Source: Candidatus Dojkabacteria bacterium
GTDB taxonomy: Bacteria; Patescibacteriota; Dojkabacteria; JAHIVN01
Direction: 5' to 3'
DNA: 48,895 bases
Assembly (NCBI GenBank): GCA_016932045.1
Contig: JAFGDO010000019.1
Span: forward strand, 1 to 48,895
Part shown: positions 1-48,895 of the stretch, one piece after another
How positions within the stretch are numbered: the stretch's first letter is position 1
How the letters are laid out: each line of letters starts with the position of its first letter
Program-made: the position numbers and the translations under genes
The notes under the pieces: generated by a model
The model's input: only the letters and a program-made list of their open reading frames with translations
What the model was told of the DNA's origin: nothing
The model's database searches: none

Positions 1-154
1 AAAAAAGAATTTTAGGATAATCTTGTACTGAGCGGAGTCGAAGTACGGGGTGTAGTTCCCTTCGACATGCTCAGGGCGAGCAGGTCTTAATTTGTAAAAA
101 AAGAATTTTAGGATAATCTTGTACTGAGCGGAGTCGAAGTACGGGGTGTAGTTC
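1..154. repeat. 58-bp direct repeat in front of tRNA-Pro
   Basis: Bases 1-58 and 97-154 are the same sequence, offset by 96 bp. Each copy holds an AT-rich stretch, a 22-bp imperfect palindrome (25-46 and 121-142; core CTGAGCGGAGTCGAAG), and the first 13 bases of tRNA-Pro. Only the second copy continues into an intact tRNA. After the first copy a second palindromic motif (CCTTCGACATGCTCAGG, about 59-75) follows at once. The repeat may extend left beyond the window. This looks like duplication of the tRNA 5' region combined with a REP-like palindrome. Confidence 0.9.
46..58 (+). pseudogene. truncated tRNA-Pro 5' fragment
   Basis: CGGGGTGTAGTTC matches the acceptor 5' strand and the first half of the D-arm of the intact tRNA-Pro at 142. 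It then stops at the D-loop position, where the palindromic motif CCTTCGACATGCTCAGG takes over. No anticodon arm or T-arm follows, so it cannot be a functional tRNA. Confidence 0.75.
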
Positions 155-215
155 AGTTGGCTAGAACGCACGGTTTGGGACCGTGAGGTCGTCGGTTCAA
201 GTCCGACCACCCCGA
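142..215 (+). tRNA. tRNA-Pro (anticodon TGG)
   Basis: A full cloverleaf can be folded. The acceptor stem CGGGGTG pairs with CACCCCG, with A as discriminator. The anticodon stem CACGG/CCGTG encloses the loop TTTGGGA, giving anticodon TGG. The T-arm is GTCGG-TTCAAGT-CCGAC. The C1-G72 pair is typical of bacterial tRNA-Pro. CCA is not encoded. A palindromic repeat ends exactly at its first base, and a truncated copy of its 5' end lies 96 bp upstream. Confidence 0.96.
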
Positions 216-299
216 TTTTCTTTTTAAATATATCCTAATTCCTCGATTTTATATATACCCCACCCTTCTGATATAATTATAGGACATTAACCATGCCAT

Positions 300-1733
300 A
301 TGGAGACTATACAGACAACTGAAATACAAGCTGCTGTTTTTTCCAGGCTTGCAGCAATTACAAGTGGGGCTATGTTTATGCACGAAAGCCCTAGACTCCT
401 TACTGCTTCTTCAGAACTATCAAACGATGTAGCTTTCTTTCGCGACGAAACTACAGGACAAGTACTTACACTTATAGGAGGTCTGCAAGTCGCTGACTTT
501 CAATTAGGATTTCTTCCAGAATCATTACCAAGTAATTCCGAACTGGCAGCAAATTATGTCAGAATTCTTGCAGAGCTGAGATCAGCTCCAAGAGGAACAA
601 TTTCACTAGACCAAGCAGCCTTCATGCTGTCACAAGTTGAAGGGAAAGGCAGAACAGAAAGCTTTCATGAACCAAACGGCTGGAAAGGAAAACTATATCA
701 GCTGGATGCGCGACAACACCTACTTGTACTCATCCTTCAGGAAATTGTTCTACATTCCATGACTCGATATGGTCTTATTGAAGAATCAAATGAGGGATTT
801 AAACAAGCGATAAGAGATAATCGTATTCCCATATACCTACTAAACAGGATGAAAGTGTTAGGAAGGCCTACACCAGAAGAAAAAGACAAATTCCCAATCA
901 CCTTTTCTACTCGACAGCCTGAAGCTACATATGATAAGTGGTGTAGATACTTCCAGACAGAAGCTCAAAAAGCACTTTTACATCATGGTATTTATGAATC
1001 ACATGAAATAGAGGCCATGCAGCTTAATGTCCAATTTGCACATCTGCTTCTTGCTGGTATACCTCATCCAACTCCTTATCTAAGTCATATAGCAGGTTCG
1101 CTAAGTTTCGATATGCGAAGTTATGAGTTAGGAGAAAAGCCATTCCCAAGTATTGGTTGGGATTATAAAGTAAGATATAGACCCGAACAGGTCCATAGAG
1201 AAATAACATTAAATTTCGATCCGTTATCGTATTGTTTTGAGGCAATAAGCGCGCTAAATATTACAGATATTTTGCCGATCGTAGAAAGACTGGGGTACAA
1301 AGAATTTCTAACCGGAACTTGGCTAAATTCCGGCGCGGGGACAGGAATAGCGCTAGAACTCTGCATGGCTCCTTTTGGAATCGATGTGATACATATTGAT
1401 AGAAATCCTAAAGCATGGAGAGATTATCTATTAGCTGGCGGTGATCCAGATAGATTTGTTTTAGGAGAAATAGCTAATTGCACCACTTGCATAAGAACAA
1501 CACTTGGTACAGCTCTTGCAAATGGCTTTTTCTTGGTACATCCTTCAGGTGATACGCTGATAAGAGACACCTTCATGCTGGTAGACAAATTTCTTACGCC
1601 TGGAGGACTTATTCTTGCTATTATCGATCAAGAAGATGAAAGATTATACCGTGAGTTAGGCTTTGAAAAATTGCCTTATCGCCATGCCAACTGCTGGTTA
1701 TATCAAAATCCAACCGAGGTAATTAACGTCTAA
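300..1733 (+). CDS. Uncharacterised protein with C-terminal SAM-methyltransferase-like domain
   Basis: I do not recognise the first 330 residues of this 477-residue protein. The C-terminal part looks like a class I SAM-dependent methyltransferase: a glycine-rich motif I (NSGAGTG, residues 343-349), an acidic residue ending the second strand (VIHIDRN, D367), and a late segment LTPGGLILAIID like the post-motif strand of Rossmann methyltransferases. No signal peptide or membrane segment is visible. The ATG at 300 follows a TATAAT box at 272-277, giving a short leader; no clear Shine-Dalgarno site is present. The gene stands alone between tRNA-Pro and a DUF3795 gene. The substrate cannot be deduced. 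The methyltransferase call is moderate; the coding call is strong. Confidence 0.8.
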   Translation: METIQTTEIQAAVFSRLAAITSGAMFMHESPRLLTASSELSNDVAFFRDETTGQVLTLIGGLQVADFQLGFLPESLPSNSELAANYVRILAELRSAPRGTISLDQAAFMLSQVEGKGRTESFHEPNGWKGKLYQLDARQHLLVLILQEIVLHSMTRYGLIEESNEGFKQAIRDNRIPIYLLNRMKVLGRPTPEEKDKFPITFSTRQPEATYDKWCRYFQTEAQKALLHHGIYESHEIEAMQLNVQFAHLLLAGIPHPTPYLSHIAGSLSFDMRSYELGEKPFPSIGWDYKVRYRPEQVHREITLNFDPLSYCFEAISALNITDILPIVERLGYKEFLTGTWLNSGAGTGIALELCMAPFGIDVIHIDRNPKAWRDYLLAGGDPDRFVLGEIANCTTCIRTTLGTALANGFFLVHPSGDTLIRDTFMLVDKFLTPGGLILAIIDQEDERLYRELGFEKLPYRHANCWLYQNPTEVINV

Positions 1734-1862
1734 AGAAAGAAAACTTCTCTTAAAACAATAATCTGTTTATATAAAAAAAGATAATGTATACTATCCCGAA
1801 CGAGCACTTAATTATGGAGTATTCTTATTAAGATTACTTAACACATTAAAATTATTATAAAA

Positions 1863-2309
1863 ATGGCGAACAAAGATGAAAAAATAATAGCTTACTGTGG
1901 TCTATGCTGCCTAGACTGCCATGGCTATCAACAAAAAATTCCTGATCTTGCAAGAGATTTGCGTAAGGAATTAAGGCAATCCAAGTACAAGAAGTTCGCA
2001 GCTTTCCTTTCACAAAACAGCTTTGGAAAAGCATTTAAGAATTACGATAAGTGCTATGAGGTATTGGGGTCAATGGTAAGATTTAGATGTCATAAGGGTT
2101 GTAAAAACGGAGGCGGGCCACCTTTTTGTAAAATAAGGAAATGTTGTCAGAAAAAAGGTATCGAAGGCTGTTGGGAATGTGAAGTATGTGAAAAGTGTGA
2201 GAAGCTCGATTATCTAAAACCTGTTCACGATGAAGGACATATTAAGAATTTGAGAAGACTTAAAAAGAAGGGTACTAAAGAATTCCTAAAAGGAAAGAGA
2301 GATTGGTAG
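1863..2309 (+). CDS. DUF3795-like cysteine-rich protein
   Basis: This 148-residue protein opens with a YCGLCCLDCHGY motif, which matches the start of DUF3795 proteins (consensus CGLxCxxC). It carries about 16 cysteines, clustered at residues 12-19, 59-92 and 95-115 (CEVCEKCEKLDY). This suggests one or more metal sites, zinc or iron-sulfur. The C-terminus is lysine-rich. DUF3795 has no established function to my knowledge. It is monocistronic, with an AT-rich upstream region and no obvious ribosome binding site, and it ends with TAG. Confidence 0.8.
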   Translation: MANKDEKIIAYCGLCCLDCHGYQQKIPDLARDLRKELRQSKYKKFAAFLSQNSFGKAFKNYDKCYEVLGSMVRFRCHKGCKNGGGPPFCKIRKCCQKKGIEGCWECEVCEKCEKLDYLKPVHDEGHIKNLRRLKKKGTKEFLKGKRDW

Positions 2310-2352
2310 TATTTAATAAATAGTGAAAACACAACTCTAGGCAATATTATAG

Positions 2353-3324
2353 TCATCCATAATAAACTCTCAGCATCCTGCAAATTGAAAGACCAATCCA
2401 GTATGGGACAGCTTTTCTATTTGGATTTTTGTCGCTTCCATAACCTGTTGGCCAAAGACCACTTTTATCCTGATTCTTGATAAACCAACTTAGCCCTTTG
2501 CTAATATCTGGATCATTTTTCTTTAAACCGATCTTACCGAGTGAATCTAATGCAGAAAGTAGGTGTGACCACCAAAATGGATATTGAAACTTTGTCCAGC
2601 AAATGGCAGATTTATGATCCGGATACTTATCCGGTTTAAAAAACCTTGTCTTTAAGAGTTTACCTGCTTCCACAACCTCTTTTTTTCTTGCGTAATCAGG
2701 GTGGTTAGCAAAGGCTCTTAATACTATATCAGTTACAAGATGTGAAAATGGCTTGGATCTGTCTGGTTCAAGTGTTTCTTTTGCCTCATACATATCCCCA
2801 AGAGTCTTTAGCCTAGTACGAACCGGTATCACCCAGCCTCCATCGTCCTGTCTCATTGTAAGTAACCACTCAAGACACTTAACCACCTCTTTCTCTTTTC
2901 TATAACCAGCCTTTACAAGTCTTTCTACTATTGATGCAGAATAATTTGGTGAATATTGATTGGCATAGATTCCTCTAAAATCACCTTCCTTCGTTTGAAA
3001 GGTAAATAAAAACTCTGCAGCCTTTTTTATTGAGAGGTGACTCCTGTCAAAGCCATACATTTCAATGAGTACGCCAATCTGTCTAAATGTTTCAAGTTTA
3101 TCGTAGGCACGCTGGAGTTTCTGGGGAGTAGGATACTTCCATCGACCGTCTTTTTGCTGCCTTCTTAAGATTCGCCTTGCTTCAGGAAGATCCCAAAGCT
3201 CCTTTACAGAAATATCCTTCTCGTCTTTAAGATCTCTTCGCACAAAGAAATTCAGAGCAGGTTCGTCAAGTGATAAAAGCGTGGGAAGTAGATCATATTT
3301 TAATACCTCTAGCCATTTACTCAT
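2353..3324 (-). CDS. Squalene-cyclase/prenyltransferase alpha-toroid-like protein
   Basis: The 323-residue protein has several QW-like repeats typical of terpene-cyclase and prenyltransferase alpha-alpha toroids: QQKDGRWKYP near residue 55, QTKEGDFRG near 110, RQDDGGWVIP near 157 and NQDKSGLWPTG near 285. The DxDD catalytic motif of squalene-hopene cyclases is not visible. It is also about half the length of those enzymes. It may therefore be a non-catalytic toroid or an enzyme of unknown specificity. It has no signal peptide. An isoprenoid-synthase-like gene lies 0.5 kb away on the same strand, but the desulforedoxin gene stands between them on the other strand. Confidence 0.75.
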   Translation of the reverse strand: MSKWLEVLKYDLLPTLLSLDEPALNFFVRRDLKDEKDISVKELWDLPEARRILRRQQKDGRWKYPTPQKLQRAYDKLETFRQIGVLIEMYGFDRSHLSIKKAAEFLFTFQTKEGDFRGIYANQYSPNYSASIVERLVKAGYRKEKEVVKCLEWLLTMRQDDGGWVIPVRTRLKTLGDMYEAKETLEPDRSKPFSHLVTDIVLRAFANHPDYARKKEVVEAGKLLKTRFFKPDKYPDHKSAICWTKFQYPFWWSHLLSALDSLGKIGLKKNDPDISKGLSWFIKNQDKSGLWPTGYGSDKNPNRKAVPYWIGLSICRMLRVYYG

Positions 3325-3426
3325 ACTTAATTAGTAACATTTTTACTCTTCACAATATAATAGAATGAAAGGAAAATAAAAACAAAAGAATTCCTATCAC
3401 CTTTCAGCCATCAGCTCGCAGCTTCT

Positions 3427-3476
3427 GGCTATCTGACTATCCAACTATCCCTCTATCTAGCAATGCAACAATAAGA
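3427..3476. repeat. CTATCCAACTATC-type intergenic repeat
   Basis: A degenerate tandem of about 9-11 bp units (CTATCTGACTATCCAACT and onward) lies in the 298-bp gap between 3325 and 3622. Similar runs occur near 4870-4910, 4998-5013, 22006-22032, 24233-24266, 45711-45745 and 47118-47153, always intergenic and mostly near gene 3' ends. The rest of this gap is AT-rich and holds the promoter of the next gene. Confidence 0.6.
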
Positions 3477-3584
3477 CAATATAGCAGATTGGAAATAGAA
3501 GATTATAGATGCACATAGCTATAGCATCCACCCATACAAAAATATAACAATTCTCATTTTACAATTTTCACAACTTTTCCTTTA

Positions 3585-3593
3585 TGCTACAAT
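3585..3593 (+). promoter_or_regulatory. Extended -10 promoter for desulforedoxin
   Basis: TGCTACAAT is an extended -10 element (TGn plus TACAAT) 29 bases before the desulforedoxin ATG. No good -35 box at 17 bp spacing is seen, which is usual for extended -10 promoters. Confidence 0.45.
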
Positions 3594-3622
3594 GACTGTT
3601 AAATAATTCTTAATCAACCGTT

Positions 3623-3760
3623 ATGACAGAGCCTGACCAAGTCTACAAGTGCAATATCTGCGGAAATGTTGTGAAGGTCTTAGAGCCTGGGGCTGGACAA
3701 CTAGTCTGCTGCGGGCAACCGATGGAACTACAGGATGGCAAAGATAAGGAAGCAGAATAA
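3623..3760 (+). CDS. Desulforedoxin (small rubredoxin-fold iron protein)
   Basis: This 45-residue protein closely resembles desulforedoxin, the small Fe(Cys)4 protein that also forms the N-terminal domain of desulfoferrodoxin. It has CNICG (C10, C13) followed by LVCCGQPM (C29, C30), the exact CxxC plus CC spacing of that family. Desulforedoxin works as a homodimeric electron carrier, often in superoxide or peroxide reduction. No superoxide reductase domain follows, so this is the free-standing form. A natural partner in the window is the rubrerythrin at 24.4 kb. The gene is shorter than usual annotation cut-offs and easy to miss. It has an extended -10 promoter and no clear Shine-Dalgarno site. 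Confidence 0.88.
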
Positions 3761-3845
3761 TTATCTTACACCCAAATACTATAGTAAATTTCACATAGAA
3801 GTACTGCAATTCTCGGCTACTAAGGAAGAATCGTTTTATCGGTTA

Positions 3846-4757
3846 CTAGGTTAATTCACAGTATCCCCTGAAAACTCGCATCACACCTCTTGCGAAACTA
3901 ACCGTATGAAATCGCGCCAAACCCCTCTCTTCAATTCTTTGTTCTATTGAATCAGTAAGTTGATTGACAACTTCATTAACCAATCCAATAGCTCTCTTTA
4001 AAGCCATATCAAATTGAAGACCAGCCTCCTGACTCATCATCTCACGTGCAAGTACTATTAAAACATTTCCCCTTCCTTCCGCAAGATCATCACCAATCGA
4101 CCTATAATCTGTCAGAATTCGTGTTAAAACATTTACATCAGAAACCACATCCCAGAATACTCCTGCATATTGCGCTTCATTTACTTGTAATGCTAAACCT
4201 TCGCAACACATATCAAAAGCTTGAGAAGCGTTGACAATTGCTAGGTATTTTTGAGTCTGAGGGAAGGAAGCCATTCTCTCAACTTCTACTCCTGGAAACT
4301 CGTATTGGTCCAAAAGCCTCATCAATATACCTGCATCACTCATTCCGGGTTTAAGTCGTTCCTCAATTAGCATTGCATCCCAGACCTGCCCTATTCTTGA
4401 TTCAAATAATGTATAGATTCTCAAGAAAACCTCATTATAAATACCAATGGTTGTAAGCCCATCTACAAGTTTGACTAATCCCATCCTGTAGCCATCATTT
4501 AATGATGCAGCATTATCAGATGCCTCAGATATCTCATCTAGCAGGAGAACGGTCGCCCCAACTGAAACTACTGCTTGCCAGGATAGTAACTTATCTCTAG
4601 AACCAAGCTCAGTCCCAGAAACTGCAGCAGCAAAAATTTGCGGCATAATACCCGCCGTTGCAGGCATCGATCCTGTTATCCCTTGAACAACTTCGCCTAT
4701 TCGAGTCCCAACCTTCTGAACAGGTCCTTGAAGAGCTATATCTAGTTCCTGTGTCAT
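3846..4757 (-). CDS. Helical protein with isoprenoid-synthase-like features
   Basis: This 303-residue protein appears all-helical and has no membrane segment. Two acidic motifs sit where trans-isoprenyl diphosphate or terpene synthases carry their metal-binding motifs: LLLDEISEASD (D74-D81) and IGDDLAEGRGN (D223-D224). Their spacing of about 150 residues and the flanking helices fit the class I isoprenoid synthase fold. The motifs are not canonical (no DDxxD, and NSE is only approximate), so catalysis is doubtful. A cyclase-like toroid gene is nearby. The alternative is an unrelated uncharacterised helical protein. Coding is well supported; the family call is weak. Confidence 0.7.
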   Translation of the reverse strand: MTQELDIALQGPVQKVGTRIGEVVQGITGSMPATAGIMPQIFAAAVSGTELGSRDKLLSWQAVVSVGATVLLLDEISEASDNAASLNDGYRMGLVKLVDGLTTIGIYNEVFLRIYTLFESRIGQVWDAMLIEERLKPGMSDAGILMRLLDQYEFPGVEVERMASFPQTQKYLAIVNASQAFDMCCEGLALQVNEAQYAGVFWDVVSDVNVLTRILTDYRSIGDDLAEGRGNVLIVLAREMMSQEAGLQFDMALKRAIGLVNEVVNQLTDSIEQRIEERGLARFHTVSFARGVMRVFRGYCELT

Positions 4758-4859
4758 ATGTATATATCAATAAATACAACCTAGATTATATCAGCACAGC
4801 CTATAATTATTCAATATAGTAGATGGAGAAAAAGAAGTAGAAGTTGTGAGTTATGAGAT

Positions 4860-5012
4860 CACGCTTAGCGATAATCAACTATACAACGATATAACAATCA
4901 TCTATCTATTTATCCTGAGCCTGCTTGCAATGAGTTTACCGAATTACCAAAGGACAATCTCCAATCTATTCGCTACTTGTCCTGAGCGTAGTCTAAGGAT
5001 CTAGCTATCCAA
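4860..5012. repeat. Degenerate intergenic repeats
   Basis: The 278-bp gap between 4758 and 5035 has no gene. It holds two runs of the CAACTATAC/CTATCCAACTAT repeat (about 4870-4912 and 4995-5013) and degenerate REP-like motifs (TCCTGAGCCTGCTTGCAATG near 4913; TTGTCCTGAGCGTAGTCTAA near 4977). The second resembles the palindromes that flank the tRNA genes. Confidence 0.55.
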
Positions 5013-5035
5013 CTATTTAAGTATTCACTTCTTAC

Positions 5036-7426
5036 CTACTTCATTCTCGCAATCTTCATTCTCGTTTTAATAATACTATCCGGTTCAAGCGACATTGAGT
5101 CAATCTTGTTCCTTACAAGGAACTTAGCGAATTCCGGATAGTTTGAAGGTGCTTCACCACAGATGCCGACTGATCTTTGATACCTATGAGCGGTTTTTAT
5201 GAGATCCTTCAGCATTCTTTTAATAGTCGGATCTCTCTCATCATACAAATGGCTAACAAGCTCACTATCGCGATCAAGGCCTAAAGCAAGTTGGGTCAGA
5301 TCATTTGTGCCAATACTGAAGCCGTCAAATATCTTTGAGAATTCATCTGCCAATACAACATTGGAAGGAATTTCACACATTACAAGAATTTTAAGTTTTT
5401 TGTGGCTTCTTTGTAGTCCATTCTGTGCCATTAGTTTCAGTACATCTTTACCTTCTCCAATGGTTCTGCAGAATGGTACCATTACTTTTACATTATAAAG
5501 TCCAAATTCATCACGAACTTTTTTCAAAGCCTCACACTCTAGTTTAAAAGCCTCCTTGAACCGCGGATGATTATACCTTGATGCGCCCCTAAAACCTATC
5601 ATCGGGTTTGATTCCTGTGGTTCAAAATACTCACCTCCAATCATATTTCTATACTCACTTGTTTTGAAATCTGACAGCCGGACTATAACCTCTTTTGGGT
5701 AAAACGCTGCTGCAAGCCTTGATATACCTTGAGCCAGCTTTTCAATATAAAAGTCTTTACCATCTTCGTATCCTACAGTTAGTTCCGCTATCTTGGATTT
5801 AGCCTCAGGATCTTTCACTTTTCTTGGATAGATTAAAGCATTTGGATGGATTTTTATATAGTTTGATATGATAAATTCCTGACGGGCAAGACCAACGCCA
5901 TCATTTGGCAAGAATGAGTATTCAAAAGCAAGCGACGGATTTCCAAGATTCAACATTATCTTAGTTTTAGTCTTTGGAATTTTTGCTAGATTAGTTTTTA
6001 ATATTTTAAACGGAACCTTGCCATCGTATACTTTCCCGACCTCACCCTCTGCACAACTTACTGTAACATCTTTATATTTTGCCAAGATACTCGTCCCATT
6101 TTTCGATCCGACAATACAAGGGATACCTAGTTCTCTTGATACAATTGCAGCATGACAAGTTTTTCCACCGGAATTTGTAATTATAGCTGCTGCCTTTTTC
6201 ATAATCGGCTCCCAATCAGGATCTGTCATCTCAGTTACCAAGACATTTCCTTTTTGAAACTTTTCTATACCGGTCACATCCCTTATCACTTGTACTCTGC
6301 CCAGTCCTATCTTAAAACCAATCGCAGTACCCTCAAGAACTAGTTTACCTTTTTTTGTAAGCTTATACTCTTCATACACATTCTGCTTCTTTTGAGTGTG
6401 CACTGTCTCAGGCCTTGCCTGAACTATAAACAATTTATTCAGCCGGCCGTCTTTTGCCCATTCTATATCCATAGGCATCTTATAATGCTTTTCAATTAGA
6501 TCTGCCCATTTGCCAAGCTGTACAATTTCACCATTTTCTAGGGAGAATTTTTCACGATCCGTTTTTGAAACCACAGTGTTCTTAGTTGTCTGGCTACCCT
6601 CAAGAGAGTAAATCATCCTATACTTTTTAGAACCCAATTCTTTCGATATGACAGGATTGAACTTAGTGCCGAGCATAGGCTTGAAAACTATAAATTCATC
6701 TGGAGTTATACGTCCTTTTACTACATTCTCCCCAAGTCCCCATGCGGAATTTATAAGAATCACATTTTCGAACCCTGACTCAGTGTCGATAGTAAACATC
6801 ACACCGGCACTAGCCTTATCCGACCTAACCATTTTTTGTACTCCAACAGATAAAGCTACACTAAAGTGATCAAAGCCTTTGTCTTCACGGTAAGAAATAG
6901 CTCGGTTCGTGAATAATGAAGCGATACATTTTTTGCAGCTTTCAATAAGTGCGTATTCACCACGGATATTCAGGTATGTTTCCTGCTGCCCAGCAAATGA
7001 AGCTGTTGGTAGATCTTCGCTTGTTGCAGAACTTCTAACTGCCGTATCAACTCCGTAAGAATTGTACTCCTTTGATAACTGCCTGTAAGCCACTCTAATA
7101 GCATCCTTCAATTCATCTGGTAGTTCCTCTTCCATGATAGCCTGTCTGACTGCATACCCCTTTCTTGCTAAGTTTCTCACATTGGAAGTATCTAACCCTT
7201 TTAGAATTTCCTGGATCTTGATATCAAGCTGTTTTTGGATAAGGAAGTACCTGTAGGCATAAGCGGTTAACGCAAAACCATTTGGGATAAGAATACCGTT
7301 GGGAGTCAGTTTCTGATACATCTCACCAAGTGAAGCGTTTTTTCCACCAACTAAAGCCACATCTTTATTTGTTAGTTCATTAAACCAAAGTATGAATTTT
7401 TTTGATTTAGGCAGTTGCTTATTCAT
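5036..7426 (-). CDS. ppsA: Phosphoenolpyruvate synthase
   Basis: PpsA converts pyruvate, ATP and water to PEP, AMP and phosphate, the gluconeogenic bypass of pyruvate kinase. At 796 residues it matches the usual length of about 790. The order is an N-terminal ATP-grasp domain (LVGGKNASLGEM near residue 26; RSSATSEDLPTASFAGQQET at 131-150), the phosphohistidine swivel domain (GGKTCHAAIVSRELGIP, catalytic H425), and the C-terminal PEP/pyruvate TIM barrel (FSIGTNDLTQLALGLDRDS). It lies downstream of pyk on the same strand with a 50-bp gap, so the two opposing enzymes of the PEP-pyruvate node are probably cotranscribed. This is typical of CPR bacteria that run a shortened glycolysis. Confidence 0.96.
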   Translation of the reverse strand: MNKQLPKSKKFILWFNELTNKDVALVGGKNASLGEMYQKLTPNGILIPNGFALTAYAYRYFLIQKQLDIKIQEILKGLDTSNVRNLARKGYAVRQAIMEEELPDELKDAIRVAYRQLSKEYNSYGVDTAVRSSATSEDLPTASFAGQQETYLNIRGEYALIESCKKCIASLFTNRAISYREDKGFDHFSVALSVGVQKMVRSDKASAGVMFTIDTESGFENVILINSAWGLGENVVKGRITPDEFIVFKPMLGTKFNPVISKELGSKKYRMIYSLEGSQTTKNTVVSKTDREKFSLENGEIVQLGKWADLIEKHYKMPMDIEWAKDGRLNKLFIVQARPETVHTQKKQNVYEEYKLTKKGKLVLEGTAIGFKIGLGRVQVIRDVTGIEKFQKGNVLVTEMTDPDWEPIMKKAAAIITNSGGKTCHAAIVSRELGIPCIVGSKNGTSILAKYKDVTVSCAEGEVGKVYDGKVPFKILKTNLAKIPKTKTKIMLNLGNPSLAFEYSFLPNDGVGLARQEFIISNYIKIHPNALIYPRKVKDPEAKSKIAELTVGYEDGKDFYIEKLAQGISRLAAAFYPKEVIVRLSDFKTSEYRNMIGGEYFEPQESNPMIGFRGASRYNHPRFKEAFKLECEALKKVRDEFGLYNVKVMVPFCRTIGEGKDVLKLMAQNGLQRSHKKLKILVMCEIPSNVVLADEFSKIFDGFSIGTNDLTQLALGLDRDSELVSHLYDERDPTIKRMLKDLIKTAHRYQRSVGICGEAPSNYPEFAKFLVRNKIDSMSLEPDSIIKTRMKIARMK

Positions 7427-7476
7427 TTAGGCAGAATTTCAAATAAAACGGAATTACCCCTCATTATAAAATGAAT

Positions 7477-8880
7477 TCAACTAACTATCTGCTCAACTCT
7501 ATTTATCTCAATCATATTCGTCTCTCCCTGATTCATTATATTCGCACCAGCTACAACAATGACAAAGTCAGCATCAGATACATACCCTTTGTTCTTTGCC
7601 GATCTTACAAGTGATTGAACACCAGTATCTCTTGTTGACGAAGATTCCTCCATAACATCGGCAATAATTCCTCGGGACATAGCCAGATGTCTTCTTGAAA
7701 TTTCGTCCTTTGTAAAGGCAAAAATTAACTGTCTTGGTCTAAATCTTGCTATTGTCTTTGCCGTTGTTCCTGTTGCAGTTGCTACAAGTATTTTATCAAT
7801 AGGCAGAGTTTCGCATGTATCCATTACAGCTTTAGCAATCGCATTTGTTGTAGGTTTTGCAGAGGGAGAAGGCAGTCTACTAATCGGTTCAATATTTTTT
7901 TCAATCTCAAGAGCTATTCTTCTCATAGTTTTGACTGCTTCCACCGGATGTTTCCCTGTACTTGTTTCTGCAGAAAGCATAACCGCGTCTGTTCCATCGT
8001 AGATTGCATCTGCAACATCATTTACCTCCGCCCTTGTTGGAGTAATATTTTCTGTCATAGATTGAAGCATCTGAGTTGCCACTATACAAGGTTTTCCAAT
8101 CTTGTTGCACTTTTCAATGAATTGCTGCTGTAAAACTGGAACTTTTTCAGCCGGTATCTCAACGCCTAGGTCGCCTCTTGCTATCATCACTCCATCCACC
8201 TCATTCAAGATATCATCAAAATTGTTTACGCCCTCCAGATCTTCAATTTTTGCTATTATTTTCGTACTGCTTGAACCTGTCAACTTTTTTATAGCACTTA
8301 CATCCCTGACATTCCTTACAAAGGATGCTGCTATAAAATCAAATTTCAGCTTCATCGCTGATAATATATCTTCATAATCTTTCTTAGAAAGATCGGGAAA
8401 TTCGATGTGTACACCAGGAATATTTACAGTCTTACTTCTTTTTAAAACTCCCCCTTGTAAAACGTCACAAACCAACTCGTCTTCTTTCACTTCTATAACC
8501 TTAAGTTTCAGAAGACCATCGTCAATAAGAATTATTGATTCAGTAGGTATTTGGCTCGCTAAGTTGATATCTGTTTCAGTAACTAGATACACTCCTGAAG
8601 TAACTTTTTTAGTAAAAAGAGAAAACTTCTTTCCATTTTCAAGGACCTTTTCTTCTTTAAAATCTGATACACGAATTTTGTGACCTTTGGTATCCATCAT
8701 TATAGCTACAGCACTAGAAAGTTTTCTAACCTGTGTTGAAACCCTCTTTAATTCTGCATAATCTGCAAATGAAGCATTTATCCTGGCAACATTAACACCA
8801 TTATCTATCATACTTTTCATTATCTTTTTATCCCAGCTTGCTGGACCAATTGTTGCTACTATCTTCGTCTTTTTAATCAT
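7477..8880 (-). CDS. pyk: Pyruvate kinase
   Basis: Transfers phosphate from PEP to ADP in the last step of glycolysis. The 467-residue protein has the family hallmarks: [10 protein letters not shown] at the N-terminus, MDTKGHKIR (Asp-Thr binding K+ and phosphate), KIEDLEGV with the catalytic Lys and metal-binding Glu, ARGDLGVEI, and [32 protein letters not shown]. The usual NFSHG near residue 35 is changed to RINASFADY. The Arg, Asn and Ser positions are kept, but the Phe and His are not. The C-terminal allosteric domain is present. It is the first gene of a likely pyk-ppsA operon. Confidence 0.95.
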   Translation of the reverse strand: [467 protein letters not shown]

Positions 8881-8935
8881 CTGAAATCAAAAATAAACAT
8901 ATCACTTGTAATCAGTATAGCATAAGGAGTAGAAG

Positions 8936-9049
8936 ATGAAAATTCGGTATAGTGTAAGAAGGTCAAAACAAAAAAGTACTATTGGCAACCTAACTAACAA
9001 CTCCAGAAGGAAAACGTGGAATTATGATTATAATCTTGCAAAATGGTAA
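8936..9049 (+). CDS. Small basic ORF with good ribosome binding site
   Basis: A 37-residue ORF starts MKIRYSVRRSKQKS and is rich in Arg, Lys and Asn. It is preceded by AAGGAG (8924-8929) six bases before the ATG, one of the clearest Shine-Dalgarno sites in the window. It occupies part of the 321-bp gap between pyk (opposite strand) and ssb. I recognise no family. It could be a leader peptide or chance; no membrane segment or cysteine pattern is seen. Confidence 0.3.
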   Translation: MKIRYSVRRSKQKSTIGNLTNNSRRKTWNYDYNLAKW

Positions 9050-9201
9050 AGATGATAAATAAAACTCTCAATTGTTTCATGCTTCGGTTCTTTTTCTCTA
9101 TATGTTCTAAGATATTTAACAGGCTCCACTTGATATCGAGTATTGTTCTATGTTATATAGAATCAAGAGCTCTAGTTTATATAATTTCTTTTCATATAAA
9201 T

Positions 9202-9537
9202 ATGAACAAACAACAAATAGAATTGGTTGGAAGAGTAGTAGTTAAACCTAAGAAACAAAAGTCAAAGGGTGACAAAATCTATTCAAAAATTAGAGTAGCA
9301 GTTAATAGAAAAAGGAAAGATCAAACAAAAAAAGAGGAGCAAGAGGTAACTTACTATGATCTTTTAGTTTTCGGAGTTAGGGCTGAAAAAAGTGAAAAGC
9401 TTGATAAAGGTAATCTTATCCGTGCAGTTGGAGATTTAGAAGTTAAACCCTATCTTACAAAGAAAGGAGATCCAAAAGTAGATCTGACTGTTTTTTCAAG
9501 AGAGCTCCAAGTTTTTGACACAGAAGTGTTCCGTTAA
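9202..9537 (+). CDS. ssb: Single-stranded DNA-binding protein (SSB-like, OB fold)
   Basis: The 111-residue product begins MNKQQIELVGRVVVKP and continues with an OB-fold pattern: YSKIRVAVNRK, TYYDLLVFGVRAEK, LDKGNLIRAVGDLEVKPYLTKKG and KVDLTVFSRELQVFD. This matches the SSB family order (strand 1, W/YY-x-V/L-x-x-FG, KG-x-L-x-x-x-G-x-L, final strand). A longer reading from 9043 adds 53 hydrophobic residues without homology, so I chose 9202. The acidic C-terminal tail that recruits repair proteins in E. coli SSB (DDDIPF) is absent. The protein is therefore a minimal OB-domain SSB, or a PriB-like variant. Confidence 0.78.
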   Translation: MNKQQIELVGRVVVKPKKQKSKGDKIYSKIRVAVNRKRKDQTKKEEQEVTYYDLLVFGVRAEKSEKLDKGNLIRAVGDLEVKPYLTKKGDPKVDLTVFSRELQVFDTEVFR

Positions 9538-9567
9538 CTAAATCTAATTTGTACCTATTCCTCTAAA

Positions 9568-9687
9568 GGCAAACAACCGAAAGGTTCTTTGCTATCTTCT
9601 GGGGGTGATGAAGAGAAATTCTTCATTACTATAAGAGTGAATGGTGGGGTTGAGAGTGTGCCGTAAAGGTGCACTCTCTTTTTATTT
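9568..9687 (+). ncRNA. Candidate structured RNA between ssb and gpmI
   Basis: Three consecutive hairpins are visible. The first (9568-9593) pairs GCAAA with TTTGC and AACC with GGTT around a GAAA tetraloop, with a C-C mismatch. The second (9607-9627) pairs GATGAAGA with TCTTCATT. The third is the strong terminator at 9652-9683. Between them are G-rich stretches (TGGGGGTGATG, GGTGGGGTTG). A nine-codon ORF, ATG to TAA, overlaps the second hairpin. This could be a small RNA, an ssb 3' UTR, or a cis-regulatory leader. I cannot match it to a known RNA family. Confidence 0.45.
9652..9683 (+). terminator. Rho-independent terminator
   Basis: GAGAGTGTGCC pairs with GGTGCACTCTC (11 bp with two G-U pairs) around GTAAA and is followed by TTTTT. 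This is the strongest intrinsic terminator in the window. It ends the ssb transcript or the candidate RNA before gpmI. Confidence 0.85.
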
Positions 9688-9830
9688 GCCTAGGAAAAAT
9701 TCTTTATATAAGTTAACACCATATTAATAAGCTTTATAAATAATTTTTAGTTGAGAGTTCAGCCGTTCTTTACACCTCATAATAATTACACTAGAATAAG
9801 AATGCATTATTTTATTTATTTGCAAAGAAG

Positions 9831-11399
9831 ATGCTGCCCGGACAAGAGTATAAAAGACCAAAGCCTTTTGTATTAATGATCCTTGACGGCTTAGGTGTTG
9901 CTCCACCAGGCCCAGGCAATGCCGTCACTTTAGCTAAAACTACAAATCTTGATAACTACTGGTACAAATATCCTCATTGTTACCTGCATGCTTCAGGTAG
10001 CGCGGTTGGCTTACCTTCGGGAACAAATGGAAACAGCGAAGTAGGACATATGAATATCGGAGCTGGGAAAGTAGTATTTCAGGAGTTGCCTCGAATTGAC
10101 AATGCTATCGACAACAAAACTTTCTTTCAAAATCAGACACTTTTAAAAGCAACGGAACATGTAAAAAAAACAGGTGCCAACTTACATCTCATTGGTCTTG
10201 CAAGTAGAGGGCGTGTCCATTCAGCCATGGAACATATTTTTGCATGCATCCAGCTAGCAAGACAACAGGCATTAGGACATAAACAACTGTATATACATGC
10301 CTTTACTGATGGTAGAGATACGCCTCCTAGAAGTTCTATGACATACCTCGAAGAATTGGATGCAGAATGTCAAAGACAAAAAATAGGAAAGATAGCTTCA
10401 GTTTGTGGTAGATTTTTCGGCATGGATCGTGATGGACGGTGGGACCGAATACAGCTCGCCTATGATCTTCTTACTAAAGGATCCGGTAAACCCTTTTCAA
10501 ATTGGAAAGAAGCTATTGAAAGTGCCTACAGTGAAAACGAAACGGATGAATATATTGAACCACGAGTAATTGTTGATGAAAAAAAAGAACCCTTAACAAA
10601 GATAAAACAAGGCGATGCCGTGATTTTCTTCAATTACCGTCCGGATAGAGCTATAGAGCTTACAAAAGCCTTTACTCAAAAAGATTTTAAAGAATGGGAT
10701 AGAGGGAATAAAATGGAGAATATAGTTTTTGTTGGTATGAATGAATATGAAAAGGGTATTCCCAAACTTACAGCTTTTCCTCCAGAAGACATCAAACTCC
10801 CAATCGGGAGAATAATATCTGAAGCAGGCATGAGACAGCTCCGTATTGCTGAGTCCGAAAAATATCCCCATGTTACATACTTTATTAATGGTGGTAATGA
10901 AATTCCATATCCCGGAGAAGATAGGCTTGAGGTTCCTTCACCTAGAGATGTGGCTACATACGACCAAAAGCCTGAGATGAGCGCCTATAAGGTTACAGAA
11001 ATTTTGACTCAAAAGATTCGAGAACAAACGTACGACTTCATAATTGTTAATCTTGCTAACCCTGATATGGTCGGCCATACAGGTGTTTTAGAAGCAGCGA
11101 TAAAAGCAGTAGAGGTGACAGATGAGTGTACAGGAAAAATAGTAGATACAACGCTCATGATGGGGGGAGCTTTAGTAATCATTGCGGATCACGGAAATGT
11201 TGAAGAAATGATTAATTTGCAGACCGGTAAGGTGGATACCGAACACTCAACCAATCCAGTCCCATTTATTTTTATATCCGAAGAAGCAAAACCTCGTGAA
11301 TTAAGCCTTGGAATTCTTGGGGACGTTGCACCGACGAGTCTCGCAATTTTAGGCATCAGAAAGCCCGGATCAATGAGCGGGCGTAATCTGCTTGCATAA
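9831..11399 (+). CDS. gpmI: 2,3-bisphosphoglycerate-independent phosphoglycerate mutase
   Basis: Interconverts 3- and 2-phosphoglycerate without a 2,3-BPG cofactor, using two Mn ions and a serine nucleophile. The 522-residue protein has VLMILDGLGVAPPGPGNAV at the N-terminus, the phosphoserine motif GTNGNSEVGHMNIGAG, the substrate-binding segment HAFTDGRDTPPRS, and the second metal half NLANPDMVGHTG, IIADHGNVEEM and TEHSTNPVPFI. All are canonical for the alkaline-phosphatase superfamily iPGM. Length is normal. GCAAAGAAG lies directly before the ATG. With pyk and ppsA it completes a lower-glycolysis neighbourhood. Confidence 0.96.
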   Translation: MLPGQEYKRPKPFVLMILDGLGVAPPGPGNAVTLAKTTNLDNYWYKYPHCYLHASGSAVGLPSGTNGNSEVGHMNIGAGKVVFQELPRIDNAIDNKTFFQNQTLLKATEHVKKTGANLHLIGLASRGRVHSAMEHIFACIQLARQQALGHKQLYIHAFTDGRDTPPRSSMTYLEELDAECQRQKIGKIASVCGRFFGMDRDGRWDRIQLAYDLLTKGSGKPFSNWKEAIESAYSENETDEYIEPRVIVDEKKEPLTKIKQGDAVIFFNYRPDRAIELTKAFTQKDFKEWDRGNKMENIVFVGMNEYEKGIPKLTAFPPEDIKLPIGRIISEAGMRQLRIAESEKYPHVTYFINGGNEIPYPGEDRLEVPSPRDVATYDQKPEMSAYKVTEILTQKIREQTYDFIIVNLANPDMVGHTGVLEAAIKAVEVTDECTGKIVDTTLMMGGALVIIADHGNVEEMINLQTGKVDTEHSTNPVPFIFISEEAKPRELSLGILGDVAPTSLAILGIRKPGSMSGRNLLA

Positions 11400-11425
11400 A
11401 ATTCCGCTCAAACTACCGCAAATAT

Positions 11426-11454
11426 TTGACTCATCCTACAATATAGGATATTCT
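11426..11454 (+). promoter_or_regulatory. Sigma-70-type promoter
   Basis: TTGACT (11426-11431), a 17-bp spacer and TATTCT (11449-11454) form a near-consensus promoter. It lies 30 bp before the ATG at 11485 and just after gpmI. It supports the shorter start of the next gene. Confidence 0.55.
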
Positions 11455-11484
11455 ATTATAGGAATTAAGATTTGGCATGTCTAC

Positions 11485-12042
11485 ATGAAAAAGCTGCTCC
11501 AAGTATCAACTGATGCAATATTGTTTTGTTTTTTAATATTAATATTGCTATTACCACTACTGGTTTCCTTCAACTTAGACCCGACAGTAAGCAGAGCAAG
11601 CGAACCGCAAGTTGCCGGCGTAAATACCTCAGCTCAATACGACCCAGGCTATTTCTTAGTAGAGGAATCAATATCAGCCACTGACCAGATTTCCGTCATT
11701 GATTCAAATTGTGGAGAAAATAAATACACAATTAACTTTTCTCTTCAAAAAGGCAACAACTTCCTACAGACTTTAGAAGTAGGTAAAATAGTCAACAGGG
11801 GCAATACGGACATAGTTGTATCAGCAAATTTATTTACAAATGTAGAGTCGCTAAAAGGATCAGTAGTTGAGTTAAAATCAGGAGAGAATTTCTTCTTGCT
11901 ATTTGATGGTGAAAACAGGAAGGAAGTCACAATACTACTCTCTCCGCAAGAAATTCATGACACCAAGTTACTCATAAGATCAAACCAAGCAAAAAGATAT
12001 GACATTGATATAAGACTTGAACTAAGAGGAGTCTCCAAATAG
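11485..12042 (+). CDS. Membrane-anchored extracytoplasmic protein, unknown function
   Basis: The 185-residue protein has a short basic start (MKKLLQ), a strong hydrophobic segment (residues 12-32, with LILILLLPLLV) and then a polar extracytoplasmic region of about 150 residues with beta-strand character (YTINFSLQKGNNFLQTLEVGKIVNRG). No family is recognised. An in-frame ATG at 11392 would overlap gpmI and add 31 residues, but the promoter at 11426-11454 and the signal-anchor position favour 11485. It converges with lepA. Confidence 0.65.
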   Translation: MKKLLQVSTDAILFCFLILILLLPLLVSFNLDPTVSRASEPQVAGVNTSAQYDPGYFLVEESISATDQISVIDSNCGENKYTINFSLQKGNNFLQTLEVGKIVNRGNTDIVVSANLFTNVESLKGSVVELKSGENFFLLFDGENRKEVTILLSPQEIHDTKLLIRSNQAKRYDIDIRLELRGVSK

Positions 12043-12071
12043 ACAAGTTTAGCTAGTAATACAAATATACC

Positions 12072-13952
12072 TCAGTCAGTTTTCAGAACAGCTAAAAATG
12101 CTTCCTTGGGAATTTCTACTTTTCCAAACATTTTAAGTCTTTTCTTCCCCTTCTTTTGCTTCTCTAGCAACTTCTTTTTCCGAGTAACATCTCCGCCATA
12201 CAATTTTTCTGTTACATCTTTCCGATACGCCCTTATATCCGCTCTTGCAATTATCTTGCCTGATATAGCAGCCTGAACAGGTATCTCAAACTGTTGTCTG
12301 GGAATCACCTCTGCTAGTCTTTCAACAAGGGCCCCTGCACGTTTCGAAGCAAAACTTTTGAAAGTAATAAATGATAAAGCCTCAACCGCCTCATGACTGA
12401 CCCAAATACTAACCTTTGCGATTTCACTTTCTTTATAATCGATATGTTCGTAATCCATAGAAGCATACCCTTGAGACAGAGACTTCAATCTATCGAAAAA
12501 ATTTGTAATAATCTCTGCCGTCGGAATTTCAAATTCTAAAATCACATAATCCGTAATATCTGTTTTTGTCTTTCTAGTAAGATACTCTGTCATTTTATAA
12601 ATTCCGCGATGTTCTTTTGCAAGCTCAATAACAGCTCCCATATATCTCATTGGAGTTACTACTTCCAGTTTAACCCAAGGTTCAAACGCCTGTTCAATAA
12701 CCTCCTGTCTAGGATATTCACCGGCACTTCTGACCAGTAATAGTCCTTCACTATCAAATTTAGGCTGTATCAGGTTCCCAATCTTTGAATCATCTTTCGT
12801 TGTAAGCTTTAGCTTATATAAAACACTTGGGGTAGTAGTAAAAACCTCTGTGTCAAATTCTCTCGAGAGTCTTTCCTGAGTTATCTCTAAATGAAGAAGT
12901 CCAAGAAAGCCACAACAAAATCCTGATCCTAGGATTGGAGATTTTTCTTTTGTATAAGTTAATGCTGCATCATTCAAGGCGAGCTTTTCAAGACTTTCAC
13001 TGAACTCCTCAAATTTTTCTGAATCTACAGGATATAAACTTGCAAATACCATGGGCTTCGGGGGTGTATACCCAGGTAATGGTATTATGTTTTTCTGTGA
13101 TAACTTAGTGATCGTATCGCCGACATGGATGTCCTTAATATCTTTTAGCCCTGTTGCTATATAACCTACCTCCCCAGTCTTAAGTTCTGCCTGTTTCTCA
13201 AGTCCTGGTCGAAGATAACCTGTTTCTACCGTATGGATTATGACATCAGTTTGTATAGCAAATAATTCTTCAGGAAATTTAACGTCACCAGAAACAACCT
13301 TTACCAAAGCCACAACACCTTTATGTTCATGGAAAAAAGAATCAAATATTAAAAGCTTTGTTTCTTCATCCTTTTTATCCAGTTTTGGAGGGGGAACCTT
13401 TTCAACTATTGTATTCAATAATAGTTCTACACCTTCCCCGGTTTTCCCCGAGGTTAGAATAATTTCATTATCTTTAAATCCAAGTATTTCAACTAGCGCC
13501 TTTCTTGTCTTCTCAACTTCTGCATTTGGAAGATCAACTTTTGAAATCGCAGGTATGATAACAACATCTTTGTCTAGGGCTTTGTAGAAATTTGAGATTG
13601 TTTGTGCCTGGATTCCCTGCGTCGCATCAACAAGAAGTACTACGCCTTCAGAAGCAGCGATCGACCTTGAAACTTCATACGAGAAATCCACATGGCCAGG
13701 TGTATCAATAAGATTTAACGTAAAAGGCTTAAGAGAAAAGTTCTCATTACTACCTGTATACTTCCATTCCATCCTAGCAGTCTGTAGCTTAATAGTGATT
13801 CCTTTTTCCTGTTCAAGCTCTAATGTATCAAGCATTCTATCTTTCATCTGCCGAGTAGATATTGCTCCTGTTTTCTCAAGGATTCTGTCAGCCAGGGTCG
13901 ATTTTCCGTGGTCAATATGGGCAATTATTGAAAAGTTTCTAATATTACTCAT
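12072..13952 (-). CDS. lepA: Elongation factor 4 (LepA GTPase)
   Basis: LepA is a ribosome-associated GTPase. The protein has G1 AHIDHGKST, the switch region DTLELEQEKGITIK, G3 DTPGHVDFSYEV, and G4 in the variant form ISKVDLP (family norm NKxD). Next come the EF-G-like domains and the LepA-specific C-terminal domain (ISGKIIARADIRAYRKDVTEKLYGGDVTRKKKLLEKQKKGKKR). The first in-frame start is a GTG at 13967, but family members begin M-x-N-I-R-N-F, so the ATG at 13952 (626 residues) is preferred. It is on its own on the minus strand. Confidence 0.95.
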   Translation of the reverse strand: MSNIRNFSIIAHIDHGKSTLADRILEKTGAISTRQMKDRMLDTLELEQEKGITIKLQTARMEWKYTGSNENFSLKPFTLNLIDTPGHVDFSYEVSRSIAASEGVVLLVDATQGIQAQTISNFYKALDKDVVIIPAISKVDLPNAEVEKTRKALVEILGFKDNEIILTSGKTGEGVELLLNTIVEKVPPPKLDKKDEETKLLIFDSFFHEHKGVVALVKVVSGDVKFPEELFAIQTDVIIHTVETGYLRPGLEKQAELKTGEVGYIATGLKDIKDIHVGDTITKLSQKNIIPLPGYTPPKPMVFASLYPVDSEKFEEFSESLEKLALNDAALTYTKEKSPILGSGFCCGFLGLLHLEITQERLSREFDTEVFTTTPSVLYKLKLTTKDDSKIGNLIQPKFDSEGLLLVRSAGEYPRQEVIEQAFEPWVKLEVVTPMRYMGAVIELAKEHRGIYKMTEYLTRKTKTDITDYVILEFEIPTAEIITNFFDRLKSLSQGYASMDYEHIDYKESEIAKVSIWVSHEAVEALSFITFKSFASKRAGALVERLAEVIPRQQFEIPVQAAISGKIIARADIRAYRKDVTEKLYGGDVTRKKKLLEKQKKGKKRLKMFGKVEIPKEAFLAVLKTD

Positions 13953-14006
13953 GGCAAAAATAGACACAAATAATGGAATGGTATTGTTGGTCTAGGAAAT
14001 ACACAC

Positions 14007-14115
14007 GATCTAAATGATCAGTTCGATCAAATTAATCATCTTCGCTGTCTGTCGGGATCTCCTTCCCTGACCCCCTCACGATCAATAAATAATTTAGATC
14101 ATCTAGATCATTTCG
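14007..14115. repeat. GATC-rich intergenic cluster
   Basis: Seven GATC sites lie within about 103 bp (14007, 14016, 14025, 14056, 14080, 14097, 14106) in the 315-bp gap between lepA and a zinc-finger gene. GATCTAAATGATC (14007-14019) and the later TTTAGATCATC are complementary, so a long hairpin can form. No clear DnaA boxes accompany it. The remaining 150 bp of the gap is AT-rich and otherwise featureless. Confidence 0.55.
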
Positions 14116-14267
14116 ATTATCCTACACAACTAGTTAATAATTTTAACACATACTTACAATTAAGACTAAGTTTTATGAAAAGACCGCTTACAAACAACTC
14201 TTTTGCTATTTACCGCAATTACTTGTAATATATTAAAGAACGAATTATATAGTCTGACAACTTAAAA

Positions 14268-14534
14268 ATGTTCAAATTAGACTCTAAAATCAAGACCTGT
14301 ACAACTTGCCAAGGATGGGGTGTATCAGAAGGGCAAATGGATATCCCCTGCTCAGAATGCAATGGGAAAGGAGTTTACATCGAAGATGAAAATATCATAA
14401 AGATATTCGATACTCCAAGCTTTGTTGATTTTGGCATAAGAAGAAAGGCTGCACTTACAAGGAATATCCTTATTATAGCTATTACCACATTTATAATTTT
14501 ATGCTTAGTTACCTCAATAATTATTATAGTATAG
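14268..14534 (+). CDS. Small membrane protein with DnaJ-type zinc ribbon
   Basis: The 88-residue protein has two CxxCxGxG motifs (CTTCQGWG at 11-18 and CSECNGKG at 29-36), as in the zinc domain of DnaJ. A basic stretch and one C-terminal membrane helix (NILIIAITTFIILCLVTSIIIIV) follow. The zinc domain would be cytoplasmic. It is a paralogue in architecture of the protein at 18502-18999. It directly precedes the Clp ATPase gene on the same strand (66-bp gap), suggesting a role in substrate delivery or protein quality control. That role is inference. Confidence 0.75.
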   Translation: MFKLDSKIKTCTTCQGWGVSEGQMDIPCSECNGKGVYIEDENIIKIFDTPSFVDFGIRRKAALTRNILIIAITTFIILCLVTSIIIIV

Positions 14535-14600
14535 CTACTTTCTTGAGGAATTAATGTGTTTTAAAAGACTTTTAAATAATTGGTACTAGTTCGGGAGTAA

Positions 14601-16799
14601 ATGAATAACAAAAGCCCAATTAACGATATAACAAATAAATTCTCTCAAGGTGCTCTTAATGCTTTACTAGCAGCCTGCAAGCTTGCCTTTGAAAACAAAA
14701 GATCTGTATGTACATCAGCCCACTTGTTCCAGGTCCTCTGTAAAGATCCAAATGTACAAAGAATACTGGGCCAGATAAATTTTGACTATACTCAGGTTCT
14801 GAACCAGGTACCTGACCTTTTAAAGAACTTGCAGTACCCTGCCAGCACAAAAAGTGGTGTAGTTGTTTTCTCACCGGATCTTAGGGCCACCATACTTAGA
14901 AGTTATTTAATCGAAAAAGCAATCCCCAACGGAATAGTTGGTGTTGAAGATTTAATTATTGCAACAATATACAGCCCTCCAATTTTCAGCCTCATAAAAA
15001 AGCTAGACTTCGACCTCTCGTATATTGAAAGTTTTCTAAATACTGTGAAAGGAGGCAGCCCAAGTCCAAAAACCGATGGAAGCAGCCAACTCTCGCGTTT
15101 TACCATAAATCTTATAGAAAAAGCACAAAAAGGTGAGCTGGATATAGTTGTAGATCGCGAGAAAGAATTAGCCCAGATAACAAGAATTCTAGTAAGAGAA
15201 GCAAAGAATAATGTCATATTGCTTGGTGAGGTAGGAGTTGGAAGAAGCTCTCTTGTAAACCTGCTCACTCAGAGAATATCCTCTCAGCAAGTACCACAGC
15301 AACTTGAGGATAATCAAATTCTTGAACTTAACCTCTCGGGACTAACATCCGCGCTTGTGTCAAGGGACTTCAATGAGATTATAGAACTTTTTATTGAAGA
15401 ACTAACAAGCAGAGGGAATGTCATCATTTTTGTGAAAGACTTTGATCTAGGTACAAAAGAAATAAGTATTGAAAAATCACTTATTACAAACATGTTGAAA
15501 TCAATATCGACAAGAAAGGGAGTGCGTTTAATACTATCTACAACAAGCGTCACATATAAAGAACTGCTTACAAAGGAACAAGCTTTTAGTCAAAAATTTG
15601 AGACAGTAAAAATAGAAGAACCATCTTTTGAGCTATCTCTTAGGATTTTAGAGAATGTTGCAGAAAAGTTATCAAAATATCATAAGATAAAAATACCTAA
15701 TGATGTTATTGAAACTGCTGTAATTTTGTCCAAAAGATACATACAGGACAAATTTCTACCTTCAAAAGCAATCGACCTACTTGATGAGGCGAGTTCAAAA
15801 GCAGTCCTTGAAAACAAAAAGCTCATATCAGTTGATGATATAAGAGCCGTTATATCTGAAAAGACAGGAATACCTATAGAGAAACTTACAATAAGTGAGC
15901 AAAAAAAATTGATAAAACTCGAAGAAATCTTAAACCAAGCAGTCATTGGACAAAAAGAAGCTGTACATGTAGTAAGCGAGGTGGTAAGGAGAAGTCGGGC
16001 AGGCCTCAAAGACCCCAAAAAACCAATAGGTTCTTTTCTTTTTTTGGGACCTTCAGGTGTAGGAAAAACGTATCTTGCAAAGAATTTAACCAGAATTGTA
16101 TATGATAATGAGAATGCCATGATCAGACTTGACATGAGCGAGTTTGGAGAGCCGCACACAGTTCAAAGACTCATTGGTTCTCCCCCAGGTTATATCGGAT
16201 ATGAAGAGGGGGGACAGCTCACAAATCCCATTTGGGAAAGACCCTATAGCCTTATCTTACTTGATGAAATAGAGAAGGCGCATGCTAAGGTATTTGATAT
16301 ATTCCTGCAAGTTCTTGATGAAGGACGTCTCACTGATGGTCAGGGCCGAACCGTAGATTTCAAGAATACTATAATTATCGCCACAAGTAACATTGCCTCT
16401 GAGGAAATTCTGCTAAAACTATCTCAAAAGAAACAATCTTTGGTCGGATTCGAAAGAGAACGCTTCTATGAGGAAGAAATTCTTCCTCTACTAAAGCACT
16501 ACTTTAGGCCAGAATTTATTAATAGGTTTGATGAAATTGTGATATTTAATCCTCTTGGAATAGCAGAGCTTAAAATAATAGCAAAGCAACAGATCAATAA
16601 GATACAAGAGAGACTTGAGGACAAAAATATCCGTATCAATATTTCAGATACAAAACTTGAAGAACTAGCAAGAAAATCATATAAACCCGCTTTTGGAGCA
16701 AGACCATTGATCCGGGTTATTCAAGAAGATATTGAAAATGTACTGGCAAGAAAGATCATCAGTGGAGAGGTGAAAGATGGTGATGTTTTGAATCTATAG
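14601..16799 (+). CDS. ClpA/ClpC-like AAA+ unfoldase with degenerate D1 domain
   Basis: A 732-residue Hsp100 protein: N domain (1-150), first AAA+ domain (D1, about 180-420) and second AAA+ domain (D2, about 440-700). D2 is intact: Walker A GPSGVGKT (483-490), pore loop GYIGYEEGG, Walker B LILLDEIE (551-558), and RPEFINRFDE. VGF (615-617) sits where ClpC binds ClpP. D1 looks inactive. Walker A is GEVGVGRS with Arg215 for Lys, Walker B is IIFVKDFD without the DE pair, the YRG-type pore loop is missing, and the arginine-finger region reads AFSQKFE instead of ALERRF. The ClpC middle domain is absent. GGGAG lies seven bases upstream of the ATG. The partner would be ClpP elsewhere. Confidence 0.9.
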   Translation: MNNKSPINDITNKFSQGALNALLAACKLAFENKRSVCTSAHLFQVLCKDPNVQRILGQINFDYTQVLNQVPDLLKNLQYPASTKSGVVVFSPDLRATILRSYLIEKAIPNGIVGVEDLIIATIYSPPIFSLIKKLDFDLSYIESFLNTVKGGSPSPKTDGSSQLSRFTINLIEKAQKGELDIVVDREKELAQITRILVREAKNNVILLGEVGVGRSSLVNLLTQRISSQQVPQQLEDNQILELNLSGLTSALVSRDFNEIIELFIEELTSRGNVIIFVKDFDLGTKEISIEKSLITNMLKSISTRKGVRLILSTTSVTYKELLTKEQAFSQKFETVKIEEPSFELSLRILENVAEKLSKYHKIKIPNDVIETAVILSKRYIQDKFLPSKAIDLLDEASSKAVLENKKLISVDDIRAVISEKTGIPIEKLTISEQKKLIKLEEILNQAVIGQKEAVHVVSEVVRRSRAGLKDPKKPIGSFLFLGPSGVGKTYLAKNLTRIVYDNENAMIRLDMSEFGEPHTVQRLIGSPPGYIGYEEGGQLTNPIWERPYSLILLDEIEKAHAKVFDIFLQVLDEGRLTDGQGRTVDFKNTIIIATSNIASEEILLKLSQKKQSLVGFERERFYEEEILPLLKHYFRPEFINRFDEIVIFNPLGIAELKIIAKQQINKIQERLEDKNIRINISDTKLEELARKSYKPAFGARPLIRVIQEDIENVLARKIISGEVKDGDVLNL

Positions 16800-16859
16800 T
16801 TCAGTATATAAGGTGTTTCATAACTGTACCTTGATACTTTTATTTATCATAATTTTATT

Positions 16860-17549
16860 ATGAAAACAGTAGGGATAATTGGAGGTCTTGGACCAGAAAC
16901 AACATCGGAATTCTACCTGGACATTGTTTTCTCTTGTTATAAAAAGATAAAGGAAGCAAGACCCGGCATCATAATCTCGAGTGTACCCTTACCTTATAAA
17001 ATAGAAGAAGATTTAATAATGAAGAATAAAGGAGCTGAAAGATATATTCCCTTTCTTATCAACGAGGCAAAAAGATTGGAAAAGGCTTGTGCGGACTTCA
17101 TTGTAATGCCGTGTAATTCTCTTCATGTCTTTATTGAAGAGATTAGAGATTCAGTAGAAATACCTATTTTGAGCATTATTGAAGAAACTGTGAAATTCAT
17201 CAAAAGGAATAAGTACAAAAAAGTTGGAATAGTATCAACATCAGCGACTATTCAAAATAAACTGTATGAGACAGCATTTGAAAGAAATGACATCACCTAT
17301 GTTACACCAGACGAATTACAACAGGCCAAAATGGGTAAGTTTATTTTAAATCTTGTACTAGGCCAACAAAAAAACAGAGACCGGGAAGAGCTTATTCAAA
17401 TTATAAATGACTTTGAAAAACATAAGGTTGATTGTGTAGCTCTTGCATGTACTGATCTACAACTCTTAATTCCTAAGCATCCAACTTTGAATATTTTCGA
17501 CACAATGAAAATATTTGCAGATGCAACTGTCGAGGAAATATTAAGGTAA
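16860..17549 (+). CDS. Aspartate/glutamate racemase family protein
   Basis: The 229-residue protein starts VGIIGGLGPETTSEFY, the typical opening of the Asp/Glu racemase superfamily. It keeps both catalytic cysteines: MPCNSLH (C85) and ALACTDL (C197). These enzymes invert amino acids with two cysteines as acid and base. D-Asp or D-Glu is used in peptidoglycan, which fits the wall peptidase gene just downstream (53-bp gap). MurI-type glutamate racemases usually have different flanking motifs (D-S-G-x-G start), so aspartate-racemase type is more likely. Substrate is not determined. Confidence 0.88.
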   Translation: MKTVGIIGGLGPETTSEFYLDIVFSCYKKIKEARPGIIISSVPLPYKIEEDLIMKNKGAERYIPFLINEAKRLEKACADFIVMPCNSLHVFIEEIRDSVEIPILSIIEETVKFIKRNKYKKVGIVSTSATIQNKLYETAFERNDITYVTPDELQQAKMGKFILNLVLGQQKNRDREELIQIINDFEKHKVDCVALACTDLQLLIPKHPTLNIFDTMKIFADATVEEILR

Positions 17550-17602
17550 CTGTCTTGCTAGATCGATTAGGATATATAAATACTTAGTAAAACTGATAAT
17601 TC

Positions 17603-18421
17603 ATGAGAGACTCTTTTAAAAAAGTATTTAGTAGATGTATGACAATCGTATTTGCAGCTTCTCTTGCTTTGTTTGTCCTGCTTATTATAGTGTGTATAGT
17701 TTTAGGACCGCAAGAAACCGAAAAGTCGATTAAAGCTTTGTTTGATTTCAAAACATATAAAGAAGATTACAAAAAGATCATTCCTTTCTTGAGTAAGAAA
17801 GAATCTGATACTCAATTGGATAAAGAAAAAGAAGCAAGTGTACTGGATGTCTTTGACAAGCGGATAATCGTAGACAAAAGTAGTACCCCTGCTCTTCTTG
17901 TTCCTTCTGAAGGGATAGCTCCCCGATCAGCATTTTTGTTTACTGGGCCTTTAGACGACGGTGGGCACGAGGGTATTGACATTTGGACTAACCTGAATGG
18001 GGCTGGTATGGATGGGAAAACTTATGGCAAGGGAAATCCGGTGTATGCCTCCTGTTCAGGCTATGTACGGAAAGTTTGGGAAGACAATGGCGATGTTACA
18101 GTCATTTGCGACACACTTGATGAGTACTACAAAGAAGTAGTTCCTTCACTAAAAATTAAAACACTTTACGGACACATGGCCGATCAATTTTCAGACGAGG
18201 TATATATCTATGTTCATGAAGGACAACGTGTAAACAGAGGAGATCTCATAGGACACCAAGGGAATAGATGCTATTGGTCGCCTGAAAACAGAGTTGTTCA
18301 CTTACACTTTGGAGTATATGATATAACAAATACAAAGCAGGTACCCTTAGATCCGACTCCATACATTGGAGTAAGCTGCACAACGCTAAATCAAGAATTT
18401 AAAATTGAGAATGAATCGTAA
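17603..18421 (+). CDS. M23 family peptidase (LytM-like), membrane-anchored
   Basis: The 272-residue protein has one N-terminal membrane helix (about 14-34), a charged stalk and a C-terminal M23 zinc-peptidase domain. The zinc ligands are visible as H122EGID126 and the H233LH235 motif; a further His lies in LYGHMAD (H191). M23 enzymes cut peptide cross-bridges in peptidoglycan or act as amidase activators when ligands are missing; here they are all present. It follows the racemase gene and precedes a membrane zinc-ribbon protein, so a cell-wall role is likely. Confidence 0.88.
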   Translation: MRDSFKKVFSRCMTIVFAASLALFVLLIIVCIVLGPQETEKSIKALFDFKTYKEDYKKIIPFLSKKESDTQLDKEKEASVLDVFDKRIIVDKSSTPALLVPSEGIAPRSAFLFTGPLDDGGHEGIDIWTNLNGAGMDGKTYGKGNPVYASCSGYVRKVWEDNGDVTVICDTLDEYYKEVVPSLKIKTLYGHMADQFSDEVYIYVHEGQRVNRGDLIGHQGNRCYWSPENRVVHLHFGVYDITNTKQVPLDPTPYIGVSCTTLNQEFKIENES

Positions 18422-18501
18422 TGCGAAGATTATTACTATTGAAATATGGTTTTGAAATAATTAAACTGTTATAACAGTCTTTGAGTTTTAAAAGAATATT
18501 C

Positions 18502-18999
18502 ATGCAAAATCAAGCTAGAGCAGAGATATGCAAAAAATGTGGTGGGCAAGGATTTACTCCGGGAACAAATAACGTCTGCGAAAACTGCCGCGGTATCGGA
18601 GCGATTGGCACTGACGGAGTAAATGAGTATTATCTCGCACTTGACGAAAAGGGAAACCCGCAAATTGCTGGTATAAAATCTTCCATTCAGCCAACCTCTC
18701 AAGAAGCTCATGAAACAAAACTGGCGCCACAAAGGAAACTTGTTCTCCGAGGGCTTATCTTTGTCATAATGATAATATGTTATGCCGCCTTTTTGGGCAT
18801 ATACTTTAGTTGGATAAATGAGAAAAAAGTATTTTGGGCTGCAACTATAATATTTCTCGGCTTTATAGCTCTTTATGCACTTTATGACGTAAAGTTAGTA
18901 AACAAGACTGTGGATCTTTTTATAAATTTGATTATAAAAAAACCCAATGATTTTGCGACATTTGTTGAAAGGAAATCTAATGAATCAAAAGTAAGCTGA
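18502..18999 (+). CDS. Membrane protein with DnaJ-type zinc ribbon
   Basis: The 165-residue protein starts MQNQARAEICKKCGGQG. It has two CxxCxGxG motifs (CKKCGGQG and CENCRGIG), a linker, then two membrane helices (GLIFVIMIICYAAFLGIYFSW and VFWAATIIFLGFIALYALY). It shares architecture with the 88-residue protein at 14268. A TTG at 18481 gives seven more residues, but the ATG at 18502 is a better start. A perfect 16-bp palindrome (ATAATTGATCAATTAT, 18999-19014) begins inside the stop codon. Function is unknown; the zinc domain resembles the client-binding domain of DnaJ. Confidence 0.75.
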   Translation: MQNQARAEICKKCGGQGFTPGTNNVCENCRGIGAIGTDGVNEYYLALDEKGNPQIAGIKSSIQPTSQEAHETKLAPQRKLVLRGLIFVIMIICYAAFLGIYFSWINEKKVFWAATIIFLGFIALYALYDVKLVNKTVDLFINLIIKKPNDFATFVERKSNESKVS

Positions 19000-19123
19000 T
19001 AATTGATCAATTATTCATCAAGAAGTAGCCATTTTGAAAATCTTAAAGCAAATGTATTGAAGCACAACCGATTCTTTGATACCATAGACTACTGTTTTTA
19101 AATAAGTTTTTAATAATAGAACG

Positions 19124-19723
19124 ATGACAGATATTGGCAATTTAGAAGATAAAGTCTATCAAAACAAATTTAATCCGCTTTTTAACTTACCTGTAGGAGA
19201 TAATCCTCCCGAAGAAATTAACATGCTTGTTGAAACCCCCATGGGTAGTATTAATAAATATGAATTTCATACAAATACAGGCCTTATAAAACTCGACAGA
19301 GTTTTATTTGAAAAACTGCCATATCCGATAGAATACGGAGCAATCCCCCAAACATGGGACGAGGATGAAGACCTTCTCGATGTCATGTGTCTTGTCACAT
19401 ACCCAACTTTTCCTTACTGCATCATCTCAGTTAGACCTGTTGCAGTTATGCTTTTTAATGATAGTGGTGAAAAGGATGATAAGATACTTGCCGTTCCGAC
19501 CGACGATATCCGATTTAAACATGTGAAAGATATCTCTGATTTAACCGATCACCAAAAGGATGAAATCGGCTTCTTTTTCGAAAGATACAAGGACCTGCAA
19601 TTTAAATATAAAGGAGAAAGTGATAAAACAGTCAAAGTTGAAAAGTGGGAAGGAAAACAGAAAGCTCATGATGTTATCAAAGAAGCTCAAGAATTATTTA
19701 AGAAAAAATTCAATGTAAAATGA
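19124..19723 (+). CDS. ppa: Inorganic pyrophosphatase (soluble, family I)
   Basis: Hydrolyses pyrophosphate to two phosphates and so pulls biosynthetic reactions forward. The 199-residue protein has the family I pattern: ETPMGSINKYEFHTNTG, IKLDRVLFEKLPYPIEYGAIPQTWDEDEDLLDVM (the signature D-x-D-x-x-D is here DEDEDLLD), VRPVAVMLFNDSGEKDDKILAVP, and FFFERYKDLQFKYKG. The signature Gly-Asp-Pro-Leu-Asp is altered to Glu-Asp-Leu-Leu-Asp, but the aspartate positions are kept. The stop overlaps the ATG of the next gene (ATGA), so translation of ppa and the TPR gene is coupled. Confidence 0.92.
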   Translation: MTDIGNLEDKVYQNKFNPLFNLPVGDNPPEEINMLVETPMGSINKYEFHTNTGLIKLDRVLFEKLPYPIEYGAIPQTWDEDEDLLDVMCLVTYPTFPYCIISVRPVAVMLFNDSGEKDDKILAVPTDDIRFKHVKDISDLTDHQKDEIGFFFERYKDLQFKYKGESDKTVKVEKWEGKQKAHDVIKEAQELFKKKFNVK

Positions 19724-21195
19724 AAAAGTTCATTCTTGTTTTTATAATCAGTTTTTTACTTATTGGCGGAGTTATATATTACTTGGCAACAAAAGATAAG
19801 GGAAGCGAGGTACCGGCCTCATATTACATAGAAGAAGCAGAGAAGCTATTAAAAGATAGGTACTATTCCGAAGCCCTAGAACAATATAAGTTAGCTATAA
19901 ACGCCGATCCATCCAATACCGACTCATACATTAGTGCTGCAGAAATTTATGTATTAAAAAGTAAAGATCAGGAAGCTGTAGAACTTTTGAAGAATGGGGA
20001 AACGATAGTTGCGAACCCTGACAAAGTCCATCATAAAATTGGAAAAGTTCTTTTTGATAATAATGACTTAACAGGAGCATTAGAATACCTTGAAAAGGCA
20101 CACGAGGAAAATCCACAAAACTGGCAATGCACCATAGACCTTACAAAGTTATACTCATATTTCCCAGACAAGAAAGATTCGATGCTAGAGGCCTTAAACA
20201 AGATAAATAAAGACGATAATCAAGGCTATGGTTGGCGCAACTACTACCTGGCAATTCTTTCATACGATGACTCTTCAAAAACAATTGAATATTTAGAAGA
20301 GGTGTCACAAATAACCGAGGGGGAATTAAAAACAAAAATTACAAATTTTCTTGAGGTAGCAAAAAAAGTTCAATCCGATCCTGACGATATTGTTCAGAAT
20401 AGCACCCTCATAGCATATGAAATAATAAGCGCAGAGTTATATCAAACCGCTATTCCACTTCTCGAAAAAATTATATCTGAAAATGATGAATACTATGCTG
20501 CTTACATGTACATGGGCATCTGCTACATTCATATGAACGATCTGGATAAGGCACGTGAGCAGTTAGAAAAGGCAAACAATGTAGATCCGGAGCAGATCCA
20601 ACCGCTCGTTTTTCTAGCACAGGTTTTTACAAGACAAAATAATCAGAAAGATGCAATTGACACATTTGAAAAAGCCCTGAATATTGAAAAGGATAGCGAA
20701 GAGGTGCGTCTTGATTATGCACGGACGCTTTTTAGTTTCGAGCTCTATACACAGGCAAGTCTCGAATATAAAGAGTTGATCGATCTAAATACCGACAATC
20801 TTTTTCTTTACAAAATCGAACTGGCAAAGATAGAGATTGATCATCTTGAGAATCCACAAGAAGGGCTGACTATTATTAAAGAAGTGGTTGAGGATTGGGA
20901 AGGATTTCAATCTGCAGACAAATCAACTAAAGCCCAAGCACTCGATACTCTTGGTTGGGCTTTCTCGAAAAATGGCGAAAAGGATAATGCTATAAAGTAC
21001 TTAAAGCAGTCACTTGAGAGCGATCCTGCTTTTGCAAGTGCATACTATCACCTTGGAATAATTTATGCCGAAATAGGAAATTATTCAGAGGCAAAAGTTA
21101 ACTTTGAAAGAGCAATTGATCTAGATTTAGAAGGCATGATAAGTTCAAAAGCAAGTAGCGAACTTGAAAAATTATCCAATGAGAATCAGGATTAG
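19720..21195 (+). CDS. TPR-repeat protein with N-terminal membrane anchor
   Basis: The 491-residue protein has a membrane helix at residues 3-23 and then about eight to ten tetratricopeptide repeats across 30-485, for example YSEALEQYKLAINADPSN, DLTGALEYLEKAHEENPQN and NYSEAKVNFERAIDLD. TPR arrays are protein-binding scaffolds, here probably facing outward. The start overlaps ppa by 4 bp and the end overlaps the glucosaminidase-like gene. The stack suggests a wall-assembly scaffold transcribed with a wall hydrolase. Confidence 0.88.
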   Translation: MKKFILVFIISFLLIGGVIYYLATKDKGSEVPASYYIEEAEKLLKDRYYSEALEQYKLAINADPSNTDSYISAAEIYVLKSKDQEAVELLKNGETIVANPDKVHHKIGKVLFDNNDLTGALEYLEKAHEENPQNWQCTIDLTKLYSYFPDKKDSMLEALNKINKDDNQGYGWRNYYLAILSYDDSSKTIEYLEEVSQITEGELKTKITNFLEVAKKVQSDPDDIVQNSTLIAYEIISAELYQTAIPLLEKIISENDEYYAAYMYMGICYIHMNDLDKAREQLEKANNVDPEQIQPLVFLAQVFTRQNNQKDAIDTFEKALNIEKDSEEVRLDYARTLFSFELYTQASLEYKELIDLNTDNLFLYKIELAKIEIDHLENPQEGLTIIKEVVEDWEGFQSADKSTKAQALDTLGWAFSKNGEKDNAIKYLKQSLESDPAFASAYYHLGIIYAEIGNYSEAKVNFERAIDLDLEGMISSKASSELEKLSNENQD

Positions 21196-21985
21196 AGTTA
21201 AAGTCTCCAAAAAACAATATGAATTTATAAAAAAAGTATACCATCCTATAAGAACCTGGTATACAAAGGTGAGAAGCAGTCATCCTTATCGCTTGTATAC
21301 TTCAGCTGTATTTCTTGTAATTGTTATCCTTACAATTTTCTTCAGGGTTTCTATAAGTGAATTTCTGATAAGAAGAATTGGAGGTTTATCTACTCAGGCA
21401 AGTGCGGCCTACTCAGGAAATGTTGAAAGAGAAAGTATTGAGGCACTTGTATCTGAAAAACATGGACCGAACGTCAAAGGGGCGACTACCGGAACAAGAA
21501 CTTTTCAGGTTCAAAGTGATGTTGGATTTGTTGACCTTCGTGTCCTAACGCTCGAAGATTTTTTTAATTTTTATGGTTCACCACTAGCTGAACATAGCGA
21601 CGATATGATCGAAGCTTGTGAGCGATACGGCGTTGAAAATTGGCAACTTCTTCCTGCAATCGCTATAAATGAAACAAACGGATGTCAAACCGGTAAATCC
21701 TATGAACAGAAAAACTGTTGGGGTTGGGGTGGTGCAGGTAAGAATAGATGGGAATTTCATACCTTTGAAGAGGCAATTGATATCATTACACACCGGATGA
21801 TCAATGGGTATGGGAACAGGAGAATGAATGCCAAGGATATTCAGGGAACATACTGCGGGCCAAACTGCATGGAGTATGGCTGGAAATGGGCAAAAGGTGT
21901 AAACTACTATGTGTTTAGAATAAACGACTTTGGAGAAAGATATGGTCTGCCACGCACAAATGAGATCTATAACTTCGACGAATAA
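21179..21985 (+). CDS. Membrane-anchored glucosaminidase/lysozyme-like wall hydrolase
   Basis: The protein has a basic N-terminal tail, a membrane helix (about 45-60) and a C-terminal lysozyme-fold domain. The likely catalytic Glu lies in LLPAIAINETNGC, followed by NCWGWGG, as in bacterial glucosaminidase-type muramidases (E-S-x-x-G then N-x-x-G/W-G). It would cleave glycan strands outside the membrane. The ATG at 21179 gives 268 residues; a TTG at 21164 is possible. Either start lies inside the preceding TPR gene, so translation is coupled. Confidence 0.8.
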   Translation: MRIRIRVKVSKKQYEFIKKVYHPIRTWYTKVRSSHPYRLYTSAVFLVIVILTIFFRVSISEFLIRRIGGLSTQASAAYSGNVERESIEALVSEKHGPNVKGATTGTRTFQVQSDVGFVDLRVLTLEDFFNFYGSPLAEHSDDMIEACERYGVENWQLLPAIAINETNGCQTGKSYEQKNCWGWGGAGKNRWEFHTFEEAIDIITHRMINGYGNRRMNAKDIQGTYCGPNCMEYGWKWAKGVNYYVFRINDFGERYGLPRTNEIYNFDE

Positions 21986-22035
21986 TGCTCACTGTTTCAG
22001 TTATCTGACCATCCAACCATATAACAATATATCTA

Positions 22036-22248
22036 TTACTTCACAAACCCTTTTAAACTCTCTTCCATTTCTTTCTCTTTGAGCAATATACTCTTTTCTG
22101 TTCTTCCATCAATGAGTGAGCTTATCCTGGCTTTCGGCTCCTTATCAACCATCACAATATATTCTGTCCCATATTTATACACCTCCTTTACGACCTCGGC
22201 TACATGTTTTTGTAGATCCTCAAGTGAAATGTACTTAATTTTATTCAT
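22036..22248 (-). CDS. Orphan Phd/YefM-type antitoxin-like protein
   Basis: The 70-residue protein begins MNKIKYISLEDLQKHVAEVV and continues YGTEYIVMVDKEPKARISSL. This matches the antitoxin pattern of a short strand, a helix with regularly spaced residues, then a central strand V-x-x-x-x-x-P-x-A-x-I/L. The C-terminal half is helical and charged, as in toxin-binding tails. No toxin gene (RelE, Doc or PIN type) lies on either side within 200 bp on the same strand, so it is an orphan or acts as a DNA-binding regulator. Confidence 0.65.
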   Translation of the reverse strand: MNKIKYISLEDLQKHVAEVVKEVYKYGTEYIVMVDKEPKARISSLIDGRTEKSILLKEKEMEESLKGFVK

Positions 22249-22319
22249 AATAAATTAAGGTTAGCATAATTAGTAAGAAGTTAAAAGATCACATTAACCA
22301 CAAGATATGAGTTACTTGT

Positions 22320-22395
22320 CCTGCCTGTCCTGATCCTGAATGTAATGAAGGGAAGGAAACATATCCTGCTGATCAAGTTGAGCCGAAGGATGAGT
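22320..22395. repeat. Degenerate REP-like intergenic element
   Basis: The gap between the divergent antitoxin and GT87 genes contains TGTCCTGCCTGTCCTGATCC and ATATCCTGCTGATCAAGTTG followed by AGCCGAAGGATGAG. This last part is a degenerate inverted repeat of the CCTTCG...CTCA type that also flanks the tRNA genes. Confidence 0.5.
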
Positions 22396-22442
22396 TGTAA
22401 ATTCTTGCTATTTAGTTTTAATGAAAGTAAACTTGAAACACA

Positions 22443-23642
22443 ATGAATAAGAGAAATAAAACAATATTTGTTCTACTAGTTTTGTCACATTTAATCCTAG
22501 TCATCTTAGCCTTAACCAGTAGATTAGATTGTTTCTTTAATGACGCCTCCCTTCGTAAGGGAAAAGCCGCTGATTTTTTTGCTGTTTATCAAGCAGGAAG
22601 CAATATGCTAGAGGGAGAAAGCGTCTATCTTGATAATGAGGGAGAATCAACACCATATTCCTATCCATTTAGATATCTCCCTTTCACTGGTTATACAATT
22701 GGAGTAGTCGCGAATATATTCTCACCATTTACAGCATACTACGTATGGATATTATGCTGCGAGATTCTACTGGGAATAAACATTTACCTGACATGGAAGC
22801 TCTGCAAGAAAAAGTCCTACTTTCTCATAGCATCGATTCCCTGGCTACTGTTCACGCCATATTTAATTGAAGTTTTTATGGGACAATGGACATTTCTTCT
22901 TACTTCTCTTCTTTTTTATTCAATGTACGGTCTTTTGAAGAATTCAAAGTTCTTATATTCCTTCTTGATTACTCCAATTATAAAGCCGAATGCATTGATT
23001 ATCGCACCACTTTTCTTAAGGCATAAAAAGATACAACTACTTTTTCTCACTGGACTATCAATTTTATTTACTTCAATACCATATTTCCTTTTCTTTAAAG
23101 AAGATGTGGGTGTTTTTTTGAGGAATTTCCAAGATGCCTGGTATTCACACGGAGGCAACCTCGGTTTCAAAAGCTTGTACTATCTTGTTGCAATTAAATA
23201 TATCTCGGTTCCCTGGCCAAGGATTTGGTTCTTTGGATTTATGCTTGTAACTGGACTACTAACACTCTACCTCACATTTAAAAGTAAGAATAAAGTTTTT
23301 GGGTTTACGCTATGGATCTGTTATTACTTCTTAATTTATAAAGATGTCTGGGAGCATCATTATGTACTTCTCATGCCTGCTTTTGCTCTTATAATATCTC
23401 AGCTGGGACTTTATATAAAAAATCTACTAACCAAAAAGCATATGCTAATAATTCTTTCCTTTCTGTTAATTGCCCTACCCACCATATTTCCACTTCAGTA
23501 TTTATTTCGTGATAATGTACCCATAGAACCGGATGAACTGTCAGCATTTTTTGTCATCCCTTACCATTCAATAAAAATTCTGGGAGTGATAATTCTTTAT
23601 ATTTGGACCTCCGTTAATATCAAGAATGAAAAAGAAAGATAG
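22443..23642 (+). CDS. GT87-like membrane glycosyltransferase
   Basis: A 399-residue polytopic membrane protein with about nine or ten hydrophobic segments. The first periplasmic loop has KAADFFAVYQAGSNMLEGESVYLDNEG, the D-F-x-x-Y-x-A-G-x-x-x-L-x-G-x-x-Y signature of GT87 (DUF2029), which includes the mycobacterial mannosyltransferase PimE. These enzymes use polyprenyl-phosphate sugars outside the membrane. The acceptor is unknown. The 3' end overlaps the next gene by 17 bp. Confidence 0.82.
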   Translation: MNKRNKTIFVLLVLSHLILVILALTSRLDCFFNDASLRKGKAADFFAVYQAGSNMLEGESVYLDNEGESTPYSYPFRYLPFTGYTIGVVANIFSPFTAYYVWILCCEILLGINIYLTWKLCKKKSYFLIASIPWLLFTPYLIEVFMGQWTFLLTSLLFYSMYGLLKNSKFLYSFLITPIIKPNALIIAPLFLRHKKIQLLFLTGLSILFTSIPYFLFFKEDVGVFLRNFQDAWYSHGGNLGFKSLYYLVAIKYISVPWPRIWFFGFMLVTGLLTLYLTFKSKNKVFGFTLWICYYFLIYKDVWEHHYVLLMPAFALIISQLGLYIKNLLTKKHMLIILSFLLIALPTIFPLQYLFRDNVPIEPDELSAFFVIPYHSIKILGVIILYIWTSVNIKNEKER

Positions 23643-24231
23643 GTTTACCGATCTTGATTATCAGTACAAGAAATTATTGCGTTCGATCAGAACCCTCTCC
23701 TCTCAAAAGAACATAATTTCCTCCCTCAAGTTAGCAAGGAAAGCACACTCAGGACAAAAGAGAGACGAAGGACAAGATTTCTTCATTCACCCAGTAAGAA
23801 TTGCCAACTGTTTAATCAACGAACTCTCAACCAAAAACCCAGACCTTATAATTGCTGGAATTTTACACGATGTCGTTGAAGACAGCGAAACTACGATAAA
23901 TGATATTCAGAATAAGTTCGGCAAACGTGTCTCTACAATTGTAGAGATCATTACCAGAGACCCAAAGAAAGAAACGAAGATAGAAAAACACAAAAGATTG
24001 ATGAAAAAGTCAGCTGAAATAAAACTTGTAAAAGCTGTTGATAGATTGGATAACATGAGGAGTATGCCATATAGAGTCGATAGAGGTGCAAGATTCAAAA
24101 GACATCTTAAAGAAATCTTTGAGATGAATCTGCCTCTTGCTAAAAGTGTCAATCCCTATATTTTACGTGAAATGAAAAAGGTAATAAAACGTCTCGAGAC
24201 ACTTGGAATCTCAATGCCACAAGAAACTTAA
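23626..24231 (+). CDS. HD-domain (p)ppGpp hydrolase-like protein (MESH1/SpoT type)
   Basis: The 201-residue protein has the RelA/SpoT hydrolase pattern: AHSGQKRDEGQDFFIHPVRIA (H41, H55), AGILHDVVEDSETT (the HD pair H81-D82) and KAVDRLDNMRSMP with the metal-binding Asp. There is no synthetase, TGS or ACT domain, so it is a stand-alone small hydrolase that may degrade (p)ppGpp or a related nucleotide. Its start lies inside the GT87 gene, suggesting translational coupling. Confidence 0.85.
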   Translation: MKKKDRFTDLDYQYKKLLRSIRTLSSQKNIISSLKLARKAHSGQKRDEGQDFFIHPVRIANCLINELSTKNPDLIIAGILHDVVEDSETTINDIQNKFGKRVSTIVEIITRDPKKETKIEKHKRLMKKSAEIKLVKAVDRLDNMRSMPYRVDRGARFKRHLKEIFEMNLPLAKSVNPYILREMKKVIKRLETLGISMPQET

Positions 24232-24279
24232 CCATCCGATTCTCCAACTATCTAACTATTTTACAATGAATATCCACTG

Positions 24280-24305
24280 TGGTTCCAAGATTGAGCTTGG
24301 AACCA
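24280..24305. repeat. 26-bp perfect palindrome (TGGTT...AACCA family)
   Basis: TGGTTCCAAG pairs perfectly with CTTGGAACCA around ATTGAG. There is no T-run, so it is not an intrinsic terminator. Size and end sequences match the palindromes at 26501-26564, 42887-42960 and 45762-45786. A CCAACTATCTAACTATT repeat lies just upstream. Confidence 0.75.
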
Positions 24306-24380
24306 AGCTGGATCTTTCATCTTCCATTCATTTCCTGTACAATTTGACTACTATCTTATTTTTCATTTTTTAACAATACA

Positions 24381-24959
24381 ATGAAAAAAACACTAGAGAA
24401 CCTCACCAAAGCCTTCATTGGCGAATCCCAAGCGAGAAACCGATATACTTTCTATGCATCAATTGCTAAAAAAGAAGGTTACGAGCAGATTGCCGAAGTA
24501 TTTCAACTTACTGCGGATCAAGAAAAAGAACACGCAAAGAGACTATATGAACTTATCAATAAGCATAAAGGAGGTAAAGGCACGAGTGAGATAACGGTAG
24601 AAGCAGCTGCTCCACTCGAACTGCGAAAGACAGAAAATAACCTTGAAGCAGCTATAAAAGGCGAAAATTACGAATGGACAAGTATGTATCCAGAATTTGC
24701 AAAAGTAGCAGCAAAAGAAGGTTTTAAGGATATTGCAAAAAGACTTAGAGCCATAGCTATTGCCGAAAAGCACCACGAAGAGAGATACTCAAAACTTCTA
24801 AGAAATATCAAAACCAACACAGTTTTTAAGCGAGGCAAAAAGGTTTGGTGGGTTTGTAGAGAATGCGGATACGTACATTTTGGTAAACAACCGCCAACTG
24901 TATGCCCATCATGCGACCACCCTCGCTCATTTTATCAGGTCAAAAGCGAAAACTATTAA
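24381..24959 (+). CDS. rbr: Rubrerythrin
   Basis: A non-haem iron peroxidase that reduces hydrogen peroxide in anaerobes. The 192-residue protein has the four-helix ferritin-like domain with diiron ligands ([51 protein letters not shown]) and a C-terminal rubredoxin domain with two CxxC knuckles (VCRECGYV and VCPSCDHP). Domain order and length are standard. The desulforedoxin at 3.6 kb could be an electron donor. A 70-residue unknown gene follows after 18 bp. Confidence 0.96.
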
Positions 24960-24977
24960 ATATTAATATTTTCACAA

Positions 24978-25190
24978 ATGAGTGGAGGACCCGAAACACC
25001 AGAAACCCCCGAACGACTATTTAAAGTTGTGCTTCCTAAAGGACATGTAGGAGCAGGAAAATCAGGTGAATTAATACGTGAAGTTAGAGCGAGCAACGCT
25101 GTCGAGGCTATGGATAAAGCTCAAGCCCAGGGGGGCGGACATAAGCACGGAATACCACTTAGTGTTGAACCAATAGAAGACCAAAAATAA
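24978..25190 (+). CDS. Small hypothetical protein downstream of rubrerythrin
   Basis: The 70-residue protein starts MSGGPETPETPERLFKVV and ends in PLSVEPIEDQK, with a glycine- and histidine-containing middle (AQGGGHKHG). The pattern KVVLPKGHVGAGKSGELIREVRASNAVEAMDKA suggests a compact alpha/beta domain. No membrane segment is seen. It lies 18 bp after rbr on the same strand, so it is probably cotranscribed. No family is recognised. Confidence 0.6.
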   Translation: MSGGPETPETPERLFKVVLPKGHVGAGKSGELIREVRASNAVEAMDKAQAQGGGHKHGIPLSVEPIEDQK

Positions 25191-25200
25191 ATCTCTCTAA

Positions 25201-26481
25201 TTAGAATCCTACAGTAAGTAGCTCATCCCAATTCGTTGTATATCTCGGTGATCTTTGAGATTGTACAGTATCCCAGACTTTATTAATGCCAGCAGCGCAA
25301 CTTTTTACAGTTCCCCTCCCCCACCTAAAATTTAACCTATCAATGAAGCTCATTAACCTATTCTTTTTTTCCTGTAACTCCGACGTCATTCCCGGAAACA
25401 TACTTCTCTGTACAGAATGAGTAGGACATAATCCCGTAAGTAGTACTCCAGCTCTTTTATATTCATAACCTTTTTTAAATATCTCGTCGAGCGCCCTTGA
25501 GGCATAGGAAATCAGGATAGGAGTATAAGCTGTGGGTTCCGAAAGTTCTAGATAGTAGGAATTTGAATAGTAATTCTTTCGATTAAAGCGATTGGTAGTA
25601 ACGAAAACATGTATCATTGAAGCAACCAGCTTCTGAGCCCTGAGTTTCTCTGCCGCAATTGAAACATAGCTGGCAATGGCCTCCTTTAAATCAGAAACCT
25701 CTCTTATGCTTTGTGCGAAAGTTCGAGAAGAAAGAATGGTTTTAGATGAATCGTGGACCTCATCTATATCAGCACACGGTACACCTTTCAACTCAAGTAA
25801 AGTACGCAAACCTCCTACGGTCATATTCTCCTTTACCCATTTTTCATCAGCATTTATAAACTGAAGTACATTTTTTATCCTGTGTTTTCCTAGGAATCTG
25901 GCGAATTGCCTTCCAATTCCCCACACATCAATAACATCAAGATTACTCAGGAGTTCCTTCTTTCGTGGATGATTAGTAATATCAAATACCCCACCGAACT
26001 CCGTATGTTTTTTGGCAATTTTATTTGCAACTTTAGCTAAAGTCTTTGTCGGGCCTATGCCAATTGATATTGGAATCCCTGTCCATTGCTTCACTACGTC
26101 ACGAATCTTTTTTGAATTCCTAATAATATCCTTAGGAATAAAATTGGTAAACGAAAGGAAAGCCTCGTCTATAGAATAAATCTCTAATTCAGGAGTGAAC
26201 CTGCGAAGTGTATTCATCACTCTTTGCGACATATCTCCATAAAGAACAAAATTTGCAGAAAAGATCTGTATATTATGTTTTGCAATTAATTCCTTGCATT
26301 GAAATACAGGCTGAGCCATCTTTATGCCGAGCTGTTTGGCTTCATTCGATCGCGAGATAATACACCCATCATTATTTGATAGAACAATAACTGGCTGCCC
26401 CTCAAGTGAAGGTTTAAAAACTTTCTCGCAGGAAACGTAAAAGTTGTTGCAGTCAACAAGTGCAAAGATTCTCTTTTTCAT
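25201..26481 (-). CDS. umuC: DNA polymerase V catalytic subunit UmuC (Y family)
   Basis: The 426-residue translesion polymerase starts ALVDCNNFYVSCEKVF (first metal Asp and steric-gate region). It then has VLSNNDGCIISRSNEAK, YSIDEAFLSF (catalytic Asp-Glu), an HhH region (NLDVIDVWGIGRQFARFLGK) and the C-terminal little-finger domain. Length equals E. coli UmuC (422). It sits downstream of umuD on the same strand with a 92-bp gap that holds a palindrome doublet. SOS-type control is likely from the operator upstream of umuD. Confidence 0.95.
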   Translation of the reverse strand: MKKRIFALVDCNNFYVSCEKVFKPSLEGQPVIVLSNNDGCIISRSNEAKQLGIKMAQPVFQCKELIAKHNIQIFSANFVLYGDMSQRVMNTLRRFTPELEIYSIDEAFLSFTNFIPKDIIRNSKKIRDVVKQWTGIPISIGIGPTKTLAKVANKIAKKHTEFGGVFDITNHPRKKELLSNLDVIDVWGIGRQFARFLGKHRIKNVLQFINADEKWVKENMTVGGLRTLLELKGVPCADIDEVHDSSKTILSSRTFAQSIREVSDLKEAIASYVSIAAEKLRAQKLVASMIHVFVTTNRFNRKNYYSNSYYLELSEPTAYTPILISYASRALDEIFKKGYEYKRAGVLLTGLCPTHSVQRSMFPGMTSELQEKKNRLMSFIDRLNFRWGRGTVKSCAAGINKVWDTVQSQRSPRYTTNWDELLTVGF

Positions 26482-26500
26482 CGGTAACTATCCCAACTTA

Positions 26501-26564
26501 TGGTTGAAGGTTAAACCTCCAACCAGCGTTGGATTTAGTTAGTCAAAGTTTTAACCTTTGACTA
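26501..26564. repeat. Doublet of 25-bp palindromes between umuD and umuC
   Basis: The first palindrome (26501-26525) pairs TGGTTG with CAACCA and AGGT with ACCT around TAA, with one A-C mismatch. The second (26540-26564) pairs TAGTCAAAG with CTTTGACTA. They are separated by 14 bp. The same arrangement recurs at 42887-42960. In the umuDC transcript both would fold as hairpins between the two genes. REPIN-like doublets are the nearest known class. Confidence 0.75.
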
Positions 26565-26573
26565 GCCTAGTAG

Positions 26574-26960
26574 TCAGTTAAACGTCTTTATAACACTGAC
26601 AACCACCCCCCACACTAAAAAGTCGCTATCCTCAGTAACCTCTATTGGCGCATACCTCTTATTTTCCGGAATCAGACACAAACACTTTCCTTTAATCTTT
26701 ACCCTCTTAACCGTAAACTCCCCTTCAAGAAAAGCAACAACGATGGAATCATTTGCGGGCTTTAAGCTACGGTCAACGACTAAAAGATCCCCATCTGCTA
26801 TGCCAGCACCTTGCATGGAGCTTCCTCTAACCCTAACAAAGAAGGTGGCTGCCGGATGTTTGATCAAATATTCATTTAGATCTAATTTCTTCTCAACAAA
26901 ATCATCAGCTGGAGAAGGAAAACCAGCAGATATGTTAGAAGTAAATAATGAGACTTGCAA
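26574..26960 (-). CDS. umuD: UmuD, self-cleaving subunit of DNA polymerase V
   Basis: UmuD is an S24-type autopeptidase that binds UmuC after RecA-stimulated cleavage. The cleavage site is AGFPSPADD (Ala-Gly instead of the E. coli Cys-Gly). The catalytic Ser is in VRGSSMQGAGI and the Lys in GEFTVKR. DGDLLVVDRSL and LIPENKRYAPI are also typical. Starts are TTG codons: 26987 (137 residues) or 26960 (128 residues). The promoter and palindromic operator at 26961-27018 would place the transcription start downstream of 26987, so I chose 26960. It is cotranscribed with umuC. Confidence 0.9.
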   Translation of the reverse strand: MQVSLFTSNISAGFPSPADDFVEKKLDLNEYLIKHPAATFFVRVRGSSMQGAGIADGDLLVVDRSLKPANDSIVVAFLEGEFTVKRVKIKGKCLCLIPENKRYAPIEVTEDSDFLVWGVVVSVIKTFN

Positions 26961-27018
26961 TCTAATAGAACAAATATTAGAACACAATTATTCTACACAA
27001 AGACAAAAGTAAATGCAA
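26961..27018 (-). promoter_or_regulatory. umuDC promoter with overlapping palindromic operator
   Basis: On the minus strand TTGCAT (27013-27018), a 17-bp spacer and TAGAAT (26990-26995) form a promoter. The -10 box is part of an 18-bp palindrome TAGAA-N8-TTCTA (26978-26995). It overlaps a second palindrome, TCTAATA-N7-TATTAGA (26961-26981). Repressor binding here would block the -10 and start site, as LexA does at SOS promoters. The motif differs from the E. coli and Gram-positive LexA boxes. Confidence 0.6.
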
Positions 27019-27051
27019 ATTTTGGGAGAAAGATAAGGACATGAGGCACCT

Positions 27052-27858
27052 TTACTTATTGTCATCAATAAAGTACTCATAATAAGCAAGGATTGCAGGC
27101 CCTCCAATGACAAACCAATAGATAAATTCTTCAAAAGGCATCTTCTGTCCAAAAAGTTCAACCCAGCCGATAAATTCCGAATCAAAGAAAAACCAGTGCC
27201 CCAATTTAAGGCTAGTAATTTCAAATGCTATAGATATGACAAAATAAAAAATACCTGGATAGATAAATTTTGAAAGTAGCCTCGGATTCTTGAGAATAAA
27301 AAAGATCATAGGAAGAATAAATAGGAAAAGGCCTCCCCAAAAGAAAAAGTAACTTCTCACTAATAGATCTTGTTTAAAACCTAGTATTAGAAAAAAAACT
27401 GTTAACAAAATTGTAAAAATAGCCAAAAACTTCTTTTCTCTTTTGCCTGCTGAAGACTTTCCTCTATCAAAAAAATGTTCATAAAACATCACACAGCCAT
27501 ATACACCAAAAAATCCCCAGAAAAAATCATCAATCGGCATGCCATTTAGGACTCGAAAGGGAAAAATAGTATGTGGTACATACCACCCCTTATTAAGAAT
27601 CCCCAAGTAATCCGCAATAATACTCACAGGGATAGAAAAGACAGCTGCAAATAGAAATGCGCGTTTAATCTTCCCTTGACTTCTAAATGACAACCAAAGT
27701 GAAGGCACTCCAAAGAATAGTAATATTGAAAAAAGAAAGGAAAATTTTAACATCAATGCAATGATTGGGGCAATGATAGGAAGGAGGATGAAGAATATTA
27801 TATCAACTTTTTCGTGCACGCTTTTTTGTTTACTGGTCTTCGGATGTCTTTGTAACAT
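27052..27858 (-). CDS. Lycopene-cyclase-domain membrane protein (CrtYc/CrtYd-like)
   Basis: The 268-residue protein has about seven membrane helices. It carries two copies of the lycopene cyclase domain signature P-x-E/D-E/D-F/Y: GMPIDDFFWGFFGVYG near residue 105 and KMPFEEFIYWFVIGGP near 243. This is the tandem layout of fused CrtYc-CrtYd carotenoid cyclases, though about 40 residues longer than a simple pair. No other carotenoid gene (crtB, crtI) is in the window, so its substrate is uncertain. The start is the ATG at 27858. Confidence 0.75.
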   Translation of the reverse strand: MLQRHPKTSKQKSVHEKVDIIFFILLPIIAPIIALMLKFSFLFSILLFFGVPSLWLSFRSQGKIKRAFLFAAVFSIPVSIIADYLGILNKGWYVPHTIFPFRVLNGMPIDDFFWGFFGVYGCVMFYEHFFDRGKSSAGKREKKFLAIFTILLTVFFLILGFKQDLLVRSYFFFWGGLFLFILPMIFFILKNPRLLSKFIYPGIFYFVISIAFEITSLKLGHWFFFDSEFIGWVELFGQKMPFEEFIYWFVIGGPAILAYYEYFIDDNK

Positions 27859-27923
27859 CTATATAGTGCTTACAAGTTTGTGTGAATTCGAATAATGATA
27901 TAATATTATATGGCATTTTGAAA

Positions 27924-28011
27924 GGAAGGGTGGCGGAGTGGTCGAACGCGCTGACTTGGAGAGTCAGTGTCCGCCATTGGCGGACCGTGGGTTCAAATCC
28001 CACCCCTTCCG
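27924..28011 (+). tRNA. tRNA-Ser (anticodon GGA)
   Basis: The acceptor stem GGAAGGG pairs with CCCTTCC, with G as discriminator. The anticodon stem CTGAC/GTCAG encloses TTGGAGA, giving anticodon GGA. A long variable arm (GTCCGCC-ATT-GGCGGAC) marks it as class II serine tRNA. The T-arm is GTGGG-TTCAAAT-CCCAC. CCA is not encoded. A palindromic repeat doublet begins at the next base. Confidence 0.97.
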
Positions 28012-28171
28012 TACTTCTACAAGCTCAGTGCGGAGTGCTTGAGGCTGTCGAAGTATTGAAAGTATAAGATGAGAACCCGTAGGGTTCGCTCAACCTGCCT
28101 GACTGCATCACGCAGGCAGGTGAGACCTTGGATTTTTCAATCCTGAGAAAATCGAAGGAGAAGAAAAATCC
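28012..28171. repeat. Cluster of palindromic elements after tRNA-Ser
   Basis: Three inverted repeats follow the tRNA. The first (28014-28053) pairs CTTCTACAAGCTCA with TTGAGGCTGTCGAAG. The second (28089-28124) pairs CTCAACCTGCCTG with CAGGCAGGTGAG. The third (28130-28171) pairs GGATTTTTC with GAAAAATCC. The first two are the REP-like classes seen at the other tRNAs. The rest of the 413-bp gap up to 28424 shows no gene and no RNA that I recognise. Confidence 0.7.
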
Positions 28172-28424
28172 ATAGTCGAATTAGTCCGCCGTAAGCGGGA
28201 ATCCCTGTCTCTCCGCTCTACGAAAAACTTTGAACTTTAGTTCTGAGATTGTTACAGGTTAGTTTAAACAGATGACCTATCCTCTATAAAATAAAAAGAA
28301 TTTTCACTCCTCGAGCCATCCTGAATGTTAAAAAATGATCTATCCCATATCCATTGATCATTATTCCTATCATTTGTCGTTTATGTTAGTATTTTATAAT
28401 TAGATTTTTTATCAACTATCACTC

Positions 28425-28745
28425 ATGGATAAACTCTTTGGTTCCTTGCCAATAATATGCTGTCTAGTTGGAGGTTTCATAATCGTTGCACCCTTTACAG
28501 TTCTAGTTTTATATCTACTGAATAAAGGCAGGAAAAGCTCGTGGAATGGTAAAATCGTTGACAAATTACATAAGGTAGGCACAGATGATGATGGCCGAGA
28601 TGTCCACTATTACACTTTAGTTGTAAAAACTGAAGAAGATAAGACTCTGAAGATTGGTGTTTCCTATGAAGAATACAATCAATTTAAAGTTGGAGATAAA
28701 TTAGAAAAAAAATCAGGTCAATTCAAACCCCAGAAAGTTTCATAG
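28425..28745 (+). CDS. Single-pass membrane protein, small beta domain
   Basis: The 106-residue protein has one N-terminal membrane helix (residues 8-33) and a cytoplasmic or extracytoplasmic domain, SSWNGKIVDKLHKVG...YYTLVVKTEEDKTLKIGVSYEEYNQFKVGDKLEKKSG. The pattern G-x-I/V-x-D-K ... Y-x-L-V-V-K-T ... Y-x-x-F-x-V-G-D-x-L-x-K-x-x-G matches a small membrane-linked beta domain (DUF7489-like) I recall from several bacteria. Function is unknown. The upstream region is AT-rich with no clear ribosome binding site. Confidence 0.7.
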   Translation: MDKLFGSLPIICCLVGGFIIVAPFTVLVLYLLNKGRKSSWNGKIVDKLHKVGTDDDGRDVHYYTLVVKTEEDKTLKIGVSYEEYNQFKVGDKLEKKSGQFKPQKVS

Positions 28746-28820
28746 AATATCTAAAACCAGGCGTTAAATTAGGTCAGGCATTCAATAGAGGAAGCCTTTT
28801 TTCTCTTGAGCGTCATAAAT

Positions 28821-29720
28821 ATGTCAAAGAAACAAAATAAAACAAGACTTATCATCCTAATCATAATTTTAGTGCTCAGCATTGGCCTTCTCTTTTATGT
28901 TGTAAGATCCTCACCTAAAAACTATAAGAATGTCACCTTTACAGAAACGCTGCCTGCAGGTACAACTCTGGAAGAAGAATCAGAAATGATAGTGGTTTAT
29001 GGAGATTCAAGAAGCGGCCATGAAATTCACAGAAAAATTATCGCTGAAATACAGAAAAAAAAGCCGATCGCAGTATTTCATACTGGTGATCTTGTAAATA
29101 ACGGAGAAGATCTTACCGATTGGAACATATTTAATGACATAACTCTTGACCTTCGGAATACAACTGACTTTTATCCAGCTTTAGGAAACCACGAAAAAAA
29201 CGCTTATCGTTATTATGAAAATTTCGAGCTGCCAAATAATGAGCAATGGTATTCTGTTGAATTTGATAACATTCATTTCATAGTTCTAGATACTAATACA
29301 AATTTGGATATTGACAGTGAGCAATACTCTTGGTTGGAAAACGATCTCAAGAAAAAGGAAGATGGGATAGAATTTACTGCAGTCATTTTTCACCACCCGA
29401 TATACAATACAGGCTCTCACGAAGAAGATGAAAAAGGACTAAAGGAGAGTGTTGTTCCTTTATTTGAAGAGAATGATATTGATATTGTATTTTCCGGTCA
29501 TGAGCATAACTATGAAAGATCGATAAATAATGAAGTATACTAGATAGTTACAGGGGGTGGAGGCGCTCCTCTTTATGACCAGACCCGATCAAGTGACTAC
29601 TCGCAAGTATTTAGCAAATCTTATAATTACTGTGTTCTCGAGGTGTATAAAGAATCACTTAGACTCAGAACATACAACGAGAACTCTGTTTTGATAGATG
29701 AGCTGTTTATTACCGATTAG
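28821..29720 (+). pseudogene. Metallophosphoesterase interrupted by an in-frame TAG
   Basis: The first ORF (28821-29543, 240 residues from the ATG) has a membrane anchor and all calcineurin-like metal motifs: VVYGDSRSG, HTGDLVNNGED, LGNHE, FHHPIY and SGHEHNYER. It ends at TAG 29541-29543. The same frame continues for 58 codons as IVTGGGGAPLYDQT... to a second TAG at 29720, and this is the expected C-terminal continuation (family Y-x-V-T-G-G-G-G-A-P-L-Y). One nonsense change of a Tyr-like codon, read-through, or a sequencing error would explain it. The truncated product keeps the whole active site and might still work. A TTG at 28806 is an alternative start. Confidence 0.85.
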
Positions 29721-29850
29721 TTGTCAATCTTCAATCTACAATTTTCAATTTTCTATATACCCTATAGCATCTGGCAACTTTGCCTCCCCTTTGACCAAAC
29801 TAGTAAAAGATAATAGAATGATTTAGTAGTTTTTATAATAAAGATAGTTC

Positions 29851-30507
29851 ATGAAGATAAAAGAAGAACTTCTGGAAACATTCGATCTAAAAGGAAATTT
29901 TCTCGGTAATCAACTCCGGGATGAATTTTACGAAGAGATACGCAAAGAATTTAAAGATAAAGGACGAATTACACGTCAGGTAAAATCGGTCCGGATAATT
30001 TCGCTAAATTCAAATGGTCGAATACTTATCCAGAAAAGAAGTAAATTAAAAAAGGAAAATCCAGGACTTTATGATAAAACAGTTGGCGGTCATGTGAAGG
30101 CTGGCCACAGCTGGTTTATGGCAGTAATGCAGGAGTGCTATGAAGAGCTGGGATTTCCCGCTGTAGTACTGCCGAGACAAGAGTTCACGAATGCTATTGA
30201 AGTAACTAATTTAGAGTCATTAGGACTTTTCCGAAAGGTCGACTATATAGGAAATTATATATCAACAAGAAAAACAGAAAAAGGTCTCTTTAAGCAACCT
30301 TATCTTGCTTCGTTTTTCATTGGTTATTATGATGGCCCTGTTCAATTCAGAGATGGCGAATCTTCTGGCATCGAGGTTTTCTCCCTGGAAGATCTACAAC
30401 AGAAAATCAAAGCTGAACCGGATATCTTCACTAATGACCTTCAGTTTATGATTGAAAAATACGAGAAATATTTAAGACCGCCAAATAATAATGATACACA
30501 TAGTTAA
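29851..30507 (+). CDS. Nudix hydrolase (IPP-isomerase-like subgroup)
   Basis: The 218-residue protein has the layout of the YfcD/isopentenyl-diphosphate-isomerase-like Nudix group: a start of type E-x-L-E-T-F-D-L-K-G-N, RIISLNSNGRILIQKRS, and YDKTVGGHVKAGHSWFMAVM followed by QECYEELGF. In the Nudix box (G-x5-E-x7-REUxEExGU) the Arg is Gln and the first Glu lies outside the usual spot. Substrate is unknown. It is followed after 18 bp by the ICMT-like gene with an AAGG ribosome site, so the pair may form an operon. Confidence 0.83.
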   Translation: MKIKEELLETFDLKGNFLGNQLRDEFYEEIRKEFKDKGRITRQVKSVRIISLNSNGRILIQKRSKLKKENPGLYDKTVGGHVKAGHSWFMAVMQECYEELGFPAVVLPRQEFTNAIEVTNLESLGLFRKVDYIGNYISTRKTEKGLFKQPYLASFFIGYYDGPVQFRDGESSGIEVFSLEDLQQKIKAEPDIFTNDLQFMIEKYEKYLRPPNNNDTHS

Positions 30508-30525
30508 TATTTAAAGGCAGAAATC

Positions 30526-31026
30526 ATGAGAAAAATCATCAAAACTTTTGGTAATGTAGGAACTCTAATCTCAGTAATCATGTCCTTCGCGGTAGTAGTG
30601 CAGCTCGTAATCTGGCAAACAGATCTTGTTGAGATTTTCCAGATAAAGTTCTTGCGTTCTGATAGCAGTATCGAAACTGCAACACTCATTGTAAGCCTAG
30701 CACTAATGCTTTTAGGAGGAAGCTTCGCTACTATAGCACACATTGCATTTAGACAAGCTCTATCTGAAGATGGAAAGGTTAATAAAATCATTACTACCGG
30801 ACCTTTCCGTATTGTAAGACATCCTTTTTATCTATCACTAATGATGATATGCTTCTCTCTTGTTTTGCTTTTCAATTCTTATCTTGTCCTTCTTGCTGCA
30901 ATCGTTGCATCTATTTTTCTTGTGAGTGAATCTAAATGGGAGGAGGAAAACTTGGTAAAAGAGTTTAAGGAAGAATATACCAAATATCAGGAAACAACCG
31001 GAATGTTTTTTCCTAAGTTACTCTAA
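30526..31026 (+). CDS. Isoprenylcysteine carboxyl methyltransferase-like membrane protein
   Basis: The 166-residue protein has about four membrane helices. It carries the ICMT/PEMT C-terminal signature: ITTGPFRIVRHPFYLSLM, then ESKWEEENLVKEFKEEYTKYQETTGMFFP. Bacterial members methylate unknown isoprenoid or lipid substrates with SAM at the membrane. AAAGG lies eight bases before the ATG, and it follows a Nudix gene by 18 bp. Confidence 0.85.
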   Translation: MRKIIKTFGNVGTLISVIMSFAVVVQLVIWQTDLVEIFQIKFLRSDSSIETATLIVSLALMLLGGSFATIAHIAFRQALSEDGKVNKIITTGPFRIVRHPFYLSLMMICFSLVLLFNSYLVLLAAIVASIFLVSESKWEEENLVKEFKEEYTKYQETTGMFFPKLL

Positions 31027-31057
31027 AGTACTTCCGTAAGTAAAGATTGACGAGGTA

Positions 31058-32524
31058 CTACTCTCCACCAGTAGAATTAAGTCCAATAATCACTACGTAA
31101 TTCTCTCCGCTTATAGCCTTCGTGCCATCAGTTATATCAGTGATGATTTCCTCTACACCAAAATATTTCTTCAGATATTCTTCTGTATAAGGCTGTTCCG
31201 CATCGGTAAATTTGTAAATTCTTAAGCCTGTATACTGATTATCTGGGTTCTTAATTATTTTGTTAGAATGAATAATCTTTATGAGTGGATTATCATGCTC
31301 AAGCATATCCGCCCAATCCTTTTCCAAAGTATTCACACCCGTTGCATTATAAACAGAAATATTTGGAGCTTCGTTGTAAATTCCCGGATATTTACGAATA
31401 TCTGCTAGTAATTCTTGTATAGGTTTGTAAGTTTGATCTTTTGCAATAATGTAATAGCCTCTGGACGGATTATCTGTCGGTCTATATATATACTTATTAA
31501 TTTCATTCCCGAGATACGGATCCAAAACAACCTGACCAATTGTATCTATATCTATCTCATTTCTTAAATTAATAGCCGCTCGAATATCATTTATGGTAAA
31601 GGGGCTGGATTCTACATTGGCTTTAATTATATTATACATATCCCACAATTTATTTGGGTCAAGCAGTGTTTCTGAGGACAGAATTTTATCCTTTACAGCA
31701 TTAATCACCCTCTGTTGTCGTGCGGCTCTATCAAAATCACCTTTCTGACTTAATAGTCTGCATCTTGCATATATTAGAGCTCTTTGCCCGTCCATATGCT
31801 CAACGCCTTCCTTAAACTCAAATAAACAGTAATGCCCATCGTGATAGTAATTTTTACATGAAGCTTGAAGATTATCCGGGAGTTCCTCATATGGGTAAGC
31901 ATCCTTATAGTACTCTGGAATGTCAATATCAACTCCTCCAATTGTGTCAACTATTTCCACAAAGCCCTTTAAAGTAACTTTAACGTAATACTGAATCTTC
32001 ACTCCGGTAACTTCCTCAACTGCTCCTTTTAGTGTATCGATTCCTGATCCCTTCTTCTGCCACTCACCAGTAGCATAGGCACTATTTATCTTTGAACCAG
32101 TAGAATTGCCATTGGGAAGTTTATACTTTACCCAAAGATCCCGAGGTATAGAAGTCATCACTGCTGTTTTATTCTCATAATCAACCGACAAAACTATCAT
32201 AGTATCAGTATTCATAAGCCCTGGATTGTCCTCTCGAGTATCTATTCCTACAATGAGGATATTTGTAAGCCCATCCTCCTGTTTAAGCTTGGGATCAATA
32301 GTTGCAGAGATGGAACCCAGAATCGGATTACAACCTTCTCCTTCACATTCTGCAGCTAGTTTATATATGTAATACCCACCAGCACACAAAAAAGCAAGTA
32401 GTATCAAAAAAAGGAAAAAAACCTTTCTTCTACCCCTCTTTTCACTACCACGCGTTACTCTCCTCCTTTTCTGTCTACGCTTCATTCTATCGTCGCTAAT
32501 TGTTACAGAATATGTCCTAGACAT
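31058..32524 (-). CDS. LytR-CpsA-Psr family protein with C-terminal LytR_C domain
   Basis: LCP proteins attach polymers from polyprenyl-phosphate carriers to the cell wall or envelope. The 488-residue protein has a very basic cytoplasmic start (residues 13-32), one membrane helix (about 34-50), then the LCP domain: NILIVGIDTRE, NTDTMIVLSVDY, MTSIPRDLWV, KINSAYATG, YARCRLLSQKGDFDRAARQQRVI. A LytR_C domain follows (ISVYNATGVNTLEKDWADML). Key Arg and Asp positions are present. Confidence 0.93.
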   Translation of the reverse strand: MSRTYSVTISDDRMKRRQKRRRVTRGSEKRGRRKVFFLFLILLAFLCAGGYYIYKLAAECEGEGCNPILGSISATIDPKLKQEDGLTNILIVGIDTREDNPGLMNTDTMIVLSVDYENKTAVMTSIPRDLWVKYKLPNGNSTGSKINSAYATGEWQKKGSGIDTLKGAVEEVTGVKIQYYVKVTLKGFVEIVDTIGGVDIDIPEYYKDAYPYEELPDNLQASCKNYYHDGHYCLFEFKEGVEHMDGQRALIYARCRLLSQKGDFDRAARQQRVINAVKDKILSSETLLDPNKLWDMYNIIKANVESSPFTINDIRAAINLRNEIDIDTIGQVVLDPYLGNEINKYIYRPTDNPSRGYYIIAKDQTYKPIQELLADIRKYPGIYNEAPNISVYNATGVNTLEKDWADMLEHDNPLIKIIHSNKIIKNPDNQYTGLRIYKFTDAEQPYTEEYLKKYFGVEEIITDITDGTKAISGENYVVIIGLNSTGGE

Positions 32525-32564
32525 AAGTAGTATTATTTATAAGTTGTAAGTTTTCAGTTTGTAG

Positions 32565-32987
32565 TCATCTGTTTGCCGTACGTTGTTCTTTCGCATCAAG
32601 TACAATGTTCACTAATTTATCGGCAAACTTGTTTTCCTCACGCCTTATATGAAAATACTCAACCTTTCCAAGCTGAACAGCCAATTTATCAAGAGTTGCC
32701 TTCAGCCTTTTAATAATCGGATTTTTTACTTTGTAGATACCTGTTAATTGTTTAACGATAAGGTCGCTATCAAGGTAACATTTCGCATTTTTAACATCCA
32801 TAACCTGAATCATCCTAAAAGCTGTCAATAATGCCTCATATTCTGCCTGATTATTGGTCATCTTTCCAAAATACTTAGCATTTATTTTAATAAGCTTATC
32901 ATTCTCATCAAATATAAGAATTCCCCCAGCAGCAGGACCAGGATTACCACGAGCACCGCCATCTGTATAGATTTTTATAAAAGACAT
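32565..32987 (-). CDS. RNase H-like protein (RNase HI family)
   Basis: The 140-residue protein starts IKIYTDGGARGNPGPAAGG with the first catalytic Asp. NNQAEYEALL supplies the Glu, CYLDSDLIVKQLTG the second Asp, and REENKFADKLVN the last Asp. This is the RNase HI type, which cuts RNA in RNA-DNA hybrids. It resembles the short bacterial and archaeal branch lacking the basic handle. It lies 40 bp upstream of the LCP gene's start on the same strand. Confidence 0.9.
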   Translation of the reverse strand: MSFIKIYTDGGARGNPGPAAGGILIFDENDKLIKINAKYFGKMTNNQAEYEALLTAFRMIQVMDVKNAKCYLDSDLIVKQLTGIYKVKNPIIKRLKATLDKLAVQLGKVEYFHIRREENKFADKLVNIVLDAKEQRTANR

Positions 32988-33213
32988 AATAAATTTGCAA
33001 CTTAAATATAAAAATGCTTATTTGTAAGTATTTTTCCCCTCTTTCCCCTCTATTTCGCACCTCAAATATACTATTTCTAACTTTAACATGGACTTTTGTA
33101 TTATACAAGGTAGAGGGTTTAAGGGACAAGGAAGAAGGGAAATCCCCTTATGTCAAGACATTTGCATACTCTTTTTTAATTACTTATTTACATAAGAAGT
33201 AGAAAAGTAAAGG

Positions 33214-33549
33214 TTAGCTAATTTTTTCTAAGACTTGAAATTCAATTACTTTTACTGGAGTATTTTCATCAACCCTGCAATTGTAATATTTTGAATAGGT
33301 TTCGTACATTTCCTGCTCTGAAGAGAACTTCTCGTGTTTATCAAAGTCACTATCATCGATTTCTCCCAAAGTTTTCTCCTTAATATCTACCAACCTTGCT
33401 TTTACAAATTCTCTCCCTGTTTCCTTAACAACAAATAAAACCTCATCACCCACTTGTAAATCTTTATCATCAAATAATCTCCAGGTTATATTTTTTTCTC
33501 CCTTTAGAATTAATTTGCAGAGATTTTTATAGAATTTGAGTGTTTTCAT
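33214..33549 (-). CDS. ASCH-domain protein
   Basis: The 111-residue protein starts MKTLKFYKNLCKLILKGEKNITWRLFDDKDLQVGDEVLFV, matching the ASCH fold (PUA-like) with the G-x-K-x-x-T-W-R motif. It then has FVKARLVDIKEKTLGEI and ends PVKVIEFQVLEK. ASCH domains bind RNA or act on nucleosides such as N4-acetylcytidine. A TTG start at 33576 would add nine residues; the ATG at 33549 fits the domain better. Confidence 0.82.
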   Translation of the reverse strand: MKTLKFYKNLCKLILKGEKNITWRLFDDKDLQVGDEVLFVVKETGREFVKARLVDIKEKTLGEIDDSDFDKHEKFSSEQEMYETYSKYYNCRVDENTPVKVIEFQVLEKIS

Positions 33550-33644
33550 ATAAGCAATAGAAAACTTTGAGTACAATCTAATATAATATTTTTACAATAA
33601 TTTCACAATTGCATATTGATCATTGTATAATTGAGAATTGAAAT

Positions 33645-33678
33645 GCGGGAACGTCTCCTTCGACAAGCTCAGGACAAG
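33645..33678 (+). pseudogene. tRNA-Gln 5' half with a palindrome in the D-loop
   Basis: GCGGGAACGTCT (33645-33656) matches the 5' end of the intact tRNA-Gln 95 bp downstream with one change. Then CCTTCGACAAGCTCAGG (33657-33673) takes the place of the D-loop. ACAAG (33674-33678) resumes the tRNA sequence after the D-stem. The anticodon arm is missing. It is a tRNA remnant joined to a REP-like palindrome at the D-loop. Confidence 0.75.
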
Positions 33679-33739
33679 TATTGTAAAGCGTAAAATTGCA
33701 TCAAATAAGCAATTTTAGTATAAAGTTAAAACGAAAGAT

Positions 33740-33810
33740 TGCGGGATCGTCTAATGGTAGGACAAGCGCCTCTGAAGCGCTCGATCTTGGTTCGAATCCA
33801 AGTCCCGCAA
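33740..33810 (+). tRNA. tRNA-Gln (anticodon CTG)
   Basis: The acceptor stem TGCGGGA pairs with TCCCGCA, with A as discriminator. The anticodon stem AGCGC/GCGCT encloses CTCTGAA, giving anticodon CTG. The T-arm is CTTGG-TTCGAAT-CCAAG. The weak T1-A72 pair is typical of tRNA-Gln. CCA is not encoded. Remnants of this tRNA lie on both sides (5' half at 33645, 3' tail at 33890). Confidence 0.94.
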
Positions 33811-33812
33811 TG

Positions 33813-33960
33813 GTTCGATAAACTCACCATAGGTGAGTTCGTTGAACTATCTTCTTGGATGAGAAGTTTACCCTGAACGGAGTTGAAGGGAATCCAAGTC
33901 CCGCAATTCGACTCATTCAGCCTTGCTGAACTCGCTCGTTCGACTGAGCTTGTCGAAGTC
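33813..33960. repeat. Palindromes and a tRNA-Gln 3' tail copy
   Basis: Directly after tRNA-Gln is a hairpin with AACTCACC/GGTGAGTT (33821-33839) and outer GTTC/GAAC pairs. Next comes the REP-like CCCTGAACGGAGTTGAAGGG (33871-33890). It runs into GAATCCAAGTCCCGCAA (33890-33906), an exact copy of the T-loop, T-stem and acceptor 3' strand of tRNA-Gln. Further REP-like motifs follow (GACTGAGCTTGTCGAAG near 33938). The junction lies in the T-loop position. Confidence 0.75.
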
Positions 33961-34070
33961 ATTGCAGGCAATTTTAAAAGATTAGAATCGGTTCGAGCCA
34001 TTTTACGACTCATAAATCATCCTTTATAATAAAAATACAATCATCCCCAAAAACAAAGAAAAGTATTTAA

Positions 34071-34280
34071 GATTTAATAGAATTTTTAAAAGAAGTACTG
34101 AAGGTCTGTCGAGATCTAGCGATTGATCCGGTACTTAACGGAAGCCCTACAGTACTTGCTTATACTGATAACTCTAACCCTAGAGTAAATTATATCGACT
34201 TTTCACTTCCAGAAAAGAAACAAAAATACGAAGATATGATGAAAAAATATAGTCTATTGATCAAGATCAAAGGAAATTAA
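34071..34280 (+). pseudogene. 3' remnant of a protein gene
   Basis: A 69-codon open frame without a usable start codon (preceded in frame by TAA) encodes a protein-like sequence: DLIEFLKEVLKVCRDLAIDP, then VLAYTDNSNPRVNYIDFSLP and KKYSLLIKIKGN, ending in TAA 34278-34280. Its stop overlaps the stop of the GH13 gene on the other strand. It is likely the 3' end of a decayed gene. A non-standard start cannot be excluded, and no family is recognised. Confidence 0.35.
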
Positions 34281-36064
34281 TTTCTCTTTATAAGCATAAA
34301 ACTGTACCCATCTAAGTTCACCTTATCACTTAAGCTTTGTCCAGATGCTAGATCAACACATCTTCCTTTTAATGTAAGATTTACCTTATCCTTACCGAAA
34401 TTAAATATTGAAAAGAATGCACCTTTCTTCGTCTTCTTTACCAAAATCAAAGCTGTTTTTTTTGATTTTACTTCGCTCAATGTCGTATCAATAAACTCAT
34501 GGTACTTCTTTCTTAATGAAATCAACTCTTTAATCTTTTTATGAATTTTTGCCTCCTTACTATTCTTACTAAAAACTTTATTCCTTACTGCATCGGTTAT
34601 AAAAGATCTCTTTACAAACCTGTTATCATTTTTCTTTACCAGATCCTTTTGAAAAGAAAAGTCGTTTGACAGTCCAAGTTCCTCACCTTGATAAAATTGT
34701 GGAATTCCTCCGACAAATAACTTAAAAGCATTTAAAAGGAATATCTTTCGAAGAACGGCTTCCATTTCCTTACCGTTTCGTGCTGAATCTCCTCCAAGCA
34801 TACTCCATATTGTCCCAGCCATACCGCGAGGTAAGTCATCTCTTCCCGGATCATAACCAAAAGGAAGAGCTCTCCTATCTTTCGAGAATTCTTTAACTAG
34901 TAACCTAGATATTTTCTTGTTTCCTTTTGCTCCAATTTTCCCAAGTGACAGTTCGTCGTGATTTACATCAAAAACAACCCACTGACAATTCTGCGGGATT
35001 TTAGGAACCGAATTGAGCGTGATCATAAGCGGACGAATATTACCTGTAACAATAGCATAGAAAAGATTATGGGGTATAACAAAGTTGTATGAGATCTGGT
35101 TTGAATCTCCATCAGAAAAGAAACTCACAATTTCGTCATAACTTCCATTGGCTTCGTTTAATATTGCAGATTTCGGGGCAACTTCGTCTAAAGCAGCTCT
35201 AAAAAGTTTCACTATCAATAAATTCTGTGGAAGTGCAAAGCAACATGTCCTCTTTTCTTTCCACATGTGTGGTATTGCATCAAAGCGAAATACATCCACG
35301 CCAATATTTGCTAAGTAAAGAATATTTTCAATCATAGCAAATAACACCGCTGGATTCTTATAATTTAAATCCCACTGCGCAAAATCATTATATCTTTTTA
35401 AAGGTCCCTTAGGATATTTCGAATAAAAAGTAGCCCAAACATACTCTTTTGTTTCAGGGACATAATCCCAATTGCCCGGTGCGAATTCTGGAAAAACATC
35501 AGCTACATCTTTCCCCCAGGATTTTCCAGTTCCTGTTTCATCAATTATGAAATACTTCCTATACTTCTTCATTCCCTTTTTATAACCTACTGCCCATTTA
35601 TGATTATCGGAAACGTGATTTAGTACCAAGTCCAATGTAATTCTTATACCAGAATTATGAGCAAATTTACATAATTTCTTAAGATCATTCATACTTCCAA
35701 ACCTTGGATCGACTTTTCTATAATCATCAACCGCAAAGCCACCATCACCAGAAGTTTCAAGTATTGGAAGAATATGAAGATTTGTAATCTCTAGCTGCTT
35801 AAAATAATCCAGTCTCTTTATAATTCCTTTGATTTTCCCCCCATCAGGTTCATCAGCACAAAACAAATCTGCATACAGCACATACATTATATTGTCACTT
35901 TTCTTATACCAATAACTTGGTAGTTTCCTATCATAATTTTTAAGATAATCAGGGCGTTTGCTTTTATATCTATTGACAATATCACTAAATCTCTCTAAGA
36001 GATCTTTAGCATAATGATTCGGATACACAACTGAAAATAGCTTTATAATTTTTTTCGTATTCAT
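34277..36064 (-). CDS. GH13 alpha-amylase-family enzyme (amylosucrase/sucrose-phosphorylase-like)
   Basis: The 595-residue protein has the GH13 barrel motifs in order: ITLDLVLNHVSDNHKW (region I), DVFRFDAIPHMWK (region II, nucleophile Asp), AILNEANGSYDE (acid/base Glu) and VVFDVNHDELSL (region IV). The LADLFCADEPDGG-like start and the FGSMNDLKKL segment resemble amylosucrase and related GH13 subfamilies. The small C-terminal beta domain is present. No signal peptide is seen, so it acts in the cytoplasm on sucrose- or maltose-like glucans. It is monocistronic, with AT-rich upstream DNA. Confidence 0.88.
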   Translation of the reverse strand: MNTKKIIKLFSVVYPNHYAKDLLERFSDIVNRYKSKRPDYLKNYDRKLPSYWYKKSDNIMYVLYADLFCADEPDGGKIKGIIKRLDYFKQLEITNLHILPILETSGDGGFAVDDYRKVDPRFGSMNDLKKLCKFAHNSGIRITLDLVLNHVSDNHKWAVGYKKGMKKYRKYFIIDETGTGKSWGKDVADVFPEFAPGNWDYVPETKEYVWATFYSKYPKGPLKRYNDFAQWDLNYKNPAVLFAMIENILYLANIGVDVFRFDAIPHMWKEKRTCCFALPQNLLIVKLFRAALDEVAPKSAILNEANGSYDEIVSFFSDGDSNQISYNFVIPHNLFYAIVTGNIRPLMITLNSVPKIPQNCQWVVFDVNHDELSLGKIGAKGNKKISRLLVKEFSKDRRALPFGYDPGRDDLPRGMAGTIWSMLGGDSARNGKEMEAVLRKIFLLNAFKLFVGGIPQFYQGEELGLSNDFSFQKDLVKKNDNRFVKRSFITDAVRNKVFSKNSKEAKIHKKIKELISLRKKYHEFIDTTLSEVKSKKTALILVKKTKKGAFFSIFNFGKDKVNLTLKGRCVDLASGQSLSDKVNLDGYSFMLIKRN

Positions 36065-36245
36065 ATCAGGAGAGGAAGTAAACTTATTATATTATACATA
36101 ATATTATCAATTATCCCCAATATATACACTATATAAAATTAACTAAATTGTAAATTCCCCCACTATTCCAGATAAATATTCTTTTTGCTTGTCTAGAAAT
36201 ATAATAATGTTATACAATAAAATCATACTTCTTTTACATGTACTT

Positions 36246-36674
36246 ATGCTACCAGACGAAAACTTAAAAAGATTTATTGCAATTCTTAATAAAAAGATAG
36301 AGACAGGCCGATTAATGAATGCACTTGGACATATGACAGCAGGACTTGCTGGAGGATCAGATAAGTCGGATGAAATGTGCTTTTTACAGTATAAAGATAA
36401 AGATGGAACTATACACCCAAAAATATCACATTTCCCATTTATAGTATTAAAGGCAGACAATTCGAATAAAATAAGAACCGTTCGAAATGAAGCAATAAAG
36501 CGAAATATTCCATTTACTGATTTTACAAGCACTATGACAATAGGTACTTCACGAGAGCAGCAGGACAAGACTGCCGAAACTCCGGAATCAGAACTTGAAT
36601 ATTACGGTATTGTTCTTTTTGAAGAAACAAATATTCTCAAAAAATTTACAGAAAAATTCTCTTTGTTTAAGTAA
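36246..36674 (+). CDS. DUF2000 family protein
   Basis: The 142-residue protein starts MLPDENLKRFIAILNKKIETG and has NALGHMTAGLAGG, YKDKDGTIHPKISHFPFIVLKA and TDFTSTMTIGTSREQ, matching the DUF2000 pattern (N-A-x-x-H-x-x-A-G-L, D-G-x-x-H-P-x-I-S-x-x-P-F). The fold is reported to resemble peptidyl-tRNA hydrolase II, but no activity is established. An ATG at 36189 would add 19 hydrophobic residues; the ATG at 36246 fits the domain. Confidence 0.82.
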   Translation: MLPDENLKRFIAILNKKIETGRLMNALGHMTAGLAGGSDKSDEMCFLQYKDKDGTIHPKISHFPFIVLKADNSNKIRTVRNEAIKRNIPFTDFTSTMTIGTSREQQDKTAETPESELEYYGIVLFEETNILKKFTEKFSLFK

Positions 36675-36743
36675 AAACCCTATAGATTTGTGTGGCAATA
36701 CCACAATATTATAAAATACAACTATACTTATTAGAATAAACTC

Positions 36744-37196
36744 ATGCGTCACTCTCATCGCTCATCATTCAGGCGGTCAGGAGGTATGTTCTGGGGCTTC
36801 AATAGACCAGGATACTATTATTACTACGACCCGCTTCCCGAAATTGCAGAACACTTTAGAGAGAAGAAAGCTATTAGTCCTGAAAGCGCGCTTTCCATGA
36901 ACAAATTAGACTGGATAAGTCTAGGGCTGAGGACAAAACCTACAGAAACATATAAGTTCATCAGAAAAACAAAGGATAATAAATACTGGGTTGATTTAGA
37001 AAAACTTGAAGAATACGTTTCAAAAACCACAAAGAACCAAAAAATGCTTTGGACTTTCATGAAGTACTTTTTAATAGTATTTGGAGTAATTTTCTGTCTA
37101 ATATTCTGCGGGATCATGGTATTTTTTGCTTTTACTTTGCTAAGTGGCCTGGGCTTATTTACTGGAATGGCTGCTATACCCTTTCTTGTTCAATGA
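36744..37196 (+). CDS. Small membrane protein, unknown function
   Basis: The 150-residue protein starts with a His-, Arg- and Tyr-rich region (MRHSHRSSFRRSGG, then PGYYYYYDPLPE) and has a central domain that looks like a winged-helix or RNA-binding fragment (SALSMNKLDWISLG, YKFIRKTKDNKYWVDLEKLEEYV). The C-terminus has two hydrophobic helices (FLIVFGVIFCLIFCGIMVFF and GLGLFTGMAAIPFLV). No family is recognised. The middle part (K-x-x-x-x-K-Y-W-V-D-L-E-K-L) resembles a DNA-binding excisionase-type helix motif, but weakly. Confidence 0.65.
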   Translation: MRHSHRSSFRRSGGMFWGFNRPGYYYYYDPLPEIAEHFREKKAISPESALSMNKLDWISLGLRTKPTETYKFIRKTKDNKYWVDLEKLEEYVSKTTKNQKMLWTFMKYFLIVFGVIFCLIFCGIMVFFAFTLLSGLGLFTGMAAIPFLVQ

Positions 37197-37242
37197 TTAA
37201 AGCGCAAAGTATCAAAATGAATTTAATTATCAATTGATTAAA

Positions 37243-37938
37243 ATGAAAAAAGTACTCATAACCGGAGGGACCTCCGGCCTTGGTCTAGAAATTGCAAAGA
37301 AGCTTTCAAGAAAGAAGTATCATGTTACAATACTGGGTAAGGATGAAAGTAAATTAGAAAATGTGAAGAATGATCTAAGAAGCAAAAATATTTCAACTAT
37401 CAAGTGCGATCTAAGAAATTACCAGGAGATCAAAAGGGAACTGAAAAAGGTCAAAGATATTGATATTCTCATAAATAATGCTGGAATAATTGCTTATGAA
37501 AAAATAGAAAAACATGATCCTGGGAATATAAAAGAAATTATAGATGTAAACCTATTGGGAGCAATCTTCGTAACAAAAGAATTAATTCCCCTATTTAAAA
37601 GAAAAAATTCAGGAATCATATTAAACATATCCTCCACATCTGGACTTGTAACAGGTGGTCATGCAGAAGAGTGTGCTTATGTTGCTAGTAAATTTGGTGT
37701 TACAGGGTTTACAGAAACGTTAAAAAAAGAGATGGAGGAGGAAGGCAAGAATATACGAATCTTTGGGTTTTATCCGGGAGGAATGAACACACCCCTATTC
37801 AAAAAAGCAGGTTTGAAGAAAGACACTTCAAAATTTATGGATCCTGCAGAAATTGCTGAGATAGTCGTTTTTATATTAGAAAGATCTGACTCTATAAACA
37901 TGGATCATGTCGTCGTCAATAGAAATAAAAATTTATAG
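37243..37938 (+). CDS. Short-chain dehydrogenase/reductase
   Basis: The 231-residue SDR has the nucleotide-binding motif LITGGTSGLGLEIA at the N-terminus, the structural motif INNAGII, the catalytic Ser in NISSTSG, and YVASKFG with the catalytic Tyr and Lys. GMNTPLF is the typical post-active-site segment. It oxidises or reduces an unknown alcohol or ketone with NAD(P)(H). The ATG at 37243 is chosen over a TTG at 37234. The hydrolase gene 27 bp downstream may be cotranscribed. Confidence 0.92.
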   Translation: MKKVLITGGTSGLGLEIAKKLSRKKYHVTILGKDESKLENVKNDLRSKNISTIKCDLRNYQEIKRELKKVKDIDILINNAGIIAYEKIEKHDPGNIKEIIDVNLLGAIFVTKELIPLFKRKNSGIILNISSTSGLVTGGHAEECAYVASKFGVTGFTETLKKEMEEEGKNIRIFGFYPGGMNTPLFKKAGLKKDTSKFMDPAEIAEIVVFILERSDSINMDHVVVNRNKNL

Positions 37939-37965
37939 ACATAACATTTTACAAACTAGATTATT

Positions 37966-38508
37966 ATGACAGTTTTAATAATCCATGGTATTGAAGGACA
38001 TGCAGGAATCCACTGGCAAATGTGGCTGAGAAATGAGCTTGTAAAGAAAGGTTACCGCGTACTCATGCCTGATATGCCCAAAGCCGACCATCCGATTAGA
38101 AAAGAATGGTTGGAAAAAGTAAATAAAGTTACTGAAGGAATTGATAATGAGTTAATAATAGTTGCCCATTCTTTAGGAGTCCCAACGGCTCTAGACTTCA
38201 TTCAACAGTCGGAAAGAAAGATAAAGGCACTTGTCTCTGTATCAGGTTTCGCTTTAGATTACGGTGCCGAATTAAATAGCTACTTCCTAAAAGAAAGAAC
38301 TGTAGATTTCGGCATGGTTAAAGAAAATCTTGAGAAAGCTTTTGTTTTGTATGGAGACGATGATCCATATGTACCGCAAGAAACGTTAAAATCATTAGCA
38401 GACAGTCTAGAAGTAAAGCCAAAAGTATATCCAAAAGGTGGACACTTGAATACGGACACTGGGTATATAGAATTCCCTGATTTACTTGAGATTATAATTT
38501 CTGTTTAG
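37966..38508 (+). CDS. RBBP9/YdeN-type alpha/beta hydrolase
   Basis: The 180-residue serine hydrolase has LIIHGIEGHAGIHWQMWL at the N-terminus (oxyanion region), the nucleophile elbow VAHSLG (S69), the acid in YGDDDPYVP, and the His in PKGGHLN. The short length and the W-x-x-W-L pattern mark the RBBP9/YdeN family. The natural substrate is unknown. It follows the SDR gene closely on the same strand. Confidence 0.9.
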   Translation: MTVLIIHGIEGHAGIHWQMWLRNELVKKGYRVLMPDMPKADHPIRKEWLEKVNKVTEGIDNELIIVAHSLGVPTALDFIQQSERKIKALVSVSGFALDYGAELNSYFLKERTVDFGMVKENLEKAFVLYGDDDPYVPQETLKSLADSLEVKPKVYPKGGHLNTDTGYIEFPDLLEIIISV

Positions 38509-38574
38509 CTTAAACTCTCTAGAGCCAAAGTAATGTTGCAGCGATCTAAATGTCTTTTTTCTCATACTCGTTTA

Positions 38575-38700
38575 TAGAAAAATTCTAAATACGAATATCG
38601 AAATCCTAAACAGATCTTGATAACAAAATTTAAAATACGAAAAAAAGCTCATGTTTGGGATTTTACGCTTATTATTTCGAGTTTAGTTATCTAAAACAAT
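38575..38700. repeat. AT-rich dispersed element
   Basis: The gap between 38509 and 38756 holds a run of AATTCTAAATACGAATATCG, AAATCCTAAACAGATC, AAATTTAAAATACGAAAAAA and TTTGGGATTTTACGCTTATTATTTCGAG-like units. I recall very similar strings in intergenic regions of many CPR genomes, but I cannot verify that here. The end of the gap contains a weak hairpin CCCT-AATATTA-AGGG (38719-38733) that could terminate the gene on the minus strand. Confidence 0.5.
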
Positions 38701-38756
38701 ATAGCCCGCAAGAGCTCTCCCTAATATTAAGGGTTCACAAGAGAATAAAAAGCTCT

Positions 38757-39701
38757 CTAGTAATAATACTTCGGAGGATCAGTAAACCAGCCCTCTTTGT
38801 ACTCAAAGGCAGCTACCATAGCATCTAGCTTATTTGCAACACACCAGCCGAAATCCTGTTCTTCACTATCAGGACTTGCAATGCCTAGTCTTGCAGCCAT
38901 ATATTCACTATAGCTATTCGGATCATTTTGATCGGCAGCTGGAGCATATATTGAAAAGAATTCTCTCAGTGTACACTCTCCATATCCACATGATGCGTAC
39001 ATAAAATGAAGACCTGCACTTATCCCTCTCAGATAGGCTTTTGTCCCATTCCATCCGTCATTATATGTTGAAAAAACCATAAAACTCCCCTTTTCTCCGC
39101 ATGGTGCTGGTCCCCCCATTTGTCGGATTATGTTTACTCTAAACTCACTATAACGAATATTGCTTTGATTATTGTTTTGACATGCCCAGCCAAGAAAACC
39201 AGTCGTCTCCCCTGGTTCATACCTACAATAAGCCTCACCTGGAAAGCATGGGACACAATTCATCCTAGTAAGAGGACATCCGCTTGGCGGTGGCGGTTGT
39301 GGTGGGGCTGGCTGTTCAGGACTCTCTCCACCTGTCGGAGTATCACTCGACTCGGTGAGATTTTTTAAAGAAACACCGTCGTCTTCTTTCTTGTCTTCAT
39401 CCACTTCAGGAATATCTTGAGACAACCTTTCCTTTAAACCTTCACCCAAAAAACCAATTTCACTTTCAGAAGTGTAATCACTCGGTTCACTAACTCCCAA
39501 AATATCTCCATTATGTTGAATAAAAGAAAAATCTGGGCTGGAAGAACTAGTTTTTCGATCTTGCAAGTCAAGAACATCTAACTTAAAGAAAAAGTATGAC
39601 AGTACAAACAAACAACCGGGTATAAATATAATTGAACCAACTAGTAATAGATTTCTTCGAGTAACAAACTTTCTCTTGTATTTATCTAAAATCTGAAGCA
39701 T
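38757..39701 (-). CDS. Secreted, membrane-anchored wall-associated protein with Pro-rich linker
   Basis: The 314-residue protein has one N-terminal membrane helix (about 18-40), a charged linker, a proline-rich stretch (QPAPPQPPPPSG) and a C-terminal domain with several cysteines. The segment NIRYSEFRVN...FSTYNDGWNGTKAYLRG...TLREFFSIYAPAADQNDPNSYSEYMAARLGI matches the pattern of phage and bacterial lysozyme-like or structural proteins (N-I-R ... F-x-x-x-x-x-G ... T-L-x-x-x-x-x-x-A-P-x-x-x-N-D-P-x-x-Y). The six or so cysteines suggest disulfides outside the cell. It is monocistronic. Confidence 0.75.
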   Translation of the reverse strand: MLQILDKYKRKFVTRRNLLLVGSIIFIPGCLFVLSYFFFKLDVLDLQDRKTSSSSPDFSFIQHNGDILGVSEPSDYTSESEIGFLGEGLKERLSQDIPEVDEDKKEDDGVSLKNLTESSDTPTGGESPEQPAPPQPPPPSGCPLTRMNCVPCFPGEAYCRYEPGETTGFLGWACQNNNQSNIRYSEFRVNIIRQMGGPAPCGEKGSFMVFSTYNDGWNGTKAYLRGISAGLHFMYASCGYGECTLREFFSIYAPAADQNDPNSYSEYMAARLGIASPDSEEQDFGWCVANKLDAMVAAFEYKEGWFTDPPKYYY

Positions 39702-39839
39702 GTAATCAAAAATATTAATAATTGAAACATTTTAGAATGCTTTATGAATTTATGCAACGTTCATTGCTGGCTTAATTTGTACTGGTAAAGTTTTCTTCAC
39801 TAGATTTTATTTTTTTATATTTATACAATTCATTTAGAG

Positions 39840-40538
39840 ATGAAAAAAACTCATAAAATACAACTTCATATACTACATAGATTACTATTTTCAGAATCTC
39901 TCAGATATTCACAGATTAAACCGTATGATATGGAAGGAAGTCAATTTAAACATCATATGAATACACTTATGAGTGACAACCTCGTCATAAAAGATAAAAA
40001 AGGTACCTACTTGCTTACATCCAAGGGCAAAGAATATGCGAACAGAATGCACACAAAATCTTCACGTATGAAAGATCAGGCAAAGATAACTACTGTACTC
40101 TGTTGTGTAAATACAAAGAAAAGACCCCATGAATATCTAATCTATACTAGAAAGAAAAATCCGTTCTATGGATGTCAGGGTTTTCCGACTGAAAAAGTAT
40201 GGTTTGGAGAAGCAATATACAACGCGGCATGCAGAGGCCTAAAAGAGGAAACAAGCCTTAAGGGTAAAGGAAATCCTGTGGCAGTAAGACATTACACAGT
40301 GTTTTCGCCCAAAGGAGATCTTCTTGAAGATAAGATAATGTATGTTTTTAAATTTGAAAATCCACAAGGGAAGCTTCAAGGAAATGAAGAGGGAGTTTTT
40401 GAGTGGGTTAAGTCGACCGACCTAAGGAAAAAGATTACACGTCCTCTTGAAGAATTCTGGGAGATTTATGCATTACTAAGTTCTGGAAAAGGACAAATTA
40501 CTTTTAAAGAGCATAAACATATTACTGACAAATTCTAA
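39840..40538 (+). CDS. Nudix hydrolase with N-terminal winged helix
   Basis: The 232-residue protein combines a winged-helix domain (residues 1-70: ILHRLLFSESLRYSQIKP, HHMNTLMSDNLVIKDKKGTYLLTSKGKEYA) with a Nudix domain (80-220). The Nudix box runs GFPTEKVWFGEAIYNAACRG-LKEETSL (114-140). The first Glu of REUxEE is Gly132, while both downstream Glu residues remain. It may sense or hydrolyse a nucleotide and regulate the downstream genes. Its stop overlaps the next start (TAATG), so it heads a coupled operon of nucleobase enzymes. Confidence 0.87.
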   Translation: MKKTHKIQLHILHRLLFSESLRYSQIKPYDMEGSQFKHHMNTLMSDNLVIKDKKGTYLLTSKGKEYANRMHTKSSRMKDQAKITTVLCCVNTKKRPHEYLIYTRKKNPFYGCQGFPTEKVWFGEAIYNAACRGLKEETSLKGKGNPVAVRHYTVFSPKGDLLEDKIMYVFKFENPQGKLQGNEEGVFEWVKSTDLRKKITRPLEEFWEIYALLSSGKGQITFKEHKHITDKF

Positions 40539-41482
40539 TGAGAATAACAATTTGCGGGAGCATTTCATTTTACAAGACAATTAGAAAAGTTGAGCAACGG
40601 CTCAATAAACTTGGTTTTGAAACCTTCATCCCCGTCGGTTTCGGTAAAACATCGCAAGATGATGAGAAGATAAAAGATTCTTTGACTCTCGAAGAAGATG
40701 CACAGCGAAAGATAAATCTTGACCTTATCAATGAGCATCACAGAAAAGTCCAAGAATCCGAAGGAATTTTTATAGTAAATTTGGATAAGAATGGGATGAA
40801 GAACTATATTGGAGGAAATACTTTTTTAGAAATGGGGTTTGCTTTCGTCAACAACAGAGACATCTTTCTTTACAATCCAATTCCCTCAAATTCATATACA
40901 GCTGAAATAAAAGCTATGCGGCCAATGATTATCAATAAGAATCTCAACAAAGTCGTTAAGTATTATAAGAATCTCCCGAAAGTTTATGTATCATCAAAAA
41001 GCACAATCAAAATTAATTCTGTATCTTTTGGCTTAAGGCAATCAGGTTTCAAGGCAAATGTTTTAGGCGTACAGACAAAATCTTCTGTTTCCAATCAACC
41101 TTTAAGCTACAATGAGATTTATGAAGGGGCAATAAATAGATTAAAAAACCTAAAAGAACAGTCAAAAGGGAAATATGAATATCTTGTGTCAATAGAAAGC
41201 GGGCTTGTTTTTATTGACAAGGGAATAGAATATATAGACCTTGGCCTATGCATCATCGAAGATAAAAAAGGACGACAGGAACTTGCTTTATCAGCAGGAA
41301 TTCGGATCCCAAGTGTAATTGCGAAAAAAATAATCGAAACAAAAGACGAACTAGGGCCTTATTTCCAAAGAAAGTATAATTTAAAAGAGAAGGATGCTGC
41401 GTTATATCTAAGTCACGGTAAAGTGAAAAGAGAAGACCTGCTTAAACAGGCTGTTGCATGTGCCTACTCTAACATAAATTAA
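40538..41482 (+). CDS. Nucleoside deoxyribosyltransferase-like / ITPase (DUF84) fusion
   Basis: The 314-residue protein has two domains. Residues 1-140 (ITICGSISFY...NYIGGNTFLEMGFAF, likely catalytic E98) resemble nucleoside 2-deoxyribosyltransferases and DUF4406, which act on N-glycosidic bonds. Residues 148-290 match the DUF84/YjjX inosine-xanthosine triphosphatase family: VYVSSKSTIKINSV, SSVSNQPLSYNEIYEGAINR, EYLVSIESGLVFI and ALSAGIRIPS. That family hydrolyses ITP and XTP. The fusion implies linked removal of non-canonical nucleotides or bases. It overlaps the preceding Nudix gene by one base. Confidence 0.87.
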   Translation: MRITICGSISFYKTIRKVEQRLNKLGFETFIPVGFGKTSQDDEKIKDSLTLEEDAQRKINLDLINEHHRKVQESEGIFIVNLDKNGMKNYIGGNTFLEMGFAFVNNRDIFLYNPIPSNSYTAEIKAMRPMIINKNLNKVVKYYKNLPKVYVSSKSTIKINSVSFGLRQSGFKANVLGVQTKSSVSNQPLSYNEIYEGAINRLKNLKEQSKGKYEYLVSIESGLVFIDKGIEYIDLGLCIIEDKKGRQELALSAGIRIPSVIAKKIIETKDELGPYFQRKYNLKEKDAALYLSHGKVKREDLLKQAVACAYSNIN

Positions 41483-41493
41483 TAATGATAAAT

Positions 41494-41943
41494 ATGAAGA
41501 CAATATGTATCTGCTCAAGCTTTAGATTCTATTATGATTTTTTAGATATAAAGAAAATATTAGAAAAAGAAGGGATAATGTGTTTAATCCCTGAACCTAC
41601 TAGAAAATTTCGAGAAATAAAAGACCCATCGAAATTTAAGAAAGAGTTTGAAAGAATGCCCGAAAAAGAAAGATTGTCTGAAGCAAGAAAAATGACTATT
41701 AAACATTTTAAAAAGATAGACAACGCCGACATAATCTATATTCTAGCTAATGGTGGTTACGTAGGAAAAAGTGTAAGTATGGAAGTCGGATACTCTTTTT
41801 CGAAAGGAAAAACCATATTCTCATCTGAACCTATCGGGGATGTTGCTGTAAGGAGCTTGGTCCAAAACGTCATCAGTAAAGATAAGTTAATACAATATCT
41901 AAAAAATGTTAAACATCCTAAATACAACAAAATACGTAGCTAA
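41494..41943 (+). CDS. Nucleoside 2-deoxyribosyltransferase-like protein
   Basis: The 149-residue protein starts MKTICICSSFRFYYDFLDIK and carries NGGYVGKSVSMEVGYSFSKGKTIF with a likely catalytic Glu (E97). It is a paralogue of the N-terminal domain of the preceding fusion, with the same start (I-C-x-S-x-x-F-Y) and Glu motif. The middle differs (PEPTRKFREIKDPSKF). An upstream ATG at 41485 is possible (MINMKT); 41494 aligns with the paralogue. Its 3' end overlaps the next gene by 38 bp. Confidence 0.82.
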   Translation: MKTICICSSFRFYYDFLDIKKILEKEGIMCLIPEPTRKFREIKDPSKFKKEFERMPEKERLSEARKMTIKHFKKIDNADIIYILANGGYVGKSVSMEVGYSFSKGKTIFSSEPIGDVAVRSLVQNVISKDKLIQYLKNVKHPKYNKIRS

Positions 41944-42868
41944 AAATTCACAGAATGCTTGGATAAACGATGAAGCTATCCAAAATTTTGTTGAAGATAT
42001 CAGGAAGAAAGACCTACTTGTTTCAGAGATAGACATATCCGGCTTTGACTGGAATACTAAAGACCTAATCGCACTTACCTTTATTTTCAATAGCATTAAC
42101 TTCTGTTACTGGGCCAAAAAGGGAAAAGACAAATGGACTGTCGAAATCAATGATGAGGAACTAGATGGTGCCATTGGTCTATTTCAAGTACTAGAAAAAG
42201 AAACAAAAAGAAATCCAAGCTTCATAAATGCAAAACACCTCTCGTCGTTAGGAAATTCAGACTTATCAAGAATTCTAAAAGGTAATACTACAATCCCCTT
42301 GTTTAATGAAAGGCTAAAGTGCCTAAACGAATTCGGTTCAATATTAGCAAAGAAGTTCAGGGGGAATGTAATGGAGATCCTAGTTGATTTTGGCAGAAAA
42401 GATGCTGTAAAGATAACAGAATTACTAGTAAAAAATTTTCCTAGGTTTAATGATTATTCCACATACAAAGGCAAGAAAGTTGCATTCTACAAACGAGCTC
42501 AATGTAACGTGAAGATGGTTAATGATATACTTGAAGCAAAGAGAGAAAAAGGACTCACAAATCTGGACAAAATTACAGCTTTTGCAGATTACAAATTACC
42601 GCAGATCTTAAGAAAGTTAAGAATTTTGAATTATTCAGACAAGCTTGCCAAAGGTATTGATAATTTTGAACTAATAGAAAAAGACTCAGCCATAGAAGTC
42701 GAAATAAGAGCAAATACAATATGGGCCGTAGAGAAAATTAAAAATGCATTAAAGAAGAAATACAATTTTATAACTTCATCTCATATAGACAGTATGCTCT
42801 GGAAAGCTTCACAAACAAAAAATAAAGATGATAAACCATACCACCGTACTCTTACCATTGCTTACTGA
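41906..42868 (+). CDS. Queuosine-5'-phosphate N-glycosylase family protein (QNG1/DUF2419)
   Basis: The 320-residue protein matches the Q-salvage family (DUF2419), known in eukaryotes and some bacteria, which releases the base queuine from queuosine 5'-phosphate. Motifs seen: FNSINFCYWA (61-70), AFYKRAQ (193-199), ITAFADYKLPQILR (223-236), VEIRANTIWAVE (265-276), HIDSMLW (293-299) and HRTLTIAY at the C-terminus. The start lies 38 bp inside the previous gene, so translation is coupled. No tRNA-guanine transglycosylase is in the window. The substrate in this organism is inferred. Confidence 0.9.
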   Translation: MLNILNTTKYVAKNSQNAWINDEAIQNFVEDIRKKDLLVSEIDISGFDWNTKDLIALTFIFNSINFCYWAKKGKDKWTVEINDEELDGAIGLFQVLEKETKRNPSFINAKHLSSLGNSDLSRILKGNTTIPLFNERLKCLNEFGSILAKKFRGNVMEILVDFGRKDAVKITELLVKNFPRFNDYSTYKGKKVAFYKRAQCNVKMVNDILEAKREKGLTNLDKITAFADYKLPQILRKLRILNYSDKLAKGIDNFELIEKDSAIEVEIRANTIWAVEKIKNALKKKYNFITSSHIDSMLWKASQTKNKDDKPYHRTLTIAY

Positions 42869-42886
42869 TGTATCTTGTTCCTTTTA

Positions 42887-42960
42887 TAGTTGAAGGGTAA
42901 ACCTTCGACATTATTGGAAATGTTGTTCTCCATGCTGGTTGAATGTTTAACATTCAACCA
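42887..42960. repeat. Doublet of 24-25-bp palindromes before the glycosylase gene
   Basis: The first (42887-42910) pairs GTTGAAGG with CCTTCGAC around GTAAA. The second (42936-42960) pairs TGGTTGAATGT with ACATTCAACCA (11 perfect pairs) around TTA. They are 25 bp apart, between the DUF2419 stop and the ATG at 42983. This is the same arrangement as the doublet between umuD and umuC. Confidence 0.78.
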
Positions 42961-42982
42961 TAATAGAAAAAATAGAATCGTA

Positions 42983-43744
42983 ATGAATAAAAGTAAAATA
43001 GTTCAAAAATGTCGGAAATTATTAAATGCATATAAAGGGGGAAAGCTCGGTCAGAAAGAAATGCCTGAAGATGCACATCCCTCATTTAAGAACGTTCCAC
43101 TACACCTGCGCATTGCTTTCTTTTCACTTCCAATGGCACTCAACTATCAGAGAAATAGTTATAAATTGTGGGAGGCTGCGGCAAAGACGTTCTTAGACGC
43201 TTCAGCTAAAGATATATTTGAAGTCGAAAGTGCGGCAGAAATGCCAGAACACAAATTGAGATCAAAACTTTTGAAGCATAAATTGGCTTTACAGCCTAAA
43301 AAGCACACAGTTACATGGAAAAGAATTTCAGAAACTATTTTTAGTAATTGGGGGAACTTTACAGAATTATTTAAAGCAGTAGACTATGACTTTCTAAAAC
43401 TGAAAAGCATAGTACAGAGAAAATATAAAAAGGACTTCCCGTATTTATCGGGTCCAAAGATATTCCATTATTGGAGCTTTATCATTGATCAATATGGAGG
43501 AATCCAATTATATAATAAAAAATTTATCGAGATTGCCCCTGACACTCATGTTCTTCAAGCTTCTAAAGTCCTTGGAGTGATTTCCGATCAGGAAATGGGA
43601 AAAATCACCCGTGAAGAAGTATCCAAGCGTTGGAGGATGATTCTTCGAGGAAGCGGGATTGACCCAATTGATATGCACTCTCCTCTATGGTTTTGGAGCA
43701 GAAATGGTTTCAAGTATAACCTCCAGACCAAGATATTTGATTAA
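42983..43744 (+). CDS. HhH-GPD superfamily DNA glycosylase-like protein
   Basis: The 253-residue protein has features of the endonuclease III/OGG1/AGOG superfamily: a helical N-terminus, FPYLSGPKIFHYW (hairpin with Lys159 as a candidate nucleophile), then APDTHVLQASKVLGVI (D187) and PIDMHSPLWFWSRNGF. These enzymes excise damaged or modified bases from DNA. The usual G-V/I-G-x-K/R hairpin appears as L-S-G-P-K, closest to archaeal AGOG-type enzymes. An ATG at 42890 would read through the palindrome doublet, so 42983 is preferred. It lies 114 bp after the DUF2419 gene on the same strand. Confidence 0.72.
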   Translation: MNKSKIVQKCRKLLNAYKGGKLGQKEMPEDAHPSFKNVPLHLRIAFFSLPMALNYQRNSYKLWEAAAKTFLDASAKDIFEVESAAEMPEHKLRSKLLKHKLALQPKKHTVTWKRISETIFSNWGNFTELFKAVDYDFLKLKSIVQRKYKKDFPYLSGPKIFHYWSFIIDQYGGIQLYNKKFIEIAPDTHVLQASKVLGVISDQEMGKITREEVSKRWRMILRGSGIDPIDMHSPLWFWSRNGFKYNLQTKIFD

Positions 43745-43828
43745 CTTTTCTCCTTCACACAAAGGAGTAAGTATAATGTATGTAACATCATGAGATTACT
43801 GCACCCAAAATGTAATATTCAGGGGTGT

Positions 43829-43931
43829 GGGGTTGATTACGTCCGGTTGTTTACTGAATTAAGATTGCATACTGAAGGACTTAATCACCCCAACAGTTTC
43901 TTGCCCTGGCGTAGCCGACGGCGAAGCCAGG
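43829..43931. repeat. Inverted repeat plus CCTGGC palindrome
   Basis: GGGGTTGATTACGTCC (43829-43844) is nearly complementary to GGACTTAATCACCCC (43877-43891), with a 32-base loop. A 27-bp element with arms CCTGGC and GCCAGG (43905-43931) follows. The rest of the 337-bp gap (43745-44081) contains no convincing gene. An 87-residue ORF here (43790-44053) is read through the repeats and is rejected. Confidence 0.65.
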
Positions 43932-44081
43932 TGGTACTTATGCCTGTCCTGAGAAAGATGGATGGCGGTCGAAAGTACAAGAAAATTAACATGTCGTTTT
44001 TCATATTATCAGCAACCCAGATTAAAAAAACAAACCACTTATTACTAACTTAAAATAAAACATGCTATCATTCTAGGCATA

Positions 44082-44870
44082 ATGAGAAAGACTATTACCA
44101 TCCTAAAAACCAGTCTAATGGAAATCTTCGCGGAAAAAGAAATCCTTCTTATCTGGTCACTTGCTGAAGGGATAGGGCTTATAAGTGTTATGGTCGCATG
44201 GCTGGCAAGCGACCAGGCAGTAATAGGCGGCTATACGAAATCAGAATTAGTTTCCTACTACTTTATAATTTATTTATTTACTCAAATCATTGGATGGTGG
44301 GTATTTTGGGATGTACGAGAAGCTATTATGTCAGGCAAGCTTTCAAACTATCTACTTAAACCCTTTAGCTTCATCCGATATCTTTTTATTCACGAATTTT
44401 CATACAAAGTAATTAATATGGTAACCAATATAGTAGTTGGGATAATCATAATGATCGCAATAAAAGACTACCTTGTTATCTCAATCGATCCAGCTACTAT
44501 TTTAAAATTGATACCTGCAATACTTATAGGAATAGGGATAAATTTTCTAACTCATTTTTCCTTTGCATGCGTAACTTTTTTCTGGACCGAATCCCATTTT
44601 ATGGCCGATTTTCACTGGATTGCGAGCATGGTTCTCAGCGGTTCTATGATCCCGCTTTCACTTTTCCCAAAGGTGCTAGAAAAAATTATATATCTTAATC
44701 CATTCAGGTTTACCTTTTCACTTCCAGCAGAATTATTATTTGGAAAAATTACTGGACAAGAATATATAAGTGGACTGCTTGTCGGCTCATTCTGGGTATT
44801 ATTCTTTGGTTTTCTTTCTCTTATAATGTGGAAAGTAGGCTTAAGAAAATACTCATCATTCGGTTCTTAA
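44082..44870 (+). CDS. ABC-2 type transporter permease
   Basis: The 262-residue protein has six membrane helices and the ABC-2 permease layout of the DUF990 group: a cytoplasmic start (MRKTITILKTSLMEIFAEKE), QIIGWWVFWDVREAIMSGKLSNYLLKP after helix 2 (the coupling region), and further helices to IMWKVGLRKYSSFG. The companion permease follows directly. The ATP-binding protein is not in the window, although the two permeases normally assemble with one. Cargo is unknown (lipid, drug or polysaccharide). Confidence 0.85.
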   Translation: MRKTITILKTSLMEIFAEKEILLIWSLAEGIGLISVMVAWLASDQAVIGGYTKSELVSYYFIIYLFTQIIGWWVFWDVREAIMSGKLSNYLLKPFSFIRYLFIHEFSYKVINMVTNIVVGIIIMIAIKDYLVISIDPATILKLIPAILIGIGINFLTHFSFACVTFFWTESHFMADFHWIASMVLSGSMIPLSLFPKVLEKIIYLNPFRFTFSLPAELLFGKITGQEYISGLLVGSFWVLFFGFLSLIMWKVGLRKYSSFGS

Positions 44871-44881
44871 TAATTATAGCT

Positions 44882-45667
44882 ATGCTACGTTATCTTAAGT
44901 TATATCGAAGTTTTATAAAGAATTGTCTCATCAGAGAAATGGAATTCCGATTGAATTTCTTTATTCGTACAATTATATATTTTGTTTGGGCTTCACTGGC
45001 TTATGCAGGAATTTTTATAATCTATAGTCACGTAAACACAATCGGTAACTGGGACAAAGAGGAAATGTTGCTTTTAGTGACTGTTGCAGGCTTTGCAAAT
45101 ACAATTCACAAAGCAACTCTCTATCCAAACGTAAATGAAATACCTCGTTACATCCGTGAAGGGAAAATGGATTTTGTGCTCTCTATGCCGGTAGATGCAC
45201 GTTTTCTAGTTTCCACAAGATACTTTAAATTCGAACAAATTCCAAGATTACTAGTCTACCTTTTGTTACTTATAAAATTCACTTTCGACGTAAATCCTCA
45301 CACAAATATAACTACAGCAATACTCCCACTAATCCTAATTCTTATAGGAGTTTTTGGTATGTATTGTCTGCTATTTACAATAAGCTGCATTGTGTTCTGG
45401 AAACCTCGAATCTGGAATCTTTTCGCTATCATAAATGAGATTGAGAACTTAGCAGACCGTCCTTCTGATATATTTCGAGGACTTCTGTGGTTCGTAGTAA
45501 ATCTTCTTCCAATAGCAGCTTTCGCAACAATACCTACAAAATTTCTACTTGGTGAAGGAAATATAAATCTCTTCTTTTCATCAGTTTTAGTAGTCTCAGT
45601 AGTCTTCATCCTTTCGCAAATGATTTGGAAATGGGGACTTAAACGATATGAAAGCGCTTCATCGTAA
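44882..45667 (+). CDS. ABC-2 type transporter permease (partner)
   Basis: The 261-residue protein starts MLRYLKLYRSFIKNCLIREMEFRLNFFIRTIIYFVW and has about six helices. VNEIPRYIREGKMDFVLSMPVDARFLVSTRYFKFEQIPR is the coupling loop, typical of DUF990/ABC-2 partners (I-R-E-G-x-x-D-x-x-L). It starts 11 bp after the first permease. An ATG at 44828, inside that gene, is possible but adds 18 residues with no pattern. The two probably form a heterodimeric exporter. Confidence 0.85.
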   Translation: MLRYLKLYRSFIKNCLIREMEFRLNFFIRTIIYFVWASLAYAGIFIIYSHVNTIGNWDKEEMLLLVTVAGFANTIHKATLYPNVNEIPRYIREGKMDFVLSMPVDARFLVSTRYFKFEQIPRLLVYLLLLIKFTFDVNPHTNITTAILPLILILIGVFGMYCLLFTISCIVFWKPRIWNLFAIINEIENLADRPSDIFRGLLWFVVNLLPIAAFATIPTKFLLGEGNINLFFSSVLVVSVVFILSQMIWKWGLKRYESASS

Positions 45668-45761
45668 GAGGGAAAAAGGGCGAGAGTTAAAGGTATAGGG
45701 TAAAACTATGCAAATATCTAGCTATTCAACTACCTAGATATTCACAAGAAGAACATCGATG

Positions 45762-45786
45762 TAGTTCCGACAAAAGATTGGAACCA
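45762..45786. repeat. 25-bp imperfect palindrome (TGGTT...AACCA family)
   Basis: TAGTTCC pairs with GGAACCA with one A-C mismatch around an 11-base loop. Its length and ends match the palindromes at 24280, 26501, 26540, 42887 and 42936. It lies between two convergent genes, just downstream of a CTATTCAACTACCTAGATAT repeat. Confidence 0.5.
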
Positions 45787-45798
45787 CCACAGGGCTGC

Positions 45799-46956
45799 TT
45801 ATTCCTCTGCTATCCGGTCTATATCATACCTAAGTAAGTCAATTAAGCTTGGGGTATTCTCACTTCCTCCATAAGTCTCTAATATCCAAACTGTAACTAC
45901 TCTATCAAGAGGAAGATCATAAACGTAATTTCTATCTTCATCAGAACCGACATATATCACCTTGGAATTAGAGTCTGCAAGAATTTTTTCTATCTTTTCT
46001 AAATATTCTTCATCTATTTCATCCTGCTTTGTAATTTTTGAAGCAATCTGAAGCTCGTTGTCTTTTACAAAGTAGTCGAAAAAACCACCGAGAACAATTA
46101 AATCTGTGTTTTCGAGATAATTTACTTTATCGGTTATATAGCCTTCTGTCTCATCAAGGGAAGATAAATAAACTCCAAGATTTCTATTAAAAACACTCTT
46201 ATATTCTGGTTTTAGGATAACAAGTTCAGAGTATATACTTTCCCCAATCTTCTTTGCATTACTTGTTGACAGCCAGTAGTAGGGATTGTATCCTGTATCA
46301 GCTTCACTGACAACATTCAGGATATCTCCCTTCGGAAAAGTGCAAATCTGAACACACATCTGAACGCAATAGTCAGTATTTGGATTATGCCTGCATGGGG
46401 AAGCACACTCATCATACACTCCTCCAATATCTTCACAGTCCTCATTTGAAATTTCTGTACATTCAGAGAATTCCTCCGTCCAAATACCGCCTTTTCCCTC
46501 GCATTTCTGTTTGTAATCTACTGCCCCTTGTTCATCTTCAATCGTAATAAGATCTACATACTGACTCAGATCAACAACCTTTGTACCATCTTCTATAGCA
46601 AAATCATCTACCCAGTCATCTATTCCAAGACCTACTTTGAAGACGATATCAGCTACCTCAATTGCCTCTTTTGCGTCTGTTGGGTCGAAGTTTTCTGGTC
46701 TTGTACCAATAGGGATAATCTGCACAACATCGACATAATCATTGTCTCCAGCAATGCCAGTTGTTATATCATAAAGTGGGAAGATAGTAGCGGCAACTGT
46801 AATCTTTTCTTCTGGTTTACCTATTTCCCTTGATGACCTTAAATAGAAAAAAACTGCAAATCCAATAGAAAGCAGAGCAAAAAAGGCTATAATTCCAGGA
46901 ATTGATCTCCTATCAAAACTTTCTTTGTACTTTTGGTTACTTTTATTTGGCATCAT
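45799..46956 (-). CDS. ZnuA-like metal-binding lipoprotein-fold protein with Cys-rich insert
   Basis: The 385-residue protein has a membrane anchor (about 20-40) and then the cluster A-I solute-binding fold: KITVAATIFPLYDITTGIAG, IPIGTRPENFDPT, VFKVGLGIDDWV and NTDLIVLGGFFDYFVKDNEL. The histidine-rich loop is replaced by a region with eight cysteines (residues 152-205: CEGKGGIWTEEFSEC onward). The metal ligands are altered: P-H-x-x-E-P is PENFDP (Glu for His), D-P-H-x-W is NPYYWL (Tyr for His), and the third His region reads GGFFDYF. Zinc binding at the usual site is therefore doubtful. The start is the ATG at 46956, six bases after TATAAT (46962-46967), suggesting a leaderless transcript. 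Confidence 0.82.
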   Translation of the reverse strand: MMPNKSNQKYKESFDRRSIPGIIAFFALLSIGFAVFFYLRSSREIGKPEEKITVAATIFPLYDITTGIAGDNDYVDVVQIIPIGTRPENFDPTDAKEAIEVADIVFKVGLGIDDWVDDFAIEDGTKVVDLSQYVDLITIEDEQGAVDYKQKCEGKGGIWTEEFSECTEISNEDCEDIGGVYDECASPCRHNPNTDYCVQMCVQICTFPKGDILNVVSEADTGYNPYYWLSTSNAKKIGESIYSELVILKPEYKSVFNRNLGVYLSSLDETEGYITDKVNYLENTDLIVLGGFFDYFVKDNELQIASKITKQDEIDEEYLEKIEKILADSNSKVIYVGSDEDRNYVYDLPLDRVVTVWILETYGGSENTPSLIDLLRYDIDRIAEE

Positions 46957-47117
46957 GAGAGAATTATATACACAAAACCCCAAATGTTCTATTGGAAAGC
47001 ATTGCTCTGAACAAAGAAGAAACAGAAGCCATATAGCAATACTCAAGCTTCAATCTACAATCGTCAATTATCCAAATATACGAATATACAATTGCTTATT
47101 AGAAATGACTAATAAGC

Positions 47118-47153
47118 TAAACTAACTATTCAACTACCTAACTATATAACTAT
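47118..47153. repeat. CAACTACCTAACTAT-type intergenic repeat
   Basis: AACTAACTATTCAACTACCT continues as AACTATATAACTATTTC at the 3' end of the TMEM43 gene. It is the same low-complexity family as at 3427, 4870, 22006, 24233 and 45711. Confidence 0.5.
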
Positions 47154-48199
47154 TTCTTCTCCTCCTCTTTCCCCCCCTTCTTAGCAACGAGGAATACTAG
47201 CAGTGCTACAAGTCCTACAACACCGAGTACAGCAAGAGCTATACACACATACCAGAACTTGATTATGATCGTGCCCATAAGAACAATTACAGCAGCAATT
47301 ATCCCTGCAACTATACTTGCAGCACAATTAGCAGCTTGACCGGCAATAGGTATAAAATCAAGAAGTGAAAGGATCGGACCAAGTATCATAAGCATCCCCA
47401 AAGTTAGAAGCAACCACGATCCACCTTTCATTATCCAGTACATAGCAGTTTCTTCACCCTTCATATCACTCAAAAGTTCTGAGTCCCCCTTGGTAGTGAT
47501 GATGAAAACTTCGCCTCCTGAAACCGTACTTCCAGATATCTCTCCTACAACAAGTAGTTCTGTATCTAAATCAAGATATTCAACAACAAGCCGTCTATCA
47601 CCAATGTCGGGCTCTACTGTCCTTCCTGCGGGAACCTCTTCATACATACCGAAATCTTCTGTATATTCTTTCTTATTTAAATCTAATCTCAAGTTAGCCC
47701 CTGATGGTTTGATTGTATATTTTCCCAACTTAAACTCACCCCAATTAGATTCCGATTCCTTATCGACCCATTTCTCAACAAGTTTTACACGTTCAACTTG
47801 TTCTTCGATTTCTTGCCCATTTTCAACCTTTGTAACCGTTTCAGTTTCGGTTTCCTCTACTTCCTCATACTGTTGTTTCTTATAGGTATAATAAAGCACA
47901 TCACCCATTTCTGGTGCTTCAGCAGGAGCTGTTACTTCAACTTTTCCCTGCATTTTATGCATACCACTATCGGCAGTAACTTCTGTAGCCTTTTCGAGGG
48001 AAAGAGATTCAACGGTGATTGAGCTTCTTTCAAACTTCTCACTATAGAAGAGCAATCCTAATGCAATAATCATAAGGATTGGAGCAACGCATACTCCTGT
48101 AATGCTTCCTTTAAAATTTCTAAATTTCTTCAGAATTGGGTTAGCACTTCCGACTACTCGTCTGGAAACGACCCGTTCTGAAATTACTCTTTCAGCCAT
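47150..48199 (-). CDS. TMEM43 family membrane protein
   Basis: The 349-residue protein has one membrane helix near the N-terminus (about 36-52), a large extracytoplasmic region of about 200 residues (beta-rich, with a charged stretch EEVEETETETVTKVENGQE) and three C-terminal helices. The segment LLVVGEISGSTVSGGEVFIITTKGDSELLSDMKGEETAMYWIMKGGSWLLLTLGMLMILGPILSLLDFIPIAGQ matches TMEM43/LUMA (G-x-V ... P-F-x-I-S-x-K ... L-x-x-x-x-G-x-x-x-x-x-x-P). Bacterial members have no firm function. Confidence 0.85.
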   Translation of the reverse strand: MAERVISERVVSRRVVGSANPILKKFRNFKGSITGVCVAPILMIIALGLLFYSEKFERSSITVESLSLEKATEVTADSGMHKMQGKVEVTAPAEAPEMGDVLYYTYKKQQYEEVEETETETVTKVENGQEIEEQVERVKLVEKWVDKESESNWGEFKLGKYTIKPSGANLRLDLNKKEYTEDFGMYEEVPAGRTVEPDIGDRRLVVEYLDLDTELLVVGEISGSTVSGGEVFIITTKGDSELLSDMKGEETAMYWIMKGGSWLLLTLGMLMILGPILSLLDFIPIAGQAANCAASIVAGIIAAVIVLMGTIIIKFWYVCIALAVLGVVGLVALLVFLVAKKGGKEEEKK

Positions 48200-48353
48200 T
48201 ACTTAAAACTTAAAAATTTAAATAAAAATTGATTAAATATTACTAATAAGATAGCGTGTTAAAGAAGAAAATGCAATATTTAAAATATTATCATTAATTC
48301 AAGAGTTCTTTATGATACTTGCAATATAAAATATTTATTCATATTATGGTCTT

Positions 48354-48701
48354 ATGGACAAACAAAAGGTAGAAGAGTACATAAAAAAGCAGAAAAAATC
48401 ACATCAAGAAATACTCAGGAAATTAAGAAAGCTTACATTTGAAACCTTTCCAGGGATTAAAGATGGTTTCGAGTGGGGAGTACCTGTTTATGATGGAGGT
48501 AGATTTTACTTAGCAGCATTAAAAAAACAAGTAAATTTTGGTTTTTCAATTGTTGGTCTGAATGAAAAAGAAATTGCTCAATTTGAAGGAAGTGGCGAGA
48601 CAGCTAGACATATTAAAGTTAAATCTTATACAAAAGATCTTGAAAAGCGATTAGTTACCCTGATGAAACTAGTGAAGAAGAAAGCTGGAATCCCAAGTTA
48701 A
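48354..48701 (+). CDS. DUF1801 (YdhG-like) protein
   Basis: The 115-residue protein starts MDKQKVEEYIKKQKKSHQEILRKLRKLTFETFPGIKDGFEWGVPVYD, matching DUF1801 (x-x-x-x-x-L-R-x-x-I-x-x-x-x-P-x-x-x-E-x-x-x-W-x-x-P-x-Y). LAALKKQVNFGFSI and HIKVKSYTKDLEKRLVTLMKLVKKK are also typical. The family has a small alpha/beta fold with no assigned activity. It is divergent from the TMEM43 gene with a 154-bp AT-rich intergenic region. Confidence 0.85.
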   Translation: MDKQKVEEYIKKQKKSHQEILRKLRKLTFETFPGIKDGFEWGVPVYDGGRFYLAALKKQVNFGFSIVGLNEKEIAQFEGSGETARHIKVKSYTKDLEKRLVTLMKLVKKKAGIPS

Positions 48702-48811
48702 TATTCTGATAAGCGAATTCCTTATCCGGTAGCATTCCCCCTTATATTCTTTATGCAATAATTGAAAATTAACCTGTAAACTATTATAATTACAGCGGTT
48801 ATTTTGGAAAT

Positions 48812-48858
48812 GCGGCAGTAGTTCAGTTGGCCTGTCTGCCGACAGGCAGGCTAGAATG
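48812..48858 (+). pseudogene. tRNA 5' half with a 20-bp palindrome in the D-loop
   Basis: GCGGCAGTAGTTCAGTTGG (48812-48830) is a clear tRNA 5' half (acceptor strand and D-arm, close to Gly or Asn types). The palindrome CCTGTCTGCCGACAGGCAGG (48831-48850) is inserted after the GG of the D-loop. Then CTAGAATG (48851-48858) resumes the D-arm, matching the intact tRNA-Pro D-loop GTTGGCTAGAAC. No anticodon arm follows in the remaining 37 bases, so it is not functional. Confidence 0.75.
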
Positions 48859-48895
48859 TAAAAGAGATACAATGTATTATGTATACGCTATAATA

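Follow-up and report, generated by a model that had tools for sequence, protein, structure and literature searches.

Small dispersed palindromes are known as REP/RAYT elements and as Rickettsia palindromic elements. At the E. coli tyrT locus, 178-bp repeats each start with a copy of the tRNA 3′ end; to our knowledge, these repeats come with no nuclease, no 5′ halves and no loop palindromes. Mitochondrial nuclease open reading frames (ORFs), such as that of Allomyces atp6, interrupt a gene and bring with them a replacement end for it. Among the nucleases themselves, SLX1 cuts branched DNA.

In phages, free-standing GIY-YIG homing endonucleases of the SegB type adjoin tRNA genes with no intron, and the published account implicates SegB in breaks in tRNA-containing DNA and in the recombination of the 5′ part of a tRNA with neighbouring sequence (PMC13096335). 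The rRNA genes of CPR bacteria hold insertion sequences, some encoding GIY-YIG proteins, that fall outside the group I and group II introns; short ORF-less insertions exist as well, and most insertions lie at the top or the base of rRNA stem-loops (PMC11270868). Within the open-licence PMC literature, we found no account of tRNA halves with loop palindromes, nor of chromosomal GIY-YIG genes with broken or regenerated tRNAs.

The window analyzed here is a whole contig of 48,895 nucleotides from Candidatus Dojkabacteria bacterium (contig C26 of genome G000, an assembly of 1.46 Mb in 32 contigs with 47 tRNA matches). A sequence-only reading of this window had claimed that a tRNA-Gln gene is flanked on both sides by its own fragments joined to palindromes. 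This arrangement is real, and it is one case of a wider pattern that, judging from sequence comparison, was probably produced by homing elements without introns, which would invade tRNA genes and restore them.

Results

The tRNA-Gln locus

At positions 33644-33907 of the window, all on the + strand, an intact tRNA-Gln (CTG) has a 5′ copy of itself upstream and a 3′ copy downstream. The intact gene occupies 33740-33810 (ARAGORN, 33739-33811; Rfam tRNA, 33740-33810, 64 bits); the other features were read from the sequence unless a search is named. Upstream, tRNA positions 1-13 recur at 33644-33656 with 12/13 identical residues (TGCGGGAACGTCT), followed at 33657-33673 by a REP-like palindrome, CCTTCGACAAGCTCAGG, which replaces the D-loop (sequence and REP 16-mer searches), and at 33672-33678 by GGACAAG. 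As GGACAAG represents the D-stem 3′ strand of tRNA-Gln and onward, the D-stem (GTCT/GGAC) has been kept around the palindrome, with the D-loop AATGGTA swapped for CCTTCGACAAGCTCA.

Downstream of the intact gene, a long palindrome composed of two REP-like halves face to face (TGGTTCGATAAACTCACC ATA GGTGAGTTCGTTGAACTA, 33811-33849) is followed by TCTTGG at 33853-33858, by the palindrome CCCTGAACGGAGTTGAAGGG at 33871-33890 and, at 33890-33907, by the 3′ piece of the tRNA (GAATCCAAGTCCCGCAAT), which a repeat search identified as a copy of 33794-33811. The sequence-only reading had described this piece as a 17-base copy of the 3′ tail beginning in the T-loop, directly after a palindrome. An exact copy does follow the palindrome, although its length is 18 nt, and the palindrome does sit in the T-loop of the downstream broken copy, but TCTTGG had been overlooked. 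As TCTTGG is the 5′ strand of the T-stem, though at only 6 nt weak by itself, the downstream T-stem has also been kept and the loop alone replaced. More REP-like palindromes follow between 33907 and 33960 (sequence and REP searches), including a REP 16-mer on the − strand at 33943-33958.

With up to 3 mismatches allowed, CTTCGACAAGCTCAG occurs 5 times in the window, compared to 0.83 expected occurrences (0/100 shuffles reached 5), and these occurrences adjoin all three tRNAs of the window. The tRNA-Pro locus, also on the + strand, has the same design as the tRNA-Gln locus, with an exact 5′ piece of tRNA positions 1-13 at 46-58 (fragment search) and then the palindrome CCCTTCGACATGCTCAGGG at 58-76 upstream of the intact tRNA-Pro (TGG) at 142-215 (ARAGORN, Rfam). 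The intact tRNA-Ser (GGA) at 27924-28011 on the + strand (ARAGORN, Rfam) is accompanied at 28080-28216, on the same strand, by the T-arm of a broken tRNA-Ser copy, recognized by eye, in which GGGTTCG is followed by the element “E” (CTCAA..GTCGAATTAGTCCGCCGTAAGCGG) in the T-loop and then by GAATCCCTGTCTCTCCGC. By eye, this T-arm is closer to another tRNA-Ser of the genome than to tRNA-Ser(GGA).

Searches of the window contig with Pfam and with the A1 nuclease profile described below yielded no GIY-YIG match, and hence no nuclease gene at the tRNA-Gln locus. Because the window locus lacks this gene, which makes sense of the layout, the sequence-only reading did without it. From the sequence, the locus is best read as an ORF-less form of a mobile element that would live in tRNA genes, and it presumably carried a nuclease gene in the past.

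tRNA fragments in three related genomes

Fragments were surveyed at 44 tRNAs of the window genome (three partial matches being left out) and at 44 and 48 tRNAs of two genomes of the same family, G001 and G002, for a total of 136 tRNAs and 269 flanks. Using a spliced alignment that allows inserts, with a score of at least 12 and the reversed tRNA as control, a piece of the neighbouring tRNA was detected in 63/269 flanks, compared to 1/269 in the control. A fragment was present on either side of 53/136 tRNAs (21/44, 18/44 and 14/48 in the respective genomes). A looser search with cheap gaps, which at a score of 12 gave 144/269 flanks and 113/269 in the control, was dropped. Upstream pieces retained the 5′ acceptor end in 32/39 cases, and downstream pieces the 3′ end in 24/30.

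The earlier claim that breakpoints fall at the apices of tRNA hairpins held when counted genome-wide: of 38 internal junctions, the D, anticodon and T loops proper hold 30 (baseline 0.40, p=1.1e-6), and 36 are accounted for once the closing pairs of these loops are included (p=1.9e-9), with some junctions, like some rows of the tree below, being non-independent through the sampling of near relatives. When repeats of the same anticodon and junction were merged, 26/33 junctions remained in loops and 31/33 in a loop or closing pair. The 38 internal junctions were distributed over the T-loop (14), the D-loop (10), the anticodon loop (6), the closing pair of the D-loop (6) and other places (2). The outer ends of the upstream pieces are less tidy (n=39; anticodon loop 14, D-stem 9, D-loop 6), and downstream pieces start in the anticodon loop in 7 cases and in the T-loop in 5 (n=30).

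At one locus (L037, G000:C8:74429-74568), an intact tRNA is enclosed by the remains of another tRNA; the acceptor strands of the latter, GCCGATG and CATCGGC, still match each other, and a 3′ half scores as a tRNA at 29 bits. In four tRNA leaders of the window genome (C11:13445, C23:67744, C30:82101 and C2:25888), GCTCTTTAAA or GTTCTTTT was seen by eye between an E-bearing fragment and the intact tRNA, a motif that resembles boxA.

GIY-YIG genes beside tRNA genes

At many such loci, the window locus not among them, a GIY-YIG gene of ~90 residues lies between the broken and the intact tRNA copy. A Pfam search of G000, G001 and G002 yielded 26 GIY-YIG matches, 20 of which remained once three UvrC and three YhbQ-like proteins had been set aside. 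All 20 of these nuclease genes are on the strand of a tRNA or tmRNA, 18 of them less than 500 nt from an intact tRNA, one beside the tmRNA and one, by eye, beside a broken tRNA-Ser copy; several tRNA, tmRNA and rRNA assignments in this work were likewise made by eye, beyond the results of Rfam and ARAGORN. The nuclease gene is present at only a minority of the tRNA loci of the three genomes, and many fragments may therefore have another origin. One of the YhbQ-like genes set aside as unlinked (L111, G000:C2:87069-87287) lies ~155 nt downstream of the tmRNA on the same strand.

The full form of the proposed element consists, on one strand, of a broken tRNA half with its native flank, a GIY-YIG gene of ~90 residues and an intact copy of the same tRNA, arranged either as 5′ half, nuclease and intact tRNA (layout A) or as intact tRNA, nuclease and 3′ half (layout B). 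The layout A ORF terminates either inside the intact tRNA or no more than a few dozen bases away from it. At five loci (L119, L120, L122, L129 and L131), the nuclease ORFs continue into the intact tRNA and acquire tails such as GRSSAGRAVGS; the annotated C-termini of such ORFs may be translated tRNA and should be treated with caution. Upstream of a tRNA-Gly, a nuclease copy with an internal stop (L124, G000:C20:26608-26817) indicates that decaying copies exist beside open ones.

The nuclease proteins are about 80-95 residues long. Three linked proteins and one Flavobacterium copy scored 52.7-65.0 bits against Pfam GIY-YIG (cut-off 22.6), and the catalytic residues Y5, G18, R26, H30 and E62 are invariant in 13/13 sequences. 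A Pfam scan of five proteins detected no separate DNA-binding module, returning GIY-YIG and one overlapping weak T5orf172 match, and Rfam, run on the window and on seven nuclease loci, matched no intron family. The closest solved relatives of the A1 profile, which was built from 13 linked nucleases, are UPF0213 (1zg2, 1ywl) and SLX1.

The nuclease tree and its hosts

The A1 profile had matches in 30/85 genomes of the class. Outside the family there were 64 matches; 28 of them have a tRNA or tmRNA no more than 400 nt away on their own strand, and 2 have one antisense to them. A tree of 72 GIY proteins was constructed from these 64, after dropping matches shorter than 60 residues and adding 14 proteins of the family itself. 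One clade of 40 (98/82 support) contains 36 rows within 400 nt of a tRNA or tmRNA, and its four others lie downstream of the tmRNA (L221), inside 23S rRNA (L205 and L206) and, by eye, next to a broken tRNA-Leu (L195). The 32 rows outside the clade include no member with a tRNA or tmRNA up to 400 nt away on its own strand. On this tree, 21 changes of isotype label were counted, compared to a shuffled mean of 28.9 (0/300 shuffles as low), and the Met, Asp and Ser(GCT) nuclease groups span families, the same target being shared by distant hosts.

Named GTDB genomes were then searched with the Asp-linked group, yielding 155 relatives, of which 80 were kept. A tRNA lies within 400 nt on the same strand in 63/80 and antisense in none, and the 17 relatives without a tRNA inside 400 nt include some cut by contig ends. 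Their hosts comprise CPR phyla, Bacteroidota (cultured Flavobacterium and Polaribacter), Ignavibacteria, Chloroflexi, Margulisbacteria and others. Across the ORF from the intact tRNA, 48/62 testable loci contain a stretch of 11 nt or more from the same tRNA, compared to 0/62 with the reversed tRNA; the 14 loci in which this longest-piece search gave no piece of at least 11 nt were scored as misses.

In 39/48 loci, the piece has within 50 nt a hairpin whose 5′ arm contains CCG (in most cases TCCCG..CGGGA or TTCCG..CGGAA), compared to 27/960 control windows elsewhere in the same loci; at several loci this hairpin takes the place of the anticodon arm. A test for plain 6-bp hairpins was weaker than the CCG test (34/44 vs 149/880), and 5/44 inner-edge windows held no hairpin of at least 5 bp.

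In Flavobacterium, matches are patchy, occurring in 24/61 genomes and sometimes in tandem, and the nuclease copies have a median dN/dS of 0.058 over 36 pairs, which represents strong purifying selection. One region of the Flavobacterium group (G104:C15:199468-200458) carries three tandem nuclease genes inside 1 kb that are 84-86% identical to the query.

Filled and empty sites

The genomes G001 and G002 have flanks in common at many tRNAs. At tRNA-iMet, with positions counted on the tRNA, -817 to -313 of G001 corresponds to -468 to +34 of G002, and -6 to 79 of G001 to -6 to 79 of G002. The empty G002 site extends from the flank to tRNA position 34; in G001, this same stretch leads into a palindrome, then the nuclease gene and finally the complete tRNA, preceded by six leader bases. 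Similar differences between filled and empty sites in the two genomes, with or without an ORF, were observed for Ile(TAT), Cys, Leu(CAA) and Asp. A difference of this kind is what repair-mediated copying from an occupied allele would predict.

Palindromes and other inserts

The inserts belong to several families, namely 19-nt and 30-nt TCCGCC palindromes, a CCTGCC palindrome, the REP CTTCGACAAGCTCAGG and the element E (~70-110 nt), which recurs in the upstream leaders of several tRNAs. An exact match to the E motif in genome G023 was discarded; it lies in a tRNA-free stretch and looked like chance. Hairpins formed by the inserts are not always strong (z < -2 in 20/33, against mononucleotide shuffles). 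At tRNA-Lys(TTT), the three species carry three different inserts at an identical point of the T-loop, and at tRNA-Gln(CTG) their D-loop inserts differ.

The sequence-only reading had tied the palindromes to tRNAs and held that they should not occur equally next to other sequence. The genome contains 27 REP-like 16-mers when up to 2 mismatches are allowed, and 14 of them have a tRNA no more than 300 nt away, compared to 0.51 expected, in agreement with that reading, but the other 13 lie elsewhere; the palindromes are thus strongly enriched at tRNAs and not confined to them. By eye, some of the 13 distant copies are in protein-coding stretches, and two are at the RNase P RNA gene. REP-like palindromes apparently within protein-coding stretches were seen by eye at L001, L002 and L006 near position 1500, a situation that we consider comparable to Rickettsia palindromic elements. 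The RNase P RNA gene (L005, 1468-2066 on the − strand, 599 nt, near 95.5 kb of G000:C31) shows several REP-like palindromes in alignment; it was found by E-value, at 61.3 bits, which is below the gathering score of 100. Matches to the Y1_Tnp transposase were present in all three genomes, with four in G000, such that the 27 16-mers are dispersed palindromes in a genome that also has Y1 transposase matches, as in REP/RAYT systems. Palindromes are found without a tRNA nearby (13/27) and inside the RNase P RNA gene, and so are not tied to the nuclease. We infer that they are REP-like units with a mobility of their own, which insert into the loops of structured-RNA genes; within a tRNA, they would be bearable by broken copies only.

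Discussion

In an alternative account, the palindromes are the sole mobile agent. Under this account, Y1 (RAYT-like) transposases would move REP-like units into hairpin loops, ordinary recombination would produce the partial duplications of tRNAs, and the GIY-YIG genes would be passengers that also prefer RNA genes. The Y1_Tnp matches, the palindromes that occur within the RNase P RNA gene and, as judged by eye, within coding sequence, and the three different inserts at one point of tRNA-Lys(TTT) are all in keeping with it. It nevertheless predicts neither a single nuclease clade tied to RNA genes nor a broken half of the same tRNA across the ORF in 48/62 loci, and we judge it unlikely. Separately mobile palindromes leave unexplained the recurrence of a CCG..CGG hairpin at the break across phyla, which is the best clue to a working part.

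The stems of the D-arm and T-arm being kept with their loops swapped, the recurrence of element E in tRNA leaders and the recurrence of CCG..CGG hairpins across phyla might instead suggest that the broken copies are functional RNAs, a tRNA-like leader and trailer guiding processing or regulating an operon. Many tRNAs do without such copies, as a fragment was detected at 53/136; fragments are also absent at some orthologous tRNAs of the sister species, and inserts at the same point vary between species, all of which makes this role very doubtful. Even less probable is that the copies are scars of classical site-specific integration, in which an integrase-type element duplicated the end of the tRNA as attL/attR and then decayed. 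The direct repetition of 18 nt from the tRNA 3′ end and the regenerated intact tRNA do, in our view, resemble attachment-site duplications, but the copies are 96 nt apart with palindromes between them, 5′ halves are as common as 3′ halves, and the recurrent linked gene encodes a GIY-YIG protein and not an integrase. Chance similarity or an assembly artefact, to which the several contigs of the window assembly ending in tRNAs or tRNA repeats might point, can scarcely be credited given the control counts (63/269 vs 1/269, 48/62 vs 0/62 and 39/48 vs 27/960) and the presence of the pattern in independent assemblies and isolate genomes.

We therefore favour the homing element that rebuilds its tRNA. 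In its putative cycle, the nuclease would cut an unoccupied tRNA gene, and repair from an occupied allele would bring in the nuclease gene along with a regenerated tRNA, the broken half and the intact copy serving as homology arms. Since the presumed target is still present in the intact tRNA, an assumption is needed for the occupied allele to be resistant. The broken half has palindromes in the loop of its D, anticodon or T arm, and across phyla a hairpin with a CCG..CGG stem often takes the place of its anticodon arm. Such palindromes may persist because they disable the broken half as a target for cutting or as a misfolding partner of the intact tRNA. A further idea, which we regard as a long shot, is that the minimal GIY-YIG nuclease, having no DNA-binding domain, takes its target from the shape of the nucleic acid or from its own broken tRNA. 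The half-tRNA, with a CCG..CGG hairpin substituting for the anticodon arm, would then be a functional component, either through the hairpin as a mark recognized by the nuclease or as a transcript leading the nuclease to the matching tRNA gene; if true, this would constitute a new, very small and possibly RNA-guided homing system across many bacterial phyla.

If the homing reading is right, then small GIY-YIG genes would, as a large class, turn out to be mobile elements that inhabit tRNA, tmRNA and rRNA genes, odd tRNA fragments would be the footprints of mobile elements, and the invasion of an essential single-copy tRNA by a selfish gene that rebuilds it would become testable. As cultured Flavobacterium carry the full form, such testing does not depend on uncultured bacteria.

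Comparison with known systems

Among the relatives of the nuclease, the YhbQ-like or UPF0213-like rows differ in falling outside the RNA-gene clade, and the cutting of branched DNA by SLX1 would fit hairpin or cruciform targets. The Allomyces atp6 system is similar in that an invading nuclease ORF restores the gene that it interrupts, with the difference that an organelle protein gene is involved there and bacterial RNA genes are involved here. E. coli tyrT shares the repetition of the tRNA 3′ end downstream of the gene. The palindromes described here adjoin tRNAs and also occur within the RNase P RNA gene and, as judged by eye, within coding sequence. By description they are like the REP/RAYT and Rickettsia palindromic elements, and they differ from them in filling the loops of broken halves of tRNAs, with an intact tRNA alongside.

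The insertions of CPR rRNA genes find a parallel in the two clade members inside 23S rRNA. In contrast to the present elements, which regenerate the interrupted gene alongside, those insertions are published for rRNA, in a report whose main text does not contain the word tRNA (PMC11270868).

Phage SegB likewise has a GIY-YIG gene next to tRNA genes without an intron. Because no separate DNA-binding module was found in the Pfam scan of five proteins, we would not place the present elements with I-TevI or SegB; SegB is presumably also larger than these nucleases of ~90 residues. Unlike SegB, the elements reside in bacterial chromosomes, with nuclease clades tied to their own isotype, and across the ORF they have a broken half of the tRNA, along with hairpins in its loops.

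Follow-up and report, generated by a model that had tools for sequence, protein, structure and literature searches.

A putative modified-nucleotide salvage cassette with a Qng1 homologue in a Patescibacterium near Dojkabacteria

Our analysis of a single stretch of DNA (the window, 48,895 nucleotides) revealed a block of genes that may well act as a cassette that salvages and cleans up modified nucleotides by cleaving N-glycosidic bonds, in which a homologue of the queuosine-5'-phosphate N-glycosidase Qng1 would serve as the queuine-recovering arm. This reading, which we hold with moderate confidence, is built on the gene order, the protein families and folds, the catalytic-type residues and the conserved linkage of the genes, together with the presence of TGT and the non-detection of QueA in the host genome; the activities, substrates and regulation are what we infer from these. 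The host is a Patescibacterium near Dojkabacteria, tiny and probably host-dependent, and its genome (1.46 Mb, about 95% complete) carries the locus on contig C26.

Gene content and layout of the locus

Five open reading frames of the forward strand make up the block at positions 39840-43744 (Table 1), and the list of open reading frames agrees with the first-pass annotation in their coordinates, their shared strand, the close packing of genes 1 to 4 and the 114-bp gap before gene 5. Genes 1 and 2 overlap by 1 bp, genes 2 and 3 are separated by 2 bp (11 bp with gene 3 started at its second ATG), and genes 3 and 4 overlap by 38 bp. The 114-bp gap holds for gene 5 read from its first ATG, the predicted start that matches its homologues, and a TTG frame would extend the gene to 42890-43744. 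Inverted repeats upstream of gene 1, considered as an operator, proved to be just AT-rich repeats, none of them common between genomes, and promoter and terminator scans of the locus stayed at background level. The five family assignments made earlier were confirmed with two amendments, namely that the Nudix motif of gene 1 is broken and that gene 5 appears nearer to Qng1 than to the classical DNA glycosylases.

Table 1. Genes of the block, with positions in the window
Gene	Product	Coordinates	Strand	Basis
1	Winged-helix + Nudix-like protein, 232 aa	39840..40538	+	Pfam NUDIX, HTH_45; motif check
2	NDT-like/DUF84 (YjjX-like NTPase) fusion, 314 aa	40538..41482	+	Pfam; structure model
3	Second NDT-like protein, 152 aa	41485..41943	+	Weak Pfam NDT; GYVGxSxxMExGYS motif
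4	QNG1/DUF2419 queuosine-5'-phosphate N-glycosidase homologue, 320 aa	41906..42868	+	Pfam Q_salvage 3.6e-68
5	HhH-fold putative N-glycosidase, remotely Qng1-like, accessory	42983..43744	+	Profile and structure matches

The Qng1 homologue and its remote relative

Gene 4 matched Pfam Q_salvage (PF10343) over positions 8-285 of the 285-position profile (230.6 bits against a cut-off of 25) and aligned end to end with the Qng1 of Sphaerobacter (E 7e-51, 176 bits). With the catalytic residues of Qng1 read off the titles of PDB entries and the sequences of mutants, the alignments show that gene 4 retains K196 (FYKRAQ), D228 (TAFADYK) and W299, the first two corresponding to the positions mutated in the K199C and D231N variants of Sphaerobacter Qng1, and that the catalytic Lys and Asp are invariant in 13 homologues from Patescibacteria. 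Gene 4 belongs to the same family as the Qng1/DUF2419 enzymes of queuine salvage in Sphaerobacter thermophilus and eukaryotes (PDB 7u07, 7u5a, 7ulc; PMC11130926), and, as in that route, its genome has TGT without detected QueA. Unlike the known enzymes, it lies in a nucleotide-hydrolase cassette and not beside a transporter, it is followed by a second, remotely Qng1-like protein, and its substrate is putative.

This second protein, encoded by gene 5, scored below the Pfam cut-offs (HhH-GPD 0.021, 15.6 versus 26.2 bits; AGOG 0.0019), and its structure model (pLDDT 91.9) adopts an HhH-GPD-like fold whose top PDB matches were Qng1 chains (E 1e-3), with MagIII, EndoIII, MutY and OGG1 ranked lower. 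Profile comparison with QNG1 gave a probability of 65% with five sequences and of 92% (P=5e-7) with 13, against P=0.46 and 0.19 for control profiles. Lys159 and Asp187 are invariant in 12 homologues, Trp236 is also invariant in the family, and Asp187 and Trp236 align with D228 and W299 of Qng1. Profile and model together place gene 5 as a predicted remote relative of Qng1.

Queuosine context

Queuine salvage by Qng1 together with a queuine-accepting TGT is an established route (PMC11130926). The search for tgt proposed in the first-pass annotation found the gene in the host genome (contig C20), and QueA was detected neither there nor in the two genomes of the same family that share the block (G001 and G002). 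Among 18 genomes with QNG1, 12 have TGT without QueA, two have both, and four (G011, G035, G160 and G306) have neither. In the phylum sample QueA occurred in 2 of the 12 TGT-bearing genomes with QNG1 versus 143 of the 305 without it (P=0.035), a scarcity that fits queuine salvage and is suggestive only. TGT without QueA is in any case common in the phylum (172 of 317 TGT-bearing genomes). Furthermore, in G120 a frame-broken TGT gene directly precedes QNG1 with a 4-bp overlap. The pocket motif of the host TGT (GGILLKDD) diverges from the preQ1-type TGT, as do the TGTs of QueA-bearing relatives; the pocket residues were considered as proof of queuine use and are uninformative, being divergent across this class with or without QueA.

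NDT-like proteins and the fusion with DUF84

Gene 2 joins an NDT-like N-glycosidase domain (residues 1 to about 145, with a catalytic-type Glu98) to a DUF84/YjjX-like NTPase (residues about 146-314), and an AlphaFold model (pLDDT 93.6) followed by Foldseek confirmed both folds that had been proposed for it. The DUF84 half matched Pfam NTPase_I-T/DUF84 (PF01931; 1.4e-28, 100.2 bits against a cut-off of 25) and, as a model, YjjX (Foldseek E 7e-13, TM-score 0.87), so that it shares Pfam family and fold with the YjjX/DUF84 inosine/xanthosine triphosphatases (PDB 1u5w, 1zwy). Unlike YjjX, DUF84 is found here solely behind an NDT domain, as the C-terminal half of the fused protein, and its score is too low for the NCBI equivalog of inosine/xanthosine triphosphatase (TIGR00258; 80.7 bits against a cut-off of 117.1).

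The NDT half matched the NDTs 6evs and 2a0k with a Foldseek probability of 1.0 (TM 0.56 and 0.46 by target). By sequence the NDT domains of genes 2 and 3 lie below the cut-off of Pfam PF05014 (13.0 and 18.9 versus 28.8 bits), the match being weak for gene 3 (0.0017) and also for gene 2; 20 of 26 NDT-like homologues matched Pfam NDT at E<=0.05, and the best PDB sequence match of the NDT-like profile was a CMP N-glycosidase (E 0.007). Glu98 is invariant in 26 NDT-like sequences, with an Asp (Glu in gene 2) 23 residues upstream. The NDT fold with an invariant Glu in G(x)nE-x-G is shared with DNPH1 (PMC10603095) and the MilB/CMP N-glycosidases (PMC4081090, PDB 4jen), and the acidic residue about 23 positions upstream of the Glu is comparable to the D80/E104 arrangement of DNPH1 (PMC10603095). 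In contrast to DNPH1 and MilB, the NDT-like proteins score below the Pfam NDT cut-off, are fused to DUF84 and are widespread in Patescibacteria and DPANN archaea.

With the fusion as query, NDT-like proteins were matched throughout Patescibacteria and in several DPANN archaea, most of them unfused and about 140 residues long, and approximately 78 further loci of these groups carry an NDT-like gene beside or fused to Nudix, Maf, HAM1, HD, DUF84 or Ppx. Nudix genes made up 12 of 154 genes adjacent to NDT-like genes versus 3 of 507 at least five genes away (Fisher P=4e-6); the excesses of HD (9/90 versus 2/90) and Maf (5/90 versus none listed) are each modest (P about 0.03). HAM1 was also found near NDT-like genes, and fusions include NDT-Nudix (L095), NDT-Ppx/GppA (L084) and NDT-DUF84 in L014, L012, Saccharibacteria L083 and G272/G337. 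These partner enzymes are the strongest clue to the function of the NDT-like proteins. The partners are non-homologous phosphate-removing enzymes, several of them known nucleotide-pool sanitisers.

The same neighbours may also be read as a house-cleaning cluster of a general kind, the QNG1 homologue being a generic N-glycosidase of purine or 7-deazapurine nucleotides with no tie to TGT. House-cleaning enzymes are the usual partners of NDT-like proteins, divergence of the Qng1 fold within these genomes is evident from gene 5, and in the four QNG1 genomes without detected TGT Qng1 cannot feed tRNA modification. However, the retained catalytic residues, the high similarity to the Sphaerobacter enzyme, the predominance of TGT without QueA among QNG1 carriers and the TGT-QNG1 pair of G120 speak against it, and we regard this explanation as unlikely, though with more weight than any of the other alternatives below.

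For the cassette with a queuine-recovering arm, the following division of labour is proposed. Qng1 would hydrolyse queuosine-5'-monophosphate released by tRNA breakdown, and the queuine formed would be inserted into tRNA by the host TGT. The DUF84 half of the fusion would remove phosphate from non-canonical purine triphosphates (ITP/XTP-like), and the two NDT-like domains, in the fusion and in gene 3, might then release the base from the non-canonical (deoxy)nucleotides so formed, with the Glu as nucleophile as in DNPH1 and MilB.

Conservation and recurrence of the cassette

The neighbours were found to recur elsewhere. The order Nudix, NDT-DUF84 fusion, NDT and QNG1 is kept in G001 and G002 at 36-59% identity, and the overlap between genes 3 and 4 is also conserved; in G002 a further Nudix gene and one for DUF7768 are inserted and QNG1 is split by a frame change. 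With QNG1 as the sole query against the genome contigs no matches were obtained, and the fusion alignment was then used. At E<=0.001 QNG1 turned up in 18 of the 381 genomes sampled from the phylum (three partial or weak), and the sample together with a search of relatives gave a clear copy in 18 genomes of 14 families. QNG1 is grouped with NDT-like, Nudix or DUF84 genes in at least four other families of Patescibacteria: with NDT-like genes plus Nudix or DUF84 in shuffled order in f73, f121 and f30, and with Nudix in f36. The arrangements include NDT-Nudix-QNG1 (G294, L179), Nudix-QNG1 facing Nudix-NDT-NDT (G160, L178), NDT-QNG1 with a divergent DUF84 (G192, L184) and Nudix-QNG1 (G105). An NDT-like gene lies within three genes of QNG1 in 4 of the 14 families versus about 0.2-0.3% for a random gene, a rough estimate that ignores phylogeny and rests on about 0.35-0.5 NDT-like genes per genome.

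The cluster-bearing QNG1s form no single clade in a weakly supported tree, and between G160 and G294 the NDTs are 75% identical and the QNG1s only 43%, which argues that the linkage is not one inherited block; the parts of the cassette were apparently assembled on more than one occasion. The exact five-gene set was found here only, as would suit a chance neighbourhood of unrelated genes. We consider this hardly credible because the grouping recurs, with four-gene synteny in two genomes, groupings in four further families, fusions and overlapping reading frames.

Gene 5 stands apart from this conserved block. The first-pass annotation had treated the five genes as one set, and this did not hold: gene 5 belongs to the set here only, it was not found beside the conserved block in G001 and G002, and its family occurs mostly in genomes without QNG1. 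The five-gene unit was rejected on these grounds, and genes 1 to 4 are the conserved part. Homologues of gene 5 adjoin Nudix genes in two other loci (L203 and L210, in G073 and G010), and the Qng1-like protein may remove a further modified base.

The linkage of the NDT-like genes to QNG1 could further suggest a queuine-salvage operon and nothing else, with the Nudix, NDT and DUF84 proteins acting on queuosine phosphates or being passengers. The conserved overlap between gene 3 and QNG1 fits this, as do the NDT type of gene 3 that accompanies QNG1 in f1, f73 and f121 and the TGT-QNG1 pair of G120. We nevertheless judge it improbable: NDT-like genes are far commoner without QNG1, beside other nucleotide hydrolases, and DUF84 is a known ITP/XTP phosphatase family and not a queuosine enzyme.

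Defence against phages with modified DNA had also been suggested for the locus. Nucleotide-depleting enzymes are known from defence systems, and an AbiEii-type gene adjoins QNG1 in L013 (by synteny also in L015), which would agree with an anti-phage role directed at modified or phage nucleotides. Against this, a search for phage homologues found none, PADLOC matches were weak, genes for metabolism and transporters lie on both sides of the block, and its domains resemble house-cleaning enzymes rather than toxic effectors, so we give this explanation very little credence. The earlier proposal is partly supported. Its idea of salvage or removal of a modified purine and clean-up of the nucleotide pool withstood the refuting conditions set for it, given the retained Qng1 residues, the confirmed DUF84 and NDT folds and the recurring neighbours; the five-gene unit, phage defence and hydrolysis by gene 1 were not supported.

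A probable regulator at the head of the block

Gene 1 matched Pfam NUDIX (1e-8), with HTH_45 below the cut-off, and had been taken for a Nudix protein that hydrolyses nucleoside triphosphates. Its Nudix box is degenerate (E-x7-RGLKEETS versus E-x7-REUxEExG): of the signature G-x5-E-x7-REUxEExGU the leading G is replaced, RE has become RG and the last G is S/N, in 3/3 genomes of the family. With the catalytic motif broken, an active Nudix hydrolase is doubtful; winged-helix Nudix homologues elsewhere (L210, L209) have an intact box. NrtR and AraR are Nudix-fold regulators with an impaired Nudix signature (PMC4666351), and because they lost the signature in a similar way, gene 1 is more likely a ligand-sensing regulator than a hydrolase. 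Like them, it combines an impaired-signature Nudix-like domain with a winged helix at the head of an operon (PMC4666351), and it differs in its reversed domain order, with the winged helix first. The probable regulator would sense a nucleotide ligand and regulate the block.

Implications for nucleotide salvage in Patescibacteria

Each part of the cassette is of a known kind. The recurrent cassette, the NDT-DUF84 fusion and the gene-5 family look undescribed in the literature searched, as our search, with most subscription papers outside its reach, returned no paper linking NDT proteins to Patescibacteria and one that joins the Candidate Phyla Radiation (CPR) and queuosine, which concerns DPANN archaea and mentions neither NDT nor Nudix. 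Tentatively, a modular pathway might exist in Patescibacteria and some DPANN archaea, in which a phosphate-removing enzyme (Nudix, Maf, HAM1, DUF84 or HD) is paired with an NDT-like nucleotide N-glycosidase for modified nucleotides from scavenged RNA or DNA, with Qng1 and its Qng1-like paralogue as specialised branches for the recovery of 7-deazapurine bases.

Uptake of DNA is thought to supply CPR bacteria with nucleotides (PMC9166423), and according to a 2026 paper (PMC13010358) it is largely unknown what becomes of modified nucleotides once RNA is turned over. Both points suggest a plausible use of the cassette for a Patescibacterium probably living on scavenged nucleic acid. The problem of modified nucleotides would be acute for organisms believed to draw their nucleotides from the uptake of foreign nucleic acid. 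A cassette that pairs phosphate-removing with base-releasing enzymes, Qng1 included, offers concrete candidates that can be purified, and it would set queuine salvage in Patescibacteria within a broader clean-up system.

Partners of NDT-like genes

In the fusion at locus L095, which joins a nucleoside deoxyribosyltransferase-like (NDT-like) protein to a Nudix domain, the latter carries the subfamily motif PPxGFAxxAGHxD ... HYW, and Nudix proteins of this subfamily adjoin QNG1 at L179 and L010 and also lie within the NDT operon of L178. The cytidylyltransferase-Nudix fusions of L103 and L127 resemble bifunctional enzymes of NAD salvage. Maf-like genes immediately adjoin the NDT-like gene in Patescibacteria genomes (L110, L112, L123, L145 and L150), and in several of these pairs the two genes overlap. 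Among 90 genes that share an operon with an NDT-like gene, 5 are Maf.

QNG1 and TGT loci

The frame-split QNG1 genes of three genomes reflect either assembly error or decay. TGT genes without a frame break are present in genomes other than G120, where the broken copy precedes an intact QNG1.

Features at the compared loci
Feature	Position
NDT-like/Nudix fusion	L095:8001-8909
Cytidylyltransferase-Nudix fusion, directly upstream of NDT-like gene	L103:7143-7961
Same	L127:1736-2554
QNG1, split by frame change	L012:6680-7641
Same	L184:1996-2629
Same	L185:6961-7937
TGT with frame break, immediately upstream of intact QNG1 (G120)	L011:7669-8787
DUF7768 gene, lying within the Nudix, NDT-DUF84, NDT, QNG1 block as found in G002	L012:4919-5308
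QNG1, family f4 genome without TGT	L013:7056-8057
Same	L015:7562-8563

At both f4 loci, which share the same gene layout, QNG1 follows genes for 207-aa and 333-aa proteins, the latter in L013 being an AbiEii-type nucleotidyltransferase.
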